From Geodermatophilaceae bacterium (lineage in GTDB: Bacteria > Actinomycetota > Actinomycetes > Mycobacteriales > Geodermatophilaceae), in NCBI GenBank assembly GCA_013812145.1, contig JACCTY010000184.1:1-46804 (forward strand): 46,804 nt of DNA, read 5' to 3'. How positions within the stretch are numbered: position 1 is the first letter of the stretch; the number at the start of each line of letters is the position of its first letter. This document shows positions 1-46,804 of the stretch, in pieces. Both the position numbers and the translations under genes were made by a program. The notes below the pieces were generated by a model, which saw nothing but the letters and a program-made list of their open reading frames with translations, made no database searches and was not told the DNA's origin.

Positions 1-1093
1 GGTCGGAGCTGCCCTCGCCGGCGCAGCCACGATCGACAGTCTGGACGGCCACGATGGGCACGCACTGACCAAAGGCCACGCAGGCGTCGCCGTACTGCCC
101 GTACTGCTGGCCTGCGCCGAACTCGGACCCGACGTCTCAGGCGCCGAGTTCGTGACCGCCCTCGTCGTGGGCAACGAGGTGGCGATCAGGGCCGGCATCG
201 CGCTGCATGCCCTAGCCGCGGAATACCACTGTTCCGGGGCCTGGAACGCCCTTGGCGCCGCGGCCGTCGGGTCACGGTTGATGAAGCTGACCGGCGAGCA
301 GACGAGACACGCCCTGGGTATCGCCGAGTACCACGGCCCGCGCGGGCTGATGATGCGGTGCATCGAGCATCCGACGATGGTGAAGGACGGCTCGGACCAG
401 GGCGCGGCGGCCGGCCTCAGCGCCACGCTGCTGGCCGCCGACGGCTTCACCGGCGCGCCGGCGGTAACGTTCGAGCGCACTGCCGGTTGGGACGACCTCG
501 GTCGCCGGTGGCGGATCCTCGAGACGTATCACAAGCCCTACCCCGTCTGCCGCTGGGCGCATCCGGCGATCGATGCAGCTCTCGACATGCGCCGCCAGGG
601 CCCGCTCGACATCGAAGCGGTCGAGGTCGTGACGTTTCACGAGGCGGCTCGGCTCACCTGCCGGCGGCCTCTGACGACCGAGCAGGCTCAGTACAGCCTG
701 CCGTTCCCGGTGGCAGCAGCGCTGGTTCGCGGCAGCGTGGGTGCGGCTGAGATCACCGGCGATGCCCTCAGCGACCGTGCAGTCCTGAGGCTTGCCGAGT
801 CGATGACCGTCGGTGAGTCGCCCGGCTACAGCGCGGCCTTCCCGGCTGTCCGGATCGCCAGGGTGACCATCAGGTTGGCCGACGGGAGCGTTCGCAGCGC
901 CGAGGTGACCGGGAGCAGAGGTGACCCTGCCTGCCCGCTGACCGACCGGGAGCTGGCCGAGAAGTTCCGGCAGTTCGCTCGTCCAGTGCTCGGTACGGCG
1001 CGCAGTGACCGGATCGAGGGCGCCGTCGCCGGGCTCATAGACAACGGCCCTGCACATGCCCTGCTCGAGGAGGTGCTCACCCCGCCGGGGTGA
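1..1093 (+). CDS. MmgE/PrpD family protein, 5'-truncated by the window edge
   Basis: The frame is open from the first complete codon (base 2), and conserved-looking protein (SLDGHDGHALTKGHAG, then SGAWNALGAAAVGSRLM) lies upstream of the first in-window GTG at 152. The gene therefore begins outside the window. About 363 residues are visible against roughly 450 in the family. MmgE/PrpD proteins share the fold of 2-methylcitrate dehydratase. KPYPVCRWAHPAIDAAL near residue 180 matches the family's conserved central segment. The substrate cannot be read from sequence; dehydratase or isomerase activity on a small carboxylic acid is the family expectation. The gene ends head-on against a membrane-protein gene 9 bp away, and nothing in view links it to a propionate operon. 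Confidence 0.85.
   Translation, partial: VGAALAGAATIDSLDGHDGHALTKGHAGVAVLPVLLACAELGPDVSGAEFVTALVVGNEVAIRAGIALHALAAEYHCSGAWNALGAAAVGSRLMKLTGEQTRHALGIAEYHGPRGLMMRCIEHPTMVKDGSDQGAAAGLSATLLAADGFTGAPAVTFERTAGWDDLGRRWRILETYHKPYPVCRWAHPAIDAALDMRRQGPLDIEAVEVVTFHEAARLTCRRPLTTEQAQYSLPFPVAAALVRGSVGAAEITGDALSDRAVLRLAESMTVGESPGYSAAFPAVRIARVTIRLADGSVRSAEVTGSRGDPACPLTDRELAEKFRQFARPVLGTARSDRIEGAVAGLIDNGPAHALLEEVLTPPG
1078..1092. terminator. Short GC hairpin over the MmgE/PrpD stop codon
   Basis: CACCCC and GGGGTG form a 6-bp stem with a 3-nt loop, and the TGA of the MmgE/PrpD gene begins at the end of the second arm. It sits between two convergent genes, where a bidirectional terminator would be expected. 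No T-tract follows on either strand, so termination is inferred from position only. Confidence 0.3.
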
Positions 1094-1102
1094 CGAGTCG
1101 GT

Positions 1103-1645
1103 CTAGAAGGTGGGGGCGCCCTTGGACTGGAACCACTGCTTGGACTGCGGCTGCATCAGCAGCGCGATGATGACGGCCGGCAGAACCAGGCTCAGCACCG
1201 ATGTGCCGTCGAATCGGACGATGATCCAATACAACAGCTGGAGGACGATCGCCGCGGCCGCCGTGGCAACCAGAATCCGCTGGTCCTTGCCGCCCATCGC
1301 CTGGAGGCCGCCATAGATCAGCGCGGCGCCGAACACCAGGCTGATCAGGCCGAAGACCACGATGAGGCCGGATGAGATGCCGAGATCGTCCGCGAGGGTG
1401 CTCCCGACGAGCAGCACCAGCGCTCCGAGCAGGTTGAGTCCACCGGAGATGAAGGCAAGCACAGCGGCGGCGGTGACCACACCGGGACGCTTGGCCGCCG
1501 CGGGACTGCCGTAGCCGGGCTGCGGGGCGGGAGCGGAACCGTAGGGCTGCTGGGAGCCAGGCTGCTCGTACCCCGTCTGCTGGTAAGCCGGCTGTTGATA
1601 ACCGGGTTGCTGGTTGGGGTCCGGTCCGACGGGTGGCTGACTCAT
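1103..1645 (-). CDS. Small membrane protein with a Q/P/Y-rich N-terminus
   Basis: A 180-residue protein. Residues 1-52 are a low-complexity cytoplasmic-type tail with repeated QQPxY-like units (QQPGYQQPAYQQTGYEQPG). Four hydrophobic segments follow at about 56-80, 92-113, 123-143 and 149-164, with a short C-terminal tail. Proline/glutamine/tyrosine tails before a membrane bundle are common in actinobacterial hypothetical proteins, but I recognise no specific family and assign no function. The ATG at 1645 is supported by an AGGAG-type ribosome site 7-8 nt upstream. The gene is divergent from serA, 216 bp away, and convergent with the MmgE/PrpD gene. Its N-terminal composition makes a shorter real start possible, though no better site is visible. 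Confidence 0.75.
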   Translation of the reverse strand: MSQPPVGPDPNQQPGYQQPAYQQTGYEQPGSQQPYGSAPAPQPGYGSPAAAKRPGVVTAAAVLAFISGGLNLLGALVLLVGSTLADDLGISSGLIVVFGLISLVFGAALIYGGLQAMGGKDQRILVATAAAAIVLQLLYWIIVRFDGTSVLSLVLPAVIIALLMQPQSKQWFQSKGAPTF

Positions 1646-1701
1646 GACCTGCTCCTGTCCGCACTTCGAGGGCGGGCAACGGGTGGCCCGGTTGACGGCC
1701 C

Positions 1702-1707
1702 AGTGTA
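1702..1707 (-). promoter_or_regulatory. Candidate -10 element for the membrane-protein gene
   Basis: The minus strand reads TACACT here, a good TANNNT -10 hexamer, about 56 nt before the ATG at 1645. That predicts a leader of about 50 nt containing the AGGAG ribosome site. The -35 region (TCCTTC at 17-nt spacing) is weak. Confidence 0.35.
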
Positions 1708-1792
1708 GGAGCCGTCAGCGCGTCGAAGGAGCCTTTCCGACACGCCGCTGCTGCGTGTCGAAGCTCTCTGCGGAACCGGGCATGAGCGACCG

Positions 1793-1798
1793 TAAACT
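1793..1798 (+). promoter_or_regulatory. Candidate -10 element for the serA operon
   Basis: TAAACT fits the TANNNT -10 consensus and lies 63 nt before the serA GTG. No convincing -35 is present at 17-18 nt spacing. It would give a leader of nearly 60 nt carrying the serA ribosome site, and is the best candidate for driving the serA-leuB-cimA run. Confidence 0.35.
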
Positions 1799-1861
1799 CA
1801 GCGACAATCGAAACGAGACGGCGGCGCCCGGAGCCGACGCCCCCGAGAAGGAATCCGACAC

Positions 1862-3466
1862 GTGACTGTCAGCGCCCGGCCGGTCGTACTCGTCGCCGAG
1901 GAACTGGCGCCTGCCGCCCTCGAACTGCTGGCCCGAGACGTCGATCTCCGCTACGTCGACGGAGCCGACCGCGGGAAGCTGCTGCCCGCGCTGGCCGACG
2001 TCGACGCCGTGCTCATCCGCAGCGCGACCCGGATGGATGCCGAGGCGTTCGGTGCCGGGCCGCGGCTGCGGGTCGTCGCCCGTGCCGGTGTCGGGCTGGA
2101 CAACGTCGACGTCGCGGCGGCCACCGCGCGCGGTGTCATGGTTCTCAACGCGCCCCAGTCCAACATCGTCAGCGCCGCCGAGCACGCCATCGCGCTGCTG
2201 CTGGCCGCCGCACGGCACATCCCCAGCGCGCACGCGACCCTCCAGCAGGGCCGTTGGTCCCGCGCGGCGTTCACCGGTACCGAGATCGCCGGCAAGACCC
2301 TCGGCATCGTCGGGCTCGGCCGCATCGGCATCCTGTTCGCGCAACGGATGGCCGCCTTCAACACCCACCTGATCGCCTACGACCCGTACGTGCAGCCGGG
2401 TCGGGCCGCGCAGGTAGGCGTGCACCTGGTGCCGCTGGAGCAGTTGCTGCGCGAATCCGACATCATCTCGATCCATCTGCCGAAGACGCCCGAGACGGCC
2501 GGGCTGATCGGGGCCAAGGAGCTGGAGACGACCAAACGGGGCGTGATCGTCGTCAACGCGGCCCGCGGTGGCCTGGTCGACGAGTCCGCGCTGGCCGACG
2601 CCGTACGTTCCGGCCAGGTCGGCGCCGCCGGGGTGGACGTCTTCGAGAGTGAGCCGTGCACGGACAGCCCACTGTTCGGCCTGCCAGGCGTCGTCGTGAC
2701 GCCTCACCTCGGTGCGTCCACCGTCGAGGCACAGGACAAAGCAGGGCTGGCAGTCGCGCGTTCGGTGATGCTCGCTCTGCAGGGGGATTTCGTTCCCGAC
2801 GCGGTCAACGTCCAGGCCGGCGGCATCGTCGCTGAGGACGTCCGCCCGCTGCTGCCGCTGGCGGAGAAGCTCGGCCGGGTCTTCACCGCACTTGCCGCCG
2901 GGTTGCCGCAGAGCGCCACGGTGCACGTGCGCGGGGAGATCGTGGAGTACGACGTCAGCGTGCTGCAGCTCGCCGTACTCAAGGGTCTGTTCGCCGACAT
3001 CATCGAGGAGCCGGTGACGTTCGTGAATGCGCCGCTGCTCGCCGCCGAGCGCGGTGTGCAGGTGGACCTCGCGACCGATCGGGACAGCCCGGACTACCGC
3101 ACCCTGGTAACCGTGCGTGGCACCCTCGGGGACGGCTCGGAGGTCACGGTGAGCGGAACCCTGAGCAGCCAGCGGCAGATCGCGAAGCTCACCGACGTCA
3201 ACGGCTTCGACATGGACCTGCGGCCCGAGGAGCACCTGCTCTTCATCCGTTACCGCGACCGCCCGGGCGTCGTCGGCACGATCGGCGCCGAACTCGGGCG
3301 GGCCGGCATCAACATCGCCGGCGCTCAGGTCAGCCGGGCCACGGTCGGCGGTGAAGCACTGATGGCGATAGCGGTGGACTCCGCCGTACCGGCCGAGCTG
3401 CTGGCCGTGATCGCGGACTCGATCGGGGCGACGCTGCTTCGCGCCGTCGACTTGAGCCCACGCTGA
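1862..3466 (+). CDS. serA: D-3-phosphoglycerate dehydrogenase
   Basis: Oxidises 3-phosphoglycerate to 3-phosphohydroxypyruvate with NAD, the first step of serine synthesis, in the cytosol. The 534 residues match the long type I enzymes of actinobacteria: a substrate/NAD two-domain catalytic core (1-310), an intervening regulatory (ASB) domain, and a C-terminal ACT domain (about 455-534, LLFIRYRDRPGVVGTIGAEL) of the kind that binds serine. The Rossmann loop GLGRIG is near residue 150 and the catalytic histidine is H282 in TPHLGAST. The start is a GTG preceded by GAGAAGGA. It heads an operon with leuB and cimA, as serA and leuB do in mycobacteria. Feedback by serine through the ACT domain is expected from family knowledge, not shown here. 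Confidence 0.97.
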   Translation: MTVSARPVVLVAEELAPAALELLARDVDLRYVDGADRGKLLPALADVDAVLIRSATRMDAEAFGAGPRLRVVARAGVGLDNVDVAAATARGVMVLNAPQSNIVSAAEHAIALLLAAARHIPSAHATLQQGRWSRAAFTGTEIAGKTLGIVGLGRIGILFAQRMAAFNTHLIAYDPYVQPGRAAQVGVHLVPLEQLLRESDIISIHLPKTPETAGLIGAKELETTKRGVIVVNAARGGLVDESALADAVRSGQVGAAGVDVFESEPCTDSPLFGLPGVVVTPHLGASTVEAQDKAGLAVARSVMLALQGDFVPDAVNVQAGGIVAEDVRPLLPLAEKLGRVFTALAAGLPQSATVHVRGEIVEYDVSVLQLAVLKGLFADIIEEPVTFVNAPLLAAERGVQVDLATDRDSPDYRTLVTVRGTLGDGSEVTVSGTLSSQRQIAKLTDVNGFDMDLRPEEHLLFIRYRDRPGVVGTIGAELGRAGINIAGAQVSRATVGGEALMAIAVDSAVPAELLAVIADSIGATLLRAVDLSPR

Positions 3467-3474
3467 GGGAACGC

Positions 3475-3516
3475 GTGAGTAGCCTCCCGACCATGCAGAA
3501 AGCGCACGTCGCATGA
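3475..3516 (+). CDS. 13-codon minigene bridging serA and leuB (putative coupling peptide)
   Basis: A GTG-initiated frame encodes [13 protein letters not shown] and stops at a TGA that overlaps the leuB ATG (ATGA, 3513-3516). A Shine-Dalgarno-like GAGGGA lies 4 nt before the GTG and itself overlaps the serA stop codon. leuB has no convincing ribosome site of its own. Ribosomes finishing serA could therefore re-initiate on this frame and be delivered to leuB. It is not leucine-rich, so it does not resemble a classical attenuator leader. Any gene starting ATGA has a TGA in the +1 frame, so chance occurrence is possible; the ribosome site is the extra support. Confidence 0.4.
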
Positions 3517-4583
3517 AGATCGCCGTCATTCCCGGTGACGGCATCGGACCGGAGGTCGTCGCCGAGGGACTGAAGGTGCTGCGGGAGGTCATTCCGGACG
3601 TCCAGACGACGATGTACGACCTCGGTGCGAGCCGCTGGCACCGGACCGGTGAGATGCTCCCGGACTCGGTCCTCGACGAACTCCGTCAGCACGACGCGAT
3701 CCTGCTGGGTGCGGTGGGCGATCCCAGCGTGCCCAGCGGAATCCTCGAACGCGGACTGCTCCTGCGGTTGCGGTTCGAACTTGACCACCATGTCAACCTG
3801 CGTCCGATCCGGCTGTTCGCCGGCGTCCAGAGCGCGTTGGCGGGCAGCCACGACATCGACATGGTCGTCGTCCGAGAAGGAACTGAGGGCCCGTACGCCG
3901 GAAACGGCGGGGTGCTGCGACGTGACAGCGAGCACGAGGTGGCCACCGAAGTCAGCATCAACACCGCGCACGGCATTTCGCGGGTGGTACGCGATGCGTT
4001 CAGGCGAGCCGCTGCGCGGCCACGTCAGCGCCTCACCCTTGTGCACAAGACGAACGTCCTGACCCACGCCGGATCGCTGTGGTCGAGGACGGTCGAGGAG
4101 ATCGGCCGAGACTTTCCGGACGTCGGTGTCGGGTACCTGCATGCGGACGCGGCGGCGATGTTCTTCGTCACCGATCCCGGCCGTTTCGACGTCGTGGTCA
4201 CCGACAACCTGTTCGGCGACATCCTCACCGACCTCGGCGCGGCGATCACCGGCGGCATCGGCCTCGCCGCCAGCGGCAACCTGGACGTCAGCCGGACGCA
4301 CCCCGCGATGTTCGAGCCGGTGCACGGCAGCGCTCCTGATCTGGTCGGGCAGCGCCGGGCCGATCCCACCGCGACCGTGCTGTCGGTGTCCATGCTGCTC
4401 AACTACCTCGGACACGACGACCAGGCGAGGCGGGTCGAGGCGGCAGTGGCTTTCGACCTGGCCACCCGCAACCCGGCCCGGCCCAGTCAGACCACCGAAG
4501 TCGGCGACCGGCTGGCGGCGCTTGCCAGCCAGCGGGTGGTTCCGCCTACCGACGGCCGGACGCACTCGCCGCTGCGGGCCTGA
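3513..4583 (+). CDS. leuB: 3-isopropylmalate dehydrogenase
   Basis: Catalyses NAD-dependent oxidation and decarboxylation of 3-isopropylmalate to 2-oxoisocaproate in leucine synthesis. The same enzyme acts on 3-methylmalate in the citramalate route to isoleucine. The 356 residues match the family length. The N-terminus [15 protein letters not shown] is the canonical start of the isocitrate/isopropylmalate dehydrogenase fold. [10 protein letters not shown] and [19 protein letters not shown] are substrate/Mg and NAD-site blocks, and [12 protein letters not shown] is the conserved adenosine-binding region. Only a weak ribosome site precedes the ATG; translation probably depends on ribosomes arriving from the upstream minigene and serA. 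cimA follows 12 bp downstream, tying the pair to the citramalate pathway. Confidence 0.97.
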
Positions 4584-4595
4584 GGTCGGGACCCG

Positions 4596-6179
4596 ATGTC
4601 ACTCGGCGATGCGTTCCACGTATTCGACACGACCCTGCGAGACGGCGCGCAGCGCGAGGGGGTCAGCTACTCGGTCAACGACAAGCTCGCCGTCGCCCGG
4701 CTGCTCGACGAGATCGGGGTGGGTTTCATCGAGGGCGGCTGGCCCGGTGCCATGCCCAAGGACACCGAGTTCTTCGCCCGTGCCCGCTCCGAGCTGACGC
4801 TGCGGAATGCCGAGCTGGTTGCCTTCGGCTCCACCCGGCGGGCCGGCGTACGAGCGGCTGAGGATCGGCAGGTGCTGGCCCTGCGCGACGCGGAAACCCC
4901 TGTCGTCTGCCTCGTCGCCAAGTCCGACATACGCCACGTCGAACGTGCGCTGCGGACGACGCTCGAGGAGAACCTCGCGATGGTGTCGGACACCGTTGCG
5001 TTCCTCGTCGCCGAGGGACGGCGGGTCTTTCTGGACTGCGAGCACTTCTTCGACGGGTACGCCGCCGATCGCGACTACGGCCTGCGGGTGCTGTCGGCGG
5101 CGTTCGAAGCCGGCGCGGACGTCGGCGTGCTGTGCGACACGAACGGCGGCATGCTGCCGATGGGACTCGGCCGGGTGGTCGCCGAGGTGGCTTCCCGGAC
5201 CGGTTTCCGGCTGGGCATCCACTGCCAGGACGACACCGGCTGCGCGGTCGCGAACACCCTCGCCGCCGTCGAGGCGGGCGTGACCCACGTGCAGGGAACC
5301 GCCAACGGGTACGGCGAACGGGCGGGCAATGCCGACACGTTCTCGGTGATCGCCGGACTGGTGACCAAGATGGGGCGCTCCGTCGTACCGGATCGGTGTC
5401 TGCCTGAGCTGGTGCGGGTCTCGCACGCGATCGCGGAACTGGCCAACATCGCACCGGACACCCACCAGCCGTACGTCGGGTCGTCGGCGTTCGCGCACAA
5501 GGCCGGCCTGCACGCGAGCGCGATCAAGGTCTCCGCGGAGCTCTACAACCATCTCGACCCGGCGGTCGTGGGCAACGACATGCGGATCCTGGTCACCGAG
5601 ATGGCCGGTCGGGCCAGCGTCGAACTCAAGGGCCGCGAGCTGGGGATCGACCTGTCCGCGCAACCCGATGCGGTCGGCCGGGTGGTCTCGCGGGTCAAGG
5701 AGCTGGAGGCCGACGGGTGGTCCTTCGAGGCCGCGGACGCGTCGTTCGAGCTGCTGCTGCGGGCCGAGCTGGACGGGGCTCGCACGGCGGCGTTCACGCT
5801 GGAGTCCTATCGGGTGCTGGTCGAGCACTGGGGGAACGGTTCGGTGCTCAGCGAGGCGACGGTCAAGCTGTACGTCGATGGTGAGCGGATCATCGCGACG
5901 GGGGAGGGCAACGGTCCGGTCAACGCGCTGGACCAGGCCCTGCGGACGGCGCTGACGCGCAGGTACCCGGCGTTGGCGGCCATGGAGCTGGCCGATTACA
6001 AGGTGCGGATCCTGGCGGGCCGTGCCGGTACCGGCGCGGTGACGCGGGTACTGATCGAGACGACGGACGGCGCCTCGGCGTGGACCACCGTCGGCGTGCA
6101 CGAGAACGTCATCGAGGCCTCGTGGCATGCGCTCGTCGACGCGCTCAGCTACGGCCTTCGTCGGCACTCTCAACTCTGA
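4596..6179 (+). CDS. cimA: (R)-citramalate synthase
   Basis: Condenses pyruvate and acetyl-CoA to (R)-citramalate, opening a threonine-independent route to 2-oxobutyrate and isoleucine. The 527 residues show a DRE-TIM barrel beginning FDTTLRDGAQREGV, the metal/substrate block GIHCQDDTGCAVANTLAAVE, GNADTFSVI, and HKAGLHASAI in the linker. A C-terminal LeuA-type regulatory domain (about 395-520) follows. The GxxR-free start and overall length favour citramalate synthase over 2-isopropylmalate synthase, which in actinobacteria is longer and usually elsewhere. Its position directly after leuB, with leuCD 10 kb away, fits the pathway. Homocitrate or isopropylmalate synthase remains a formal alternative. 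The start is ATG with GAGGTCGGG upstream. Confidence 0.93.
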   Translation: MSLGDAFHVFDTTLRDGAQREGVSYSVNDKLAVARLLDEIGVGFIEGGWPGAMPKDTEFFARARSELTLRNAELVAFGSTRRAGVRAAEDRQVLALRDAETPVVCLVAKSDIRHVERALRTTLEENLAMVSDTVAFLVAEGRRVFLDCEHFFDGYAADRDYGLRVLSAAFEAGADVGVLCDTNGGMLPMGLGRVVAEVASRTGFRLGIHCQDDTGCAVANTLAAVEAGVTHVQGTANGYGERAGNADTFSVIAGLVTKMGRSVVPDRCLPELVRVSHAIAELANIAPDTHQPYVGSSAFAHKAGLHASAIKVSAELYNHLDPAVVGNDMRILVTEMAGRASVELKGRELGIDLSAQPDAVGRVVSRVKELEADGWSFEAADASFELLLRAELDGARTAAFTLESYRVLVEHWGNGSVLSEATVKLYVDGERIIATGEGNGPVNALDQALRTALTRRYPALAAMELADYKVRILAGRAGTGAVTRVLIETTDGASAWTTVGVHENVIEASWHALVDALSYGLRRHSQL

Positions 6180-6228
6180 GGTGCGGTGCTGCCGTACCGT
6201 CGACAGGCCAGCTACCCCAAGGAGTCTC

Positions 6229-7005
6229 GTGCGCATAGTGCGGTTCGCCCATCCGCAGGGCATGTCCTTTGGTGTCGCGGAGGGGACCGACGCGGCGGCG
6301 ACGGTCGCCCAGATCGACGGGCACCCGTTCGGGGAACTCGCCTATACCGGGCAGCGGTGGGCGCTGGCCGACGTACGCCTGCTGTCCCCGATCCTGCCGA
6401 GCAAGGTGGTCTGTGTCGGGAAGAACTACGCCGAGCACGTCGCGGAGATGGGCGGCGGCGCCCCGCCCGAGCAGCCGCTGCTGTTCCTGAAGCCGTCGAC
6501 GGCGGTGATCGGCCCGGGTGATCCGATCCGGCTGCCGGCGGTCAGCCGGCAGATCGACCACGAGGCCGAACTTGCGGTGGTGATCGGCATCCGCGGCGCC
6601 CGAGAGGTTCCCGCCGAGCAGGCGATGGCATCGGTCTTCGGCTACACCTGCGCGAACGACGTCACCGCCCGCGACCTGCAAAAGGCGGACGGGCAGTGGA
6701 CCCGGGCGAAGGGCTTCGACTCGTTCTGCCCGATCGGCCCGTGGATCGAGACCGACCTCGACATCGCCGACCTCGGGGTGCGCTGCGAGGTCGACGGCCA
6801 GCTGCGGCAGAACGGCCGCACCAGCCAGCTCGTCCACAGTGTCGCCACGCTGATCTCCTACGCCTCGCATGTCATGACGCTGCTGCCGGGCGACCTCCTG
6901 CTCACCGGTACGCCGGCGGGTGTCGGGCCGATCACCGCCGGCCAGACCGTGTCGGTCTCCATCGACGGACTGGGGACGCTGGCCAACCCGGTCGTCGCCG
7001 CGTGA
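6229..7005 (+). CDS. Fumarylacetoacetate hydrolase family protein
   Basis: A 258-residue enzyme of the FAH superfamily. Members are Mg/Mn-dependent hydrolases, decarboxylases or isomerases acting on 2-oxo acids such as acylpyruvates and oxaloacetate. [29 protein letters not shown] (metal-binding acidic residues), [14 protein letters not shown] and [15 protein letters not shown] are the conserved blocks. I chose the GTG at 6229 because AAGGAG lies 4 nt upstream and the protein then starts [11 protein letters not shown], as homologues do. The same frame stays open upstream into cimA without homology. The gene sits immediately before gltX in mycobacteria as well. Its stop overlaps the gltX start (GTGA), so the two are translationally coupled. 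The exact substrate is unknown. Confidence 0.92.
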
Positions 7006-8465
7006 GACCGGCCGTACGCGTCAGGTTCTGCCCCTCACCGACCGGCAATCCGCACGTCGGGCTGGTTCGGGCGGCGCTGTTCAACTGGGCTTTCGCCCGG
7101 CACCACGGCGGTGCGTTCGTGTTCCGGATCGAGGACACCGACGCCGCACGGGATACCGAGGAGTCCTACGAGCAGCTGCTGGACTCGTTGCGGTGGCTCG
7201 GTCTGGACTGGGACGAGGGCCCTGACATCGGGGGGCCAGTGGGGCCGTACCGCCAGTCCCAGCGCCGGGACATCTACGACGATGTCGTACGCCGGTTGCT
7301 CGAGGCCGGTGAGGCATACGAGTCGTTTTCCTCCGCCGAGGAGATCGAGGCCCGGCACCGGGCCGCCGGCCATGACCCGAAGCTGGGCTACGACAACGCT
7401 GACCGCGAGCTGACCGCCGCCCAGGCCGAGGCGTTCCGCGCCCGGGGCCGTGGGGCGGTGGTGCGGCTGCGGATGCCCGCCGAGGAGGTGTCCTGGACTG
7501 ACCTCGTGCGGGGACCGGTGAGCTTCGCCGCCGGGTCGGTGCCCGATTTCGTCCTGGCGCGTGCCAACGGCGATCCGCTGTATCCGCTGGTGAACCCCCT
7601 TGACGACGCGCTGATGGGGATCACGCACGTGTTGCGCGGCGAGGACCTGCTGCCCTCGACGCCACGGCAGATCGCCCTGTACGCCGCCCTGCGCCGGATC
7701 GGCTTCGATGCGTCGACGCCGTTGTTCGGGCACCTGCCATTGGTGCGCGGTGAGGGCAACCGGAAGTTGTCGAAGCGCGCGCCGGAGGCCTCGCTGCAGC
7801 TGTACCGGGAGCGCGGCTTCCTGCCGGAGGGTTTGCTCAACTACCTGGCGCTGCTCGGCTGGGCGATCGCCGATGACCGGGACGTGTTCTCGATGTCGGA
7901 GATGGCCGCGGCGTTCGACATCGATCGGGTCAGTTCCAACCCGGCCCGCTTCGATCTGCAAAAGGCCGAGGCGATCAACGGCAGCCACATTCGGCTGCTG
8001 TCGGTCGAGGAGTTCGCGGCCCGAGTGACGCCGTACCTGCAGTCCGCGGGTCTGGTCGCGACGCCGCCGTCGGATACGGAGGCGGCCCTGATCGACGGCG
8101 CCGCGCCGCTCGTCGCCGAGCGGGTCACCGTGCTGTCCGAGGCAGTGGACATGATGCGATTTCTGTTCACCACCGATCTCGTCGTCGACTCTGACGCGGC
8201 AGCGAAGTTTCTGGGCACCGAGGCTGGGCCGGTACTCCGGGCGGCGGTGGACGCGCTCGAGCGTCTGTCCACATGGGACAGTGCTTCGATCGAGGCGGCG
8301 TTGAAGGCGGCACTGGTTGACGGGCTCGGTCTGAAGCCGCGCCAGGCGTTCGCTCCGATCCGGGTGGCGGTCAGCGGTCGGACGGTTTCCCCGCCGTTGT
8401 ACGAGTCGATGGACTTGCTCGGACGCGAGCGTTCCATCGACCGGCTGTGCGCCGCACTGGGATGA
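7002..8465 (+). CDS. gltX: Glutamyl-tRNA synthetase
   Basis: Attaches glutamate to tRNA-Glu. Actinobacteria generally lack glutaminyl-tRNA synthetase, so it is expected to misacylate tRNA-Gln as well, for later amidation by GatCAB. The 487 residues match bacterial GluRS. The class I HIGH motif is present as PTGNPHVGL, and the KMSKS loop as [12 protein letters not shown] near residue 255. [20 protein letters not shown] is the characteristic GluRS block, and an alpha-helical anticodon-binding region fills the C-terminal third. The start is a GTG inside the FAH stop (GTGA). The frame is open further upstream within FAH but without homology. Cognate tRNA genes for Gln and Glu lie 3.4 kb downstream. 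Confidence 0.97.
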
Positions 8466-9148
8466 TCCGCGCCGTCCTGTTCGACCTCGACGACACGCTG
8501 ATCGACACCACCAGCGCAATCCGCACAGCGGCGCGCTCGGCGACTGCTGAGATGGCGCCGTCGCTGGACGATGAGGCGTGTGCCACCTGGTGGGTCGACC
8601 CGGGTGGCTACTTCGCGGCGTACGACCGGGGCGAGCTGAGCTTCGCCGAGCAGCGTGAGGCGCGGCTCGTACGGCTCTGCTCCGAGCACGGCCTGCCCGA
8701 TCTGGACGAGGCCGGACGACGTCGGTGGCTGGACCACTACGAGCGGGCGCTGGTCGCCGCCAGCCGTGCGTTCGACGACGTCCCGACCTGTCTGCGGGCG
8801 CTCGAGGCGCAGCCGCTCGGCATAGTGACGAACATTGCGGCCGCCCCCCAGTTGGCGAAGTTGCGCACCGCGGGATTGGACGGCGTCTTCGAGGTGGTGC
8901 TCGGAGTCGACTCGTTCGGTGTGCGAAAGCCGTCGCCCGAGGGCTTTCTCGCCGGTTGCGCCGCGTTGGGCGTCCAGGTCACCGAAGCCGCGTACATCGG
9001 TGACCTGCTCGACACCGACGCACGTGGGGCGGCTGCGGCGGGGCTGTGCGGCATCTGGCTGGATCGGACCGGAAGCGCTCCAACGCCCCCGGACGTCGAG
9101 CGGATCAGGTCCCTCGCCGAGCTGCCGGCCCTGCTCGGAGTCGGCTGA
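8462..9148 (+). CDS. HAD-family hydrolase (phosphatase)
   Basis: A 228-residue haloacid-dehalogenase superfamily protein, most likely a small-molecule phosphatase. Motif I is the DLDDT of [12 protein letters not shown] (nucleophile and acid/base aspartates), motif II the threonine of IVTNIAAA, motif III the lysine of [10 protein letters not shown], and motif [16 protein letters not shown] four-helix cap lies between motifs I and II (about 15-85), making it subclass I. The ATG overlaps the gltX stop (ATGA), giving tight coupling to gltX; an in-frame start a few codons upstream is not needed. Substrate cannot be deduced; phosphoglycolate-type or nucleotide phosphatases are the commonest relatives. 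It closes the serA-to-gltX operon. Confidence 0.92.
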
Positions 9149-9220
9149 GTCCTTCGGCCGGTTGCGGGATCCATTGTGCCGCAACGGTTTCAGCGGTCAG
9201 GAATTGTCGGTGGTCCGGGT

Positions 9221-9226
9221 TAGCGT
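9221..9226 (+). promoter_or_regulatory. -10 element of a probable leaderless promoter (DUF222/HNH gene)
   Basis: TAGCGT followed by exactly 6 nt and then GTG at 9233. This spacing puts the transcription start on the first base of the start codon. No ribosome site is present, supporting leaderless initiation and choosing 9233 over the in-frame GTG at 9227. Confidence 0.5.
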
Positions 9227-9232
9227 GTGGGT

Positions 9233-10549
9233 GTGAGCGCATTGCTGGACGATCCGTCGCCTGCTTGGTCCGGGCACCCGATCGCCGGAGCGGTCGCGCG
9301 GATCGGCGGCTGCCTGGCCGAGGCTGCCGAGGCCTGCCTGTGGTCGCTGTCGGACCGGGAGCTCCCGGATGTGCTCGAGGCGGCCGGTACGGCGCTGGCT
9401 CAGTTGCAGGGCCTGCTGGTCAGCTTGGTCGGTGAGGTGGACGCCCGGGAGCTGGCCGCCAAGGTGGGCGCGTCGGGGACGGCGGCGCTGGCCCGACAGC
9501 GACTCGCGCTGACCCCGGCAGACGCCGCCGAGCTGACCGCGGTGGCCCGCGCGACCCGCCGGGAGCTGTCGGCGGCGGGACAGGCGCTGGCGGCCGGGCA
9601 GGTCAGCTACCGGCAGGCCGCCGCGATCGTCCGCGCGGTTGGCAATCTCCCGGACGAAGTCGGTCCAGAAGTACGCCGGCGCGCCGAGGCGCACCTGATC
9701 GGTGAGGCGGCCCGGTTCGACCCGGCCGAGCTGGCCCGGCTCGGCCGGCACATCCTGGAGGTTGTCGCCCCGGACGCCTGGGAACGGATCGAGGCCGAGC
9801 GGCTGGCCCGAGACGAGGAGCGGGCCGCCCGCCGCCGCGAGTTCACGATGATCGACGACGGACACGGTCTGCACTGGCTGCGCGGACGGCTGGACACCGA
9901 GGCCGCCGCGGTGCTGCGAGCCGCCCTGGACCCGCTGTCCGCGCCCGCCCCTGCTGGCGAGCACGGCCCGGACCTGCGCACCGGCCCACAGCGTCGTGCG
10001 GACGCCCTGGTCGAGCTGGCCCGCCGCGCCCTGATCGGTGACCAGCTCCCCGACAACGGCGGACAACGGCCGCAGGTTGTGGTCACGGTGCCGCTTCGCA
10101 CCCTGACCGACCAGCTGGGGCACGCCACTGTCGACGACGGAGGCATCCTGTCTCCGACCGCCGCCCGCATCCTGGCCTGCGACTGCCAGCTCATCCCGGC
10201 CGTCCTCGGCTCGACCGGACAGGTCCTCGACCTCGGCCGGTCCCAGCGGCTGTTCATCGGGTCGCTGCGCCGGGCGTTGGCGCTGCGCGACGGCGGCTGC
10301 GCGTTCCCGGGCTGCGACCGGCCCGCGGCCTGGTGCGACGGCCACCACATCATCGCCTGGGCCGACGGCGGCAACACCAGCCTCGCCAACGCCGTCCTGC
10401 TCTGCGGACACCACCACGCCGTCGTCCACCGCGACAACTGGACCATCCGCCTCGCCGACGACGGCATCCCCGAATTCACTCCGCCGGCCTGGATCGACCC
10501 CACCGCGACCCCCCGGCGCAACCACCGATACCGATCCCGCGCCCCGTAA
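9233..10549 (+). CDS. DUF222 / HNH endonuclease-domain protein (13E12-repeat type)
   Basis: A 438-residue protein with the architecture of the actinobacterial 13E12-repeat family. The alpha-helical DUF222 domain spans about residues 40-330, with ELTAVARATRRELSAAGQAL as a typical stretch. The C-terminal HNH nuclease runs from about 345 to 415. RDGGCAFPGCDRP supplies the zinc-knuckle cysteines, CDGHHIIAWADGG the first HNH histidine and asparagine region, and LLCGHHHAVVH the last histidines. The HNH core looks intact, so DNA cleavage or nicking is plausible. The biological role of this often multi-copy family is unsettled; a mobile or defence role has been suggested but not shown here. It stands alone between the gltX operon and a CPBP gene. 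Confidence 0.9.
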   Translation: MSALLDDPSPAWSGHPIAGAVARIGGCLAEAAEACLWSLSDRELPDVLEAAGTALAQLQGLLVSLVGEVDARELAAKVGASGTAALARQRLALTPADAAELTAVARATRRELSAAGQALAAGQVSYRQAAAIVRAVGNLPDEVGPEVRRRAEAHLIGEAARFDPAELARLGRHILEVVAPDAWERIEAERLARDEERAARRREFTMIDDGHGLHWLRGRLDTEAAAVLRAALDPLSAPAPAGEHGPDLRTGPQRRADALVELARRALIGDQLPDNGGQRPQVVVTVPLRTLTDQLGHATVDDGGILSPTAARILACDCQLIPAVLGSTGQVLDLGRSQRLFIGSLRRALALRDGGCAFPGCDRPAAWCDGHHIIAWADGGNTSLANAVLLCGHHHAVVHRDNWTIRLADDGIPEFTPPAWIDPTATPRRNHRYRSRAP

Positions 10550-10607
10550 GCCGCAAGACGGCCGCGGACAGGCAGTCCGGCGGCGGCGTCGCGCAGAGTG
10601 CGCTGGT

Positions 10608-10613
10608 TAGGGT
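10608..10613 (+). promoter_or_regulatory. -10 element of a probable leaderless promoter upstream of the CPBP gene
   Basis: TAGGGT with 6 nt to a GTG at 10620. That GTG is not the CPBP start but opens a 12-codon frame running into it. The spacing matches the other leaderless-type promoters in this window. Confidence 0.4.
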
Positions 10614-10619
10614 GATCGG

Positions 10620-10658
10620 GTGGGTTCATGCGCGGCGCCGTTGACGAGCGCCGGATGA
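10620..10658 (+). CDS. 12-codon leader minigene overlapping the CPBP start
   Basis: GTG at 10620 encodes MGSCAAPLTSAG and terminates at a TGA overlapping the ATG at 10655 (ATGA). The GTG lies 6 nt after TAGGGT, so the mRNA may start on this codon and the short frame would be translated without a leader. The CPBP protein would then be made by coupled re-initiation. Alternative: translation begins at ATG 10628, in the CPBP frame, and this frame is unused. Confidence 0.35.
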   Translation: MGSCAAPLTSAG

Positions 10659-11803
10659 CCGGCCTCGCGGCGTACACACCCACACCGTCGTTCACCGCAC
10701 CGCCGCCCCCGGTCTACGGCTGGGTGCCGCAGTACTACTGGGATCCACAGTGGGGCTGGGTGCCGCACTACGTCTGGCATGCCCAGGACGGGTGGGTGCA
10801 CGGCTTCATCTGGGCACCACTCCCGCCTGGTTGGGGTCAGCCGACCCTCGCCCCGGCTCCGCAGCGGTACGGCAAGGCGCCGCACCCCGAGCCGACGACG
10901 TACCTGCAGCTGTTGCGGACTCCGACGTACGGTTGGTGGAAGTCGCTGCTCGGCCTGCTCCTTGCCGGTACGGCGTGGCTTGTCGGGTCGACAGTGCTGG
11001 TCGTGGTTGCGCTCCTCGTGGGCGATGGCGGGTCGGAGCAGTTCCTCAACGACCTGGCGTTCGATCCGTTGGGGTCACCCACGACGCTGCTCATCGTCAA
11101 CCTCAACCTGGCGCTGCTGATCCCGTCGGTCTGGGTGGCGCTGATCGCCGTACACCAGGAACGGCTCGGCTGGGTGTCCTCCGTCGTACGCCAACTGCGG
11201 TGGCGGCTGCTGCTGACGTTCGGCTTGGTCGCAACAGGGCTGTTGGCGATCGGTCTGCTGTTGGGATTTCTGCTCGTCGATCCGGTTGCCGGCAGCGGCG
11301 AGGAGTCCTATGACACCGGGTTCATTGTGGCGATGCTGGCGGTCGTTCTGCTGACGACGCCGCTGCAAGCGGCCGGCGAGGAGTACCTCTTCCGCGGGTA
11401 TCTCAGCCAGGTGATTGCCGGCTGGATCCCGCCGCGGGCGGCGGGTGCGATCGTCGCGGGGCTGCTCACCGGCTTCCTGTTCGCGCTGGCGCACGGCTCG
11501 CAGGATGTGCCGACGTTCCTGAGCCGGTTGGCGTTCGGGCTGTCAGCGTCGCTCCTGGTCTGGCTGACCGGCGGGTTGGAGGCGGCGATCGCCTACCACG
11601 CGATGAACAACGTGCTGCTGTTCCTGCTCGCGCTGGTGGTCGGGCCGAGCCTCGAGGTGGAGATCAGCAGTGCGCTGGTGCTGATCGTCGATCTGCTCGT
11701 GATGGCCGCCTTCGTGGCGTTCGTCTGGTGGTGGTCACGGCGGCGGGCGGCGCAACAGGCGACCAGTGTCCCGGCGCCCGCACCGCTGGCCCACGCGCAG
11801 TGA
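10655..11803 (+). CDS. CPBP-family intramembrane metalloprotease-like protein
   Basis: A 382-residue membrane protein of the CPBP (CaaX protease/bacteriocin-processing, ABI) family. The diagnostic motif EEYLFRGYL supplies the glutamate pair and arginine of the active site, followed by the histidine motifs FALAHGS and AIAYHAMNN. About eight hydrophobic helices run from residue 95 to 365. The N-terminal 60 residues are unusual: three tandem aromatic units beginning GWVP, GWVP and GWVH, with spacing of about 12 residues, in a proline-rich context. Such proteins may process prenylated or other membrane substrates, but none is known here. ATG 10655 was chosen for its overlap with the leader frame; ATG 10628 is possible and adds nine residues. 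Two tRNA genes follow. Confidence 0.85.
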   Translation: MTGLAAYTPTPSFTAPPPPVYGWVPQYYWDPQWGWVPHYVWHAQDGWVHGFIWAPLPPGWGQPTLAPAPQRYGKAPHPEPTTYLQLLRTPTYGWWKSLLGLLLAGTAWLVGSTVLVVVALLVGDGGSEQFLNDLAFDPLGSPTTLLIVNLNLALLIPSVWVALIAVHQERLGWVSSVVRQLRWRLLLTFGLVATGLLAIGLLLGFLLVDPVAGSGEESYDTGFIVAMLAVVLLTTPLQAAGEEYLFRGYLSQVIAGWIPPRAAGAIVAGLLTGFLFALAHGSQDVPTFLSRLAFGLSASLLVWLTGGLEAAIAYHAMNNVLLFLLALVVGPSLEVEISSALVLIVDLLVMAAFVAFVWWWSRRRAAQQATSVPAPAPLAHAQ

Positions 11804-11804
11804 G

Positions 11805-11834
11805 TTGGGCGCGCCGATGCCGCTCCGGTAGTGT
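11805..11834 (+). promoter_or_regulatory. Putative promoter of the tRNA-Gln/tRNA-Glu pair
   Basis: TTGGGC (11805-11810), an 18-nt spacer and TAGTGT (11829-11834) resemble a housekeeping sigma promoter. It lies 24 nt before the mature 5' end of tRNA-Gln, a distance consistent with a short precursor leader. Confidence 0.45.
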
Positions 11835-11858
11835 TGGCCGTCGGTGCGCAAGCGCCAG

Positions 11859-11930
11859 TGGGGTATGGGGTAATTGGCAGCCCAGCTGATTCTGGTTCAG
11901 CTAGTCTAGGTTCGAGTCCTGGTACCCCAG
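11859..11930 (+). tRNA. tRNA-Gln (anticodon CUG)
   Basis: A 72-nt cloverleaf. The acceptor stem TGGGGTA pairs with TACCCCA, with discriminator G. The anticodon arm GCTGA/TCAGC encloses the loop TTCTGGT with anticodon CTG, reading CAG codons. The T arm carries GTTCGAGTC. CCA is not encoded. Expected to be charged first with glutamate by GltX, since GlnRS is normally absent from actinobacteria. Confidence 0.95.
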
Positions 11931-11948
11931 CGATGTGCACCATCCCCT

Positions 11949-12021
11949 GGCCCCGTCGTCTAGCGGCCCAGGACGCCGCCCTCTCAAGGCGGTGGCGGGG
12001 GTTCGAATCCCCTCGGGGCTA
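11949..12021 (+). tRNA. tRNA-Glu (anticodon CUC)
   Basis: A 73-nt cloverleaf. The acceptor stem GGCCCCG pairs with CGGGGCT (one G-U), with discriminator A. The anticodon arm CCGCC/GGCGG encloses CTCTCAA with anticodon CTC, reading GAG. The T loop is GTTCGAATC. It follows tRNA-Gln by 18 nt and is probably cotranscribed. This Gln/Glu pair near gltX is also found in mycobacteria. Confidence 0.96.
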
Positions 12022-12035
12022 CAGCGTTCGATCAG

Positions 12036-12341
12036 TCATCCAGCCAGGTAGCGTTGCAGCGCTTCGCGCGTCACCTCCGATACCGTGCGCTTCTCCGTCG
12101 CCGCTCGTGATCGCAATTGACTGTCGAGTTCGGCTGGCAAGCTCAATCGCAACTGCGGTGACCGCTTGTTTGTGTTGCTCATCGACGGGCGGCCGGCCTT
12201 CCGCAGAACCTCCTCGGTGATCTCTGCCGCGACCTGCTCGGTCAGACGGGTTCCGTCCGCCAGGTAGACTGGTTCCTCATCGAGGTCGATGGGACCACCA
12301 TCCACGTAGGAGACGCCGTCTATCTCGACTCTTCTGCTCAT
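12036..12341 (-). CDS. Ribbon-helix-helix antitoxin-like protein
   Basis: A 101-residue protein. The C-terminal half, about residues 60-100 (QLRLSLPAELDSQLRSRAAT, then SEVTREALQRYL), reads as a ribbon-helix-helix DNA-binding domain of the CopG/Arc type. The N-terminal half contains YLADGTRLTEQVAAEITEEV, a segment like those that contact toxins. The ATG overlaps the stop of the upstream gene by four bases (ATGA), so the two form a coupled pair with the likely toxin first and the antitoxin second, as in higBA and brnTA. Autorepression of the pair's promoter is expected for this architecture. It is transcribed toward tRNA-Glu, whose end is 15 bp away. Confidence in the RHH fold is good; the antitoxin role is inferred from context. 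Confidence 0.75.
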   Translation of the reverse strand: MSRRVEIDGVSYVDGGPIDLDEEPVYLADGTRLTEQVAAEITEEVLRKAGRPSMSNTNKRSPQLRLSLPAELDSQLRSRAATEKRTVSEVTREALQRYLAG

Positions 12342-12571
12342 GTGTGCCTCCTCAGTTCCGCCGGCATGACGTGGACCACGAGCAGGTGGTCCGGCAACAG
12401 CACGGCGAGGATCTCTAGTTGCAGGCCTCTGTCATCCTTGCCAACACAGAGCACTGCTCGATCCCCTCGACCAGTCCTGACCGTCTGCCCAACGGTCGAG
12501 GCCATGACGTACAAGGCATGTGCGCGACCGATCCGGTGCCTTCGGCTCGATCGGGTCCAGCGGACGTTCAC
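12338..12571 (-). CDS. Putative toxin partner of the RHH antitoxin (family not assigned)
   Basis: A 77-residue basic protein. It starts MNVRWTRSSRRHRIGRAHAL, with a beta-strand-rich remainder (RAVLCVGKDDRGLQLEILAV, then LLVVHVMPAELR). The pattern of one amphipathic basic helix followed by four short strands resembles the compact RelE/BrnT-like toxin fold, but I do not see the signature residues of RelE, HigB or BrnT and leave the family open. It ends in an ATGA overlap with the RHH gene, the usual arrangement of a type II module. The start is GTG, 9 nt after a perfect TACAAT -10 and without a ribosome site. Base composition here is visibly lower in GC than the core genes, consistent with mobility. 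Confidence 0.55.
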   Translation of the reverse strand: MNVRWTRSSRRHRIGRAHALYVMASTVGQTVRTGRGDRAVLCVGKDDRGLQLEILAVLLPDHLLVVHVMPAELRRHT

Positions 12572-12580
12572 TAGACCCCC

Positions 12581-12586
12581 ATTGTA
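12581..12586 (-). promoter_or_regulatory. -10 element of the toxin-antitoxin-like pair
   Basis: The minus strand reads TACAAT, 9 nt before the GTG at 12571. Transcription would begin within about three bases of the start codon, giving a leaderless or nearly leaderless mRNA. No clear -35 was found. Confidence 0.5.
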
Positions 12587-12626
12587 GGACCGAAAATTTC
12601 AGAGCTGGGCGACCTAGTACCCATCG

Positions 12627-12726
12627 GCACGGCTGACGGTCACGCCGTGCGTGGTCTTGCGTCCATCGGCCCCTCTCCAAGATGCGTTCCCACATCTTTG
12701 CGGCGGCGGGAAAGGGCCGCGGCCCT
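12627..12726. other. Hairpin and palindrome in the gap between the TA-like pair and chrA
   Basis: GCACGGC (12627-12633) and GCCGTGC (12644-12650) form a 7-bp stem with a 10-nt loop. AGGGCCGCGGCCCT at 12713-12726 is a perfect 14-nt palindrome. Both lie downstream of chrA (minus strand), so they may end its transcript. No T-tract follows. The remainder of this 175-bp gap shows nothing recognisable. Confidence 0.3.
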
Positions 12727-12746
12727 GGCGTTACATCTTGAACGGC

Positions 12747-14117
12747 TCAGATCAGTGGCAGCGAGGCGAGGCCGAGCAGGGCGCAGACGCCGAGCGTTCG
12801 CAGCACCGACCAGCCCAGCCGGAAGATCAACACGGCCGCGATGGCGGCAATCGCCACCTGCACCGGCTGGAACGTCGCGAGCTCAGGAAGCAGCAGGTGG
12901 ACCGGCCCCCACGCCAGCTCCGAACGGTTGCGGAACAGCGTGTTGACGGCGAAGTACAGCGTCAGGTTGGCGATGACGCCGACGACCGCAGCGGTGATGC
13001 CGGTCAACGCCGCCGACAGCGACCGGTTTCCGCGCAGCCGTTCGACGTACGGCGCGCCCAAGAAGATGAACAGGAAGCTCGGCACGAACGTCACCCACGT
13101 CGTCAGCAGCGCCGCCAGCACGGCGGCAACCCACGGGTTGAAGGCCCCCGGATCCCGGTAGGCGCCGATGAACGCGACGAACTGGACGACCATGATCAAC
13201 GGTCCCGGCGTCGTCTCGGCCAGCGCCAGGCCGCGGACCATCTCACCGGGGGCGAGCCAGCCGAAGTCCTCCACGGCACGCTGGGCGACGTACGCGAGGA
13301 CGGCGTACGCCCCGCCGAAAGTAACCAGCGCCGTGCCGGAGAAGAACAGGCCCTGTTCGGTGAATACGCTGCCGCGTCCGGTGAACGCGGCGAACAGCGC
13401 GACTGGTGACAGCCAGCACACCAGGCCGATCACCAAGAGGCGGAGCGCCCGTACGCCAGAGGGCCGCTCGCGGTGCAGCGCGTCGTCGGGGATCACCGGC
13501 GCTGGGCCGGCGTCGCGAGCCGCGTGCGCATCCGCGGCGTGGATCGTGTGTGCCGCGAATCGGCCGAGCAGCCAGCCGAGCAGGGCCGCCGCCAGGATCA
13601 CGATCGGGAACGGCACCTGCAGCGCATAGATGGCGAGGAACGACGCCACCGCGATCGCCACCAGGGCGGGGTTCCCCAACGCGCGCCGCCCGATCCGGAC
13701 GACTGCCTGGGCCACGATCGCCAGCACCGCGGGCGCCAGCCCGGCGAACAGCGCTGCCACCACGGCCGTCGTGCCGAACGCGACGTAGACAGCCGACAGC
13801 GCGAGCAGTGCCACCGCGCCGGGCAGCACGAACAGGACGCCCGCGACGAGGCCGCCACGAGAGCCGTTGAGCAACCAGCCGCTGTAGACGGCCAGCTGCT
13901 GCGCCTCGGGGCCGGGCAACAGCATGCAGTAGTTCAGCGCATGCAGGAACCGGCGCTGGCCGATCCACCGCTTCTCGTCGACGAGCAACCGCTGCATCAC
14001 CGCGATCTGCCCCGCCGGGCCACCGAAGGTCTGCAGCGAGATCAGGAACCAGGCCCGCACCGCCTCGCGAAAAGGCACGAGGTCTGTCGCGCGCGGCACG
14101 TGCTCTGGACCCACCAT
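12747..14117 (-). CDS. chrA: Chromate transporter, long (two-domain) ChrA form
   Basis: A 456-residue membrane protein of the CHR superfamily, made of two homologous halves. The N-terminal half carries FGGPAGQIAVMQRLLVDEKR and LPGPEAQQLAVYSGW, and the C-terminal half the matching FGGAYAVLAYVAQRAVEDFG and TTPGPLIMVVQFVAFIG. About ten to twelve transmembrane segments are apparent. Characterised ChrA proteins export chromate, and some relatives may move other oxyanions; no chrB regulator is seen nearby, so a resistance role here is uncertain. The ATG at 14117 has a strong GAGGGAG ribosome site. It diverges from an alpha/beta hydrolase 82 bp away. The central loop (about 190-215) is charged and cytoplasmic-like. 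Confidence 0.93.
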   Translation of the reverse strand: MVGPEHVPRATDLVPFREAVRAWFLISLQTFGGPAGQIAVMQRLLVDEKRWIGQRRFLHALNYCMLLPGPEAQQLAVYSGWLLNGSRGGLVAGVLFVLPGAVALLALSAVYVAFGTTAVVAALFAGLAPAVLAIVAQAVVRIGRRALGNPALVAIAVASFLAIYALQVPFPIVILAAALLGWLLGRFAAHTIHAADAHAARDAGPAPVIPDDALHRERPSGVRALRLLVIGLVCWLSPVALFAAFTGRGSVFTEQGLFFSGTALVTFGGAYAVLAYVAQRAVEDFGWLAPGEMVRGLALAETTPGPLIMVVQFVAFIGAYRDPGAFNPWVAAVLAALLTTWVTFVPSFLFIFLGAPYVERLRGNRSLSAALTGITAAVVGVIANLTLYFAVNTLFRNRSELAWGPVHLLLPELATFQPVQVAIAAIAAVLIFRLGWSVLRTLGVCALLGLASLPLI

Positions 14118-14187
14118 GACTCCCTCGCCACTGCGCCCAGCCCGTACGTGCGCCGGTTATTCGATTCTGCCGTCAAGCACCGCGTCC

Positions 14188-14193
14188 TACCCT
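14188..14193 (+). promoter_or_regulatory. -10 element of a probable leaderless promoter (alpha/beta hydrolase)
   Basis: TACCCT followed by 6 nt and GTG at 14200. The exact spacing selects this GTG over the ATG at 14116, which would overlap the chrA start and add 28 residues unlike the family. Confidence 0.5.
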
Positions 14194-14199
14194 CACTGG

Positions 14200-14988
14200 G
14201 TGAGCATCCTCGAGGTCCGGCCGGGCCTCTTCGCCGGGTACCGCCTCCGGGGCGCCGGCCCGCCGCTGCTCTGCGTACCAGGCGGGCCAGGTCGCGCGTC
14301 GGCGTACCTGGACGACCTGGGTGGTCTCGCAGCCACCCGAACCTTGATCCTCGTCGACCTGCCGGGAACCGGCTCTGCGCCGCCGCCCGAGGAGGTCGAC
14401 GGCTACGAACTGCCGGCACTTGCCGAATCGGTCCAGGCCATCGTTGCCCACCTCGGGATGGTGACGGTCGACCTGCTCGGCCATTCCGCCGGGGCACTGA
14501 CGGCGGCGTTGTGGGCTGCCGGCAACCCTGACCGGTTGTCCCACCTCGTCCTGTTGACGCCGGGCGGCCGCAACCAGCTGGGCTTGACCTACGACGATGC
14601 GGAGGCGGTGCGGATGTCCAGGCGGGCCGAGCCGTGGTACGACGAGGCGATCCGCACCGATGACTGGACGCCGTTCTTCTACGGTCGCTGGGACGAAGGC
14701 GCCAGGGCGCACGCCGCCGGGGAAGCCGACCAACGCTCCATGGCTGCGACTCACGGGTTCGGGCTGGGCAGCCTGACCGCAGCCGACGTGACGGCCGGGC
14801 TGTCCCACGTCGACGTACCGGCGCTGGTCGTCGGCGGGTCGCGAGATCCGCTCGGCACATCGGTTTGCCGGCAATGGGCTGCGTTCCTACCCCATGCCGA
14901 TGTCGTGATCCTGGACGGTGTCGGGCACTACCCGTGGGTCGACGACCCGGCCGCTGTCCGGGCCACTCTGGACCGTTTTCTGAGCTAG
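14200..14988 (+). CDS. Alpha/beta hydrolase
   Basis: A 262-residue alpha/beta-hydrolase-fold enzyme. The nucleophile elbow is GHSAGA, the oxyanion-hole region is PGGPGRAS near the N-terminus, the acidic residue is the aspartate in VVGGSRDPLG, and the catalytic histidine is in VGHYPWVDDP close to the C-terminus, so the triad is complete. The pattern GGPG followed by DLPGTGSA resembles proline iminopeptidase and related esterases, but substrate class cannot be fixed. Its 3' end overlaps the end of convergent ndgR by 4 bp. It is probably transcribed alone. Confidence 0.9.
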   Translation: MSILEVRPGLFAGYRLRGAGPPLLCVPGGPGRASAYLDDLGGLAATRTLILVDLPGTGSAPPPEEVDGYELPALAESVQAIVAHLGMVTVDLLGHSAGALTAALWAAGNPDRLSHLVLLTPGGRNQLGLTYDDAEAVRMSRRAEPWYDEAIRTDDWTPFFYGRWDEGARAHAAGEADQRSMAATHGFGLGSLTAADVTAGLSHVDVPALVVGGSRDPLGTSVCRQWAAFLPHADVVILDGVGHYPWVDDPAAVRATLDRFLS

Positions 14989-15671
14989 CCGAACGCGGTG
15001 GTCAGCTCGCGAGCCGCCCGGAGGACGGCGGGGGACAGCCGCTCGCCGAGCCGACGCCCCAGCCGATCCGACGGCCCGGACACCGAAACCGCCGCAACGA
15101 CCGCGTCCCCGGCGAACACCGGTGCCGACACCGACGACACTCCGGGCTCGCGCTGTCCCATGCTGGCCGCCCAGCCGCGACGGCGGACGAGGGACAGGGT
15201 GCGCGCGCTGAACACCGCACCGGCAGGTACGCCGGCATCCTCGGGCCAGGCGGCGAGCACCTGCGCCGCCGAACCGGCGGTCATCGGCAACCGGGCTCCC
15301 ACCGGAACTGTGTCGCGCAGGCCGCTCGCCCGGTCGACGGCCGCGACACACACCCGCCAAGAACCCTCCCGGCGGTACAGCTGAGCACTTTCCCCACTCT
15401 GCTCGCTGAGTCGCCGAAGAACCGCCGGCGCCGCGGCAAGCAACGGATCGGACTCGGCCAGGGCGCTCAGCGCCGGCCCGGGCAGCCAGCGTCCCTCGGC
15501 GTCACGAGCGAGCAGCCCATGGACCTCCAAGGCGACCGCGATGCGATGGGCCGTGGCCCGCGGCAGCGCCGTACCGGCGCTGAGGTCGGCCAGCGAGACC
15601 GGTCGCGCGGCGGCGGCGGTAAGGACTGCCACCGCCTTGTCGAGCACGCCGATCCCGCTAGACTGTCCCAC
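14985..15671 (-). CDS. ndgR: IclR-family regulator of the leuCD genes (NdgR/LtbR type)
   Basis: A 228-residue IclR-family transcription factor. It has an N-terminal winged helix-turn-helix (about 1-60, [20 protein letters not shown] being the recognition region) and a C-terminal effector domain (about 75-225, [20 protein letters not shown] and [20 protein letters not shown]). It is divergent from leuC across 38 bp. In streptomycetes (NdgR) and corynebacteria (LtbR) the regulator in this position controls leuCD and other amino-acid genes, so the same role is inferred. The start is a GTG 6 nt after TAGTAT, without a ribosome site. I saw no clean palindrome to call as its operator in the short shared intergenic region, although it must bind nearby. 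Confidence 0.92.
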
Positions 15672-15677
15672 GAACCG

Positions 15678-15683
15678 ATACTA
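15678..15683 (-). promoter_or_regulatory. -10 element of a probable leaderless ndgR promoter
   Basis: The minus strand reads TAGTAT, then 6 nt, then the ndgR GTG. It lies inside the 38-bp ndgR/leuC intergenic region, so binding of NdgR to control leuC would probably also affect its own transcription. Confidence 0.5.
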
Positions 15684-15709
15684 GCGTCTCACATGATGGG
15701 ATAGCGCGG

Positions 15710-17107
15710 ATGGTCAAGACATTGGCGGAGAAGGTCTGGGACGCCCACCTGGTGCGCCGGCACGAGGGGGAGCCCGACCTCATCTACGTCGACCTGCACC
15801 TGGTGCACGAGGTGACCAGCCCGCAGGCCTTTGACGGGCTGCGGCTGGCCGGCCGGCAGGTTCGCCGCCCGGAGCTCACCATCGCCACCGAAGACCACAA
15901 CGTCCCGACCGAGGACATCCAGCTGCCGATCGCCGACGAGGTCTCCCGCCTCCAAGTGGAGACACTGCGGCAGAACTGTGCCGACTTCGGTATCCGGCTG
16001 TATCCGATGGGCGACCGGGACCAGGGCATCGTGCACGTGATCGGCCCGCAGCTCGGGCTGACGCAGCCCGGGATGACGGTCGTCTGCGGCGACAGCCACA
16101 CGTCGACGCACGGGGCGTTCGGTGCGCTGGCGTTCGGGATCGGGACGAGTGAGGTCGAGCATGTCCTCGCCACGCAGACGCTGTCCCTACGACCGTTCAA
16201 GACGATGGCCGTCACGGTGACCGGACAGCTGCGGCCGGGCGTGACGGCGAAGGACATCATCCTGGCCGTCATCGCCAAGATCGGGACCGGCGGGGGGCAG
16301 GGTTACCTGATCGAGTACCGCGGGCCGGCAATCGAGGCGCTGTCGATGGAGGCCCGGATGACTGTGTGCAACATGTCGATCGAGGCCGGCGCGCGAGCCG
16401 GCATGATCGCACCCGACGACACGACGTTCGACTTCCTCGCGGGGCGGCAGCACGCGCCGGCGGACTGGGACACCGCTGTCGACTACTGGCGAACGCTGCG
16501 CACCGACGACGGCGCAGCCTTCGACGCCGAGGTGGTCCTCGACGCCGACGAGCTGACTCCGTTCGTCACGTGGGGAACGAACCCCGGTCAGGGGTCCACG
16601 TTGGACGCGACGGTCCCTGACCCGGCCTCGTTCGACGACACCGACGACCGGGCATCTGCCGAGCGGGCGCTGGCCTACATGGATCTGCGACCCGGTACGC
16701 CGTTGCGCGAGATCGCCGTCGACACCGTCTTCCTCGGTTCCTGCACGAACGGCCGGATCGAGGACCTGCGCGCTGCCGCCGCGGTGTTGAAAGGACGCCA
16801 CGTCGCCGCGGGGGTGCGGATGCTCGTCGTACCGGGCTCGATGAAGGTCAAGGAGCAGGCCGAAACGGAGGGCCTGGACCAGGTGTTCGCCGACGCGGGC
16901 GCGGAGTGGCGCAGCGCCGGATGCTCGATGTGCCTGGGGATGAACCCCGATCAACTCGCTCCCGGGGAGCGTTCGGCGTCGACGTCCAACCGCAACTTCG
17001 AGGGCCGCCAGGGGAAGGGCGGGCGCACGCACCTCGTGTCACCGCTCGTGGCCGCCGCGACCGCCGTACGCGGAACGCTCAGCGCGCCCGCGGACCTGGG
17101 GGATTGA
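15710..17107 (+). CDS. leuC: 3-isopropylmalate dehydratase large subunit
   Basis: The aconitase-family large subunit, which with LeuD isomerises 2-isopropylmalate to 3-isopropylmalate and acts on citramalate in the isoleucine bypass. The 465 residues match the family. The [4Fe-4S] ligands are C345 in LGSCTNGR and C405/C408 in [28 protein letters not shown] and [13 protein letters not shown] are signature blocks, and the start [15 protein letters not shown] is typical. No strong ribosome site is visible before the ATG. leuD begins 1 bp after the stop. The divergent ndgR gene points to IclR-type control. One cluster-carrying enzyme here may therefore serve both leucine and, with cimA, isoleucine synthesis. 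Confidence 0.98.
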
Positions 17108-17108
17108 C

Positions 17109-17699
17109 GTGGAGAAGTTCCGCCGCCACACCGGCCGGGTCTTGCCGCTGCGTCGTAGCAACGTCGACACCGACCAGATCATCCCGGCGGTCTACCTCAA
17201 GCGGGTCGCGCGCACCGGCTTCGAGGACGGCCTGTTCGCCGCCTGGCGGGCCAAGGAGCCGGACTTCGTGCTGAACCGCCCGGAGTACGCCGGCGCGAGC
17301 ATCCTCGTTGCGGGTTCCGATTTCGGCACCGGATCGTCGCGTGAGCATGCCGTCTGGGCCCTGTTGGACTACGGGTTCCGGGTCGTCGTCAGCTCGCGCT
17401 ACGGCGACATCTTCCGCGGCAACTCGCTCAAGTCGGGACTGCTGACGGTTCTCGTCGATCAGGCCACGGTCGAAAAGCTGTGGGAGGACGCCGAAAGTGA
17501 TCCCGCTGCCGAGGTCACTGTCGACCTCGAGGCTCGGGTGATCACGGCCGGCGACTTCGTCACGGCCTTTGCCCTTGACGACTACTCCCGCTGGCGGCTC
17601 CTGGAGGGGCTGGACGACATCAGTGTGACGTGCCAGCACGAGGCCGACATCGTCACCTTCGAGGCGGCCCGCATGCACTGGTTACCGGTTACCGGCTGA
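17109..17699 (+). CDS. leuD: 3-isopropylmalate dehydratase small subunit
   Basis: The swivelling small subunit of isopropylmalate isomerase, 196 residues as expected. The N-terminus ([20 protein letters not shown]) and [17 protein letters not shown], which carries the substrate-binding GSSREH loop, are diagnostic. The GTG start lies 1 bp after the leuC stop, so synthesis is coupled to the large subunit in equal amounts. Two small hairpins follow the stop codon and may end or stabilise the transcript before hup. Confidence 0.98.
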
Positions 17700-17711
17700 C
17701 CCCAGAACCCT

Positions 17712-17753
17712 TGCGCCGCAACAGCTTGGCGCAGCCGAGTCCGCTTCGGCGGA
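17712..17753. terminator. Tandem hairpins downstream of leuD
   Basis: TGCGCC/GGCGCA (17712-17733, 10-nt loop) is followed by TCCGC-TTCG-GCGGA (17740-17753), a stem closed by a stable TTCG tetraloop. They begin about 12 bp after the leuD stop. No T-tract follows on the plus strand, so this is at most a non-canonical terminator or an mRNA 3'-end stabiliser. Confidence 0.35.
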
Positions 17754-17793
17754 AAAGAATGCTTGCAAAACCAGGCGAAACGGCGCTAGGTCG

Positions 17794-17822
17794 TTGCCTC
17801 GCAGCCGTGTGCCCTCTACCGT
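17794..17822 (+). promoter_or_regulatory. Promoter of the HU gene
   Basis: TTGCCT (17794-17799), a 17-nt spacer and TACCGT (17817-17822) form the best -35/-10 pair in the window. It predicts a start near 17829 and a leader of about 40 nt containing the GGGAGGGA ribosome site. A strong separate promoter fits an abundant nucleoid protein. Confidence 0.55.
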
Positions 17823-17869
17823 TCGCCGGAGTCGGCCGCACGGCCGTGAGATGTCCTGGGAGGGACACA

Positions 17870-18472
17870 GTGAACAAGTCCGAGTTGATCGACACCCTCG
17901 CCACACGGCTGGCCGGGGACAAGAAGACCGCAGCCGCAGCCGTCGACGGACTGATCGACGTCGTGTCACGTGCGGTGTCCAAGGGCGAGAAGGTCGCGAT
18001 CACCGGCTTCGGGGTGTTCGAGAAGCGCAACCGCAGCGCTCGCACCGCTCGCAACCCGAGGACCGGCGCGACCATCAAGGTGAAGAAGACCAGCGTTCCG
18101 GCGTTCCGCCCGGGCCAGCAGTTCAAGGACGTGGTGAGCGGCACCAAGAAACTGGGCAAGGTGGCGACTGCTCCCGTCGCAAAGGCGACGTCGGCGGCTC
18201 GGGCGGGGACCACGGCGACGGCTCGGACCGCAAAGGCCTCGCCCGACAACACTGCGCCGGGCAAGGCCACTGCCAAGTCCACCACCAAGGCCTCGGCGAA
18301 GACGGCGCCCGCGAAGAAGACGGCCACCAAGACGGCGGCCGCGAAGAGCACCCCGAAGTCCACCGCGGCGAAGAAGACCACGGCGACCAAGACCCCGGCG
18401 AAGAAGTCCGCCACCAAGTCCACCGCCGGCAAGTCGACGGCCAAGAAGACCCCGGCCAAGAAGAGCAGCTAA
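17870..18472 (+). CDS. hup: HU-family nucleoid protein with a Lys/Ala-rich C-terminal tail
   Basis: A DNA-bending histone-like protein. Residues 1-90 form the HU domain ([20 protein letters not shown], then [20 protein letters not shown] and [14 protein letters not shown]). Residues about 100-200 form a disordered tail of AKKT/AKKS/PAKK repeats resembling histone H1, the arrangement known from actinobacterial HupB/HupS. The tail adds non-specific DNA binding and is a target of acetylation in mycobacteria. The GTG at 17870 is preferred because GGGAGGGA lies 6 nt upstream and the protein then starts canonically; the frame is open 80 codons further up without homology. It has its own promoter and ends at a strong hairpin shared with the convergent mutT1. 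Confidence 0.97.
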
Positions 18473-18487
18473 ACCCCTGCTTCGCCT

Positions 18488-18531
18488 ACGTCCGTTGGGG
18501 TGAGCGCCATACCGCGCCCCCCAACGGACGT
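18488..18531. terminator. Bidirectional terminator between hup and mutT1
   Basis: ACGTCCGTTGGGG (18488-18500) and CCCCAACGGACGT (18519-18531) form a perfect 13-bp stem with an 18-nt loop. It lies 16 bp after the hup stop and 25 bp from the end of convergent mutT1, so it can serve both strands. T-tracts are short (TTGTGCTGT on the plus side). Confidence 0.75.
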
Positions 18532-18555
18532 TGTGCTGTCGTCAGCGTCGGCGTT

Positions 18556-19461
18556 CTAGGGCAGCAACGAGCCGTAGTAGTCGGCGCTGACCACCTTGCC
18601 GTCGTGGGCGGTGAGCGCCCACACGCTTCCCTTCCGGGCCGGCGGCCCGTCGGCACGCCGCTGCGGTGACACACCGGTGACCGGCTGCCCGGAGGTGAGC
18701 AGCCATTCCAACAGGTCCGGGATCACCCCGCCCTGGCTGCCCACAGCGGCCACCGAGTCGGCGCCCAACAGTTTGGCCAGGGCGTTGCGAGCGGCGGCTG
18801 GATCGTCGAGGTAGTCGTCCTCACCGAATTCCGACGCCGGACCGACCAGCAGTCCGAGGCGCTCGGCGAGAGGTTGCAGGGTCTGCCGGCAGCGCAGCGG
18901 GTCGGCGCTGACCACCCGGTCCGGCCCGAATGCCGGCAGCACGTCGGCCAGCGTCGCCGCCTCGGCCACCCCGCGCTCGTCCAGCGGGCGATCGACGTCC
19001 GGGCCCGACCACGATTCGCTGTCTCCGGCCCGCCCGTGCCGGACGAGCAGTACCCGCACCGGCGCCACCGCCACTGCCAGCAGGTCGGCCACCAACGCCT
19101 GATCGTCGGCGTAGGACAGGGTTTTCACGGCCTCCTCCGGCGTGAGCCACTCCATGCCGTCGGTCTCATCGTTGGCGACGAACTCCCCGGTTGCCCGCAT
19201 GCTCCAGTAGTCCACGGTCTTCTGCCCCCCGTCCGACTGGTAGCTCGTCCGGGGTAGCCGGCGGCCGATCACCAGTTCCAGCCCGGTCTCTTCGGTCACC
19301 TCGCGAACCGCGGCGAGCAGCGGCAGCTCACCGGGCCGGAGTTTTCCCTTCGGGAAGGACCAGTCGTCGTAGCGCGGTCGGTGGACCACGGCGAGTCGGA
19401 CGACGCCGTCATCCCGTCGCCAGGGCACGCCGCCGGCCGCGGCGATCGGGTCGGCCGGCAC
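18556..19461 (-). CDS. mutT1: MutT1-type Nudix hydrolase with a C-terminal histidine-phosphatase domain
   Basis: A two-domain 301-residue protein. The N-terminal Nudix domain has the full Nudix box from G39 to L61 (REVTEETGL with the metal-binding glutamates). The C-terminal domain carries the RHG motif of the histidine phosphatase superfamily at residues 141-143 (LLVRHGRAGDSESW). Mycobacterial MutT1 has this same fusion and hydrolyses 8-oxo-(d)GTP and diadenosine polyphosphates, and the same gene neighbours (hup and ppk), so orthology is likely. It sanitises the nucleotide pool against oxidised guanine. Its GTG starts 3 bp after the ppk stop, so it is translated from the ppk mRNA. The pairing with polyphosphate metabolism is conserved. 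Confidence 0.93.
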   Translation of the reverse strand: MPADPIAAAGGVPWRRDDGVVRLAVVHRPRYDDWSFPKGKLRPGELPLLAAVREVTEETGLELVIGRRLPRTSYQSDGGQKTVDYWSMRATGEFVANDETDGMEWLTPEEAVKTLSYADDQALVADLLAVAVAPVRVLLVRHGRAGDSESWSGPDVDRPLDERGVAEAATLADVLPAFGPDRVVSADPLRCRQTLQPLAERLGLLVGPASEFGEDDYLDDPAAARNALAKLLGADSVAAVGSQGGVIPDLLEWLLTSGQPVTGVSPQRRADGPPARKGSVWALTAHDGKVVSADYYGSLLP

Positions 19462-19464
19462 GGG

Positions 19465-21537
19465 TCAGTCGGTCCGGTTCTTGTGCGCCACCATCAGCTC
19501 GAGCTGGAAGTCGCTGCTGCCCTTCGTGTGCTCCCAGCTGCCGTCTTGGCGCAGGTCCCAGCCGGTGATGTCCTCGCGCATGGCCGTTTCCATTATGAAG
19601 CGCAGGTGCTCGGCGGCGGTCGGATCGTTGACCCGCAGGAGCACCTCCACTCGGCGGTCGAGGTTGCGGTGCATGAGGTCCGCGCTGCCCAGCCACCATT
19701 CGGGGTCGCCGTCGTTGCGGAAGTAGATGACGCGCGAGTGCTCCAAGAATCGGCCGACGATCGAGCGGACCCGGATGTTCTCCGACAGGCCGGGCACTTC
19801 CGGCCGCAGGGTGCAGATCCCGCGGATCAGCAGCCGGATCGGCACACCGGCGTTGGACGCCCGGTACATCGCATCCACGATCTGCTCGTCCACGAGCGAG
19901 TTGATTTTGACGTCGATGCCGGACTCCCGGCCGGCCACCGCATGGTCGATCTCGCGCTCGATCCGCTCGAGCAGGCCGGTCCTGATGCCGTACGGCGCCA
20001 CCAGCAGGGTGCGGTAGGAGGTCTGCCGCGAGTAGCCGGTCAGTGCGTTGAACAGGTCGGTGAGGTCGGCACCCACCCGAGGATCGGCGGTGAGCACGCC
20101 GAGATCCTCGTAGAGCCGGGCCGTCTTCGGGTTGTAGTTGCCCGTGCCGATGTGGCAGTAGCGGCGCAGTCCGCCGCCTTCCCGGCGTACGACGAGGGCC
20201 GCCTTGCAGTGTGTCTTGAGACCGACCAAGCCGTAGACGACGTGGCAGCCGGCCCGTTCCAGCATCTTGGCCCAACTGATGTTGGCCTCCTCGTCGAAGC
20301 GCGCCTTGACCTCGACGAGGACGACTACCTGCTTTCCTGCGGTGGCGGCCTCGGCGAGGGCCTCGACGATGGGGGAATCGCCGGACGTGCGGTAGAGCGT
20401 CTGCTTGATCGCCAGCACGTTTGGGTCGGCGGCGGCCTGCTCGATGAAACGCTGCACGCTCGTCGCGAACGAGTCGTAGGGGTGGTGCACCATCACGTCG
20501 CCCTCGCGCAACGTCGCGAAGACGCTCTTGGCAGTCTCGCCCTCGCTCAGCCGCGGATGCGTGGCAGGGACGAACGGCGCGTCCTTGAGGGTGGGCGCGT
20601 CGAAGTCGTACAGCGACCACAGCGCCGAGAGGTCCAGCAGACCGGGAACGCGAAGGACGTCGGCGTAGCTCATGTCCATCTCGCGGATCAGCAGGTCGAG
20701 CATGTGCTGATCCATCGTCTCGCCGATTTCGAGCCGGACGGCCGGGCCGAAACGGCGCCGCGCGAGCTCGCGTTCGAGGGCCTGCAGCAGGTCCTCGTCG
20801 CGGTCCTCCTCGACCTCGACGTCGGCGTTGCGGGTGACCCGGAACAGGTGGTGCTCGCCGACGTCCATGCCCGGGAACAGCTGCGGCAGGTGCGCGGCGA
20901 TGAGTTCCTCCAGCGGCAGCACCGACTGGCCTTCGGCGACCGGGACGAACCGGGGGACGTTGTTCGGCACCTTGACCCGCGCGAAACGCTCTGCCCCGAG
21001 CGCCGGGTCGCGGACGACGACGGCGATGTTCAAAGACAGCCCGCTGATGTAGGGGAACGGGTGAGCCGGGTCGACCGCAAGCGGCGTCAGGACCGGGAAG
21101 ATCCGGTCCCGGAAGTACTCCCGCAGCCGCACCGTGTCGTCCTCCGGCAAATCCTCCCAGCGCAGGATGCGGATGCCTTGCTTGTCGAGCTCGGGCTGGA
21201 CGACGTCTGCGAAGAGCCGCGCATGCTGATCGACGAGGTCCCGGGTCCGCTCGGCGATCAGTTCCAGCTGCACGCGCGGGGACAGACCGTCCGCAGAGCG
21301 GACAGAAATGCCGGTGCTCTGCCGCCGCTTGAGGCCGGCGACGCGCACCATGTAGAACTCGTCCAGATTGCCCGCGAAGATCGCGAGGATCTTGGCTCGT
21401 TCGAGCAGCGGCGTGTGCGGGTTCTCGGCTAGGCCGAGCACCCTCGCGCTGTAGTCCAGCCAGGACAACTCACGGTTGAGGAACCGGTCGGCGCCGAGAA
21501 CGTGCTCGTCGGGCGCCGGGGTGGCAGTGCTGACCAT
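19465..21537 (-). CDS. ppk: Polyphosphate kinase 1
   Basis: Reversibly transfers the terminal phosphate of ATP to polyphosphate. The 690 residues match PPK1. [20 protein letters not shown] is the canonical N-terminal domain, [12 protein letters not shown] and [20 protein letters not shown] carry the two conserved histidines (the second region holds the autophosphorylated one in E. coli), and the C-terminal PLD-like domains include [20 protein letters not shown]. The ATG at 21537 starts [12 protein letters not shown] a short way before the conserved region; the frame stays open another 60 codons without homology. No ribosome site is evident. It forms an operon with mutT1 downstream. A small cold-shock-like gene ends 14 bp before the start in the same direction. 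Confidence 0.97.
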
Positions 21538-21551
21538 GACGAGATGATGCC

Positions 21552-21872
21552 CTAGCCGGGTGAACGAAGCGTCAGAATGGTGATCAGCACGACCTGGCCG
21601 TCCAGGATCTCCATCCGTACCCGCTGTCCCGGGCGGAGCAGCCGCAGACCGCCTGCGGCGAACGCCGCCCCGTCGAAACGTACGGCGCTGCCGTCGTCGA
21701 GCAGGACGGATCCGCACCGCGTCGCAGCGTCGAAGGAACTCACCGTCCCCTGCAGTTCGTTTGGCGACACGGGCCAGAGACTAGGCCGATGCACGACCAC
21801 CTTCAGGACGGGCCAGCCGCGTGCCGGCGTCGGTGTCTGCGATGGCGACGGAGACATGGGCTCCGGTTGCAA
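21552..21872 (-). CDS. Small cold-shock-domain-like protein upstream of ppk
   Basis: A protein of up to 106 residues. After a variable 35-residue head, residues 40-100 read [36 protein letters not shown] and VVLITILTL. The opening G-x-V-x-x-F-D and the five-strand rhythm resemble an OB-fold cold-shock domain, although the RNA-binding aromatic motifs (KGFGFI, VFVH) are absent. Similar small proteins occur beside actinobacterial ppk or mutT genes; their role is not known to me. Two starts compete: TTG at 21872, 5 nt after GAGGAG, or ATG at 21857, 3 nt after GGAG. It would be cotranscribed with ppk and mutT1. It diverges from the sigma factor gene. Confidence 0.6.
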
Positions 21873-21903
21873 CCTTTCTCCTCAGCTCCACGTCTGTGAG
21901 TGC

Positions 21904-22467
21904 ATGCCGAAGCGTCAGCTCGGAGGGACCGACGCAGCGTTCGCACGCTTCATCGAAACCCATTCGCGCCAGCTGCTTCACGTAGCACGGCTGCTCGTCG
22001 GCGCAGATGCGGAGGACCTGCTGCAGGGCGTTCTGGTCCGGTGCTACCCCAGATGGCGTCGGATCGAGCAGGACGATCCGTTCGGCTATGTGCGTCAAGC
22101 GCTCGTCAACGGTGCGACCGACCGGTGGCGGCGAAGACCGCGCACCGAAGTCACAACCGACCGCGTGCCGGAAGGTCCCAGTTCCGATGCGGCACCGGAC
22201 GTGGGTGCTCGGATTTCCCTGATGGCAGCCATGCATCAGTTGACGGCTCGCGAGCGTGCGGTTGTCGTCCTGCGGTACTTCGAGGACCTGACCGAGGTCG
22301 AGACCGCGCGGGTCTTGGATCTGAAGGTCGGCACCGTCAAGAGCCTGCACCATCGCGCATTGAAGAAGCTGCGCGTCTCAGATGAGTTGACCGACGACGC
22401 CGACGAGCGCACGGTGCCACGACCTACCCCGTTAGCAGCGGCTGGACAAGCGGAAGGTTCGCCATGA
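21904..22467 (+). CDS. SigE-family (ECF-like) RNA polymerase sigma factor
   Basis: A 187-residue sigma-70-type factor of the actinobacterial SigE family. Region 2 runs from about residue 10 to 80 (FARFIETHSRQLLHVARLLV; DLLQGVLVRCYPRWRRI; FGYVRQALVNGATDRWRRRP). Region 4 runs from about 115 to 165 (LTARERAVVVLRYFEDLTEV; VLDLKVGTVKSLHHRALKKL) with a clear helix-turn-helix. It would direct RNA polymerase to a stress or envelope regulon. The stop overlaps the start of a single-span membrane protein by 4 bp (ATGA), typical of a sigma factor and its membrane partner. No recognition-sequence match was identified in its own upstream region. Confidence 0.92.
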   Translation: MPKRQLGGTDAAFARFIETHSRQLLHVARLLVGADAEDLLQGVLVRCYPRWRRIEQDDPFGYVRQALVNGATDRWRRRPRTEVTTDRVPEGPSSDAAPDVGARISLMAAMHQLTARERAVVVLRYFEDLTEVETARVLDLKVGTVKSLHHRALKKLRVSDELTDDADERTVPRPTPLAAAGQAEGSP

Positions 22468-22970
22468 ACACCACCGAAGATCTGCGGAAGGCAATGCGGG
22501 GCGAGCCGTTGCCCGCCGACCGCGTGGATCCCGTTGCTCTCTTGAGGCTTGGGCGGCGACGCCGGAGGTTGCGCCGCCTCGGCGTGGCTGCTGCGAGTTC
22601 GCTGACGGCGGCGGGCGTCGCGCTGGCAGCTCAACTCGGGTTGCCGCCCGGCGTTGGCCCGGCGGGGCCTGCGGGCGAGCCAACCGCGACAGACGCGCCG
22701 GTGAACCAGGCGCCCGCATTGGAGCCGGACGGCCCTGTCCCCAACACGTACTCGAATGCGGTGAGCCTGTTGTACGTGGAATGCATGCAAGTCAGCGGAC
22801 ACGATCTCTCCATCGTCTTCCCTGGCGAGTTTGTTGACGAGCAGGGCGAGCCCGTCGTTGAGTTAAAAGTTCCGGACGAAACGGACCGCGGCCCGAGATA
22901 TCAGGACGACGACGGCCGGTGCCTTGCGTACGCAGAAGCAGAAGCCAGCGCGTCGAGGCCGACGGGTTAG
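22464..22970 (+). CDS. Single-span membrane protein cotranslated with the sigma factor (possible anti-sigma partner)
   Basis: A 168-residue protein. Residues 1-37 are cytoplasmic and basic (LGRRRRRLRRL), 38-58 form one transmembrane segment, and 60-168 form an extracytoplasmic domain, with a proline/alanine linker and an acidic end. This layout suits a regulator that senses outside and binds the sigma factor inside, but the N-terminal part shows no HxxxCxxC zinc anti-sigma motif and is very short. The anti-sigma role is therefore inferred only from ATGA coupling and topology. Only one cysteine pair (VECMQ, GRCLAY) is visible outside. It ends 2 bp from convergent fbiD. Confidence 0.75.
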   Translation: MNTTEDLRKAMRGEPLPADRVDPVALLRLGRRRRRLRRLGVAAASSLTAAGVALAAQLGLPPGVGPAGPAGEPTATDAPVNQAPALEPDGPVPNTYSNAVSLLYVECMQVSGHDLSIVFPGEFVDEQGEPVVELKVPDETDRGPRYQDDDGRCLAYAEAEASASRPTG

Positions 22971-22972
22971 CG

Positions 22973-23010
22973 TCAGGCACAGGGCGTTGTGTGCGCCGCC
23001 CTGTGCCTGA
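22973..23010. terminator. Bidirectional hairpin embedded in the 3' end of fbiD
   Basis: TCAGGCACAGGGCG (22973-22986) and CGCCCTGTGCCTGA (22997-23010) form a perfect 14-bp stem with a 10-nt loop. The first arm starts exactly at the fbiD stop codon, so the last dozen codons of fbiD encode the hairpin. It directly follows the convergent membrane-protein gene. Confidence 0.7.
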
Positions 23011-23632
23011 GGTTGGGGCCTATGGCCAGCACTGCCTCGGTGGCACGGCCCACCCCCAGCGACGAGGCGGTCAACAGGTCGTCGATCGTGTCCACGTCGC
23101 GTCGAAGCCCTGGCCAGTTCCCGACGAGGCGGATCGCCCCGTCGAGTGCGTGCTCGCTGGCTGAGTCCGGTCCGTAACGAGGGTGCAGGTCACCCGAGGT
23201 CGCGGTCAGCAACGTCGTACCGGTCCCGTCGGTGTCGGGGACGAACGCCGAGGGGTGCCCGGCGGCCGCCGCCAGAGCCTCCGCCAGCACGTCGGGAGTC
23301 AGCGCCGGAAGGTCGCTCGGCAGCGCCGCGACCGGATGCCGACCGGCGATGCCGACGGCGTACGACGCCCCCGCGCTAATCGCCGCGTTCAGCCCACCCT
23401 GTGGTACGTCGGAACGCACCACCGCGCCCAATCCGGTGACGGCGGCACGTACCTCCTCGTCCTCGGTCACGACGACGACTCGGGTCACTCCTGCGGTGGA
23501 GACGGCGGCGGCAATCGTGTCCCGGACAAGGGCCAACGCGAGAGCAGGACTGTGGATGCCGTCCCGCGGACCGATCAGCCGCGACTTGGCCAGCGCCAGC
23601 CGCTTGACCGGAACAATCAGGGACCAAGCCAC
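22973..23632 (-). CDS. fbiD: Phosphoenolpyruvate guanylyltransferase (F420 biosynthesis)
   Basis: A 219-residue member of the CofC/FbiD family, which couples GTP with phosphoenolpyruvate (2-phospholactate in archaea) to give the activated precursor used by FbiA for coenzyme F420. The start SLIVPVKRLALAKSRL is the nucleotide-binding signature, PSDLPALTPD is the conserved metal/GTP loop, and DTDGTGTTLL and YGPDSASEHA complete the family blocks. In mycobacteria the same gene lies between ppk and gpsA, as here. The GTG start follows GACAAT by 6 nt and has no ribosome site, so a leaderless mRNA is likely. The 3' end doubles as a terminator hairpin. The organism is thus predicted to make F420. Confidence 0.93.
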   Translation of the reverse strand: MAWSLIVPVKRLALAKSRLIGPRDGIHSPALALALVRDTIAAAVSTAGVTRVVVVTEDEEVRAAVTGLGAVVRSDVPQGGLNAAISAGASYAVGIAGRHPVAALPSDLPALTPDVLAEALAAAAGHPSAFVPDTDGTGTTLLTATSGDLHPRYGPDSASEHALDGAIRLVGNWPGLRRDVDTIDDLLTASSLGVGRATEAVLAIGPNLRHRAAHTTPCA

Positions 23633-23638
23633 GGGATG

Positions 23639-23644
23639 ATTGTC
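23639..23644 (-). promoter_or_regulatory. -10 element of a probable leaderless fbiD promoter
   Basis: The minus strand reads GACAAT, then 6 nt, then the GTG at 23632. It has A at position 2 and T at position 6, the most conserved -10 positions. Confidence 0.4.
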
Positions 23645-23743
23645 CTCAGGCGGTGCCGGTCGGCCGACGGCGGCCCGGGAACAGAGACGAAGCGGGCAGG
23701 GCGACGCCTCTGTATGGTCGATCGGGACAGAGATGCGGTTGCC

Positions 23744-24754
23744 GTGGGCAAGACACAGTGGGCGATTTCGAGCACGGCCGTTCTGCTACTGCTCAGCGCC
23801 TGTGCACGGCCACCGGAGGCTCCCAACTCAGCCCTGCTGCCACCGACTTGTCCGGGCAAGCCGGGTGTCGCCTTGGCCTTCGCCGCCCTTCAAGGGGAGG
23901 ACCGGACTGACATCTTCGGCCTCGACGCGGCCGGGCGGGCAGTTCAGCTCACCGAGGGCGGGTTGTCCGACAATCCGACGTTCAGCCCAGGCGGCACGGA
24001 AATCCTCTTTACCCGCGAATCGGAGAAGCGAGTCGCCGGAGAGGACCCGCACCGCTCCCTATGGCTCATGGATTCCGATGGCTACAACGAGCGCCCACTC
24101 ATCGCGGATTGCTACGATGAACTGGAGATGGCAAGATACTCGCCGGACGGCAAGACTATAGCCCTTGTTGGAATCATTGATCCGCCACAAAGCGAACATC
24201 GAGTCTTCACGATGAATGCAGACGGTACGTCGATTCGTCAACTCTCCGGCGATAGCGGAACGTCTCAGCCCGAGTCAGACTTCGCAGTCGCTTGGAGCCC
24301 GGACGGCGAGAACCTCGCATTCATGCGGCTTACCGGAACGCAGGAGAAGTACATTTCCCAGATCTGGGTCGCTGACGCAAGAACCGGCGAAGAGCGGCTG
24401 GTCTCTGAAGGGGACAAGAACATTGGCGCCCTCTCCTGGTCTCCAGCGGGTGATGCGCTGTTGTTCACGCAGGTGCTCAACACGATTGATGACTCCGTCG
24501 TTGTAGCCGTCTCCCTGGATCTCGGGAGTGGTGAGACATCGACGCTGGCTGAGGGCGTCATCAGCCCTGTCTATTCATCAGCAAACGGCTCCCAGATTCT
24601 TTACTGGACACAATCATCGGTTGACGATGCTGTCGTCCTTGAGTTGGAGACGACCCTCTCGGGGGTAGGGCGCGCATCCTCGGTAGTCACAACGGCTCGG
24701 GTGTCACCTGCCTCAGATCTCGCCATAGCGGCATGCGCCGTTGCTACCGGTTAG
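23744..24754 (+). CDS. Secreted lipoprotein with WD40/TolB-like beta-propeller repeats
   Basis: A 336-residue predicted lipoprotein. The N-terminus MGKTQWAISSTAVLLLLSAC is a lipoprotein signal with the lipid-anchored cysteine at residue 20. At least four PD40-type propeller motifs follow (NPTFSPGGTEILFT, ARYSPDGKTIALV, VAWSPDGENLAFMR, LSWSPAGDALLFTQ), as in TolB C-terminal propellers, implying a six-bladed scaffold at the outer face of the membrane. Function and partner are unknown. GTG 23744 gives the cleanest signal peptide; ATG 23714 would add ten residues including three aspartates and is less likely, and it falls inside the TATGGT at 23713-23718 that looks like a -10. GC content over 24000-24700 is clearly lower than in neighbours, suggesting acquisition. 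Confidence 0.75.
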   Translation: MGKTQWAISSTAVLLLLSACARPPEAPNSALLPPTCPGKPGVALAFAALQGEDRTDIFGLDAAGRAVQLTEGGLSDNPTFSPGGTEILFTRESEKRVAGEDPHRSLWLMDSDGYNERPLIADCYDELEMARYSPDGKTIALVGIIDPPQSEHRVFTMNADGTSIRQLSGDSGTSQPESDFAVAWSPDGENLAFMRLTGTQEKYISQIWVADARTGEERLVSEGDKNIGALSWSPAGDALLFTQVLNTIDDSVVVAVSLDLGSGETSTLAEGVISPVYSSANGSQILYWTQSSVDDAVVLELETTLSGVGRASSVVTTARVSPASDLAIAACAVATG

Positions 24755-24919
24755 GTCAGCCGAGGGGAGAAGCATGGGAGCTGCATGTACCAGGATGACC
24801 GTCAATGAATGGCCGCTCTATGTCCAGATTTCACCGCATTGACCTGGCAGTGGCGTCGCGTCACGTCGCGGCCTGGTCGACGCGTGTTACAGGTTCTCGA
24901 CACGGGCCGAGCGGCGGGC

Positions 24920-24925
24920 CAGACT
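24920..24925 (+). promoter_or_regulatory. Possible -10 element of a leaderless plsC promoter
   Basis: CAGACT, 6 nt before the GTG at 24932, keeps the conserved A2 and T6 but lacks the first T. Called mainly because its spacing equals that of the other leaderless-type starts in the window. Confidence 0.3.
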
Positions 24926-24931
24926 CGCCGG

Positions 24932-25678
24932 GTGACGAGGGCGGTGGGGCGGCAGACCGGGCACGGTGGCCGCGGCCCGCTCGGCTGGTGGCTGCGGTTG
25001 AGCGCCATCGTCGTCCGGCCCGTCGTACGCCTGATGTTCCGGTTCCGATGGGCCGGTCAGCAGCACGTCCCCCGCACCGGCGGCGTGATCTTGATGGCCA
25101 ACCACGTGTCCAAGCTGGACCCGTTCTCGATAGCCCGATTCACCTGGGATGCCGGGCGGATTCCCCGTTTCCTGGTCAAGGAGGGCCTGTTCGGCGTCTT
25201 CTTCGTCGGCGCGGTGCTGCGTGGTGCCCGGCAGATCCCGGTACGGCGGGGAACGAACGAGGCCACCACCGCACTGCGCGCTGCCGAGCAGGCGCTGCGG
25301 GACGGTGAAGCCGTGGTGGTGTATCCGGAAGGGACGGTGACCCGCGACCCCGACTGGTGGCCGATGCAGGGCAAGACCGGGCTCGCCCGGCTGTGGCTGG
25401 CCACCGACGTACCGGTCATCCCCGTAGCGCAGTGGGGCCAGCAGCGGTCCTGGGACTACCACACGGGCAAGTTCCGGCTCTTTCCGCGGAAGAGGGTGGT
25501 GGTTGTGGCCGGGCCGCCGGTCGACCTGTCGTATTTTCGCGGCCGACCGGTGACACCGGAGGCGCTGCGGGAGATCACGGACACCGCCTTCTCGGCGGTA
25601 CGCGACCTGCTCGCCGTCGAGCGCGACGAGCCCGCGCCGGACGGCTTCTGGCTCGTCGGTGAGCGGACCCACCCATGA
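24932..25678 (+). CDS. plsC: 1-acylglycerol-3-phosphate O-acyltransferase family protein
   Basis: A 248-residue membrane-associated acyltransferase that would convert lysophosphatidate to phosphatidate. Motif I is NHVSKLDP (NHX4D), motif [12 protein letters not shown], motif [13 protein letters not shown] and motif [13 protein letters not shown] hydrophobic N-terminal stretch ([19 protein letters not shown]) probably anchors it. I chose GTG 24932 because homology begins just after it; the frame is open to 24809 without family resemblance. It overlaps gpsA by ATGA, so two successive steps of phospholipid synthesis (glycerol-3-phosphate supply and acylation) are coupled. An acyltransferase for another lysolipid or for a cell-wall glycolipid is an alternative. 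Confidence 0.9.
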
Positions 25679-26670
25679 GGACGGCCGCGGTTCTCGGAAG
25701 TGGCTCGTGGGGTACGGCGTTCGCCCGTGTGATGATGCACGCCGGCTGTTCGGTCACCCTGTGGGCGCGCCGTCCCGAACTTGCCGACCTCATCAACGAG
25801 ACCCATGAGAATCCCGACTACCTGCCGGGGATCGCGCTGCCGCCGGCGCTGACGGCCACCTCCGACCCGGACCGGGCCTTACACGATGCCGATGTCGTCG
25901 TCCTCGCTGTGCCGTCGCAGACGGCGCGGCAGAACCTGACCCGCTGGGTGCCGCTGCTGCAGGAGCATGCCACGCTGGTCAGTCTCATGAAGGGCATCGA
26001 GCTCGGGACCGCCAAGCGGATGAGTGAAGTGATCAGCGAGGTTGCCGGCGTGCCCCTGTCGAACGTCGCCGTCATCACCGGGCCGAACCTGGCGCGTGAG
26101 ATCGCCGAGGAACAGCCGGCCGCAACCGTCGTCGCATGTTCTGACCACGACCGTGCGGTGGACCTGCAGGAGTCCTGCCAGACCGCCTACCTGCGGCCTT
26201 ACACGAACACCGACGTCGTCGGTTGCGAGCTCGGCGGCACGGTGAAGAACATCATCGCGCTGGCGTGTGGCATGGCCGAGGGGATGGGGTTCGGCGACAA
26301 CACCCGCGCCTCGATCATGACCCGCGGGCTCGCCGAGACCGCGCGACTGGGCCTGGCGCTCGGCGCCGAGGAGTCGACCTTCGCCGGGCTGGCCGGCCTC
26401 GGCGATCTCGTCGCCACCTGCTCCTCGCCGCTGTCGCGGAACCGGACGTTCGGCGAGCGGCTGGGGCGCGGGGAAACGCTGGAGCAGGTGCTGCAAGCGG
26501 CCACGCAGATCGCCGAGGGGGTGGCGTCCTGCCGTTCGGTGCTCGATCTGGCGCACGCCCATGGCGTGGACATGCCCATCACCGAGGCCGTTGTCGCGAT
26601 CTGCCACAACGGCGAACGTGCTCCGGACGTGCTGCGGAGAGTCATGCGACGGGAGCCGAAGCCGGAATGA
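25675..26670 (+). CDS. gpsA: NAD(P)-dependent glycerol-3-phosphate dehydrogenase
   Basis: Reduces dihydroxyacetone phosphate to sn-glycerol-3-phosphate for phospholipid synthesis. The 331 residues match the family. The Rossmann motif is [14 protein letters not shown] at the N-terminus, the catalytic lysines lie in LMKGIE and in [16 protein letters not shown], and [15 protein letters not shown] and [12 protein letters not shown] are the signature C-terminal blocks. The ATG overlaps the plsC stop. The next gene overlaps gpsA in turn, so plsC, gpsA, the PLP enzyme and ddl form one continuously overlapped operon. The order gpsA then ddl is conserved in mycobacteria. Confidence 0.97.
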
Positions 26671-27794
26671 CGCACGCCTCCGATGGCGACGGGACGCGGG
26701 TCGTGCGCGCGGGCCAGCCCGAGCCCGTCGCCGGCCAGCCGTTCCTGCCGGGGCCGGTGTTCGCCGCCCCTTTTCACCTCGGCCCGGGTGAGCGGTACTA
26801 CGCCCGCTACGAGAACCCGACCCTCGTCGCTTTCGAGGAAGCACTGTCCACATTGGAGGGTGGGCCGTCGGTCGTGTTCCCGTCGGGGATGGCGGCGATC
26901 TCGGCCGTACTGCTGACGACGCTTCGCCCCGGTGACCGGGTGGTCGTACCGTCCGACGGCTACTTCGGGACAAGGGTGTTCGCCCACGAGGAGCTGGCCA
27001 GGTTCGACATCAGGGTCGAGGAAGTGTCCACAGTGGACCTCGACGAGGTCGCTGGCGTCGGCGGCCTGGAGGGAGTGGCGCTGCTGCTGATCGAGTCGCC
27101 CAGCAATCCCCGCCTCGACGTGTGCAACATCGAGGCGGTGACGGAAGCCGCCCACGACAGCGGGTGTCTGGTCGCTGTCGACAACACGACCGCGACACCG
27201 TTGGGTCTGCGACCTCTGGACCTCGGTGCGGACTTCAGCCTGGCCGCGGACACAAAGGCGCTGTCGGGGCACAGCGATCTGCTGCTCGGCCACGTCGCGA
27301 GCCGCGGCCCGGACCGCGCGACTCGGCTGCGGGACTGGCGAACCCGGTCCGGCACCGTGCCCGGACCGTTCGAGGTGTGGCTGGCGCATCGCTCCCTGGG
27401 CACGCTTGAGCTACGGCTGGACCGGCAGTCCGCCAACGCTCGCGCGCTCGCCAACGCGCTGGTGAGTCACCCCGCCGTGACGGGGCTGCGGTATCCGGGG
27501 CTGCCCAGCGACCCCTCGCACGACCAGTTCACCAGGGAGATGCGTCGGCCTGTCGGCCTGCTGTCCTTCGAGCTTGCCGACGCGGCGACGGTGCAGAGCT
27601 TCCTGTCCGCCAGCAGGCTTGCCGTGGCTGCGACCAGTTTCGGCGGCCTGCACACCACCGTCGACCGGCGCGCGCAGTGGGGCGGTGATCGGGTTCCGGA
27701 GGGGTTCGTCCGGATCTCCTGTGGATGCGAGGACACCGCCGACCTCGTCGCCGACTTTGTCGCGGCCGCCGACTCGCTAGGATCGCTGCAGTGA
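26667..27794 (+). CDS. Cys/Met-metabolism PLP-dependent enzyme (cystathionine gamma-lyase type)
   Basis: A 375-residue fold-type I PLP enzyme of the Cys/Met metabolism family. [19 protein letters not shown] matches the conserved YxR substrate/cofactor loop (YARYENPT), [11 protein letters not shown] the glycine-rich PLP phosphate site, [12 protein letters not shown] the aspartate that binds the pyridine ring, and [12 protein letters not shown] the catalytic lysine. Family members perform gamma- or beta-elimination or gamma-replacement on cystathionine, homoserine esters or methionine. Lyase is preferred because this short actinobacterial form is usually annotated so, but synthase activity cannot be excluded. 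The ATG overlaps gpsA (ATGA) and the stop overlaps ddl (GTGA). There is no obvious metabolic link to its neighbours. Confidence 0.88.
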
Positions 27795-28870
27795 CGAGGA
27801 TACGCGTCGCGGTGGTGTTCGGTGGGCGCAGCGCCGAGCACGCGATCAGCTGCGTCTCGGCCGGCAACGTGATGCGGGCCCTGGATAGGGACCGGTACGA
27901 CGTCGTACCCGTCGGCATCACCGCGGAGGGGTCATGGGTGCTCGCCGCCGACGACCCCGCCGCCCTGCAGATCCACGACGGCGAGCTGCCGGAGGTCAGC
28001 AAGGGCGCCGCGGTCGTGTTGTCCGGTGACCCGGCCGCACGCGGGCTGATCCTGCTCGACGCCGTCGCCGGGCCGGCTGCGTTGGACTCGGTGGACGTGG
28101 TCTTCCCGGTGCTGCACGGCAGCTACGGGGAGGACGGGACCATCCAGGGACTGCTGGAGATGACCGGACTGCCCTACGTCGGGGCGGGGGTGTTCGCCAG
28201 CGCCGCCGGGATGGACAAGGAGTTCACCAAGAAACTGCTCGCCGCCGCCGGCTTGCCGGTCGGGCAGTACGCCGTACTGCGGCCCCACGCAATCCTGAGC
28301 GAGGTCGACCGGGACCGGCTCGGGCTCCCCGTCTTTGTCAAACCGGCCCGGGCCGGCTCCAGCATCGGCATCACCAAGGTCACCGACTGGTCAGGCCTCG
28401 ACGCGGCCGTGACGACGGCCCGTGCGGTGGACACCAAGGTCATCGTGGAGGCGGCGGTGTCCGGCCGCGAGATCGAGTGCGGCGTACTCGAGGGCGTCGG
28501 CGGTGGGCCGCCCGAGGCCAGCGTCCCGGGCGAGATCCGGATCGTCGGCGATCACGAGTGGTACGACTTCGAGGCCAAGTATCTTGATGACGCCTGCGAG
28601 TTCGACGTCCCAGCAGTCTTGCCCGGCGAGGTGACCGAGCAGCTGCGGGGGATGGCCTGTCAGGCGTTCACCGCGCTGTCGTGCGAAGGGCTCGCGCGCG
28701 TGGACTTCTTCCTCACCGACGTGGGCCCCGTCGTCAATGAGATCAACACGATGCCCGGATTCACCGAGATCTCGATGTTCCCGCGGATGTGGGAGGCCAG
28801 CGGCCTGTCCTACCCCGCGCTGATGGACCGGCTCATCGCGTCGGCGTTGGCGAGGCACTCGGCTGGCTGA
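27791..28870 (+). CDS. ddl: D-alanine--D-alanine ligase
   Basis: An ATP-grasp ligase making the D-Ala-D-Ala dipeptide for peptidoglycan. The 359 residues are the usual length. The N-terminal [20 protein letters not shown] is the diagnostic first block, [17 protein letters not shown] the second, [15 protein letters not shown] the ATP-grasp lysine and loop, and [20 protein letters not shown] and [14 protein letters not shown] the Mg/ATP and D-Ala sites. The GTG overlaps the preceding stop; the frame is open further up but homology begins here. It ends the plsC-gpsA operon, overlapping by 38 bp the 3' end of the convergent DUF3515 gene, so the two transcripts are antisense at their ends. Confidence 0.97.
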
Positions 28871-29363
28871 TCATCGGCAGCCGGTCGGTGATGACGACGC
28901 TCAGCAGCGCCACCGGTCCGCTGGCCTGCCCGCTCGGTACCCGTACGTCGACGTACACCTCGCGGTCCACCGCCGTCCACACCGTGTCGTCCTCGCCGGG
29001 CTCGGTGAACCAGGCGACGCCGTTGATCTCGAACACCGAGGAATCTGCGGCCAGACCGGGCGGGCGAGGTACGCCGCAGCGCAGCACGATAGGCGGGTCT
29101 CCCCACGCGGCGGCGTACGGCGAGGCGGAGCGGACCGGCCTCGCCTGGGAGTCGGCCAGGGTGAGAGGCAGCCCGCCCATCAGGGTGGGACACAGCCGGT
29201 CGGCGTCGGGGGTGACCTCCGGCGTCTCCACCTCCAGGATGGGAAGCTCGGCGCGCGGCGACACGGGATCAGGCTCCGATTCGCGGCCGCGGTTGAACAG
29301 CAGGACGAGAACGACGAACAGGGGGAGTGCGACCGCCGTCGCGAGCAGGGCCGGGCGGATCAG
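28833..29363 (-). CDS. DUF3515-type membrane-anchored protein with an apparent CTG start
   Basis: Residues from about 35 on ([59 protein letters not shown]) match the DUF3515 family, common in actinobacteria and of unknown function. The first ATG/GTG/TTG codon in frame is GTG 29264, inside the conserved part of the chain, and gives 143 residues without a membrane anchor. Upstream, the frame stays open and encodes [19 protein letters not shown], a strong signal-anchor, preceded by CTG at 29363 that overlaps the stop of the upstream RAM-domain gene (CTGA). I therefore extend the gene to the CTG (176 residues). Alternatives are a GTG start without the anchor, or a sequencing frameshift. It faces ddl. 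Confidence 0.7.
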
Positions 29364-29608
29364 AGGTGGACGACCGGACAGGTCAGGGTCCGGGTGATGC
29401 CGTCCACGCCCTGCACCTTGGCCACGACCAGCTTGCCCAGCTCGTCCACGTTGCGCGCCTCGGCGCGGACGATCACGTCGTACGGGCCGGTGACGTCCTC
29501 GGCGGCCGTGACGCCCTTGATCTCGGCGACCGATGTTGCCACCGACGCGGCCTTGCCGACTTCGGTCTGGATGAGGATGTAAGCCTGGACCACAGCCATC
29601 CCTTTCAT
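29360..29608 (-). CDS. Lrp/AsnC-type ligand-binding (RAM) domain protein
   Basis: An 82-residue stand-alone AsnC C-terminal (RAM) domain without a DNA-binding helix-turn-helix. The betaalphabeta-betaalphabeta pattern is clear in VVQAYILIQTEVGKAASVAT, VTAAEDVTGPYDVIVRAEAR and VQGVDGITRTLTCPVV. Such small proteins assemble into oligomers and bind amino acids; in mycobacteria and streptomycetes a similar gene sits at this locus, but its role is unsettled. Two in-frame ATGs compete (29608 and 29599). AAAGGG directly abuts the second and is too close to act as its ribosome site, so I keep the first. It shares an overlapping -10 with thiL. Confidence 0.88.
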   Translation of the reverse strand: MKGMAVVQAYILIQTEVGKAASVATSVAEIKGVTAAEDVTGPYDVIVRAEARNVDELGKLVVAKVQGVDGITRTLTCPVVHL

Positions 29609-29628
29609 CGCGGGCGGGAAGAGAAAGC

Positions 29629-29635
29629 TAACCTA
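29629..29635. promoter_or_regulatory. Overlapping divergent -10 elements between the RAM gene and thiL
   Basis: TAACCT on the plus strand (29629-29634) and TAGGTT on the minus strand (29635-29630) occupy almost the same bases. The plus element is 24 nt before the proposed thiL start, leaving an 18-nt leader with AGGAGG. The minus element is 21 nt before the RAM-gene ATG. Divergent transcription from one symmetric -10 is inferred. Confidence 0.4.
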
Positions 29636-29658
29636 CCGGACAGTTCAGGAGGTCGGTC

Positions 29659-30609
29659 ATCACAGTCGGCGACATCGGGGAGTTCGCACTCATCGAGCAG
29701 GTGACGGAGCGGCTGCGCGGCGGACCGTCGTGCCTGCTCGGTCCGGGCGACGATGCCGCGGTGGTCCGGACGCCGGACGGGCGCGTCGTCGCCTCCACCG
29801 ACCTGCTCGTCGAGGGCAGTCACTTCCGCCGCGACTGGTCCTCCGCAGCGGATGTCGGCGTCAAGGCCGCCGCCCAGAATCTGGTCGACATCGCCGCCAT
29901 GGGAGCCGTGCCGACAGCCCTGCTGGTCGGGCTGGCCTGCCCGGCGGACCTGCCCGCGGCGTGGGCGCGGGAGTTCACGGCCGCCTTCGACACCGAGTGC
30001 GCGCTGGTTGGCGCGGTCCTGGTCGGCGGGGACGTGAGCCGCAGCCCGACGCTGACGATTGCGGTGACCGCGCTCGGCGATCTGGAGGGGCGGTCGCCGG
30101 TGACCCGAGCGGGGGCCGAGCCCGGGGACGTCGTCGCCCTGACCGGCCGCCTGGGCTGGTCAGCGGCCGGTCTCGCCGTCCTCAGCCGCGGGTTCCGCTC
30201 CCCGGCGCAGGTCGTCGCCGCCTACCGTCGCCCGGCCCCCCCGTACGCCGAGGGCCCGATCGCCGCGACCTGTGGCGCGACATCGATGTGCGACGTCAGC
30301 GACGGGTTGGTCCAGGACCTCGGGCATGTCGCCAGGGCCAGCGCCGTACAGATCTGCATCGACACCCCGCGGCTGGAGGTCGCCCCCCGGCTTCAGGACG
30401 TCGGCCGCGCGCTGAACGTCGACCCGATGCGGTTCCTGCTCACCGGAGGCGAGGACCACCCGCTGGTGGCGACGTTCCCGTCGGCGAAGTCGGTGCCACG
30501 CGGCTGGACGGTGATCGGCCGGGTCCGCGAGGGCGAGGGCGTGCTGGTCGACGGGGCGGCGTACCCACTGCCGGGCTGGGACTCCTTCAGCGGCGGCGCC
30601 CGCGGCTGA
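29659..30609 (+). CDS. thiL: Thiamine-monophosphate kinase with an apparent ATC start
   Basis: Phosphorylates thiamine monophosphate to the active diphosphate. GPGDDAAVV, STDLLVEGSHF, NLVDIAAMGAVP and CDVSDGLVQDLGH are the AIR-synthase-fold metal and ATP blocks. The N-terminal family signature V-G-(D)-x-GEFxLI is present as VGDIGEFALIEQ, but the first ATG/GTG/TTG in frame (GTG 29701) lies after it. Upstream, AGGAGG at 29647-29652 is exactly 6 nt before ATC 29659, which yields ITVGDIGEFALI, equivalent to the usual MTTVGDLGEF start. No conventional start exists between the in-frame TAA at 29629 and 29701. I annotate ATC (316 residues); GTG 29701 (302 residues, truncated) is the fallback. Confidence 0.9.
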   Translation: MTVGDIGEFALIEQVTERLRGGPSCLLGPGDDAAVVRTPDGRVVASTDLLVEGSHFRRDWSSAADVGVKAAAQNLVDIAAMGAVPTALLVGLACPADLPAAWAREFTAAFDTECALVGAVLVGGDVSRSPTLTIAVTALGDLEGRSPVTRAGAEPGDVVALTGRLGWSAAGLAVLSRGFRSPAQVVAAYRRPAPPYAEGPIAATCGATSMCDVSDGLVQDLGHVARASAVQICIDTPRLEVAPRLQDVGRALNVDPMRFLLTGGEDHPLVATFPSAKSVPRGWTVIGRVREGEGVLVDGAAYPLPGWDSFSGGARG

Positions 30610-30888
30610 TGCGGTTCCGAGCCCTGCCCTTCGACGACCCGGTTGTGACGGACCTCATCGAGCGGGTGCAGCAGGAGTACGTCCTCCGGTACGGCGGACC
30701 GGACGCGACGCCGGTCGACCCGGCCGAGTTCACCCCGCCGGCCGCGGATCGAGCTGTTCACCGGGCTGGCCCAACCAGAGGCGATCAGCCTGTACGTCAC
30801 CTCCGGCTACCGGCCGGTGCCCGGGTACGGCCCCTACCGAGAGGAGCCCGACGCACGGTACTTCGGAAAGCAGGTGAAGCTGGCATGA
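30609..30888 (+). pseudogene. GNAT acetyltransferase remnant with its core deleted
   Basis: The ATG overlaps the thiL stop (TGATG). The first part, DPVVTDLIERVQQEYVLRYG and DPAEFTPP, is the N-terminus of a common actinobacterial GNAT protein. After about 30741 homology continues in another frame with RIELFTGLAQPEAISLYVTS, then GYRPVPGYGPYREEPDARYF and a stop at 30886-30888, which is the C-terminus of the same type of protein. The acetyl-CoA-binding core between them, roughly 80 residues, is missing and the junction is out of frame. It cannot make an active acetyltransferase. It is probably a deletion derivative still cotranscribed with thiL. Confidence 0.75.
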
Positions 30889-30922
30889 TCCGGCTCACGC
30901 TGGACAGCGCTAGGCGGATGCG

Positions 30923-31552
30923 ATGGGAATCGTCACGATCTCGGCGTCGTACGGCGCCTTGGGCAGCCAGATCGGACCCGAGGTCGCCGAGATACTGGGG
31001 CTGCCCTTCGTCGACCGGGCCATCCCGGCCTCGGTCGCGCACAAGCTCGGGGTGTCCCTCGACGACGCCGAGGCCAAGGACGAGACGGTGGCCAGCGGCC
31101 TGTGGCGGGTGATCTCCTCGATGGCGCTGCTGCCCGACCTGTCCGGCGCCGGGCCGCTGGCGGCGACGCCGGCTCCGGACGAGCGGGCGTTCCGGGAGAA
31201 GACCGAGCAGGTGTTGCACGAGGTGGCGGCCAGCACCGGCGGTGTGATCCTGGGCCGAGCCGGTGCCGTCGTGCTGGCCGACATACCGGACGCCCTGCAC
31301 GTGCGCCTCGACGGACCGGCCGATGCCCGGCTGGCCCGCGCGCAGGAGTACGCCGAGCCGGACGAGCGGATCGACATGAGCATCCTGCGGGAGAACGACG
31401 CCGCCCGGATCGCCTACTGGCGGCACTTCTACCGCCGCGACGCCCATGACTGCCGGCAGTACCACCTGGTGGTCGACTCGACAGCACTGCCGCGGAACAC
31501 CGTCGTCGACCTGATTGTCACCGCCGCCCGCTCACGCGGCGTTGGCCAGTGA
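30923..31552 (+). CDS. Cytidylate kinase-like family protein
   Basis: A 209-residue protein matching the cytidylate-kinase-like family (P-loop NTPase fold). VTISASYGALGSQIGPEVAE occupies the position of the P-loop, in a form without the classic GKS/T ending, and LGLPFVDRAIPASVAHKLGV is the following conserved segment. GGVILGRAGAVVLADIPDAL and VRLDGPADARLARAQEY resemble the NMP-binding and lid regions. The family is widespread, often next to GNAT or kinase genes, but its substrate is not established; true CMP kinase is a different gene. The ATG at 30923 is used; another at 30918 is in a different frame. It lies between two GNAT remnants and may be part of a small acquired segment. Confidence 0.85.
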   Translation: MGIVTISASYGALGSQIGPEVAEILGLPFVDRAIPASVAHKLGVSLDDAEAKDETVASGLWRVISSMALLPDLSGAGPLAATPAPDERAFREKTEQVLHEVAASTGGVILGRAGAVVLADIPDALHVRLDGPADARLARAQEYAEPDERIDMSILRENDAARIAYWRHFYRRDAHDCRQYHLVVDSTALPRNTVVDLIVTAARSRGVGQ

Positions 31553-31684
31553 GGTGGCCGCGCAGGCGCCAAAGGCGCACCATCGTCTCGTTGGCGGTCG
31601 GCCACGGTAGTCGGTCAACGAGGCCTGCTCATCGCCAGGACGACGGCAGACCCTCCGGCGCTGGCGGCCCGGCACACTGGGGCG

Positions 31685-31972
31685 ATGGCCAACCTGCGCG
31701 CTCAGACGCTCGACGATCTTTGCCTTCTGACGGGTGGCGAGAGCCCGTTCGACCAGTTTGGTCCGCGAGCCCCTCGAGCGTCACCGGCTGCGGCGCAGTT
31801 TGACGCGCGGGTGGGCTGACCGTCCTGGCCGACAACGGACAGGTCGCGGGGGGAGTCAGCTGGCATTGGCAGCAGTGGGGACCCCAACGACGTCGACAAC
31901 ACCGCCGAACAGCGGGCACTTGAGGGCTCGGTCTCGAATCGGCATGGCGACGCCACCCGACGCCGAACTTAG
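31685..31972 (+). pseudogene. Second GNAT acetyltransferase remnant, frameshifted and core-deleted
   Basis: Three fragments of one GNAT protein type occur in order but in different frames: LLTGGESPFDQFGPRAPRAS (from ATG 31685), LTVLADNGQVAGGVSWHWQQ then WGPN (from about 31816), and DVDNTAEQRALE (from 31889). In intact relatives about 45 residues holding the acetyl-CoA loop separate WGPN from DVDN; they are absent here. The frames run to a TAG at 31970-31972 without recognisable C-terminus. This explains most of the otherwise gene-free 31553-31990. Nothing recognisable was seen in 31553-31684. Confidence 0.7.
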
Positions 31973-31976
31973 GCGC

Positions 31977-31982
31977 TATGAT
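31977..31982 (+). promoter_or_regulatory. -10 element of the mazEF-type operon
   Basis: TATGAT, a near-consensus -10, lies 8 nt before the antitoxin ATG, so the mRNA would be leaderless or have one or two extra bases. There is no ribosome site. Confidence 0.5.
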
Positions 31983-31990
31983 CCAGCGAT

Positions 31991-32227
31991 ATGGTTACCC
32001 AGACCAGCACCATCCGAGTGACCCGTGCCACACGGGACCTGCTTGCCCAGCAGGCCCGTGAACGCGGAGTATCGCTGGCAGCACTTCTTGGCGAGATCGC
32101 CGACGAGCGGCGACGCGAAGCTCTCTGGCGTTCGGAGCGCGAGGCCAGCCGCATCGACGCGCAGAATCCCGACGCTCGGGACGAGATGCGGGAGTGGGAC
32201 GTCACCGTCGAAGATGGCCTCGACTGA
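31991..32227 (+). CDS. mazE: MazE-type ribbon-helix-helix antitoxin
   Basis: A 78-residue protein. The N-terminal half, about residues 5-50 (STIRVTRATRDLLAQQARER, then VSLAALLGEIADERRREAL), is a ribbon-helix-helix DNA-binding domain. The C-terminal half is acidic (DARDEMREWDVTVEDGLD), as expected of a tail that wraps a MazF toxin. It overlaps the toxin gene by 14 bp in another frame. It should neutralise the toxin and repress the operon's own promoter together with it. Antitoxin and toxin stand directly after a GNAT remnant and before a long inverted repeat, in a region with no counterpart in the mycobacterial gene order. Confidence 0.85.
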   Translation: MVTQTSTIRVTRATRDLLAQQARERGVSLAALLGEIADERRREALWRSEREASRIDAQNPDARDEMREWDVTVEDGLD

Positions 32228-32615
32228 CGCGCCGCGTCGCCGAGAGGTCTGGCTCGTCGCGCTGGGCGCAGGACGCCACGGCGAGCCGGGCAAGACCCGT
32301 CCTGCTGTCGTCGTCTCCGCAGACGAACTGAGCACCGGCGCGCCGGGGGAGCTGATCGTCCTCGTCCCGCTCTCAAGCTCTTTGGCCCCCTCGGGGCTCC
32401 GTGTCGAAATGGCGCCGATCGCGGGTATAGACCGTCCGAGCCGCGCTGTGTGCAGGGCCGTCAGAGCCGTCGTCTCGTCGCGGTTCGTGCGCCGGATCGG
32501 AAGCGTCGACCCCACAGCCATGGACCAGATAGAGACGGCACTCGCACTGATCCTGGGCCTGGACCGTGCGGCGATTCCCGGACAGGGCGCGCCGCAACGG
32601 GGAACGGGCGTCTAG
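32214..32615 (+). CDS. mazF: MazF-family endoribonuclease toxin
   Basis: A 133-residue PemK/MazF-like toxin, expected to cut specific sequences in mRNA, tRNA or rRNA. REVWLVALGAGRHGEPGKTR followed by PAVVVSADEL is the family opening with the catalytic arginine region, LIVLVPLSSS the central strands, and AVCRAVRAVVSSRFVRRIGS the conserved basic segment. The C-terminus (MDQIETALALILGL) is the usual terminal helix. ATG 32214 lies within the antitoxin gene; the frame is open from 32025 but upstream translation is antitoxin shadow. At 133 residues it is slightly longer than typical (about 110-120), with a non-conserved tail. Both genes look intact, so the module may be active. Confidence 0.88.
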   Translation: MASTDAPRRREVWLVALGAGRHGEPGKTRPAVVVSADELSTGAPGELIVLVPLSSSLAPSGLRVEMAPIAGIDRPSRAVCRAVRAVVSSRFVRRIGSVDPTAMDQIETALALILGLDRAAIPGQGAPQRGTGV

Positions 32616-32685
32616 CGGCACGGACGGACGAGCACCATACAGCGTTCGTCAGCTGGCGGCGCGCTGCGAGGTCGCCGCTGCCGTC

Positions 32686-32740
32686 CATGATCGTCAGGCA
32701 GATCTGGCTGCCAGAGAGCCGCTTTGTCCTGACGATCATG
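32686..32740. repeat. Long-armed inverted repeat between mazF and rpmB
   Basis: CATGATCGTCAGG (32686-32698) and CCTGACGATCATG (32728-32740) are perfect 13-bp inverted arms around a 29-nt loop, which itself contains TCTGG/CCAGA. It lies midway between convergent mazF and rpmB. It may be a bidirectional terminator, or the fused ends of a degraded small mobile element. No target-site duplication was recognised. The rest of 32616-32803 shows no gene. Confidence 0.55.
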
Positions 32741-32803
32741 ACTCGGCAGTCGTAGCAGCTACGCCGCGGCGCTGGCGCTCCAGAACGCGACCAGCAGGGC
32801 TGC

Positions 32804-32995
32804 TCAGCCGCGGACGACCTTGCCGGCCTTGAGGCAGGACGTGCAGACGTTCAGCCGGCGACGGGTGCCGGGCTTGACCAGCGCCCGCACCGTCTGGATG
32901 TTCGGGTTCCACCGGCGGCTGGTCCGGCGGTGGGAGTGCGAGACCGACATGCCGAAGCTCGGGCTCTTACTACACACATCGCAGACGGCTGCCAC
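32804..32995 (-). CDS. rpmB: 50S ribosomal protein bL28, zinc-ribbon form
   Basis: A 63-residue large-subunit ribosomal protein. [20 protein letters not shown] and [13 protein letters not shown] are canonical bL28, and CDVC with the later CTSC form a complete four-cysteine zinc site (the C+ form). Genomes with several bL28 copies may swap zinc and zinc-free forms under zinc limitation; only this one is in view. The GTG at 32995 follows AGGAG by 9 nt; the longer open frame to 33082 has no homology. It diverges from the FakA-like gene, as rpmB commonly does in actinobacteria. Confidence 0.96.
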
Positions 32996-33101
32996 GTCGA
33001 ACCACTCCTGAGGAAGGTGAGCGCTGCCCAAGGACACCGGGCACTCTCGCCAGGGTAGCCGAGCGCCCGCGCGCACGCCCAATCGCGTCGGTGCCGCCCG
33101 T

Positions 33102-33107
33102 TAGGCT
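33102..33107 (+). promoter_or_regulatory. -10 element of a probable leaderless promoter (FakA-like gene)
   Basis: TAGGCT lies 8 nt before ATG 33116. No ribosome site is present. This promoter probably drives the run FakA-like gene, recG, rsmD, coaD and sepIVA. Confidence 0.45.
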
Positions 33108-33115
33108 CGGCAGCC

Positions 33116-34726
33116 ATGGTGAGGACGCTGGATGCCGCCACGCTCGGGCGTTGGTGTTCGGCCTGCGTCGAGGCGCTCGACTACCACTGCGCGGAGATCG
33201 ACGACCTCAACGTGTACCCCATCCCTGACGGGGACACCGGCACGAACCTGCTGCTGACCCTCCAGGGAGCGGCTGACCTGCTCCGGCGTGAGTTGCCCGA
33301 GGGAGTCGCCCAGACGGCCGCGGTAATGGCCCGTGGCGCGTTGCTCGGTGCCAGGGGCAACTCCGGGGTCATCGTGAGCCAGATCCTGCGGGGGCTCGCC
33401 GAGGCAATAGCTGTCGCAGCCACCGCTGCGTCGCCGCCGGACGGCCAGGCCGTCACTGAGGGGCTGGCCCGTGCGGTGTCGCTCGCCTATGGCGCGGTGG
33501 CCGAACCGGTCGAGGGAACCGTGCTGACGGTCGTTCGAGCAGCCGCCGAGGCTGCCAAGCGAGCCGGCACCGACGAGTTGCCGCGGGTGGTCGCCGCTGC
33601 CGCGGCCGCGGCGGCCGAGGCGCTGGCGCAGACACCCCGCCAGTTACCCGCGCTGGCGCTGGCCGGGGTGGTCGACGCCGGTGGCCGTGGCCTCGTGGTG
33701 ATGCTCGACGCCCTCGTCGGGGTCGTGACCGACAACCCCGTCGTACGCCGGCCGTCCGCCCGCCCGACCCGGGACACCCGAGCGCTCGAACGGGCCCGCG
33801 AGTCCGGCTCATCGGAGTTCGGCTACGAGGTTCAGTATCTCCTGTCAGCGGAGTTCGCGGCTGTCCAGACGATGCGCTCCGAGCTGGCCGGGCTGGGCGA
33901 CTCCCTCGTCGTGGTCGGCTCCGGCGACGGCCTGTGGAAGGTGCACGTCCACGTCAACGACGTCGGTGCCGCCATCGAGTCCGGAGTCCGCGCCGGGCGG
34001 CCGGAGGCCATCACGGTCACCCGTTTCCGTGATCAGATCGCGGCCGAGCGCGCGGCGGGCTGGACCGGCCGCGCGGTCGTGGCGGTAGCGCCTGGCGAGG
34101 GCCTCGGAGCGCTGTTCGAAGCCGAGCGGGTGCATGTCGTCGAGGGCGGCCCGTCCAGCAACCCGTCGACGGCCGAGGTCGTGGCGGCCATCCGGCAGAC
34201 CGGGGCCGCCGAGGTGGTCGTGCTGCCCAACCACGGAAACGTCACCGGTGTTGCGGACACCGCCGCCGCGCAGGCGCGCGATGGCGGCCAGGACGTGGCC
34301 GTCGTACCGACCCGATCGCCGGTCCAGGGCCTTGCCGCCGTGGCCGTCGCCGACCCCGGCCGCCGCTTCGCCGACGACGTCATCGCGATGGCCGAAGCGG
34401 CCGCGGCCACTCGCTGGGCGGAGGTGACCGTCGCCGTCCGCGACGCGATGACCTCGGCCGGGCGCTGCCAGGCCGGGGACGCACTCGGCCTGGCCGACGG
34501 GGACGTCGTCCTCATCGGCGAGTCGGTCGGGCAGCTGGCCTGCGACCTCGTGGACCGATTGCTGCTCGCCGGCGGGGAGATGGTCACCGTCATCGTCGGA
34601 TCCGGCGCACCGTCCACCCTCCCCGCGGAGCTGGCGGAGCATCTCAAGCGGATCCATCCCACCGTCGAGGTTGTCGTCTATCACGGGGGCCAGCCGCACT
34701 ACCCCCTCCTGCTCGGGATCGAATAA
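33116..34726 (+). CDS. DAK2/DegV-domain protein, fatty-acid kinase subunit FakA type
   Basis: A 536-residue two-part protein. Residues 1-200 form the DhaL-like ATP-binding domain (DLNVYPIPDGDTGTNLLLTL with the Mg-binding aspartates; LLGARGNSGVIVSQILRGL). Residues about 230-536 form the YloV/FakA C-terminal region (SEFGYEVQYLLSAEF, PNHGNVTGVADTAAAQARDG, VYHGGQPHYPLLLG). In Firmicutes FakA phosphorylates fatty acids presented by FakB (DegV) proteins, and the same activity is inferred here; no FakB gene is in the window. The gene precedes recG in mycobacteria too, where it is split in two, whereas it is fused here. The recG start follows the stop by 2 bp. Confidence 0.9.
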   Translation: MVRTLDAATLGRWCSACVEALDYHCAEIDDLNVYPIPDGDTGTNLLLTLQGAADLLRRELPEGVAQTAAVMARGALLGARGNSGVIVSQILRGLAEAIAVAATAASPPDGQAVTEGLARAVSLAYGAVAEPVEGTVLTVVRAAAEAAKRAGTDELPRVVAAAAAAAAEALAQTPRQLPALALAGVVDAGGRGLVVMLDALVGVVTDNPVVRRPSARPTRDTRALERARESGSSEFGYEVQYLLSAEFAAVQTMRSELAGLGDSLVVVGSGDGLWKVHVHVNDVGAAIESGVRAGRPEAITVTRFRDQIAAERAAGWTGRAVVAVAPGEGLGALFEAERVHVVEGGPSSNPSTAEVVAAIRQTGAAEVVVLPNHGNVTGVADTAAAQARDGGQDVAVVPTRSPVQGLAAVAVADPGRRFADDVIAMAEAAAATRWAEVTVAVRDAMTSAGRCQAGDALGLADGDVVLIGESVGQLACDLVDRLLLAGGEMVTVIVGSGAPSTLPAELAEHLKRIHPTVEVVVYHGGQPHYPLLLGIE

Positions 34727-34728
34727 CC

Positions 34729-36933
34729 ATGCCCGGAGTGGACACGCCGTTGCGCTCGGTCGTCGGCGGCAAGACGGCCGCAGCCCTGGACAAGGCGCTC
34801 GATCTCCTCACCGTGCGGGATCTGCTGCGGCACTACCCCCGCCGGTACGACGAACTCGGGGAGCTGACCGACCTCGCGAAGCTGCAGATCGGCGAGGACG
34901 CCACGGTCATGGCGAAGGTCAGCAAGGTGCATGGCCGCCCCCTCAACGCACGCGGCCGGTACCCCACCAACTACCAGCAGAAGCATCTGCTCGACGTCAC
35001 CGTGAGCGACGGCAAGCGATCGCTGCGGCTGGTGTTCTTCAACCAGCCATGGCGGCAACGGGAACTGAAGGTCGGCGTCGCCGGACTGTTCGCCGGCAAG
35101 GTCTCCGATTTCAACGGCCAACGTCAGCTCAACAACCCGCAGTACCAGCTGTTCGGCACCGGTGCCGGCACCGGTGAGATCGAGCGGTTCGCCGGCGCGC
35201 TGATCCCGATCTACCCGGCCACCGCGGATCTCACGACGTGGACGATCGCGCGGAGCGTGCGCGCGGTGCTCGACGTACTCGACCCACCGGCCGACCCGAT
35301 CCCCGACGAGATCCGCGCCCAGCACGGACTAATGGGCCTGTACGACGCCCTGCGCAACATCCACCGGCCGGACAGCCGGAAAGACCTGATCGCTGCCCGT
35401 AACCGGCTGACCTGGGACGAGGCGCTGACGCTTCAGGTCACCCTCGCCCAGCGGCGCGCCTCCACTCGGGACACCCCCGGTGTGCCCCGCCCGGCCCAGG
35501 AAGGAGGACTGCTCGACGCCTTCGACGCGGCGCTGCCGTTCACGCTCACCAGGGGCCAGCGCGACATAGGCACGGTCATCGCCGAGGACCTCGCGCGGCC
35601 GCACCCGATGTACCGGCTGCTGCAGGGGGAGGTCGGGTCCGGCAAGACCGTGGTCGCACTCCGGGCCATGCTGCAGGTCGTGGACGCAGGTGGTCAGGCC
35701 GCCCTGCTCGCACCGACCGAGGTCCTCGCCGCACAGCACGCTCGCTCGCTGCGGCAGCTGCTGGGCCCCCTCGCCCTGGCGGGCGAGCTTGGCGCTGCCG
35801 ACCCGGCCACCCGGGTCGCGCTGCTCACCGGCTCTCAGGGCGCGGCCGCACGCCGCGAGGCGCTCACCGCCGCGGCCGACGGCTCGGCGGGCATCGTCAT
35901 CGGAACCCACGCCCTCATCCAGGAGGCGGTCGCCTTTTCCGACCTGGGCCTGGTCGTCGTCGACGAGCAGCACCGCTTCGGCGTCGAGCAGCGCGACGCC
36001 CTGCGCGCCAAGGGTCAGCGCCCGCCGCACGTGCTCGTGATGACCGCGACGCCGATACCGCGAACCGTAGCGATGACGGTGTACGGCGACCTGGAGACCT
36101 CCGCCCTGCGCGAGCTGCCCGCGGGTCGCTCGCCGATCTCCTCCTCGGTCATCCCGGCGGCGGAGCGGCCGCAGTGGCTGGAGCGGGCCTGGACGCGGGT
36201 CCGGGAGGAGGCTGCGCTCGGCCGGCAGGCCTACGTGGTCTGCCCCCGCATCGGTGACGAGCCCGCGGGAAGTTCGCCGGACGATGCCGAGAATCTCCTC
36301 GATGCGGAGGCGTCTCGCCGCCCGCCGCTGGCCGTTGTGGACGTCGCGGCCGAGCTGACGGCCGGCCCCCTGGCCGGGCTTGCCGTGGAGATCCTGCACG
36401 GGCGGCTGGCTGCCGACGACAAGGAGGCGGTGATGCGCCGGTTCGCGGCGGGGGAGACCGATGTGCTGGTCGCCACCACCGTGGTGGAGGTCGGTGTGGA
36501 CGTCGCCAACGCCACCGTCATGGTCGTGATGGACGCCGAGCGGTTCGGGCTGTCCCAGCTGCACCAGCTGCGTGGCCGGATCGGCAGGGGGCAGGCGCCG
36601 GGGCTGTGCCTGTTCGTCACCGAGGCGCCTGCGGGCAGCCCCAGCCGGGACCGGCTGGAGGCCGTCGCCGCCACGACGGACGGCTTCGTCGTGGCCCGGC
36701 TGGATCTGGAGAGCCGCCGCGAGGGCGACGTGCTGGGTGCCGCCCAGTCCGGACGGCAATCGCAGCTGCGCCTGCTGTCGCTGCTGAAGCACGAGGCGCT
36801 GATAGCCGAGGCACGGGCGGTTGCCACCGCGCTGGTCGAGACGGATCCGGACCTGCGTGACCACCCGGCGCTGGCCGCCGACGTCGCGATGCTCGCGTGG
36901 GACGAGCGGGCGGCCTTCCTCGAGAAGGCCTGA
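34729..36933 (+). CDS. recG: ATP-dependent DNA helicase RecG
   Basis: Remodels stalled replication forks and branch-migrates Holliday junctions. The 734 residues match RecG. The N-terminal wedge/OB-fold domain runs to about 250 (LLRHYPRRYDELGELTDLAK). Helicase domain 1 carries Walker A GEVGSGKT near residue 300 and the Walker B DEQH box near 410, followed by TATPIPRT. Domain 2 contains TTVVEVGVDVANA and QLRGRIGRGQAPGLCLF. The C-terminal hook ends near AAFLEKA. The ATG sits 2 bp after the preceding stop, and rsmD begins inside its stop (TGATG), so translation is coupled throughout. Confidence 0.97.
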   Translation: MPGVDTPLRSVVGGKTAAALDKALDLLTVRDLLRHYPRRYDELGELTDLAKLQIGEDATVMAKVSKVHGRPLNARGRYPTNYQQKHLLDVTVSDGKRSLRLVFFNQPWRQRELKVGVAGLFAGKVSDFNGQRQLNNPQYQLFGTGAGTGEIERFAGALIPIYPATADLTTWTIARSVRAVLDVLDPPADPIPDEIRAQHGLMGLYDALRNIHRPDSRKDLIAARNRLTWDEALTLQVTLAQRRASTRDTPGVPRPAQEGGLLDAFDAALPFTLTRGQRDIGTVIAEDLARPHPMYRLLQGEVGSGKTVVALRAMLQVVDAGGQAALLAPTEVLAAQHARSLRQLLGPLALAGELGAADPATRVALLTGSQGAAARREALTAAADGSAGIVIGTHALIQEAVAFSDLGLVVVDEQHRFGVEQRDALRAKGQRPPHVLVMTATPIPRTVAMTVYGDLETSALRELPAGRSPISSSVIPAAERPQWLERAWTRVREEAALGRQAYVVCPRIGDEPAGSSPDDAENLLDAEASRRPPLAVVDVAAELTAGPLAGLAVEILHGRLAADDKEAVMRRFAAGETDVLVATTVVEVGVDVANATVMVVMDAERFGLSQLHQLRGRIGRGQAPGLCLFVTEAPAGSPSRDRLEAVAATTDGFVVARLDLESRREGDVLGAAQSGRQSQLRLLSLLKHEALIAEARAVATALVETDPDLRDHPALAADVAMLAWDERAAFLEKA

Positions 36934-37484
36934 TGCGGATCGTTGCCGGCACCGCCGGCGGCCGGCGGTTCGCCGTACCGGCAGGGACCTCGACCCGGCC
37001 GACCTCGGACCGAGCACGGGAGGCGATGTTCTCCACCTTGACCGCGCTCAGGGACCTCGACGGAATCGCCGTTCTCGACCTGTACGCCGGGTCGGGAGCG
37101 CTCGGCCTGGAGGCGCTGTCGCGGGGGGCTGCCACGGCGACCTTCGTGGAGTCCGACCCAGCTGCGGCCAAGGTGATTGCCGCCAACGGCAGCGCGCTGA
37201 ACCTGGTCGGGGTCGATGTCAGGTGCGAAACGGTGGAGCGGTTCGCGCGGCGCGGCGGTGCGCCGGCGTACGACCTGCTGGTGGCTGACCCGCCGTACGA
37301 CGTGGCGGCGGACGTGCTCGCCGGCATCCTGGCGGTGCTTGCGACGGAGCGTGTCGTGGCAGCTGGGATCGTCGTGGTGGAGCGGTCCTCGCGTGAGGCG
37401 GAGTGGCTGTGGCCAGCGCCATTGCAGGCTCTGCGAGTCAGACGGTACGGAAGCGGAACGCTTTGGTACGGTCGCCGACCGTGA
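36933..37484 (+). CDS. rsmD: 16S rRNA (guanine-N2-)-methyltransferase RsmD
   Basis: Methylates G966 (E. coli numbering) of 16S rRNA. The 183 residues match the family. The N-terminus MRIVAGTAGGRRFAVPAG is canonical, LDLYAGSGALGLEALSRGA is the S-adenosylmethionine site (motif I), TFVESDPAAA is motif II, and VADPPYDV is the catalytic DPPY motif IV. Position between recG and coaD is conserved. Its stop codon overlaps the GTG of a short bridging frame that leads to coaD. Confidence 0.96.
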   Translation: MRIVAGTAGGRRFAVPAGTSTRPTSDRAREAMFSTLTALRDLDGIAVLDLYAGSGALGLEALSRGAATATFVESDPAAAKVIAANGSALNLVGVDVRCETVERFARRGGAPAYDLLVADPPYDVAADVLAGILAVLATERVVAAGIVVVERSSREAEWLWPAPLQALRVRRYGSGTLWYGRRP

Positions 37485-37549
37485 GCGAGCGCAACGAGCG
37501 AACCGATGTCGTCTCACGCCGCGCCGAGCGAAGCGCGGTGTCGGCGTGA
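37481..37549 (+). CDS. 22-codon bridging minigene between rsmD and coaD
   Basis: GTG 37481 overlaps the rsmD stop (GTGA) and opens a 22-codon frame starting MSERNERTDVVSRRAERSAV. Its TGA at 37547-37549 overlaps the coaD GTG (GTGA again). The short frame therefore joins the two genes with four-base overlaps at both ends. The peptide is unusually arginine- and serine-rich and looks non-globular. The simplest reading is a ribosome relay for coaD, which lacks a ribosome site. It also spans a repeat-like, palindromic DNA segment, so translation through it would open the hairpin masking the coaD start. Confidence 0.45.
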   Translation: MSERNERTDVVSRRAERSAVSA

Positions 37550-37550
37550 G
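37513..37550 (+). promoter_or_regulatory. Hairpin covering the coaD start codon
   Basis: CTCACGCC (37513-37520) pairs with GGCGTGAG (37543-37550), which contains the coaD GTG. Inner GCGC/GCGC (37521-37524 and 37534-37537) can extend it. Folded, it would hide the start; ribosomes crossing the bridging minigene would melt it. The flanking GAGCGAGCGCAACGAGCGA is repeat-like. Confidence 0.4.
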
Positions 37551-38031
37551 GCGTGCGGTGTGTCCTGGGTCCTTCGACCCGGTCACGAACGGACACCTCG
37601 ACGTGATCGAGCGGGCCAGCCGCCTGTACGACGAACTCGTGGTCGCGGTGCTTGTGAACGACAAAAAGCACGGCATGTTCACCGTGGCCGAACGGATCGA
37701 GCTCATCACCATGACGACCGCAGACTGTGGCAATGTCGTCGTGGACTCCTTCGCCGGGCTGCTCGTCGACTATTGCCGCGCGCACCAGATCGACACCGTG
37801 CTCAAGGGGCTGCGGGCGACCAGTGACTTCGACTACGAACTACAGATGGCGCAGATGAATCGGGAACTGGCCGGCGTGGAAACAGTCTTCCTGCCGACCA
37901 ACCCCGAGCACTCCTACTTGTCCTCGAGCCTGGTCAAAGAGGTCGCCCGCTTCGGCGGCGACGTCAGCAGGTTCGTCCCAGCCGACGTCCATGCCCGATT
38001 GTCCGAGAAGGTGGCTACCCGTGGCGACTGA
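37546..38031 (+). CDS. coaD: Phosphopantetheine adenylyltransferase
   Basis: Transfers AMP from ATP to 4'-phosphopantetheine, the fourth step of coenzyme A synthesis. The 161 residues match the family. RAVCPGSFDPVTNGHLDVIE holds the nucleotidyltransferase (H/T)xGH-type motif as TNGH, KGLRATSDFDYELQMAQMNR is the substrate-binding block, and HSYLSSSLVKEVA the C-terminal ATP motif. The GTG is inferred from homology and its overlap with the bridging frame; the open frame extends upstream without homology. No ribosome site is visible. The next gene starts 11 bp inside its 3' end. Confidence 0.96.
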   Translation: MRRAVCPGSFDPVTNGHLDVIERASRLYDELVVAVLVNDKKHGMFTVAERIELITMTTADCGNVVVDSFAGLLVDYCRAHQIDTVLKGLRATSDFDYELQMAQMNRELAGVETVFLPTNPEHSYLSSSLVKEVARFGGDVSRFVPADVHARLSEKVATRGD

Positions 38032-38734
38032 CGGCGGCCGGTTCTACCGAGTGTTCGAGAACCTCGACGAACTCGTGTCGGTCGTGGAGACCGCGCGCGG
38101 AGTCCTCGTCAGCGGCTCGTGCGTCGTGCCGCGCGGTCACGTCCTCGACCTGCTCGACGACCTGCGTGACGCGATGCCGGCGGAGATGGAGGAGGCGCAC
38201 GGGATCCTCGAGCAGCGCACGGACATCCTGGTGACGGCCGAGGACGAGGCGCGGCGAATGATCGCCGACGCCCGCGCCGAGGCCGCGCGGCTGCGCGCGG
38301 AAGCCCAGGACGAGGCCGAGCAGGGGTTGGCGCTGGCTCGCGGGCAGTCCGAGAGCATGCTCGCCGCTGCGCGCACCGAGTCGCAGGCACTCGCGCAGGC
38401 CGGCCGCGCGGACTACGAACGGGCGGTGACCGCCGGCCGCGCCGAGCACGACCGCCTCGTGTCGGAGACGGACGTGCATCAAGCAGCACGAGCACGCGCC
38501 CAGGAGCTGCTCACCGACGCATCCACCCGCGCCGAGCGGATGGTCGCCGACGCCACGGCGCGCTCCGAGCGGATCGGCGCGGAGGCTGACGAATACGTGG
38601 AGACCAAGCTCGCGGAGTTCTCGACGACCCTGACCCGGACGCTGCGGTCGGTCGAAGCCGGTCGTGGGACGTTGCGCGTCAGGCAGCCGGAGCAGGGCCC
38701 CGAGCTGTTCGACCAGGACGCCGCCAACCGCTGA
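38021..38734 (+). CDS. sepIVA: SepIVA-like DivIVA-domain septation protein
   Basis: A 237-residue, largely coiled-coil cytoplasmic protein. The N-terminal RVFENLDELVSVVETARGVL and SCVVPRGHVLDLLDDLRDAM are conserved in the actinobacterial family that includes mycobacterial SepIVA (Rv2927c), a DivIVA-like factor of septation and polar growth. Residues 75-210 are heptad-like and rich in Ala, Glu and Arg (EDEARRMIADARAEAARLRA). The GTG at 38021 lies 9 nt after GAGAAGG and overlaps coaD by 11 bp. Position downstream of coaD is conserved. Function is by homology; interaction partners are not visible. A LysE gene converges 11 bp away. Confidence 0.85.
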   Translation: MATDGGRFYRVFENLDELVSVVETARGVLVSGSCVVPRGHVLDLLDDLRDAMPAEMEEAHGILEQRTDILVTAEDEARRMIADARAEAARLRAEAQDEAEQGLALARGQSESMLAAARTESQALAQAGRADYERAVTAGRAEHDRLVSETDVHQAARARAQELLTDASTRAERMVADATARSERIGAEADEYVETKLAEFSTTLTRTLRSVEAGRGTLRVRQPEQGPELFDQDAANR

Positions 38735-38745
38735 AACTGCCGAGA

Positions 38746-39381
38746 TCAAGCCTGCTCTCGAGCCAGGCGGGCGCTGAAGCCGAGGAGCGCGATTCCGGTG
38801 CCCGCGTCAAGGCCTCGCCGCACCGGCCGACGGGCAAGCAGGCGCCGCGCTCGGTGCAGACCGGTCACGAGCAGCAGCAAATAGGCCAAGCCCAAGACTG
38901 CGTGCGTCAGCGCCAAGAGCAGCAGCTGCCACGCCGCGGCGCTGGTCGGCAGGAACTGCGGCAGCACGGCCAGATAGAAGATGAGCACCTTCGGGTTGGA
39001 GATGTTGGACAGGAAGCCCTGCCGCCAGCCGTGCAGGGCGGCCCGCCGCTGGCTCGCCACGGTGGCGTCCTCCGCGGGGGCATAGCGGCCGCGCCAGGCT
39101 GACCGCAGCGCCTGCAGGCCGAGGAAGCCGAGGTAGGCCACCCCCACCCACTTGACAGCCGCAAAGGCAGGTTGGGATGCGGCGATCACAGCGCCGAGCC
39201 CGACGACGGCGACGACTCCTTGCACGGCGTTCGACGTCGCCACCCCGACGCTCGCCCAGGCCCCGCTGCGCCGGCCCGACGTCAGCGCATTCTTCGTGAC
39301 GACGGCGAAGTCGGGCCCCGGGACCAGGATGAGGACCACCGCGAAGATGAGAAAGGACCCGTACGCCGGCCACCACGACAC
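38746..39381 (-). CDS. LysE/RhtB-family amino-acid exporter
   Basis: A 211-residue membrane protein with about six transmembrane helices. ILVPGPDFAVVTKNALTSGR is the LysE/RhtB signature loop, and GWRQGFLSNISNPKVLIFY contains the second conserved NPK motif. Such proteins export basic or hydrophobic amino acids or homoserine lactones; the substrate here is unknown. The GTG start follows TAGTGT by 6 nt with no ribosome site, so a leaderless mRNA is likely. It is transcribed opposite to its neighbours and interrupts the otherwise conserved sepIVA-DUF177 order, which suggests insertion of the gene at this point. Confidence 0.92.
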   Translation of the reverse strand: MSWWPAYGSFLIFAVVLILVPGPDFAVVTKNALTSGRRSGAWASVGVATSNAVQGVVAVVGLGAVIAASQPAFAAVKWVGVAYLGFLGLQALRSAWRGRYAPAEDATVASQRRAALHGWRQGFLSNISNPKVLIFYLAVLPQFLPTSAAAWQLLLLALTHAVLGLAYLLLLVTGLHRARRLLARRPVRRGLDAGTGIALLGFSARLAREQA

Positions 39382-39387
39382 TCGGCA

Positions 39388-39393
39388 ACACTA
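39388..39393 (-). promoter_or_regulatory. -10 element of a probable leaderless LysE-family promoter
   Basis: The minus strand reads TAGTGT, then 6 nt, then the GTG at 39381. It matches the spacing seen for the DUF222/HNH, hydrolase and ndgR genes. Confidence 0.5.
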
Positions 39394-39455
39394 GCCACGA
39401 CCCGATCCTGCCGGCTCGGCACTGAGGCCATGGGACAGCCGCGACTGGCCTGGGG

Positions 39456-39461
39456 TAACCT
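39456..39461 (+). promoter_or_regulatory. -10 element for the DUF177-rpmF operon
   Basis: TAACCT lies 34 nt before the DUF177 ATG and 14 nt before a 5-codon ATG frame. It predicts a leader of about 8 nt before that short frame. The -35 region is not clear. Confidence 0.4.
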
Positions 39462-39475
39462 GGCCCACGGCCCCG

Positions 39476-39493
39476 ATGGCCGTCCTCCCATGA
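39476..39493 (+). CDS. Five-codon upstream frame overlapping the DUF177 start
   Basis: ATG 39476 encodes MAVLP and stops at a TGA overlapping the DUF177 ATG (ATGA). Neither start has a ribosome site. Because such a tiny frame arises easily by chance, it is listed mainly because the same arrangement precedes leuB, coaD and the CPBP gene. Confidence 0.2.
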   Translation: MAVLP

Positions 39494-40080
39494 CTACGAA
39501 GCGATCCATTCCAGCACGCCTCGACCCGCGCCGGCCTCTGGTCCTTGACACCCGGGAACTGGGCCGCCGAGCCGGGTCGATGCGTGCCGTCCGCCGTACC
39601 GTCCCCGCGCCGGAGGCTCTCGGCCTGGAACTCATCACGGTCCCGACCGGCAGCGACATGACGCTCGACCTTCGGTTGGAGTCCGTGATGGAGGGCGTGC
39701 TGGTGTCCGGGACCGTCGAGGCCACCGTGACGGGGGAGTGCGGCCGCTGTCTGGACCCGTTCACCGAGACGGTGCGCGTCGGCGTACAGGAGTTGTTCGT
39801 CTACCCCGACAGCACGACGGACGCCACGACCGAGGACGACGAGGTCAGCCGGCTCGCGCAGGACCTGCTCGACCTGGAGCCGGTGGTCCGGGACGCTGTC
39901 GTCCTCGCCCTGCCGATGACCCCGCTCTGCGATCCGGACTGTCTGGGTCTGTGCGCCGGGTGCGGGCAACGCCTGGACGAGCTTCCCGAGGACCACGATC
40001 ACGACGTCCTCGACCCGCGGTGGGCCGCGTTGGCCGACAGGTACGGCGACCGTCCGGAGCAGTCCCGCCGCACCCGGTAA
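39490..40080 (+). CDS. DUF177 (YceD) family protein
   Basis: A 196-residue protein of the YceD/DUF177 family, linked to large-subunit rRNA accumulation in plants and E. coli and nearly always encoded before rpmF, as here. TVTGECGRCLDPFTETVRVG holds the conserved CxRC pair, and PLCDPDCLGLCAGCGQRLDE a second cysteine cluster that may bind zinc. LVLDTRELGRRAGSMRAVRR is typical of the actinobacterial N-terminus. ATG 39490 was chosen because homology starts near it and the longer open frame upstream has none. It is cotranscribed with rpmF, 46 bp downstream, and probably rnc and mutM. Confidence 0.93.
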   Translation: MTTKRSIPARLDPRRPLVLDTRELGRRAGSMRAVRRTVPAPEALGLELITVPTGSDMTLDLRLESVMEGVLVSGTVEATVTGECGRCLDPFTETVRVGVQELFVYPDSTTDATTEDDEVSRLAQDLLDLEPVVRDAVVLALPMTPLCDPDCLGLCAGCGQRLDELPEDHDHDVLDPRWAALADRYGDRPEQSRRTR

Positions 40081-40126
40081 GCTGGGCCGGTCCGTCCACC
40101 CGTTTGATCGTCAGGAGTGTTCGCAG

Positions 40127-40306
40127 GTGGCTGTTCCCAAGCGCCGGAAGTCGCGCAGCAACACCCACTCGCGCCGCTCGCAGTGGAAGGCGACGGCCAC
40201 CACGCTGGCGCCGTGCCCCAACCGTGCCTGCCGTCAGCCCAAGCCGCCGCACATCGCCTGCCACAACTGTGGGCAGTACGACGGAAGGCAGGTCATCGCG
40301 GTCTGA
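40127..40306 (+). CDS. rpmF: 50S ribosomal protein bL32
   Basis: A 59-residue ribosomal protein. MAVPKRRKSRSNTHSRRSQW is canonical, followed by the zinc-ribbon cysteines in CPNRAC and CHNCG. The GTG follows AGGAG by 9 nt. The DUF177-rpmF-rnc order is conserved in actinobacteria. As with bL28 in this window, all four cysteines are kept, so this is the zinc-containing form. Confidence 0.97.
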   Translation: MAVPKRRKSRSNTHSRRSQWKATATTLAPCPNRACRQPKPPHIACHNCGQYDGRQVIAV

Positions 40307-40330
40307 GGACCGGATGACTGACCAGAGCCG

Positions 40331-41044
40331 TTGGCGACACCGCACCCCCCTCCCGCCGCCCTGCTGGCTGCCCTCGGCGTCCCCCTGGACTGCCAGCTGC
40401 TGCGGCTGGCGCTGACGCACCGCTCGTTCGCCTACGAGAACGGCGGGCTGCCCACCAACGAGCGGCTGGAGTTCCTGGGCGACTCCGTGCTCGGCATGGT
40501 CGTCACCGACACCCTCTACAACACCCATCCCGATCTGCCCGAGGGGCAGCTGGCCAAGCTGCGTGCGTCGGTCGTGAACATGCGTGCGCTGGCAGCCGTG
40601 GCCCGCGGTCTGGGACCCGGCGGGCTCGGGCCGCACCTGCTGCTCGGACGCGGGGAGGAGGTCACCGGCGGTCGGGACAAGGACTCGATCCTGGCCGACG
40701 CGCTGGAGGCCGTGCTCGGAGCGGTGTACGTCGGGGTGGGGCCACTGGCCGCCGCGGACGTCGTGCACCGCCTTTTCGATCCGCTGCTGGTCAGTGCCGC
40801 CGCTCTCGGCGCCGGGCTGGACTGGAAGACGAGCCTGCAGGAACTCGCCGCAGAGCGAGCGCTGGGCGTACCGGTGTACGAGGTCACCCAGACTGGGCCC
40901 GACCATGCCAAGTCCTTCACCGCGACCGCGCTGATCGACGATGCCGCGTACGGCGAGGGCAACGGCAGCACGAAGAAGCAGGCCGAGCAGCGCGCTGCCG
41001 CGGCGGCGTGGACCGCGCTGTCCGCTGGCCAACCCGGCGTTTGA
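40331..41044 (+). CDS. rnc: Ribonuclease III
   Basis: Cuts double-stranded RNA, processing rRNA precursors and some mRNAs. The 237 residues match RNase [16 protein letters not shown] and the signature [13 protein letters not shown] (43-55) hold the first catalytic acids, [19 protein letters not shown] the second set, and the dsRNA-binding domain spans about 163-232 ([38 protein letters not shown]). The frame opens at a stop at 40319 and the only start before homology is TTG 40331, with a weak ribosome site; an ATG at 40314 is in another frame. TTG starts are normally inefficient, which could keep RNase III low. mutM follows 6 bp downstream. Confidence 0.96.
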
Positions 41045-41050
41045 CCGCGG

Positions 41051-41911
41051 GTGCCCGAGCTTCCCGAAGTCGAAGTGGTACGCCGAGGGCTGCAGCGCTG
41101 GGCGGTCGGCCGAACTGTCGAGTCGGTAGAGGTCTTCCATCCACGGGCGATCCGCCGGCACCTCGCCGGCGCCGCACACTTCGCGGCCGAGTTGGCCGGC
41201 CGGACGCTGCTGACCGCGTGCCGGCGGGGTAAGTACCTGTGGCTGCCGCTCGACTCAGGTGACGCGCTCCTGGCGCACCTCGGGATGAGCGGTCAGCTCC
41301 TGGTGCTTGCCGCCGCCGCGCCGGACGGGGCGCATCTACGCGCTCGGTTCCGATTCAGCGACGGGGGACCGGAGCTGCGCTTCGTCGACCAGCGGACGTT
41401 CGGCGGCCTCGACGTCGAGCCGCTGCTCCCGGTCGAGCTGGTCCCGGTCTCCGTCCGGCACATCGCCCGGGACCCACTGGACCCGCGGTTCGACGACGCG
41501 GCGTTCGCGGTGTCCATCCGGCACCGGAGGACCGGGATCAAACGCGCCGTGCTGGACCAGACGCTGGTCAGCGGGATCGGCAACATCTACGCCGACGAGG
41601 CGTTGTGGCGGGCGCGGTTGCACTACGCGCGACCCACCGAGACCCTGAACCGTACCGAGACTGCCCGGCTGCTGTCCGCCGTCCGGGCCGTCATGACGTC
41701 GGCGCTGGAGCAGGGCGGGACATCGTTCGACTCGCTGTACGTCAACGTCAACGGCGAGAGCGGCTACTTCGACCGCTCGCTGGAGGTCTATGGGCGGCGC
41801 GACCATCCGTGCTCACGATGCGGTACGCCGATCCGCCGCGACGTGTTCATGAACAGGTCCAGCTTCTTCTGCCCCCGCTGCCAGCCGCGGCCGCGCCGGG
41901 CTCGTCTCTGA
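41051..41911 (+). CDS. mutM: Formamidopyrimidine-DNA glycosylase
   Basis: Excises 8-oxoguanine and formamidopyrimidines from DNA and nicks the abasic site. The 286 residues match the family. The start (M)[13 protein letters not shown] gives the catalytic N-terminal proline and E3. [10 protein letters not shown] supplies the phosphate-binding lysine, [20 protein letters not shown] is the helix-two-turn-helix, and the C-terminal zinc finger has [13 protein letters not shown] and FFCPRCQP. It complements MutT1, encoded 22 kb away, in the defence against oxidised guanine. The GTG start is 6 bp after rnc. The gene order rnc-mutM is conserved. Confidence 0.97.
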
Positions 41912-41956
41912 ACGGCCGGCTGCGACGGGACGTCCGAGCGAACGTGAGGTAATAGC

Positions 41957-42250
41957 TCACTCTTCCTCGGACGCCGGCGGAGGGTCGGATTCCGAACTGC
42001 CAGTTGCCGCTGATCGGCGGACCGAGGTCCACGATCTCGGCACCGGCTGGACCGGGAACTCGGTGACCGTCGTCGGCCCGTCGGGGGGCACCGGAAGGGT
42101 GCTTGCCTCGGCTGCGGGCTCGGTTTCAGCGCTGGATAGCGCGCTCGACGAGCTGCTGGAGCTGTCCGCGGTCGTTGAGGAACCGTCCGGTTCCGCTGCC
42201 CCAGGCTCGGCGGTGTCACTGCCGCAGCCGGCCAGCATCGTGACGGCCAA
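41957..42250 (-). CDS. Small predicted lipoprotein with an uncertain start
   Basis: A protein of about 97 residues. Its only recognisable element is a lipobox near the N-terminus (VTMLAGCGSD). The chain after it is low-complexity, rich in Ser, Pro, Glu and Thr, typical of a disordered cell-surface linker. The first conventional start, TTG 42250, leaves just eight residues before the cysteine, too few for a signal peptide. Reading back in frame gives RRLLAVAGLAVTMLAGC, a perfect signal, preceded by ACG at 42280 (TSRRLLAV) or CTG at 42268, but no ATG, GTG or TTG. It overlaps or abuts the SMI1-like gene upstream. No function can be proposed. Confidence 0.55.
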   Translation of the reverse strand: MAVTMLAGCGSDTAEPGAAEPDGSSTTADSSSSSSSALSSAETEPAAEASTLPVPPDGPTTVTEFPVQPVPRSWTSVRRSAATGSSESDPPPASEEE

Positions 42251-42269
42251 GCCGGCAACTGCGAGCAGC

Positions 42270-42932
42270 CTACGGGACGTCCCAGTGCAGCTGGCCGCTC
42301 TCGACGATCGGCCGCCAGTAGCCGACGCGTCCGTCGGTGTCGAGCGCGTGCGCCACCGCGGCCAGCATCGCCGTCACGGACGGCCAGAGCGGGCCGTGGC
42401 TGTCGGCGTCGCCCTTGAGGTACTCCGTCACGCAGCCGTGCTGCGGACCTGATCGGGTGTCGACGAACAGGTCGTCGCCGGACTGGTCCTCGGCGAAGGG
42501 GACAAAGGCGGGTAGGAATCTGGAGGCTGTCGCGCCGGCGGGCTCGGCCATCAACCGGTCGAGATCGTAGATCTCCGTCACGGGTCCTGCGCCGAGAGCC
42601 CGCCGGACGCGCCGTTCTTCTTGGTCGGTTTCATCGTCCTCGAGCGCAATGACGACGCCCGCCCAAGAGGTCTGCCAGCGCGTCCAATGGCGGCCCACAT
42701 CCGACAGCGGGTCGGGGCAGTATCCGGGAAACAGGTATCCGGCCGGTGTCCGTTCGGTGCCATCGCAGCTACCGTAAAACGCGACGAGGTCGTCTGGCCA
42801 GCGGCGGCCGGTAGTGGCTTGGACCGTGCTGAGAACGTCGGCACTGGCCGGCGGGCGGATCGCGGCGGCGGTGGCCGGTGCGTGCCTGTTGCACCAGGCG
42901 GTGATCCGATGCAGCGACTCATCGACCTCCAT
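42270..42932 (-). CDS. SMI1/KNR4 family protein
   Basis: A 220-residue protein of the SMI1/KNR4 (SUKH) fold. WPDDLVAFYGSCDGTERTPA matches the conserved helix and loop where the family starts, GYLFPGYCPDPLSDVGRHW follows, and FLPAFVPFAEDQSGDDLFVD with YLKGDADSHGPLWPSVTAML forms the characteristic C-terminal core. In bacteria many SUKH proteins are immunity proteins against polymorphic toxins, but stand-alone copies are common; no toxin gene is seen here. The gene begins 13 bp after the racemase stop, so the two are probably cotranscribed on the minus strand, with the small lipoprotein after it. Confidence 0.85.
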   Translation of the reverse strand: MEVDESLHRITAWCNRHAPATAAAIRPPASADVLSTVQATTGRRWPDDLVAFYGSCDGTERTPAGYLFPGYCPDPLSDVGRHWTRWQTSWAGVVIALEDDETDQEERRVRRALGAGPVTEIYDLDRLMAEPAGATASRFLPAFVPFAEDQSGDDLFVDTRSGPQHGCVTEYLKGDADSHGPLWPSVTAMLAAVAHALDTDGRVGYWRPIVESGQLHWDVP

Positions 42933-42945
42933 GGGACGTTCGCTC

Positions 42946-43650
42946 CTACGACGACTGCAGGGCCGCGTCGACCGCTGCCTCGACGTGCAGGCGGGTTGTC
43001 GGAAACAGCGGAACCGCGACGTCGTCGGGGGCGATCAGCAGTTCGATCTCGGTGCACGCCAGCACGACGGCCTCGGCGCCAGCGGCCACCAGCCGGTCGA
43101 TGACCTCGACGTACGCCGCCCGCGATTCAGCGCTGATGATCCCGAGGCACAGCTCCGCGTAGATGACCCGGTGCACGAGCGCTTGATCGGAGGCGTCGGG
43201 CACCAGGACCGTGAGACCGTGCGCGGTCAGCCGGTCGCGGTAGAAGTCCTGCTCCATCGTGAAGCCGGTGCCCAGCAGGCCGACCGTCCGCGGGCCGGCC
43301 GCCAGCACCGCCGCGGCCGTCACGTCCCCGATGTGCACGAACGGGATGCCCACGGCGCCCGCTATTTCATCCGCGACCTTGTGCATCGTGTTCGTGCAGA
43401 GCACGAGCAGGTCCGCGCCAGCGGCCTCGAGCTGGCGGGACGCACCCGCGAGCAACCGCGCCGCGTCGTCCCACCGGCCGCTCACCTGCAGCTCCTCGAC
43501 GTCGGCGAAGTCCACCGAGAACAGGAGGCACCGGGCCGAGTGCAGGCCGCCCAGCCGCTCCCGCACCAGCTCGTTGGCAAGGCGGTAGTACAGGGCGCTG
43601 CTCTCCCAGCTCATCCCGCCGAGCAATCCAATGGTGAGCACGGTAGGCAT
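42946..43650 (-). CDS. Aspartate/glutamate racemase family protein
   Basis: A 234-residue member of the Asp/Glu/hydantoin racemase superfamily. TIGLLGGMSWESSALYYRLA is the signature start of aspartate racemases, LLVLCTNTMHKVADEI supplies the first catalytic cysteine and EAVVLACTEIELLI the second, so the two-base active site is intact. It should interconvert L- and D-aspartate or glutamate, perhaps for cell-wall or signalling purposes; cytosolic. ATG 43650 fits the family start. The frame extends upstream to 43923 without homology. It diverges from a small forward gene 37 bp away. Confidence 0.92.
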   Translation of the reverse strand: MPTVLTIGLLGGMSWESSALYYRLANELVRERLGGLHSARCLLFSVDFADVEELQVSGRWDDAARLLAGASRQLEAAGADLLVLCTNTMHKVADEIAGAVGIPFVHIGDVTAAAVLAAGPRTVGLLGTGFTMEQDFYRDRLTAHGLTVLVPDASDQALVHRVIYAELCLGIISAESRAAYVEVIDRLVAAGAEAVVLACTEIELLIAPDDVAVPLFPTTRLHVEAAVDAALQSS

Positions 43651-43687
43651 GCTCGCAGAACCCTGAGAGCACAGCGAGGAGGTCCCC

Positions 43688-43951
43688 ATGGCCGGACAGT
43701 CCCGAGGCCAACCCTGGACGTCGTTCATCGCCGACGAGCCACGGTCGCGAAACCTGCACGAGGACGGCAACCCTGCGCATCGGCTCCGGGTCGAGCACGA
43801 CCGCCGCACCCTGCTGGTCCACCTCAGCGACGAGGACGGCCGCGGCTGGACGGTGCTGGCGGTCGACCGCGAGACCCGGCAATGGGCGGTGGCGCAGGGC
43901 CAGACGCAGAAGAACACCGCCATGCGCGCCTACGACGAGCTCCGCAGCTGA
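43688..43951 (+). CDS. Conserved hypothetical protein, 87 residues
   Basis: A small soluble, hydrophilic protein with no membrane segment. The core RLRVEHDRRTLLVHLSDEDG and GWTVLAVDRETRQWAVAQGQ suggests alternating beta-strands ending in a helix (NTAMRAYDELRS). I do not recognise the family. A strong GAGGAGG ribosome site lies 5 nt before the ATG, which supports it as a real gene despite its length. It begins a forward group with a VOC-family gene 7 bp downstream and acylphosphatase. Confidence 0.7.
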   Translation: MAGQSRGQPWTSFIADEPRSRNLHEDGNPAHRLRVEHDRRTLLVHLSDEDGRGWTVLAVDRETRQWAVAQGQTQKNTAMRAYDELRS

Positions 43952-43958
43952 CTCAGCG

Positions 43959-44378
43959 GTGACGGCCTTGACAACCTCGCTCGCCCCTGGTTCGGATGGG
44001 CCGATGGACATCTCGCTCGGGCCCGTCGTACCGATCCTCCGGATGTTCGACGTGGACACGGCTAGGCGCTTCTACGTCGACTACCTCGGCTGCGCGGTCG
44101 ACTGGGAGGACGGCACCGGGGACAGGCCGATATATCTGCAGGTTTCCCGCGGCCCGCTCGTGCTGCACCTGTCCTCCAACCACGACGACGGCACGCCCGG
44201 GAGTGCGGTCCTCATCGAAATCGCCGGGATCGATGCCCTGCACGCCGAGTTGGCCGCCAAGCAGTACCCGTTTCTCAACCCCGGCATCGAGGAGGGGCCG
44301 GCTGACGGGCGCGAGATGCAGCTCATCGACCCGTCGTCGAACCGGCTCCGGTTCTACGAGCGACGCCGTACCGGGTAG
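43959..44378 (+). CDS. Glyoxalase/bleomycin-resistance (VOC) superfamily protein
   Basis: A 139-residue vicinal-oxygen-chelate protein. Two betaalphabetabetabeta units are visible: [20 protein letters not shown] with [19 protein letters not shown], then [17 protein letters not shown] with [21 protein letters not shown] in VLHLSS and E in RFYE are at metal-ligand positions. The form resembles bleomycin-resistance-type binding proteins as well as dioxygenase or isomerase relatives; activity is not predictable. GTG 43959 is given, but ATG 44004 ([12 protein letters not shown]) may be the true start as homology begins there. The stop overlaps acyP by one base (TAGTG). Confidence 0.88.
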
Positions 44379-44662
44379 TGGTCAGCGACGAGTCGGTCCG
44401 GTTGACGGCGTGGGTGCACGGACGGGTCCAGGGCGTCGGGTTTCGCTGGTGGACGCGGGCCCGTGCGCTGGAGTTCGGGCTGACCGGGTCGGCCGGCAAT
44501 CTCCCTGACGGCCGGGTCGAGGTAATCGCCGAGGGTTCGCGGGCCGGCTGCGAGCGCCTCCTCGCGGCGCTGCGTGGGCATGACACGCCGGGGCGGGTGA
44601 CGAAGGTCGTGGAGCGGTGGGCCGAGCCGCGGGCCGACAGCGACAGCTTCGTCGAGCGCTAG
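44378..44662 (+). CDS. acyP: Acylphosphatase
   Basis: A 94-residue acylphosphatase hydrolysing acyl phosphates such as 1,3-bisphosphoglycerate and carbamoyl phosphate. [20 protein letters not shown] carries the signature GxVQGVxFR with the catalytic arginine, and the following [17 protein letters not shown] carries the catalytic asparagine. The GTG overlaps the VOC stop by one base. acyP upstream of smc is conserved in many actinobacteria, including mycobacteria. A short palindrome follows the gene. Confidence 0.95.
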
Positions 44663-44676
44663 GTCACAGGGGTTTG

Positions 44677-44695
44677 ACCGGTACGCCGTACCGGT
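44677..44695. repeat. Perfect short palindrome downstream of acyP
   Basis: ACCGGTAC (44677-44684), GCC, GTACCGGT (44688-44695): an 8-bp stem with 3-nt loop, 14 bp after the acyP stop. It may end the acyP transcript or be an operator for the next small gene. No T-tract follows. Confidence 0.4.
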
Positions 44696-44778
44696 GGGAC
44701 GCTGGTCACACAACAGGTGAGTGCCGCCGCCTACACCCAGGCCGCGAGCGCAATGGACACAGCAGTGGAGCTATCACA

Positions 44779-44976
44779 ATGGCCAAGGCACTGCTCGGGC
44801 ACATCGGGACCGCTCCCGATCGTCGGTTGCTCGAGGAACTCGCATTTCTCCGTTCGCGGGTACGGGTCCTGCAGTCCGAACTGGACCACATCCGCGCCGA
44901 GCAGGCCGCTCGAGAGTTGGACCTACGGGTTCCCGACTCGCCGCCGATGCGGTACGCCGAGGCCGTCCCGGTCTGA
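44779..44976 (+). CDS. Short coiled-coil protein upstream of smc
   Basis: A 65-residue protein. MAKALLGHIGTAPDRRLLEE is followed by LAFLRSRVRVLQSELDHIRA, a leucine-heptad coiled coil, and a short polar tail. Similar small proteins occur near smc in actinobacteria, but I know of no assigned role. The ATG is supported by GGAG at 8 nt. The frame is open upstream to 44617 without homology. It is separated from acyP by 116 bp and may have its own promoter. Interaction with SMC or the divisome is only a guess from position. Confidence 0.7.
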   Translation: MAKALLGHIGTAPDRRLLEELAFLRSRVRVLQSELDHIRAEQAARELDLRVPDSPPMRYAEAVPV

Positions 44977-45036
44977 CCGGCCGCAGCGTTCCTGGGGCGT
45001 CCAGCGCGCCTGCATAGTGCCGTCCTGACAAGGCGG

Positions 45037-45042
45037 TACCGT
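45037..45042 (+). promoter_or_regulatory. -10 element of a probable leaderless smc promoter
   Basis: TACCGT lies 7 nt before the smc ATG (45050), which lacks a ribosome site. The same hexamer serves as -10 for hup in this window. Confidence 0.5.
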
Positions 45043-45049
45043 CCGCGCG

Positions 45050-46804
45050 ATGCACCTGAAGAGTCTGACGATGAAGGGCTTCAAGTCCTTTGCGTCCTCG
45101 ACGACACTGCGCTTCGAGCCGGGTATCACCTGCGTCGTCGGTGCCAACGGCTCCGGCAAGTCCAACGTCGTCGACGCCATCGCCTGGGTGCTCGGTGAGC
45201 AGGGAGCAAAAACGCTGCGCGGCGGCAAGATGGAAGACGTCATCTTCGCCGGGACGGCGGGCCGCCCGCCGCTGGGGCGGGCCGAGGTCACGCTCACCAT
45301 CGACAACACCGACGACGCGCTGCCGATCGACTACACCGAGGTGTCCATAACCCGGCGCATGTACCGGTCAGGGGACAGCGACTACGAGATCAACGGTGCC
45401 GGTTGCCGGCTGCTCGACATCCAGGAGCTGCTCAGCGACTCCGGGATCGGCCGGGAGATGCACGTCATCGTCGGGCAGGGCCAGCTCGACGCCGTACTGT
45501 CCGCACGGCCGGAGGATCGGCGCGGATTCATCGAAGAGGCGGCAGGTGTCCTCAAGCACCGCAAGCGCAAGGAAAAGGCGCTGCGCAAGCTGGAGGCGAT
45601 GCAGGCCAACCTGACCCGGCTCACCGACCTCATCGCCGAACTGCGGCGGCAGCTCAAGCCGCTGGGCAAGCAGGCCGAGGTCGCTCGCCGAGCGGCGACC
45701 GTGCAGGCGGACCTGCGAGACGCCCGACTGCGGCTGCTCGCCGAAGACATGGTCATCCTGCACGCGGAGCGGCGGCGCGAGATCGCCGACGAGTCCGTCG
45801 TCCGTGAGCGGCGGGCCGGGGTCGAGGCGGACCTCGCGGCGGGCCTCGCCCGCGAGGCAGCGCTGGAACGCGCGCTCGCCGCCGACGCACCGGCGTTGAA
45901 CGCCGCGCAGGAGACCTGGTATCGGTTGTCGGCGTTGCAGGAGCGCTACCGCGGCACCGCCCAACTTGCCGCGCAGCGCGCCCGGCACCTGTCCGCCGAC
46001 GTCGCCGGCCCGCGATCCGGCCGTGATCCCGAGGAACTGGACGCCGAAGCCAAACAGATCGAGGTGGCGGAGGGCGAGCTGGAGCACGGCTTGGAGCGGG
46101 ACCAGCTCCGCCTGGCCGCAGCCGTCGAACGGCGTGGTGGGCTGGAGACCCGACTGGCGGCGGCGGAGGATGCGCTCGTTGCGGCGGTGCGGGTGGTGGC
46201 CGATCGCCGCGAGGGGCTGGCGAGGCTGACCGGGCAGGTCAATGCACTCCGCACCCGCTCGGCAGCCGCGGTGGACGAGATCGCGCGCCTCACCGGCGCC
46301 CTGTCCGAGGCACGTGCGCGCGCCAATGCTGCCGGCGCCCGATTCGACGTCCTGCAGGCCGAGGTCGGTGTGCTCGACAGTTCCGAGCTCGGGCTGGACG
46401 AACGTCACGAAGCGGCGGTGGCGTCGTACGAGGCGGCGGCCCGGCGGGTGGGGGAACTCGCCGACCTCGAGCACGGCGCCGAGCGTGACCGGGCATCCTG
46501 GCTGGCGCGGCGCGAGGCGCTGGCGATGGGGCTGCGCCGTAGAGACGGCGCCGGCGCCCTGCTTGCCGCCGCCGACCGGGTTCCCGGTCTGCTCGGTTCG
46601 ATTGCTGCCCTGCTTCAGGTGGCGCCCGGTCGGGAGGCGGCGCTGGTAGCTGCCCTCGGCGGCATGGCCGACGCGGTCGCAGTCGGTAGCCCTGCTGATG
46701 CGGCCGAGGCGATCCGCTGGCTGAAGTCCGAGGACGGCGGCCGGGCGAGCATCGTGATCAGCTCCGGATCACCCCCCTTCCCCGGCGATCATGACGATCT
46801 GGAC
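45050..46804 (+). CDS. smc: Chromosome segregation protein SMC, 3'-truncated by the window edge
   Basis: The condensin ATPase that compacts and resolves sister chromosomes with ScpA/ScpB. About 585 residues of roughly 1,200 are visible. Residues 1-160 form the N-terminal ATPase half (MHLKSLTMKGFKSFASSTTL; Walker A GANGSGKS at 31-38; the Q-loop VIVGQGQLDAVLSARPEDRR). A long alanine/arginine/glutamate coiled coil runs from about 165 to 500. The hinge domain begins near residue 505 (RVPGLLGSIAALLQVAPGRE). The Walker B and signature motifs lie beyond the window. Position after acyP is conserved; ftsY would be expected downstream. Confidence 0.97.
   Translation, partial: MHLKSLTMKGFKSFASSTTLRFEPGITCVVGANGSGKSNVVDAIAWVLGEQGAKTLRGGKMEDVIFAGTAGRPPLGRAEVTLTIDNTDDALPIDYTEVSITRRMYRSGDSDYEINGAGCRLLDIQELLSDSGIGREMHVIVGQGQLDAVLSARPEDRRGFIEEAAGVLKHRKRKEKALRKLEAMQANLTRLTDLIAELRRQLKPLGKQAEVARRAATVQADLRDARLRLLAEDMVILHAERRREIADESVVRERRAGVEADLAAGLAREAALERALAADAPALNAAQETWYRLSALQERYRGTAQLAAQRARHLSADVAGPRSGRDPEELDAEAKQIEVAEGELEHGLERDQLRLAAAVERRGGLETRLAAAEDALVAAVRVVADRREGLARLTGQVNALRTRSAAAVDEIARLTGALSEARARANAAGARFDVLQAEVGVLDSSELGLDERHEAAVASYEAAARRVGELADLEHGAERDRASWLARREALAMGLRRRDGAGALLAAADRVPGLLGSIAALLQVAPGREAALVAALGGMADAVAVGSPADAAEAIRWLKSEDGGRASIVISSGSPPFPGDHDDLD

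Follow-up and report, generated by a model that had tools for sequence, protein, structure and literature searches.

The thiL gene and its start region

The window, the whole stretch of 46,804 nucleotides that was analysed, carries thiL on the forward strand at positions 29659-30609. Read from the AUC codon described below, the gene would encode a thiamine-phosphate (thiamine-monophosphate) kinase of 316 amino acids, the enzyme of the last step in the synthesis of thiamine diphosphate, the vitamin B1 cofactor. In profile searches the product matched the NCBIfam models NF004351 (440.1 bits, cut-off 324) and TIGR01379 (267.7 bits, cut-off 184.15) at full length, the Pfam domains AIRS and AIRS_C were found, and solved ThiL structures (e.g. 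5cc8 and 3c9r) aligned to it from residue 4-6 onward. The gene is present as a single copy in its own genome, where the second-best match was found at E 1e-7. Such second-best matches may be SelD/HypE-type proteins; a selenocysteine tRNA was reported by ARAGORN in contigs C1-C120 of this genome.

The reading frame of thiL is closed upstream by a TAA stop codon at 29629-29631, 10 codons before an ATC codon at 29659-29661, and neither ATG, GTG nor TTG occurs in frame between this stop and the conserved GEF motif of the protein. The first canonical codon, GTG at 29701-29703, lies after the conserved ITVGDIGEFALIEQ. The ATC is preceded by a Shine-Dalgarno sequence, AGGAGGT (29647-29653), the core of which (AGGAGG, 29647-29652) ends exactly 6 nt before it, the spacer being TCGGTC (29653-29658). 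Direct reading of the sequence thus confirmed two statements of the initial annotation, that no conventional start exists back to the TAA and that AGGAGG is spaced by 6 nt from the ATC. Behind the ATC the codons ACA GTC GGC GAC ATC GGG GAG TTC follow, and the predicted N-terminal peptide of ThiL from AUC is TVGDIGEFALIEQVTER in the window species. The neighbouring GTC at 29656 was rejected as a start; the aligned codon in relatives is GCC, CCA, GCG or ATC.

A TAACCT hexamer at 29629-29634 had been put forward as a -10 element giving an 18-nt leader, and this proposal was not borne out. No sigma-70-like site was called, and the hexamer is kept in one congener (G001) but changed in two others (G002 and G003) and in the sister genus (G012). 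It therefore stays an unproven candidate, and the 18-nt leader an unsupported guess. The predicted RNA fold over the start region (29641-29720) was no better than that of shuffled sequences (z -0.06).

Conservation of the start codon among relatives

The predicted AUC start was upheld by comparison with close relatives, all of which have ATC and none ATG or GTG at this position. The same-codon ATC with GGAGGTC before it was found in all three congeners (G001-G003) and in the sister genus (G012), and GGAGGTC is kept in the five closest species. Over codons 1-14, from the ATC to GTG 29701, third positions accounted for 9 of the 11 variable columns in five species, and pairwise differences numbered 4, 7 and 50 at codon positions 1, 2 and 3, respectively. 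Since the variation is concentrated at third positions, these codons appear to be translated, with selection acting on the protein. In the leader upstream of the ATC, on the other hand, the indels break the reading frame, among them a 1-nt indel between the Shine-Dalgarno sequence and the ATC in G003.

These comparisons bear directly on two other readings of the locus. Translation might begin at GTG 29701, which gene finders would pick, with the conserved residues upstream left untranslated, and a protein truncated in this way still scores above the NCBIfam cut-offs. Such a start is, however, at odds with the amino-acid constraint on codons 1-14 and would lose the conserved GEF motif where TIGR01379 begins; moreover, the GTG lacks a Shine-Dalgarno sequence and is replaced by GTC in G001 and ATC in G012. 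Alternatively, a base or assembly error could have made ATC from ATG or GTG, which had been named as the main alternative; the assembly is of a metagenome type and consists of 186 contigs. Yet four further close species, assembled separately, carry the same base, as do genomes of other families that consist of a single contig, so that an error no longer qualifies as the main alternative. Because the ATC is conserved, codons 1-14 are constrained and GTG 29701 is not conserved, both readings are excluded on comparative grounds, the downstream start being very improbable and the error close to inconceivable.

The comparison was extended by sampling at the level of the order and then of the class, giving 120 non-redundant thiL genes to which start types were assigned by rule. 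The start served by a Shine-Dalgarno sequence was non-canonical in 43 of these genes: AUC (34 genes) or AUU (one gene) at the codon aligned to 29659, and AUU four codons upstream (8 genes). The class-level scan was confined to ATY, and these counts therefore give no proportion of AUC starts for family f31. Canonical starts were assigned to the remaining 77 genes, among which the aligned codon itself served as the start, in sister and other lineages, as ATG (17 genes) or GTG (7 genes). In 15 genes no ATG, GTG or TTG was found from the in-frame stop to GEF, and these had either ATC at the aligned codon (14 genes) or ATT four codons upstream (one gene). In all 35 genes with ATC or ATT at the aligned codon the Shine-Dalgarno match was 4 nt or longer, and the spacing was 5-7 nt in most of them. 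Among starts at this same codon the mean match was 5.5 nt for AUC/AUU vs 4.1 nt for ATG/GTG (p 2.7e-4, uncorrected for relatedness).

The AUC/AUU genes were distributed over families f1 (3 genera), f2, f7, f9, f12, f21, f24, f28 and f31; family searches for f7, f9 and f12 yielded no additional genomes. The f31 genes grouped with thiL of Nonomuraea gerenzanensis (Streptosporangiaceae); the complete replicon of this species, NZ_LT559118.1, reads AGGAGGTG-CGTC-ATC-ACA-GTC-GGA-GAT, with TVGDLGEFGVVNR as the predicted N-terminal peptide from AUC. In one clade of f2 (L012, L207-L209, L212, L213, L218 and L220) the start had moved to an ATT four codons upstream, behind GGAGG, and was thus still non-canonical (AUU) rather than ATG or GTG. 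The share of ATC/ATT starts among the thiL genes (43 of 120) exceeds what chance would give, since in the window species' own genome ATC makes up only 3.4% of codons and ATT 0.19%. ATT is thus 18 times rarer than ATC; if codon usage in the relatives is similar, this rarity makes it unlikely that the ATT cases are ordinary internal codons. On the thiL tree, a quick build with many weak forks, 7 changes sufficed for the 43 AUC/AUU and 77 canonical rows, compared with at least 27 for shuffled labels. So few changes of start type imply that the AUC/AUU state has been inherited over long times. AUC is not indispensable for thiL, because it has been exchanged with ATG or GTG in several lineages.

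The wider sample also offers some support for a start further upstream, from a frameshifted frame, a leaderless ATG or re-initiation, with ATC 29659 as an internal isoleucine codon. Several loci of the f31/Streptosporangiaceae type have an extra in-frame ATG or GTG 6-7 codons upstream of the ATC, and in one f2 genome, too, such a codon lies in frame a few codons ahead of the ATC. These upstream codons, however, lack a Shine-Dalgarno sequence, are not conserved, and in L233 are cut off by a TAG only 4 codons upstream of the ATC. In the window, the TAA lies close before the start and no ATG, GTG or TTG was found in any frame within 60 nt before ATC 29659; together with the frame-breaking leader indels, this makes an upstream start about as improbable as one at GTG 29701. 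From the comparative sequence evidence, the predicted AUC/AUU start of thiL is evolutionarily conserved and not a sequencing error, and AUC 29659 is very probably the real start in the window species.

Genome-wide context and neighbouring genes

A blind codon-usage scan was carried out on 1.53 Mb, about half of the own genome, comprising 1255 genes. In 25 of these genes, thiL included, coding signal preceded every canonical start by 12 codons or more, and the coding boundary of thiL was placed within one codon of the ATC. Across the same 1.53 Mb, ATC or ATT behind a Shine-Dalgarno sequence was not enriched in start-less stretches, and a general relaxation of start-codon choice in this genome was rejected on this result. 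The same result weighs against a special initiator tRNA (e.g. with anticodon GAU) that would read AUC as a normal start. Such a tRNA is still conceivable on a tRNA check that covered about half of the genome, where 22 tRNAs were found, none with a CAU or GAU anticodon; against it, to our knowledge infC is translated from AUC/AUU without any special tRNA in those bacteria in which it has been studied. We consider this reading highly improbable, slightly more so than a start at either of the two other positions.

Three further loci with unusual start regions were noted in the own genome. At L360, on the minus strand near position 10511 of the reverse complement, an ATT lies 4 nt after GAGGTGA where coding signal begins in a 605-codon frame, another possible AUU start. 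In a LOG/lysine-decarboxylase-like gene (L346:19213-19749, plus strand) coding signal sets in at a CTG preceded by GAGGTG, and no canonical start lies close by. In a methyltransferase gene (L295:7796-8548, minus strand) AGGAGG is followed after 6 nt by a CTG, and coding signal starts well before the first canonical start.

The divergent neighbour of thiL, at 29360-29608 on the minus strand, encodes a stand-alone Lrp/AsnC ligand-binding domain protein (Pfam PF01037). It was found beside thiL in 39 of 43 AUC/AUU loci and 75 of 77 canonical-start loci. As it adjoins canonical-start thiL genes just as often, the neighbour was rejected as a cause of the AUC start. Directly after lrp lies a DUF3515 gene (28833-29363, minus strand), in which both coding signal and the Pfam match precede the first canonical start, GTG 29264. 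Its candidate start CTG (29363-29361) overlaps the lrp stop (CTGA), and the CTC-TGA-TCC overlap is present in all five closest species; such a CTG is automatic wherever TGA follows C and may be coincidence. Behind thiL, at 30607-30888 on the plus strand, pieces of a GNAT-like acetyltransferase were recognized, MRFRALPFDDPVVTDLIERVQQEYVLRYGG followed by ELFTGLAQPEAISLYVTSGYRPVPGYGPY in another frame, the family being assigned by eye. They look like what is left of a single gene after an internal deletion or a frameshift.

Known non-canonical starts and the possible role of IF3

We know of very few bacterial genes for which AUC or AUU starts are established, and most of that knowledge comes from infC. 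In the own genome infC starts as AGGAGGCCCC-ATC, in the context TCAGGAGGCCCC-ATC-AGC-GCT-GAG, and here, as in every relative with a readable start, a GGAG-type Shine-Dalgarno sequence precedes an ATC or ATT start. These infC starts place the organism within the group known to initiate at AUC. For infC, AUU serves as the start in E. coli and ATC in Streptomyces, and this AUU/AUC start is repressed by the gene's own product IF3, which proof-reads start codons on the ribosome (PMC5472188). The two genes share the class of start codon, a strong Shine-Dalgarno sequence, conservation and occurrence in the same genomes; they differ in that infC is autoregulatory, whereas ThiL is a metabolic kinase without a known role in initiation.

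Streptomyces sigR has a GTC start that is repressed by IF3, and a canonical codon or weakened IF3 raises SigR (PMC5472188). Like thiL, sigR is actinobacterial, has the extended AGGAGGTG and a codon conserved among orthologues, and is misannotated by gene finders. Unlike thiL, it uses GTC rather than AUC, its conservation was reported within Streptomyces only, and its start is proven by experiment while that of thiL is read from sequence. E. coli pcnB, which has an AUU start, resembles thiL as a low-level enzyme with an IF3-discriminated start, although gene, phylum and physiology are different. The thiL start shows the sequence features of the infC/sigR type, namely no usable canonical start, a strong Shine-Dalgarno sequence and an orthologue-conserved codon. 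On our prediction, thiL adds a new and deeply conserved member to the few genes with IF3-discriminated starts (infC, pcnB and sigR). Searches of the open-access literature turned up no paper describing thiL with AUC or another non-canonical start, an absence that is not proof of novelty.

At the first two bases IF3 tolerates nothing but Watson-Crick pairs, and it also excludes weak pairs at the third base (PMC10158994). Under the explanation that we favour, the ordinary initiator fMet-tRNA (anticodon CAU) would decode AUC 29659 with the first two bases paired and the third mismatched, and the strong, well-spaced AGGAGG would make such initiation possible. An extended Shine-Dalgarno sequence has been suggested to help non-canonical starts (PMC5472188), a proposal that the longer match of the AUC/AUU thiL genes fits. 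IF3 would reject the weak third-base pair, so that translation of thiL, like that of infC, would be low and would vary with how much IF3 is present or how active it is; non-canonical starts are expected to work at low efficiency, and lower still when IF3 is high. Over much of the Actinomycetes AUC/AUU would have been retained in thiL by selection, probably because the cell requires little ThiL or because the quantity of ThiL ought to track initiation-factor status. We infer fMet decoding, IF3 repression and low yield of thiL, and regard this explanation as a whole as likely. Given an AUC start, it is a little more likely still that translation of thiL is limited by IF3, and throttling by IF3 is plausible, being consistent with the AUC start of infC in the same genome and with Streptomyces sigR.

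As a sub-case of this explanation, the AUC could serve as a passive brake that fixes ThiL at a low level with no response to IF3 or to thiamine state. Small amounts suffice for cofactor kinases, the stronger Shine-Dalgarno sequence at AUC/AUU starts is as expected for compensation, and a search of the window for regulatory Rfam elements, TPP riboswitches included, gave no match. However, an ATG with a weak Shine-Dalgarno sequence would do equally well, and the long conservation of AUC/AUU, with AUU retained where the start had moved, suggests that the codon itself matters. We give a purely passive role an even chance. That the AUC start is regulatory, beyond low expression alone, is possible but rather unlikely, and that thiamine diphosphate synthesis is physiologically coupled to IF3 is speculative. 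Slightly more doubtful again is a scheme in which thiL and infC form an old IF3 regulon of the Actinomycetes, thiamine diphosphate synthesis would rise when IF3 is scarce or impaired, and AUC/AUU would have been selected for regulation and retained in more than one order, including lineages in which the start shifted.

Where annotation is restricted to ATG, GTG and TTG, ThiL is bound to be cut short or wrongly extended in many genomes, and with ThiL misannotated the true N-terminal peptide is missed by proteomic databases. As a metabolic gene with an infC-type start in many families, beyond one order of the Actinomycetes, thiL would provide an independent test of a wider IF3 regulon.
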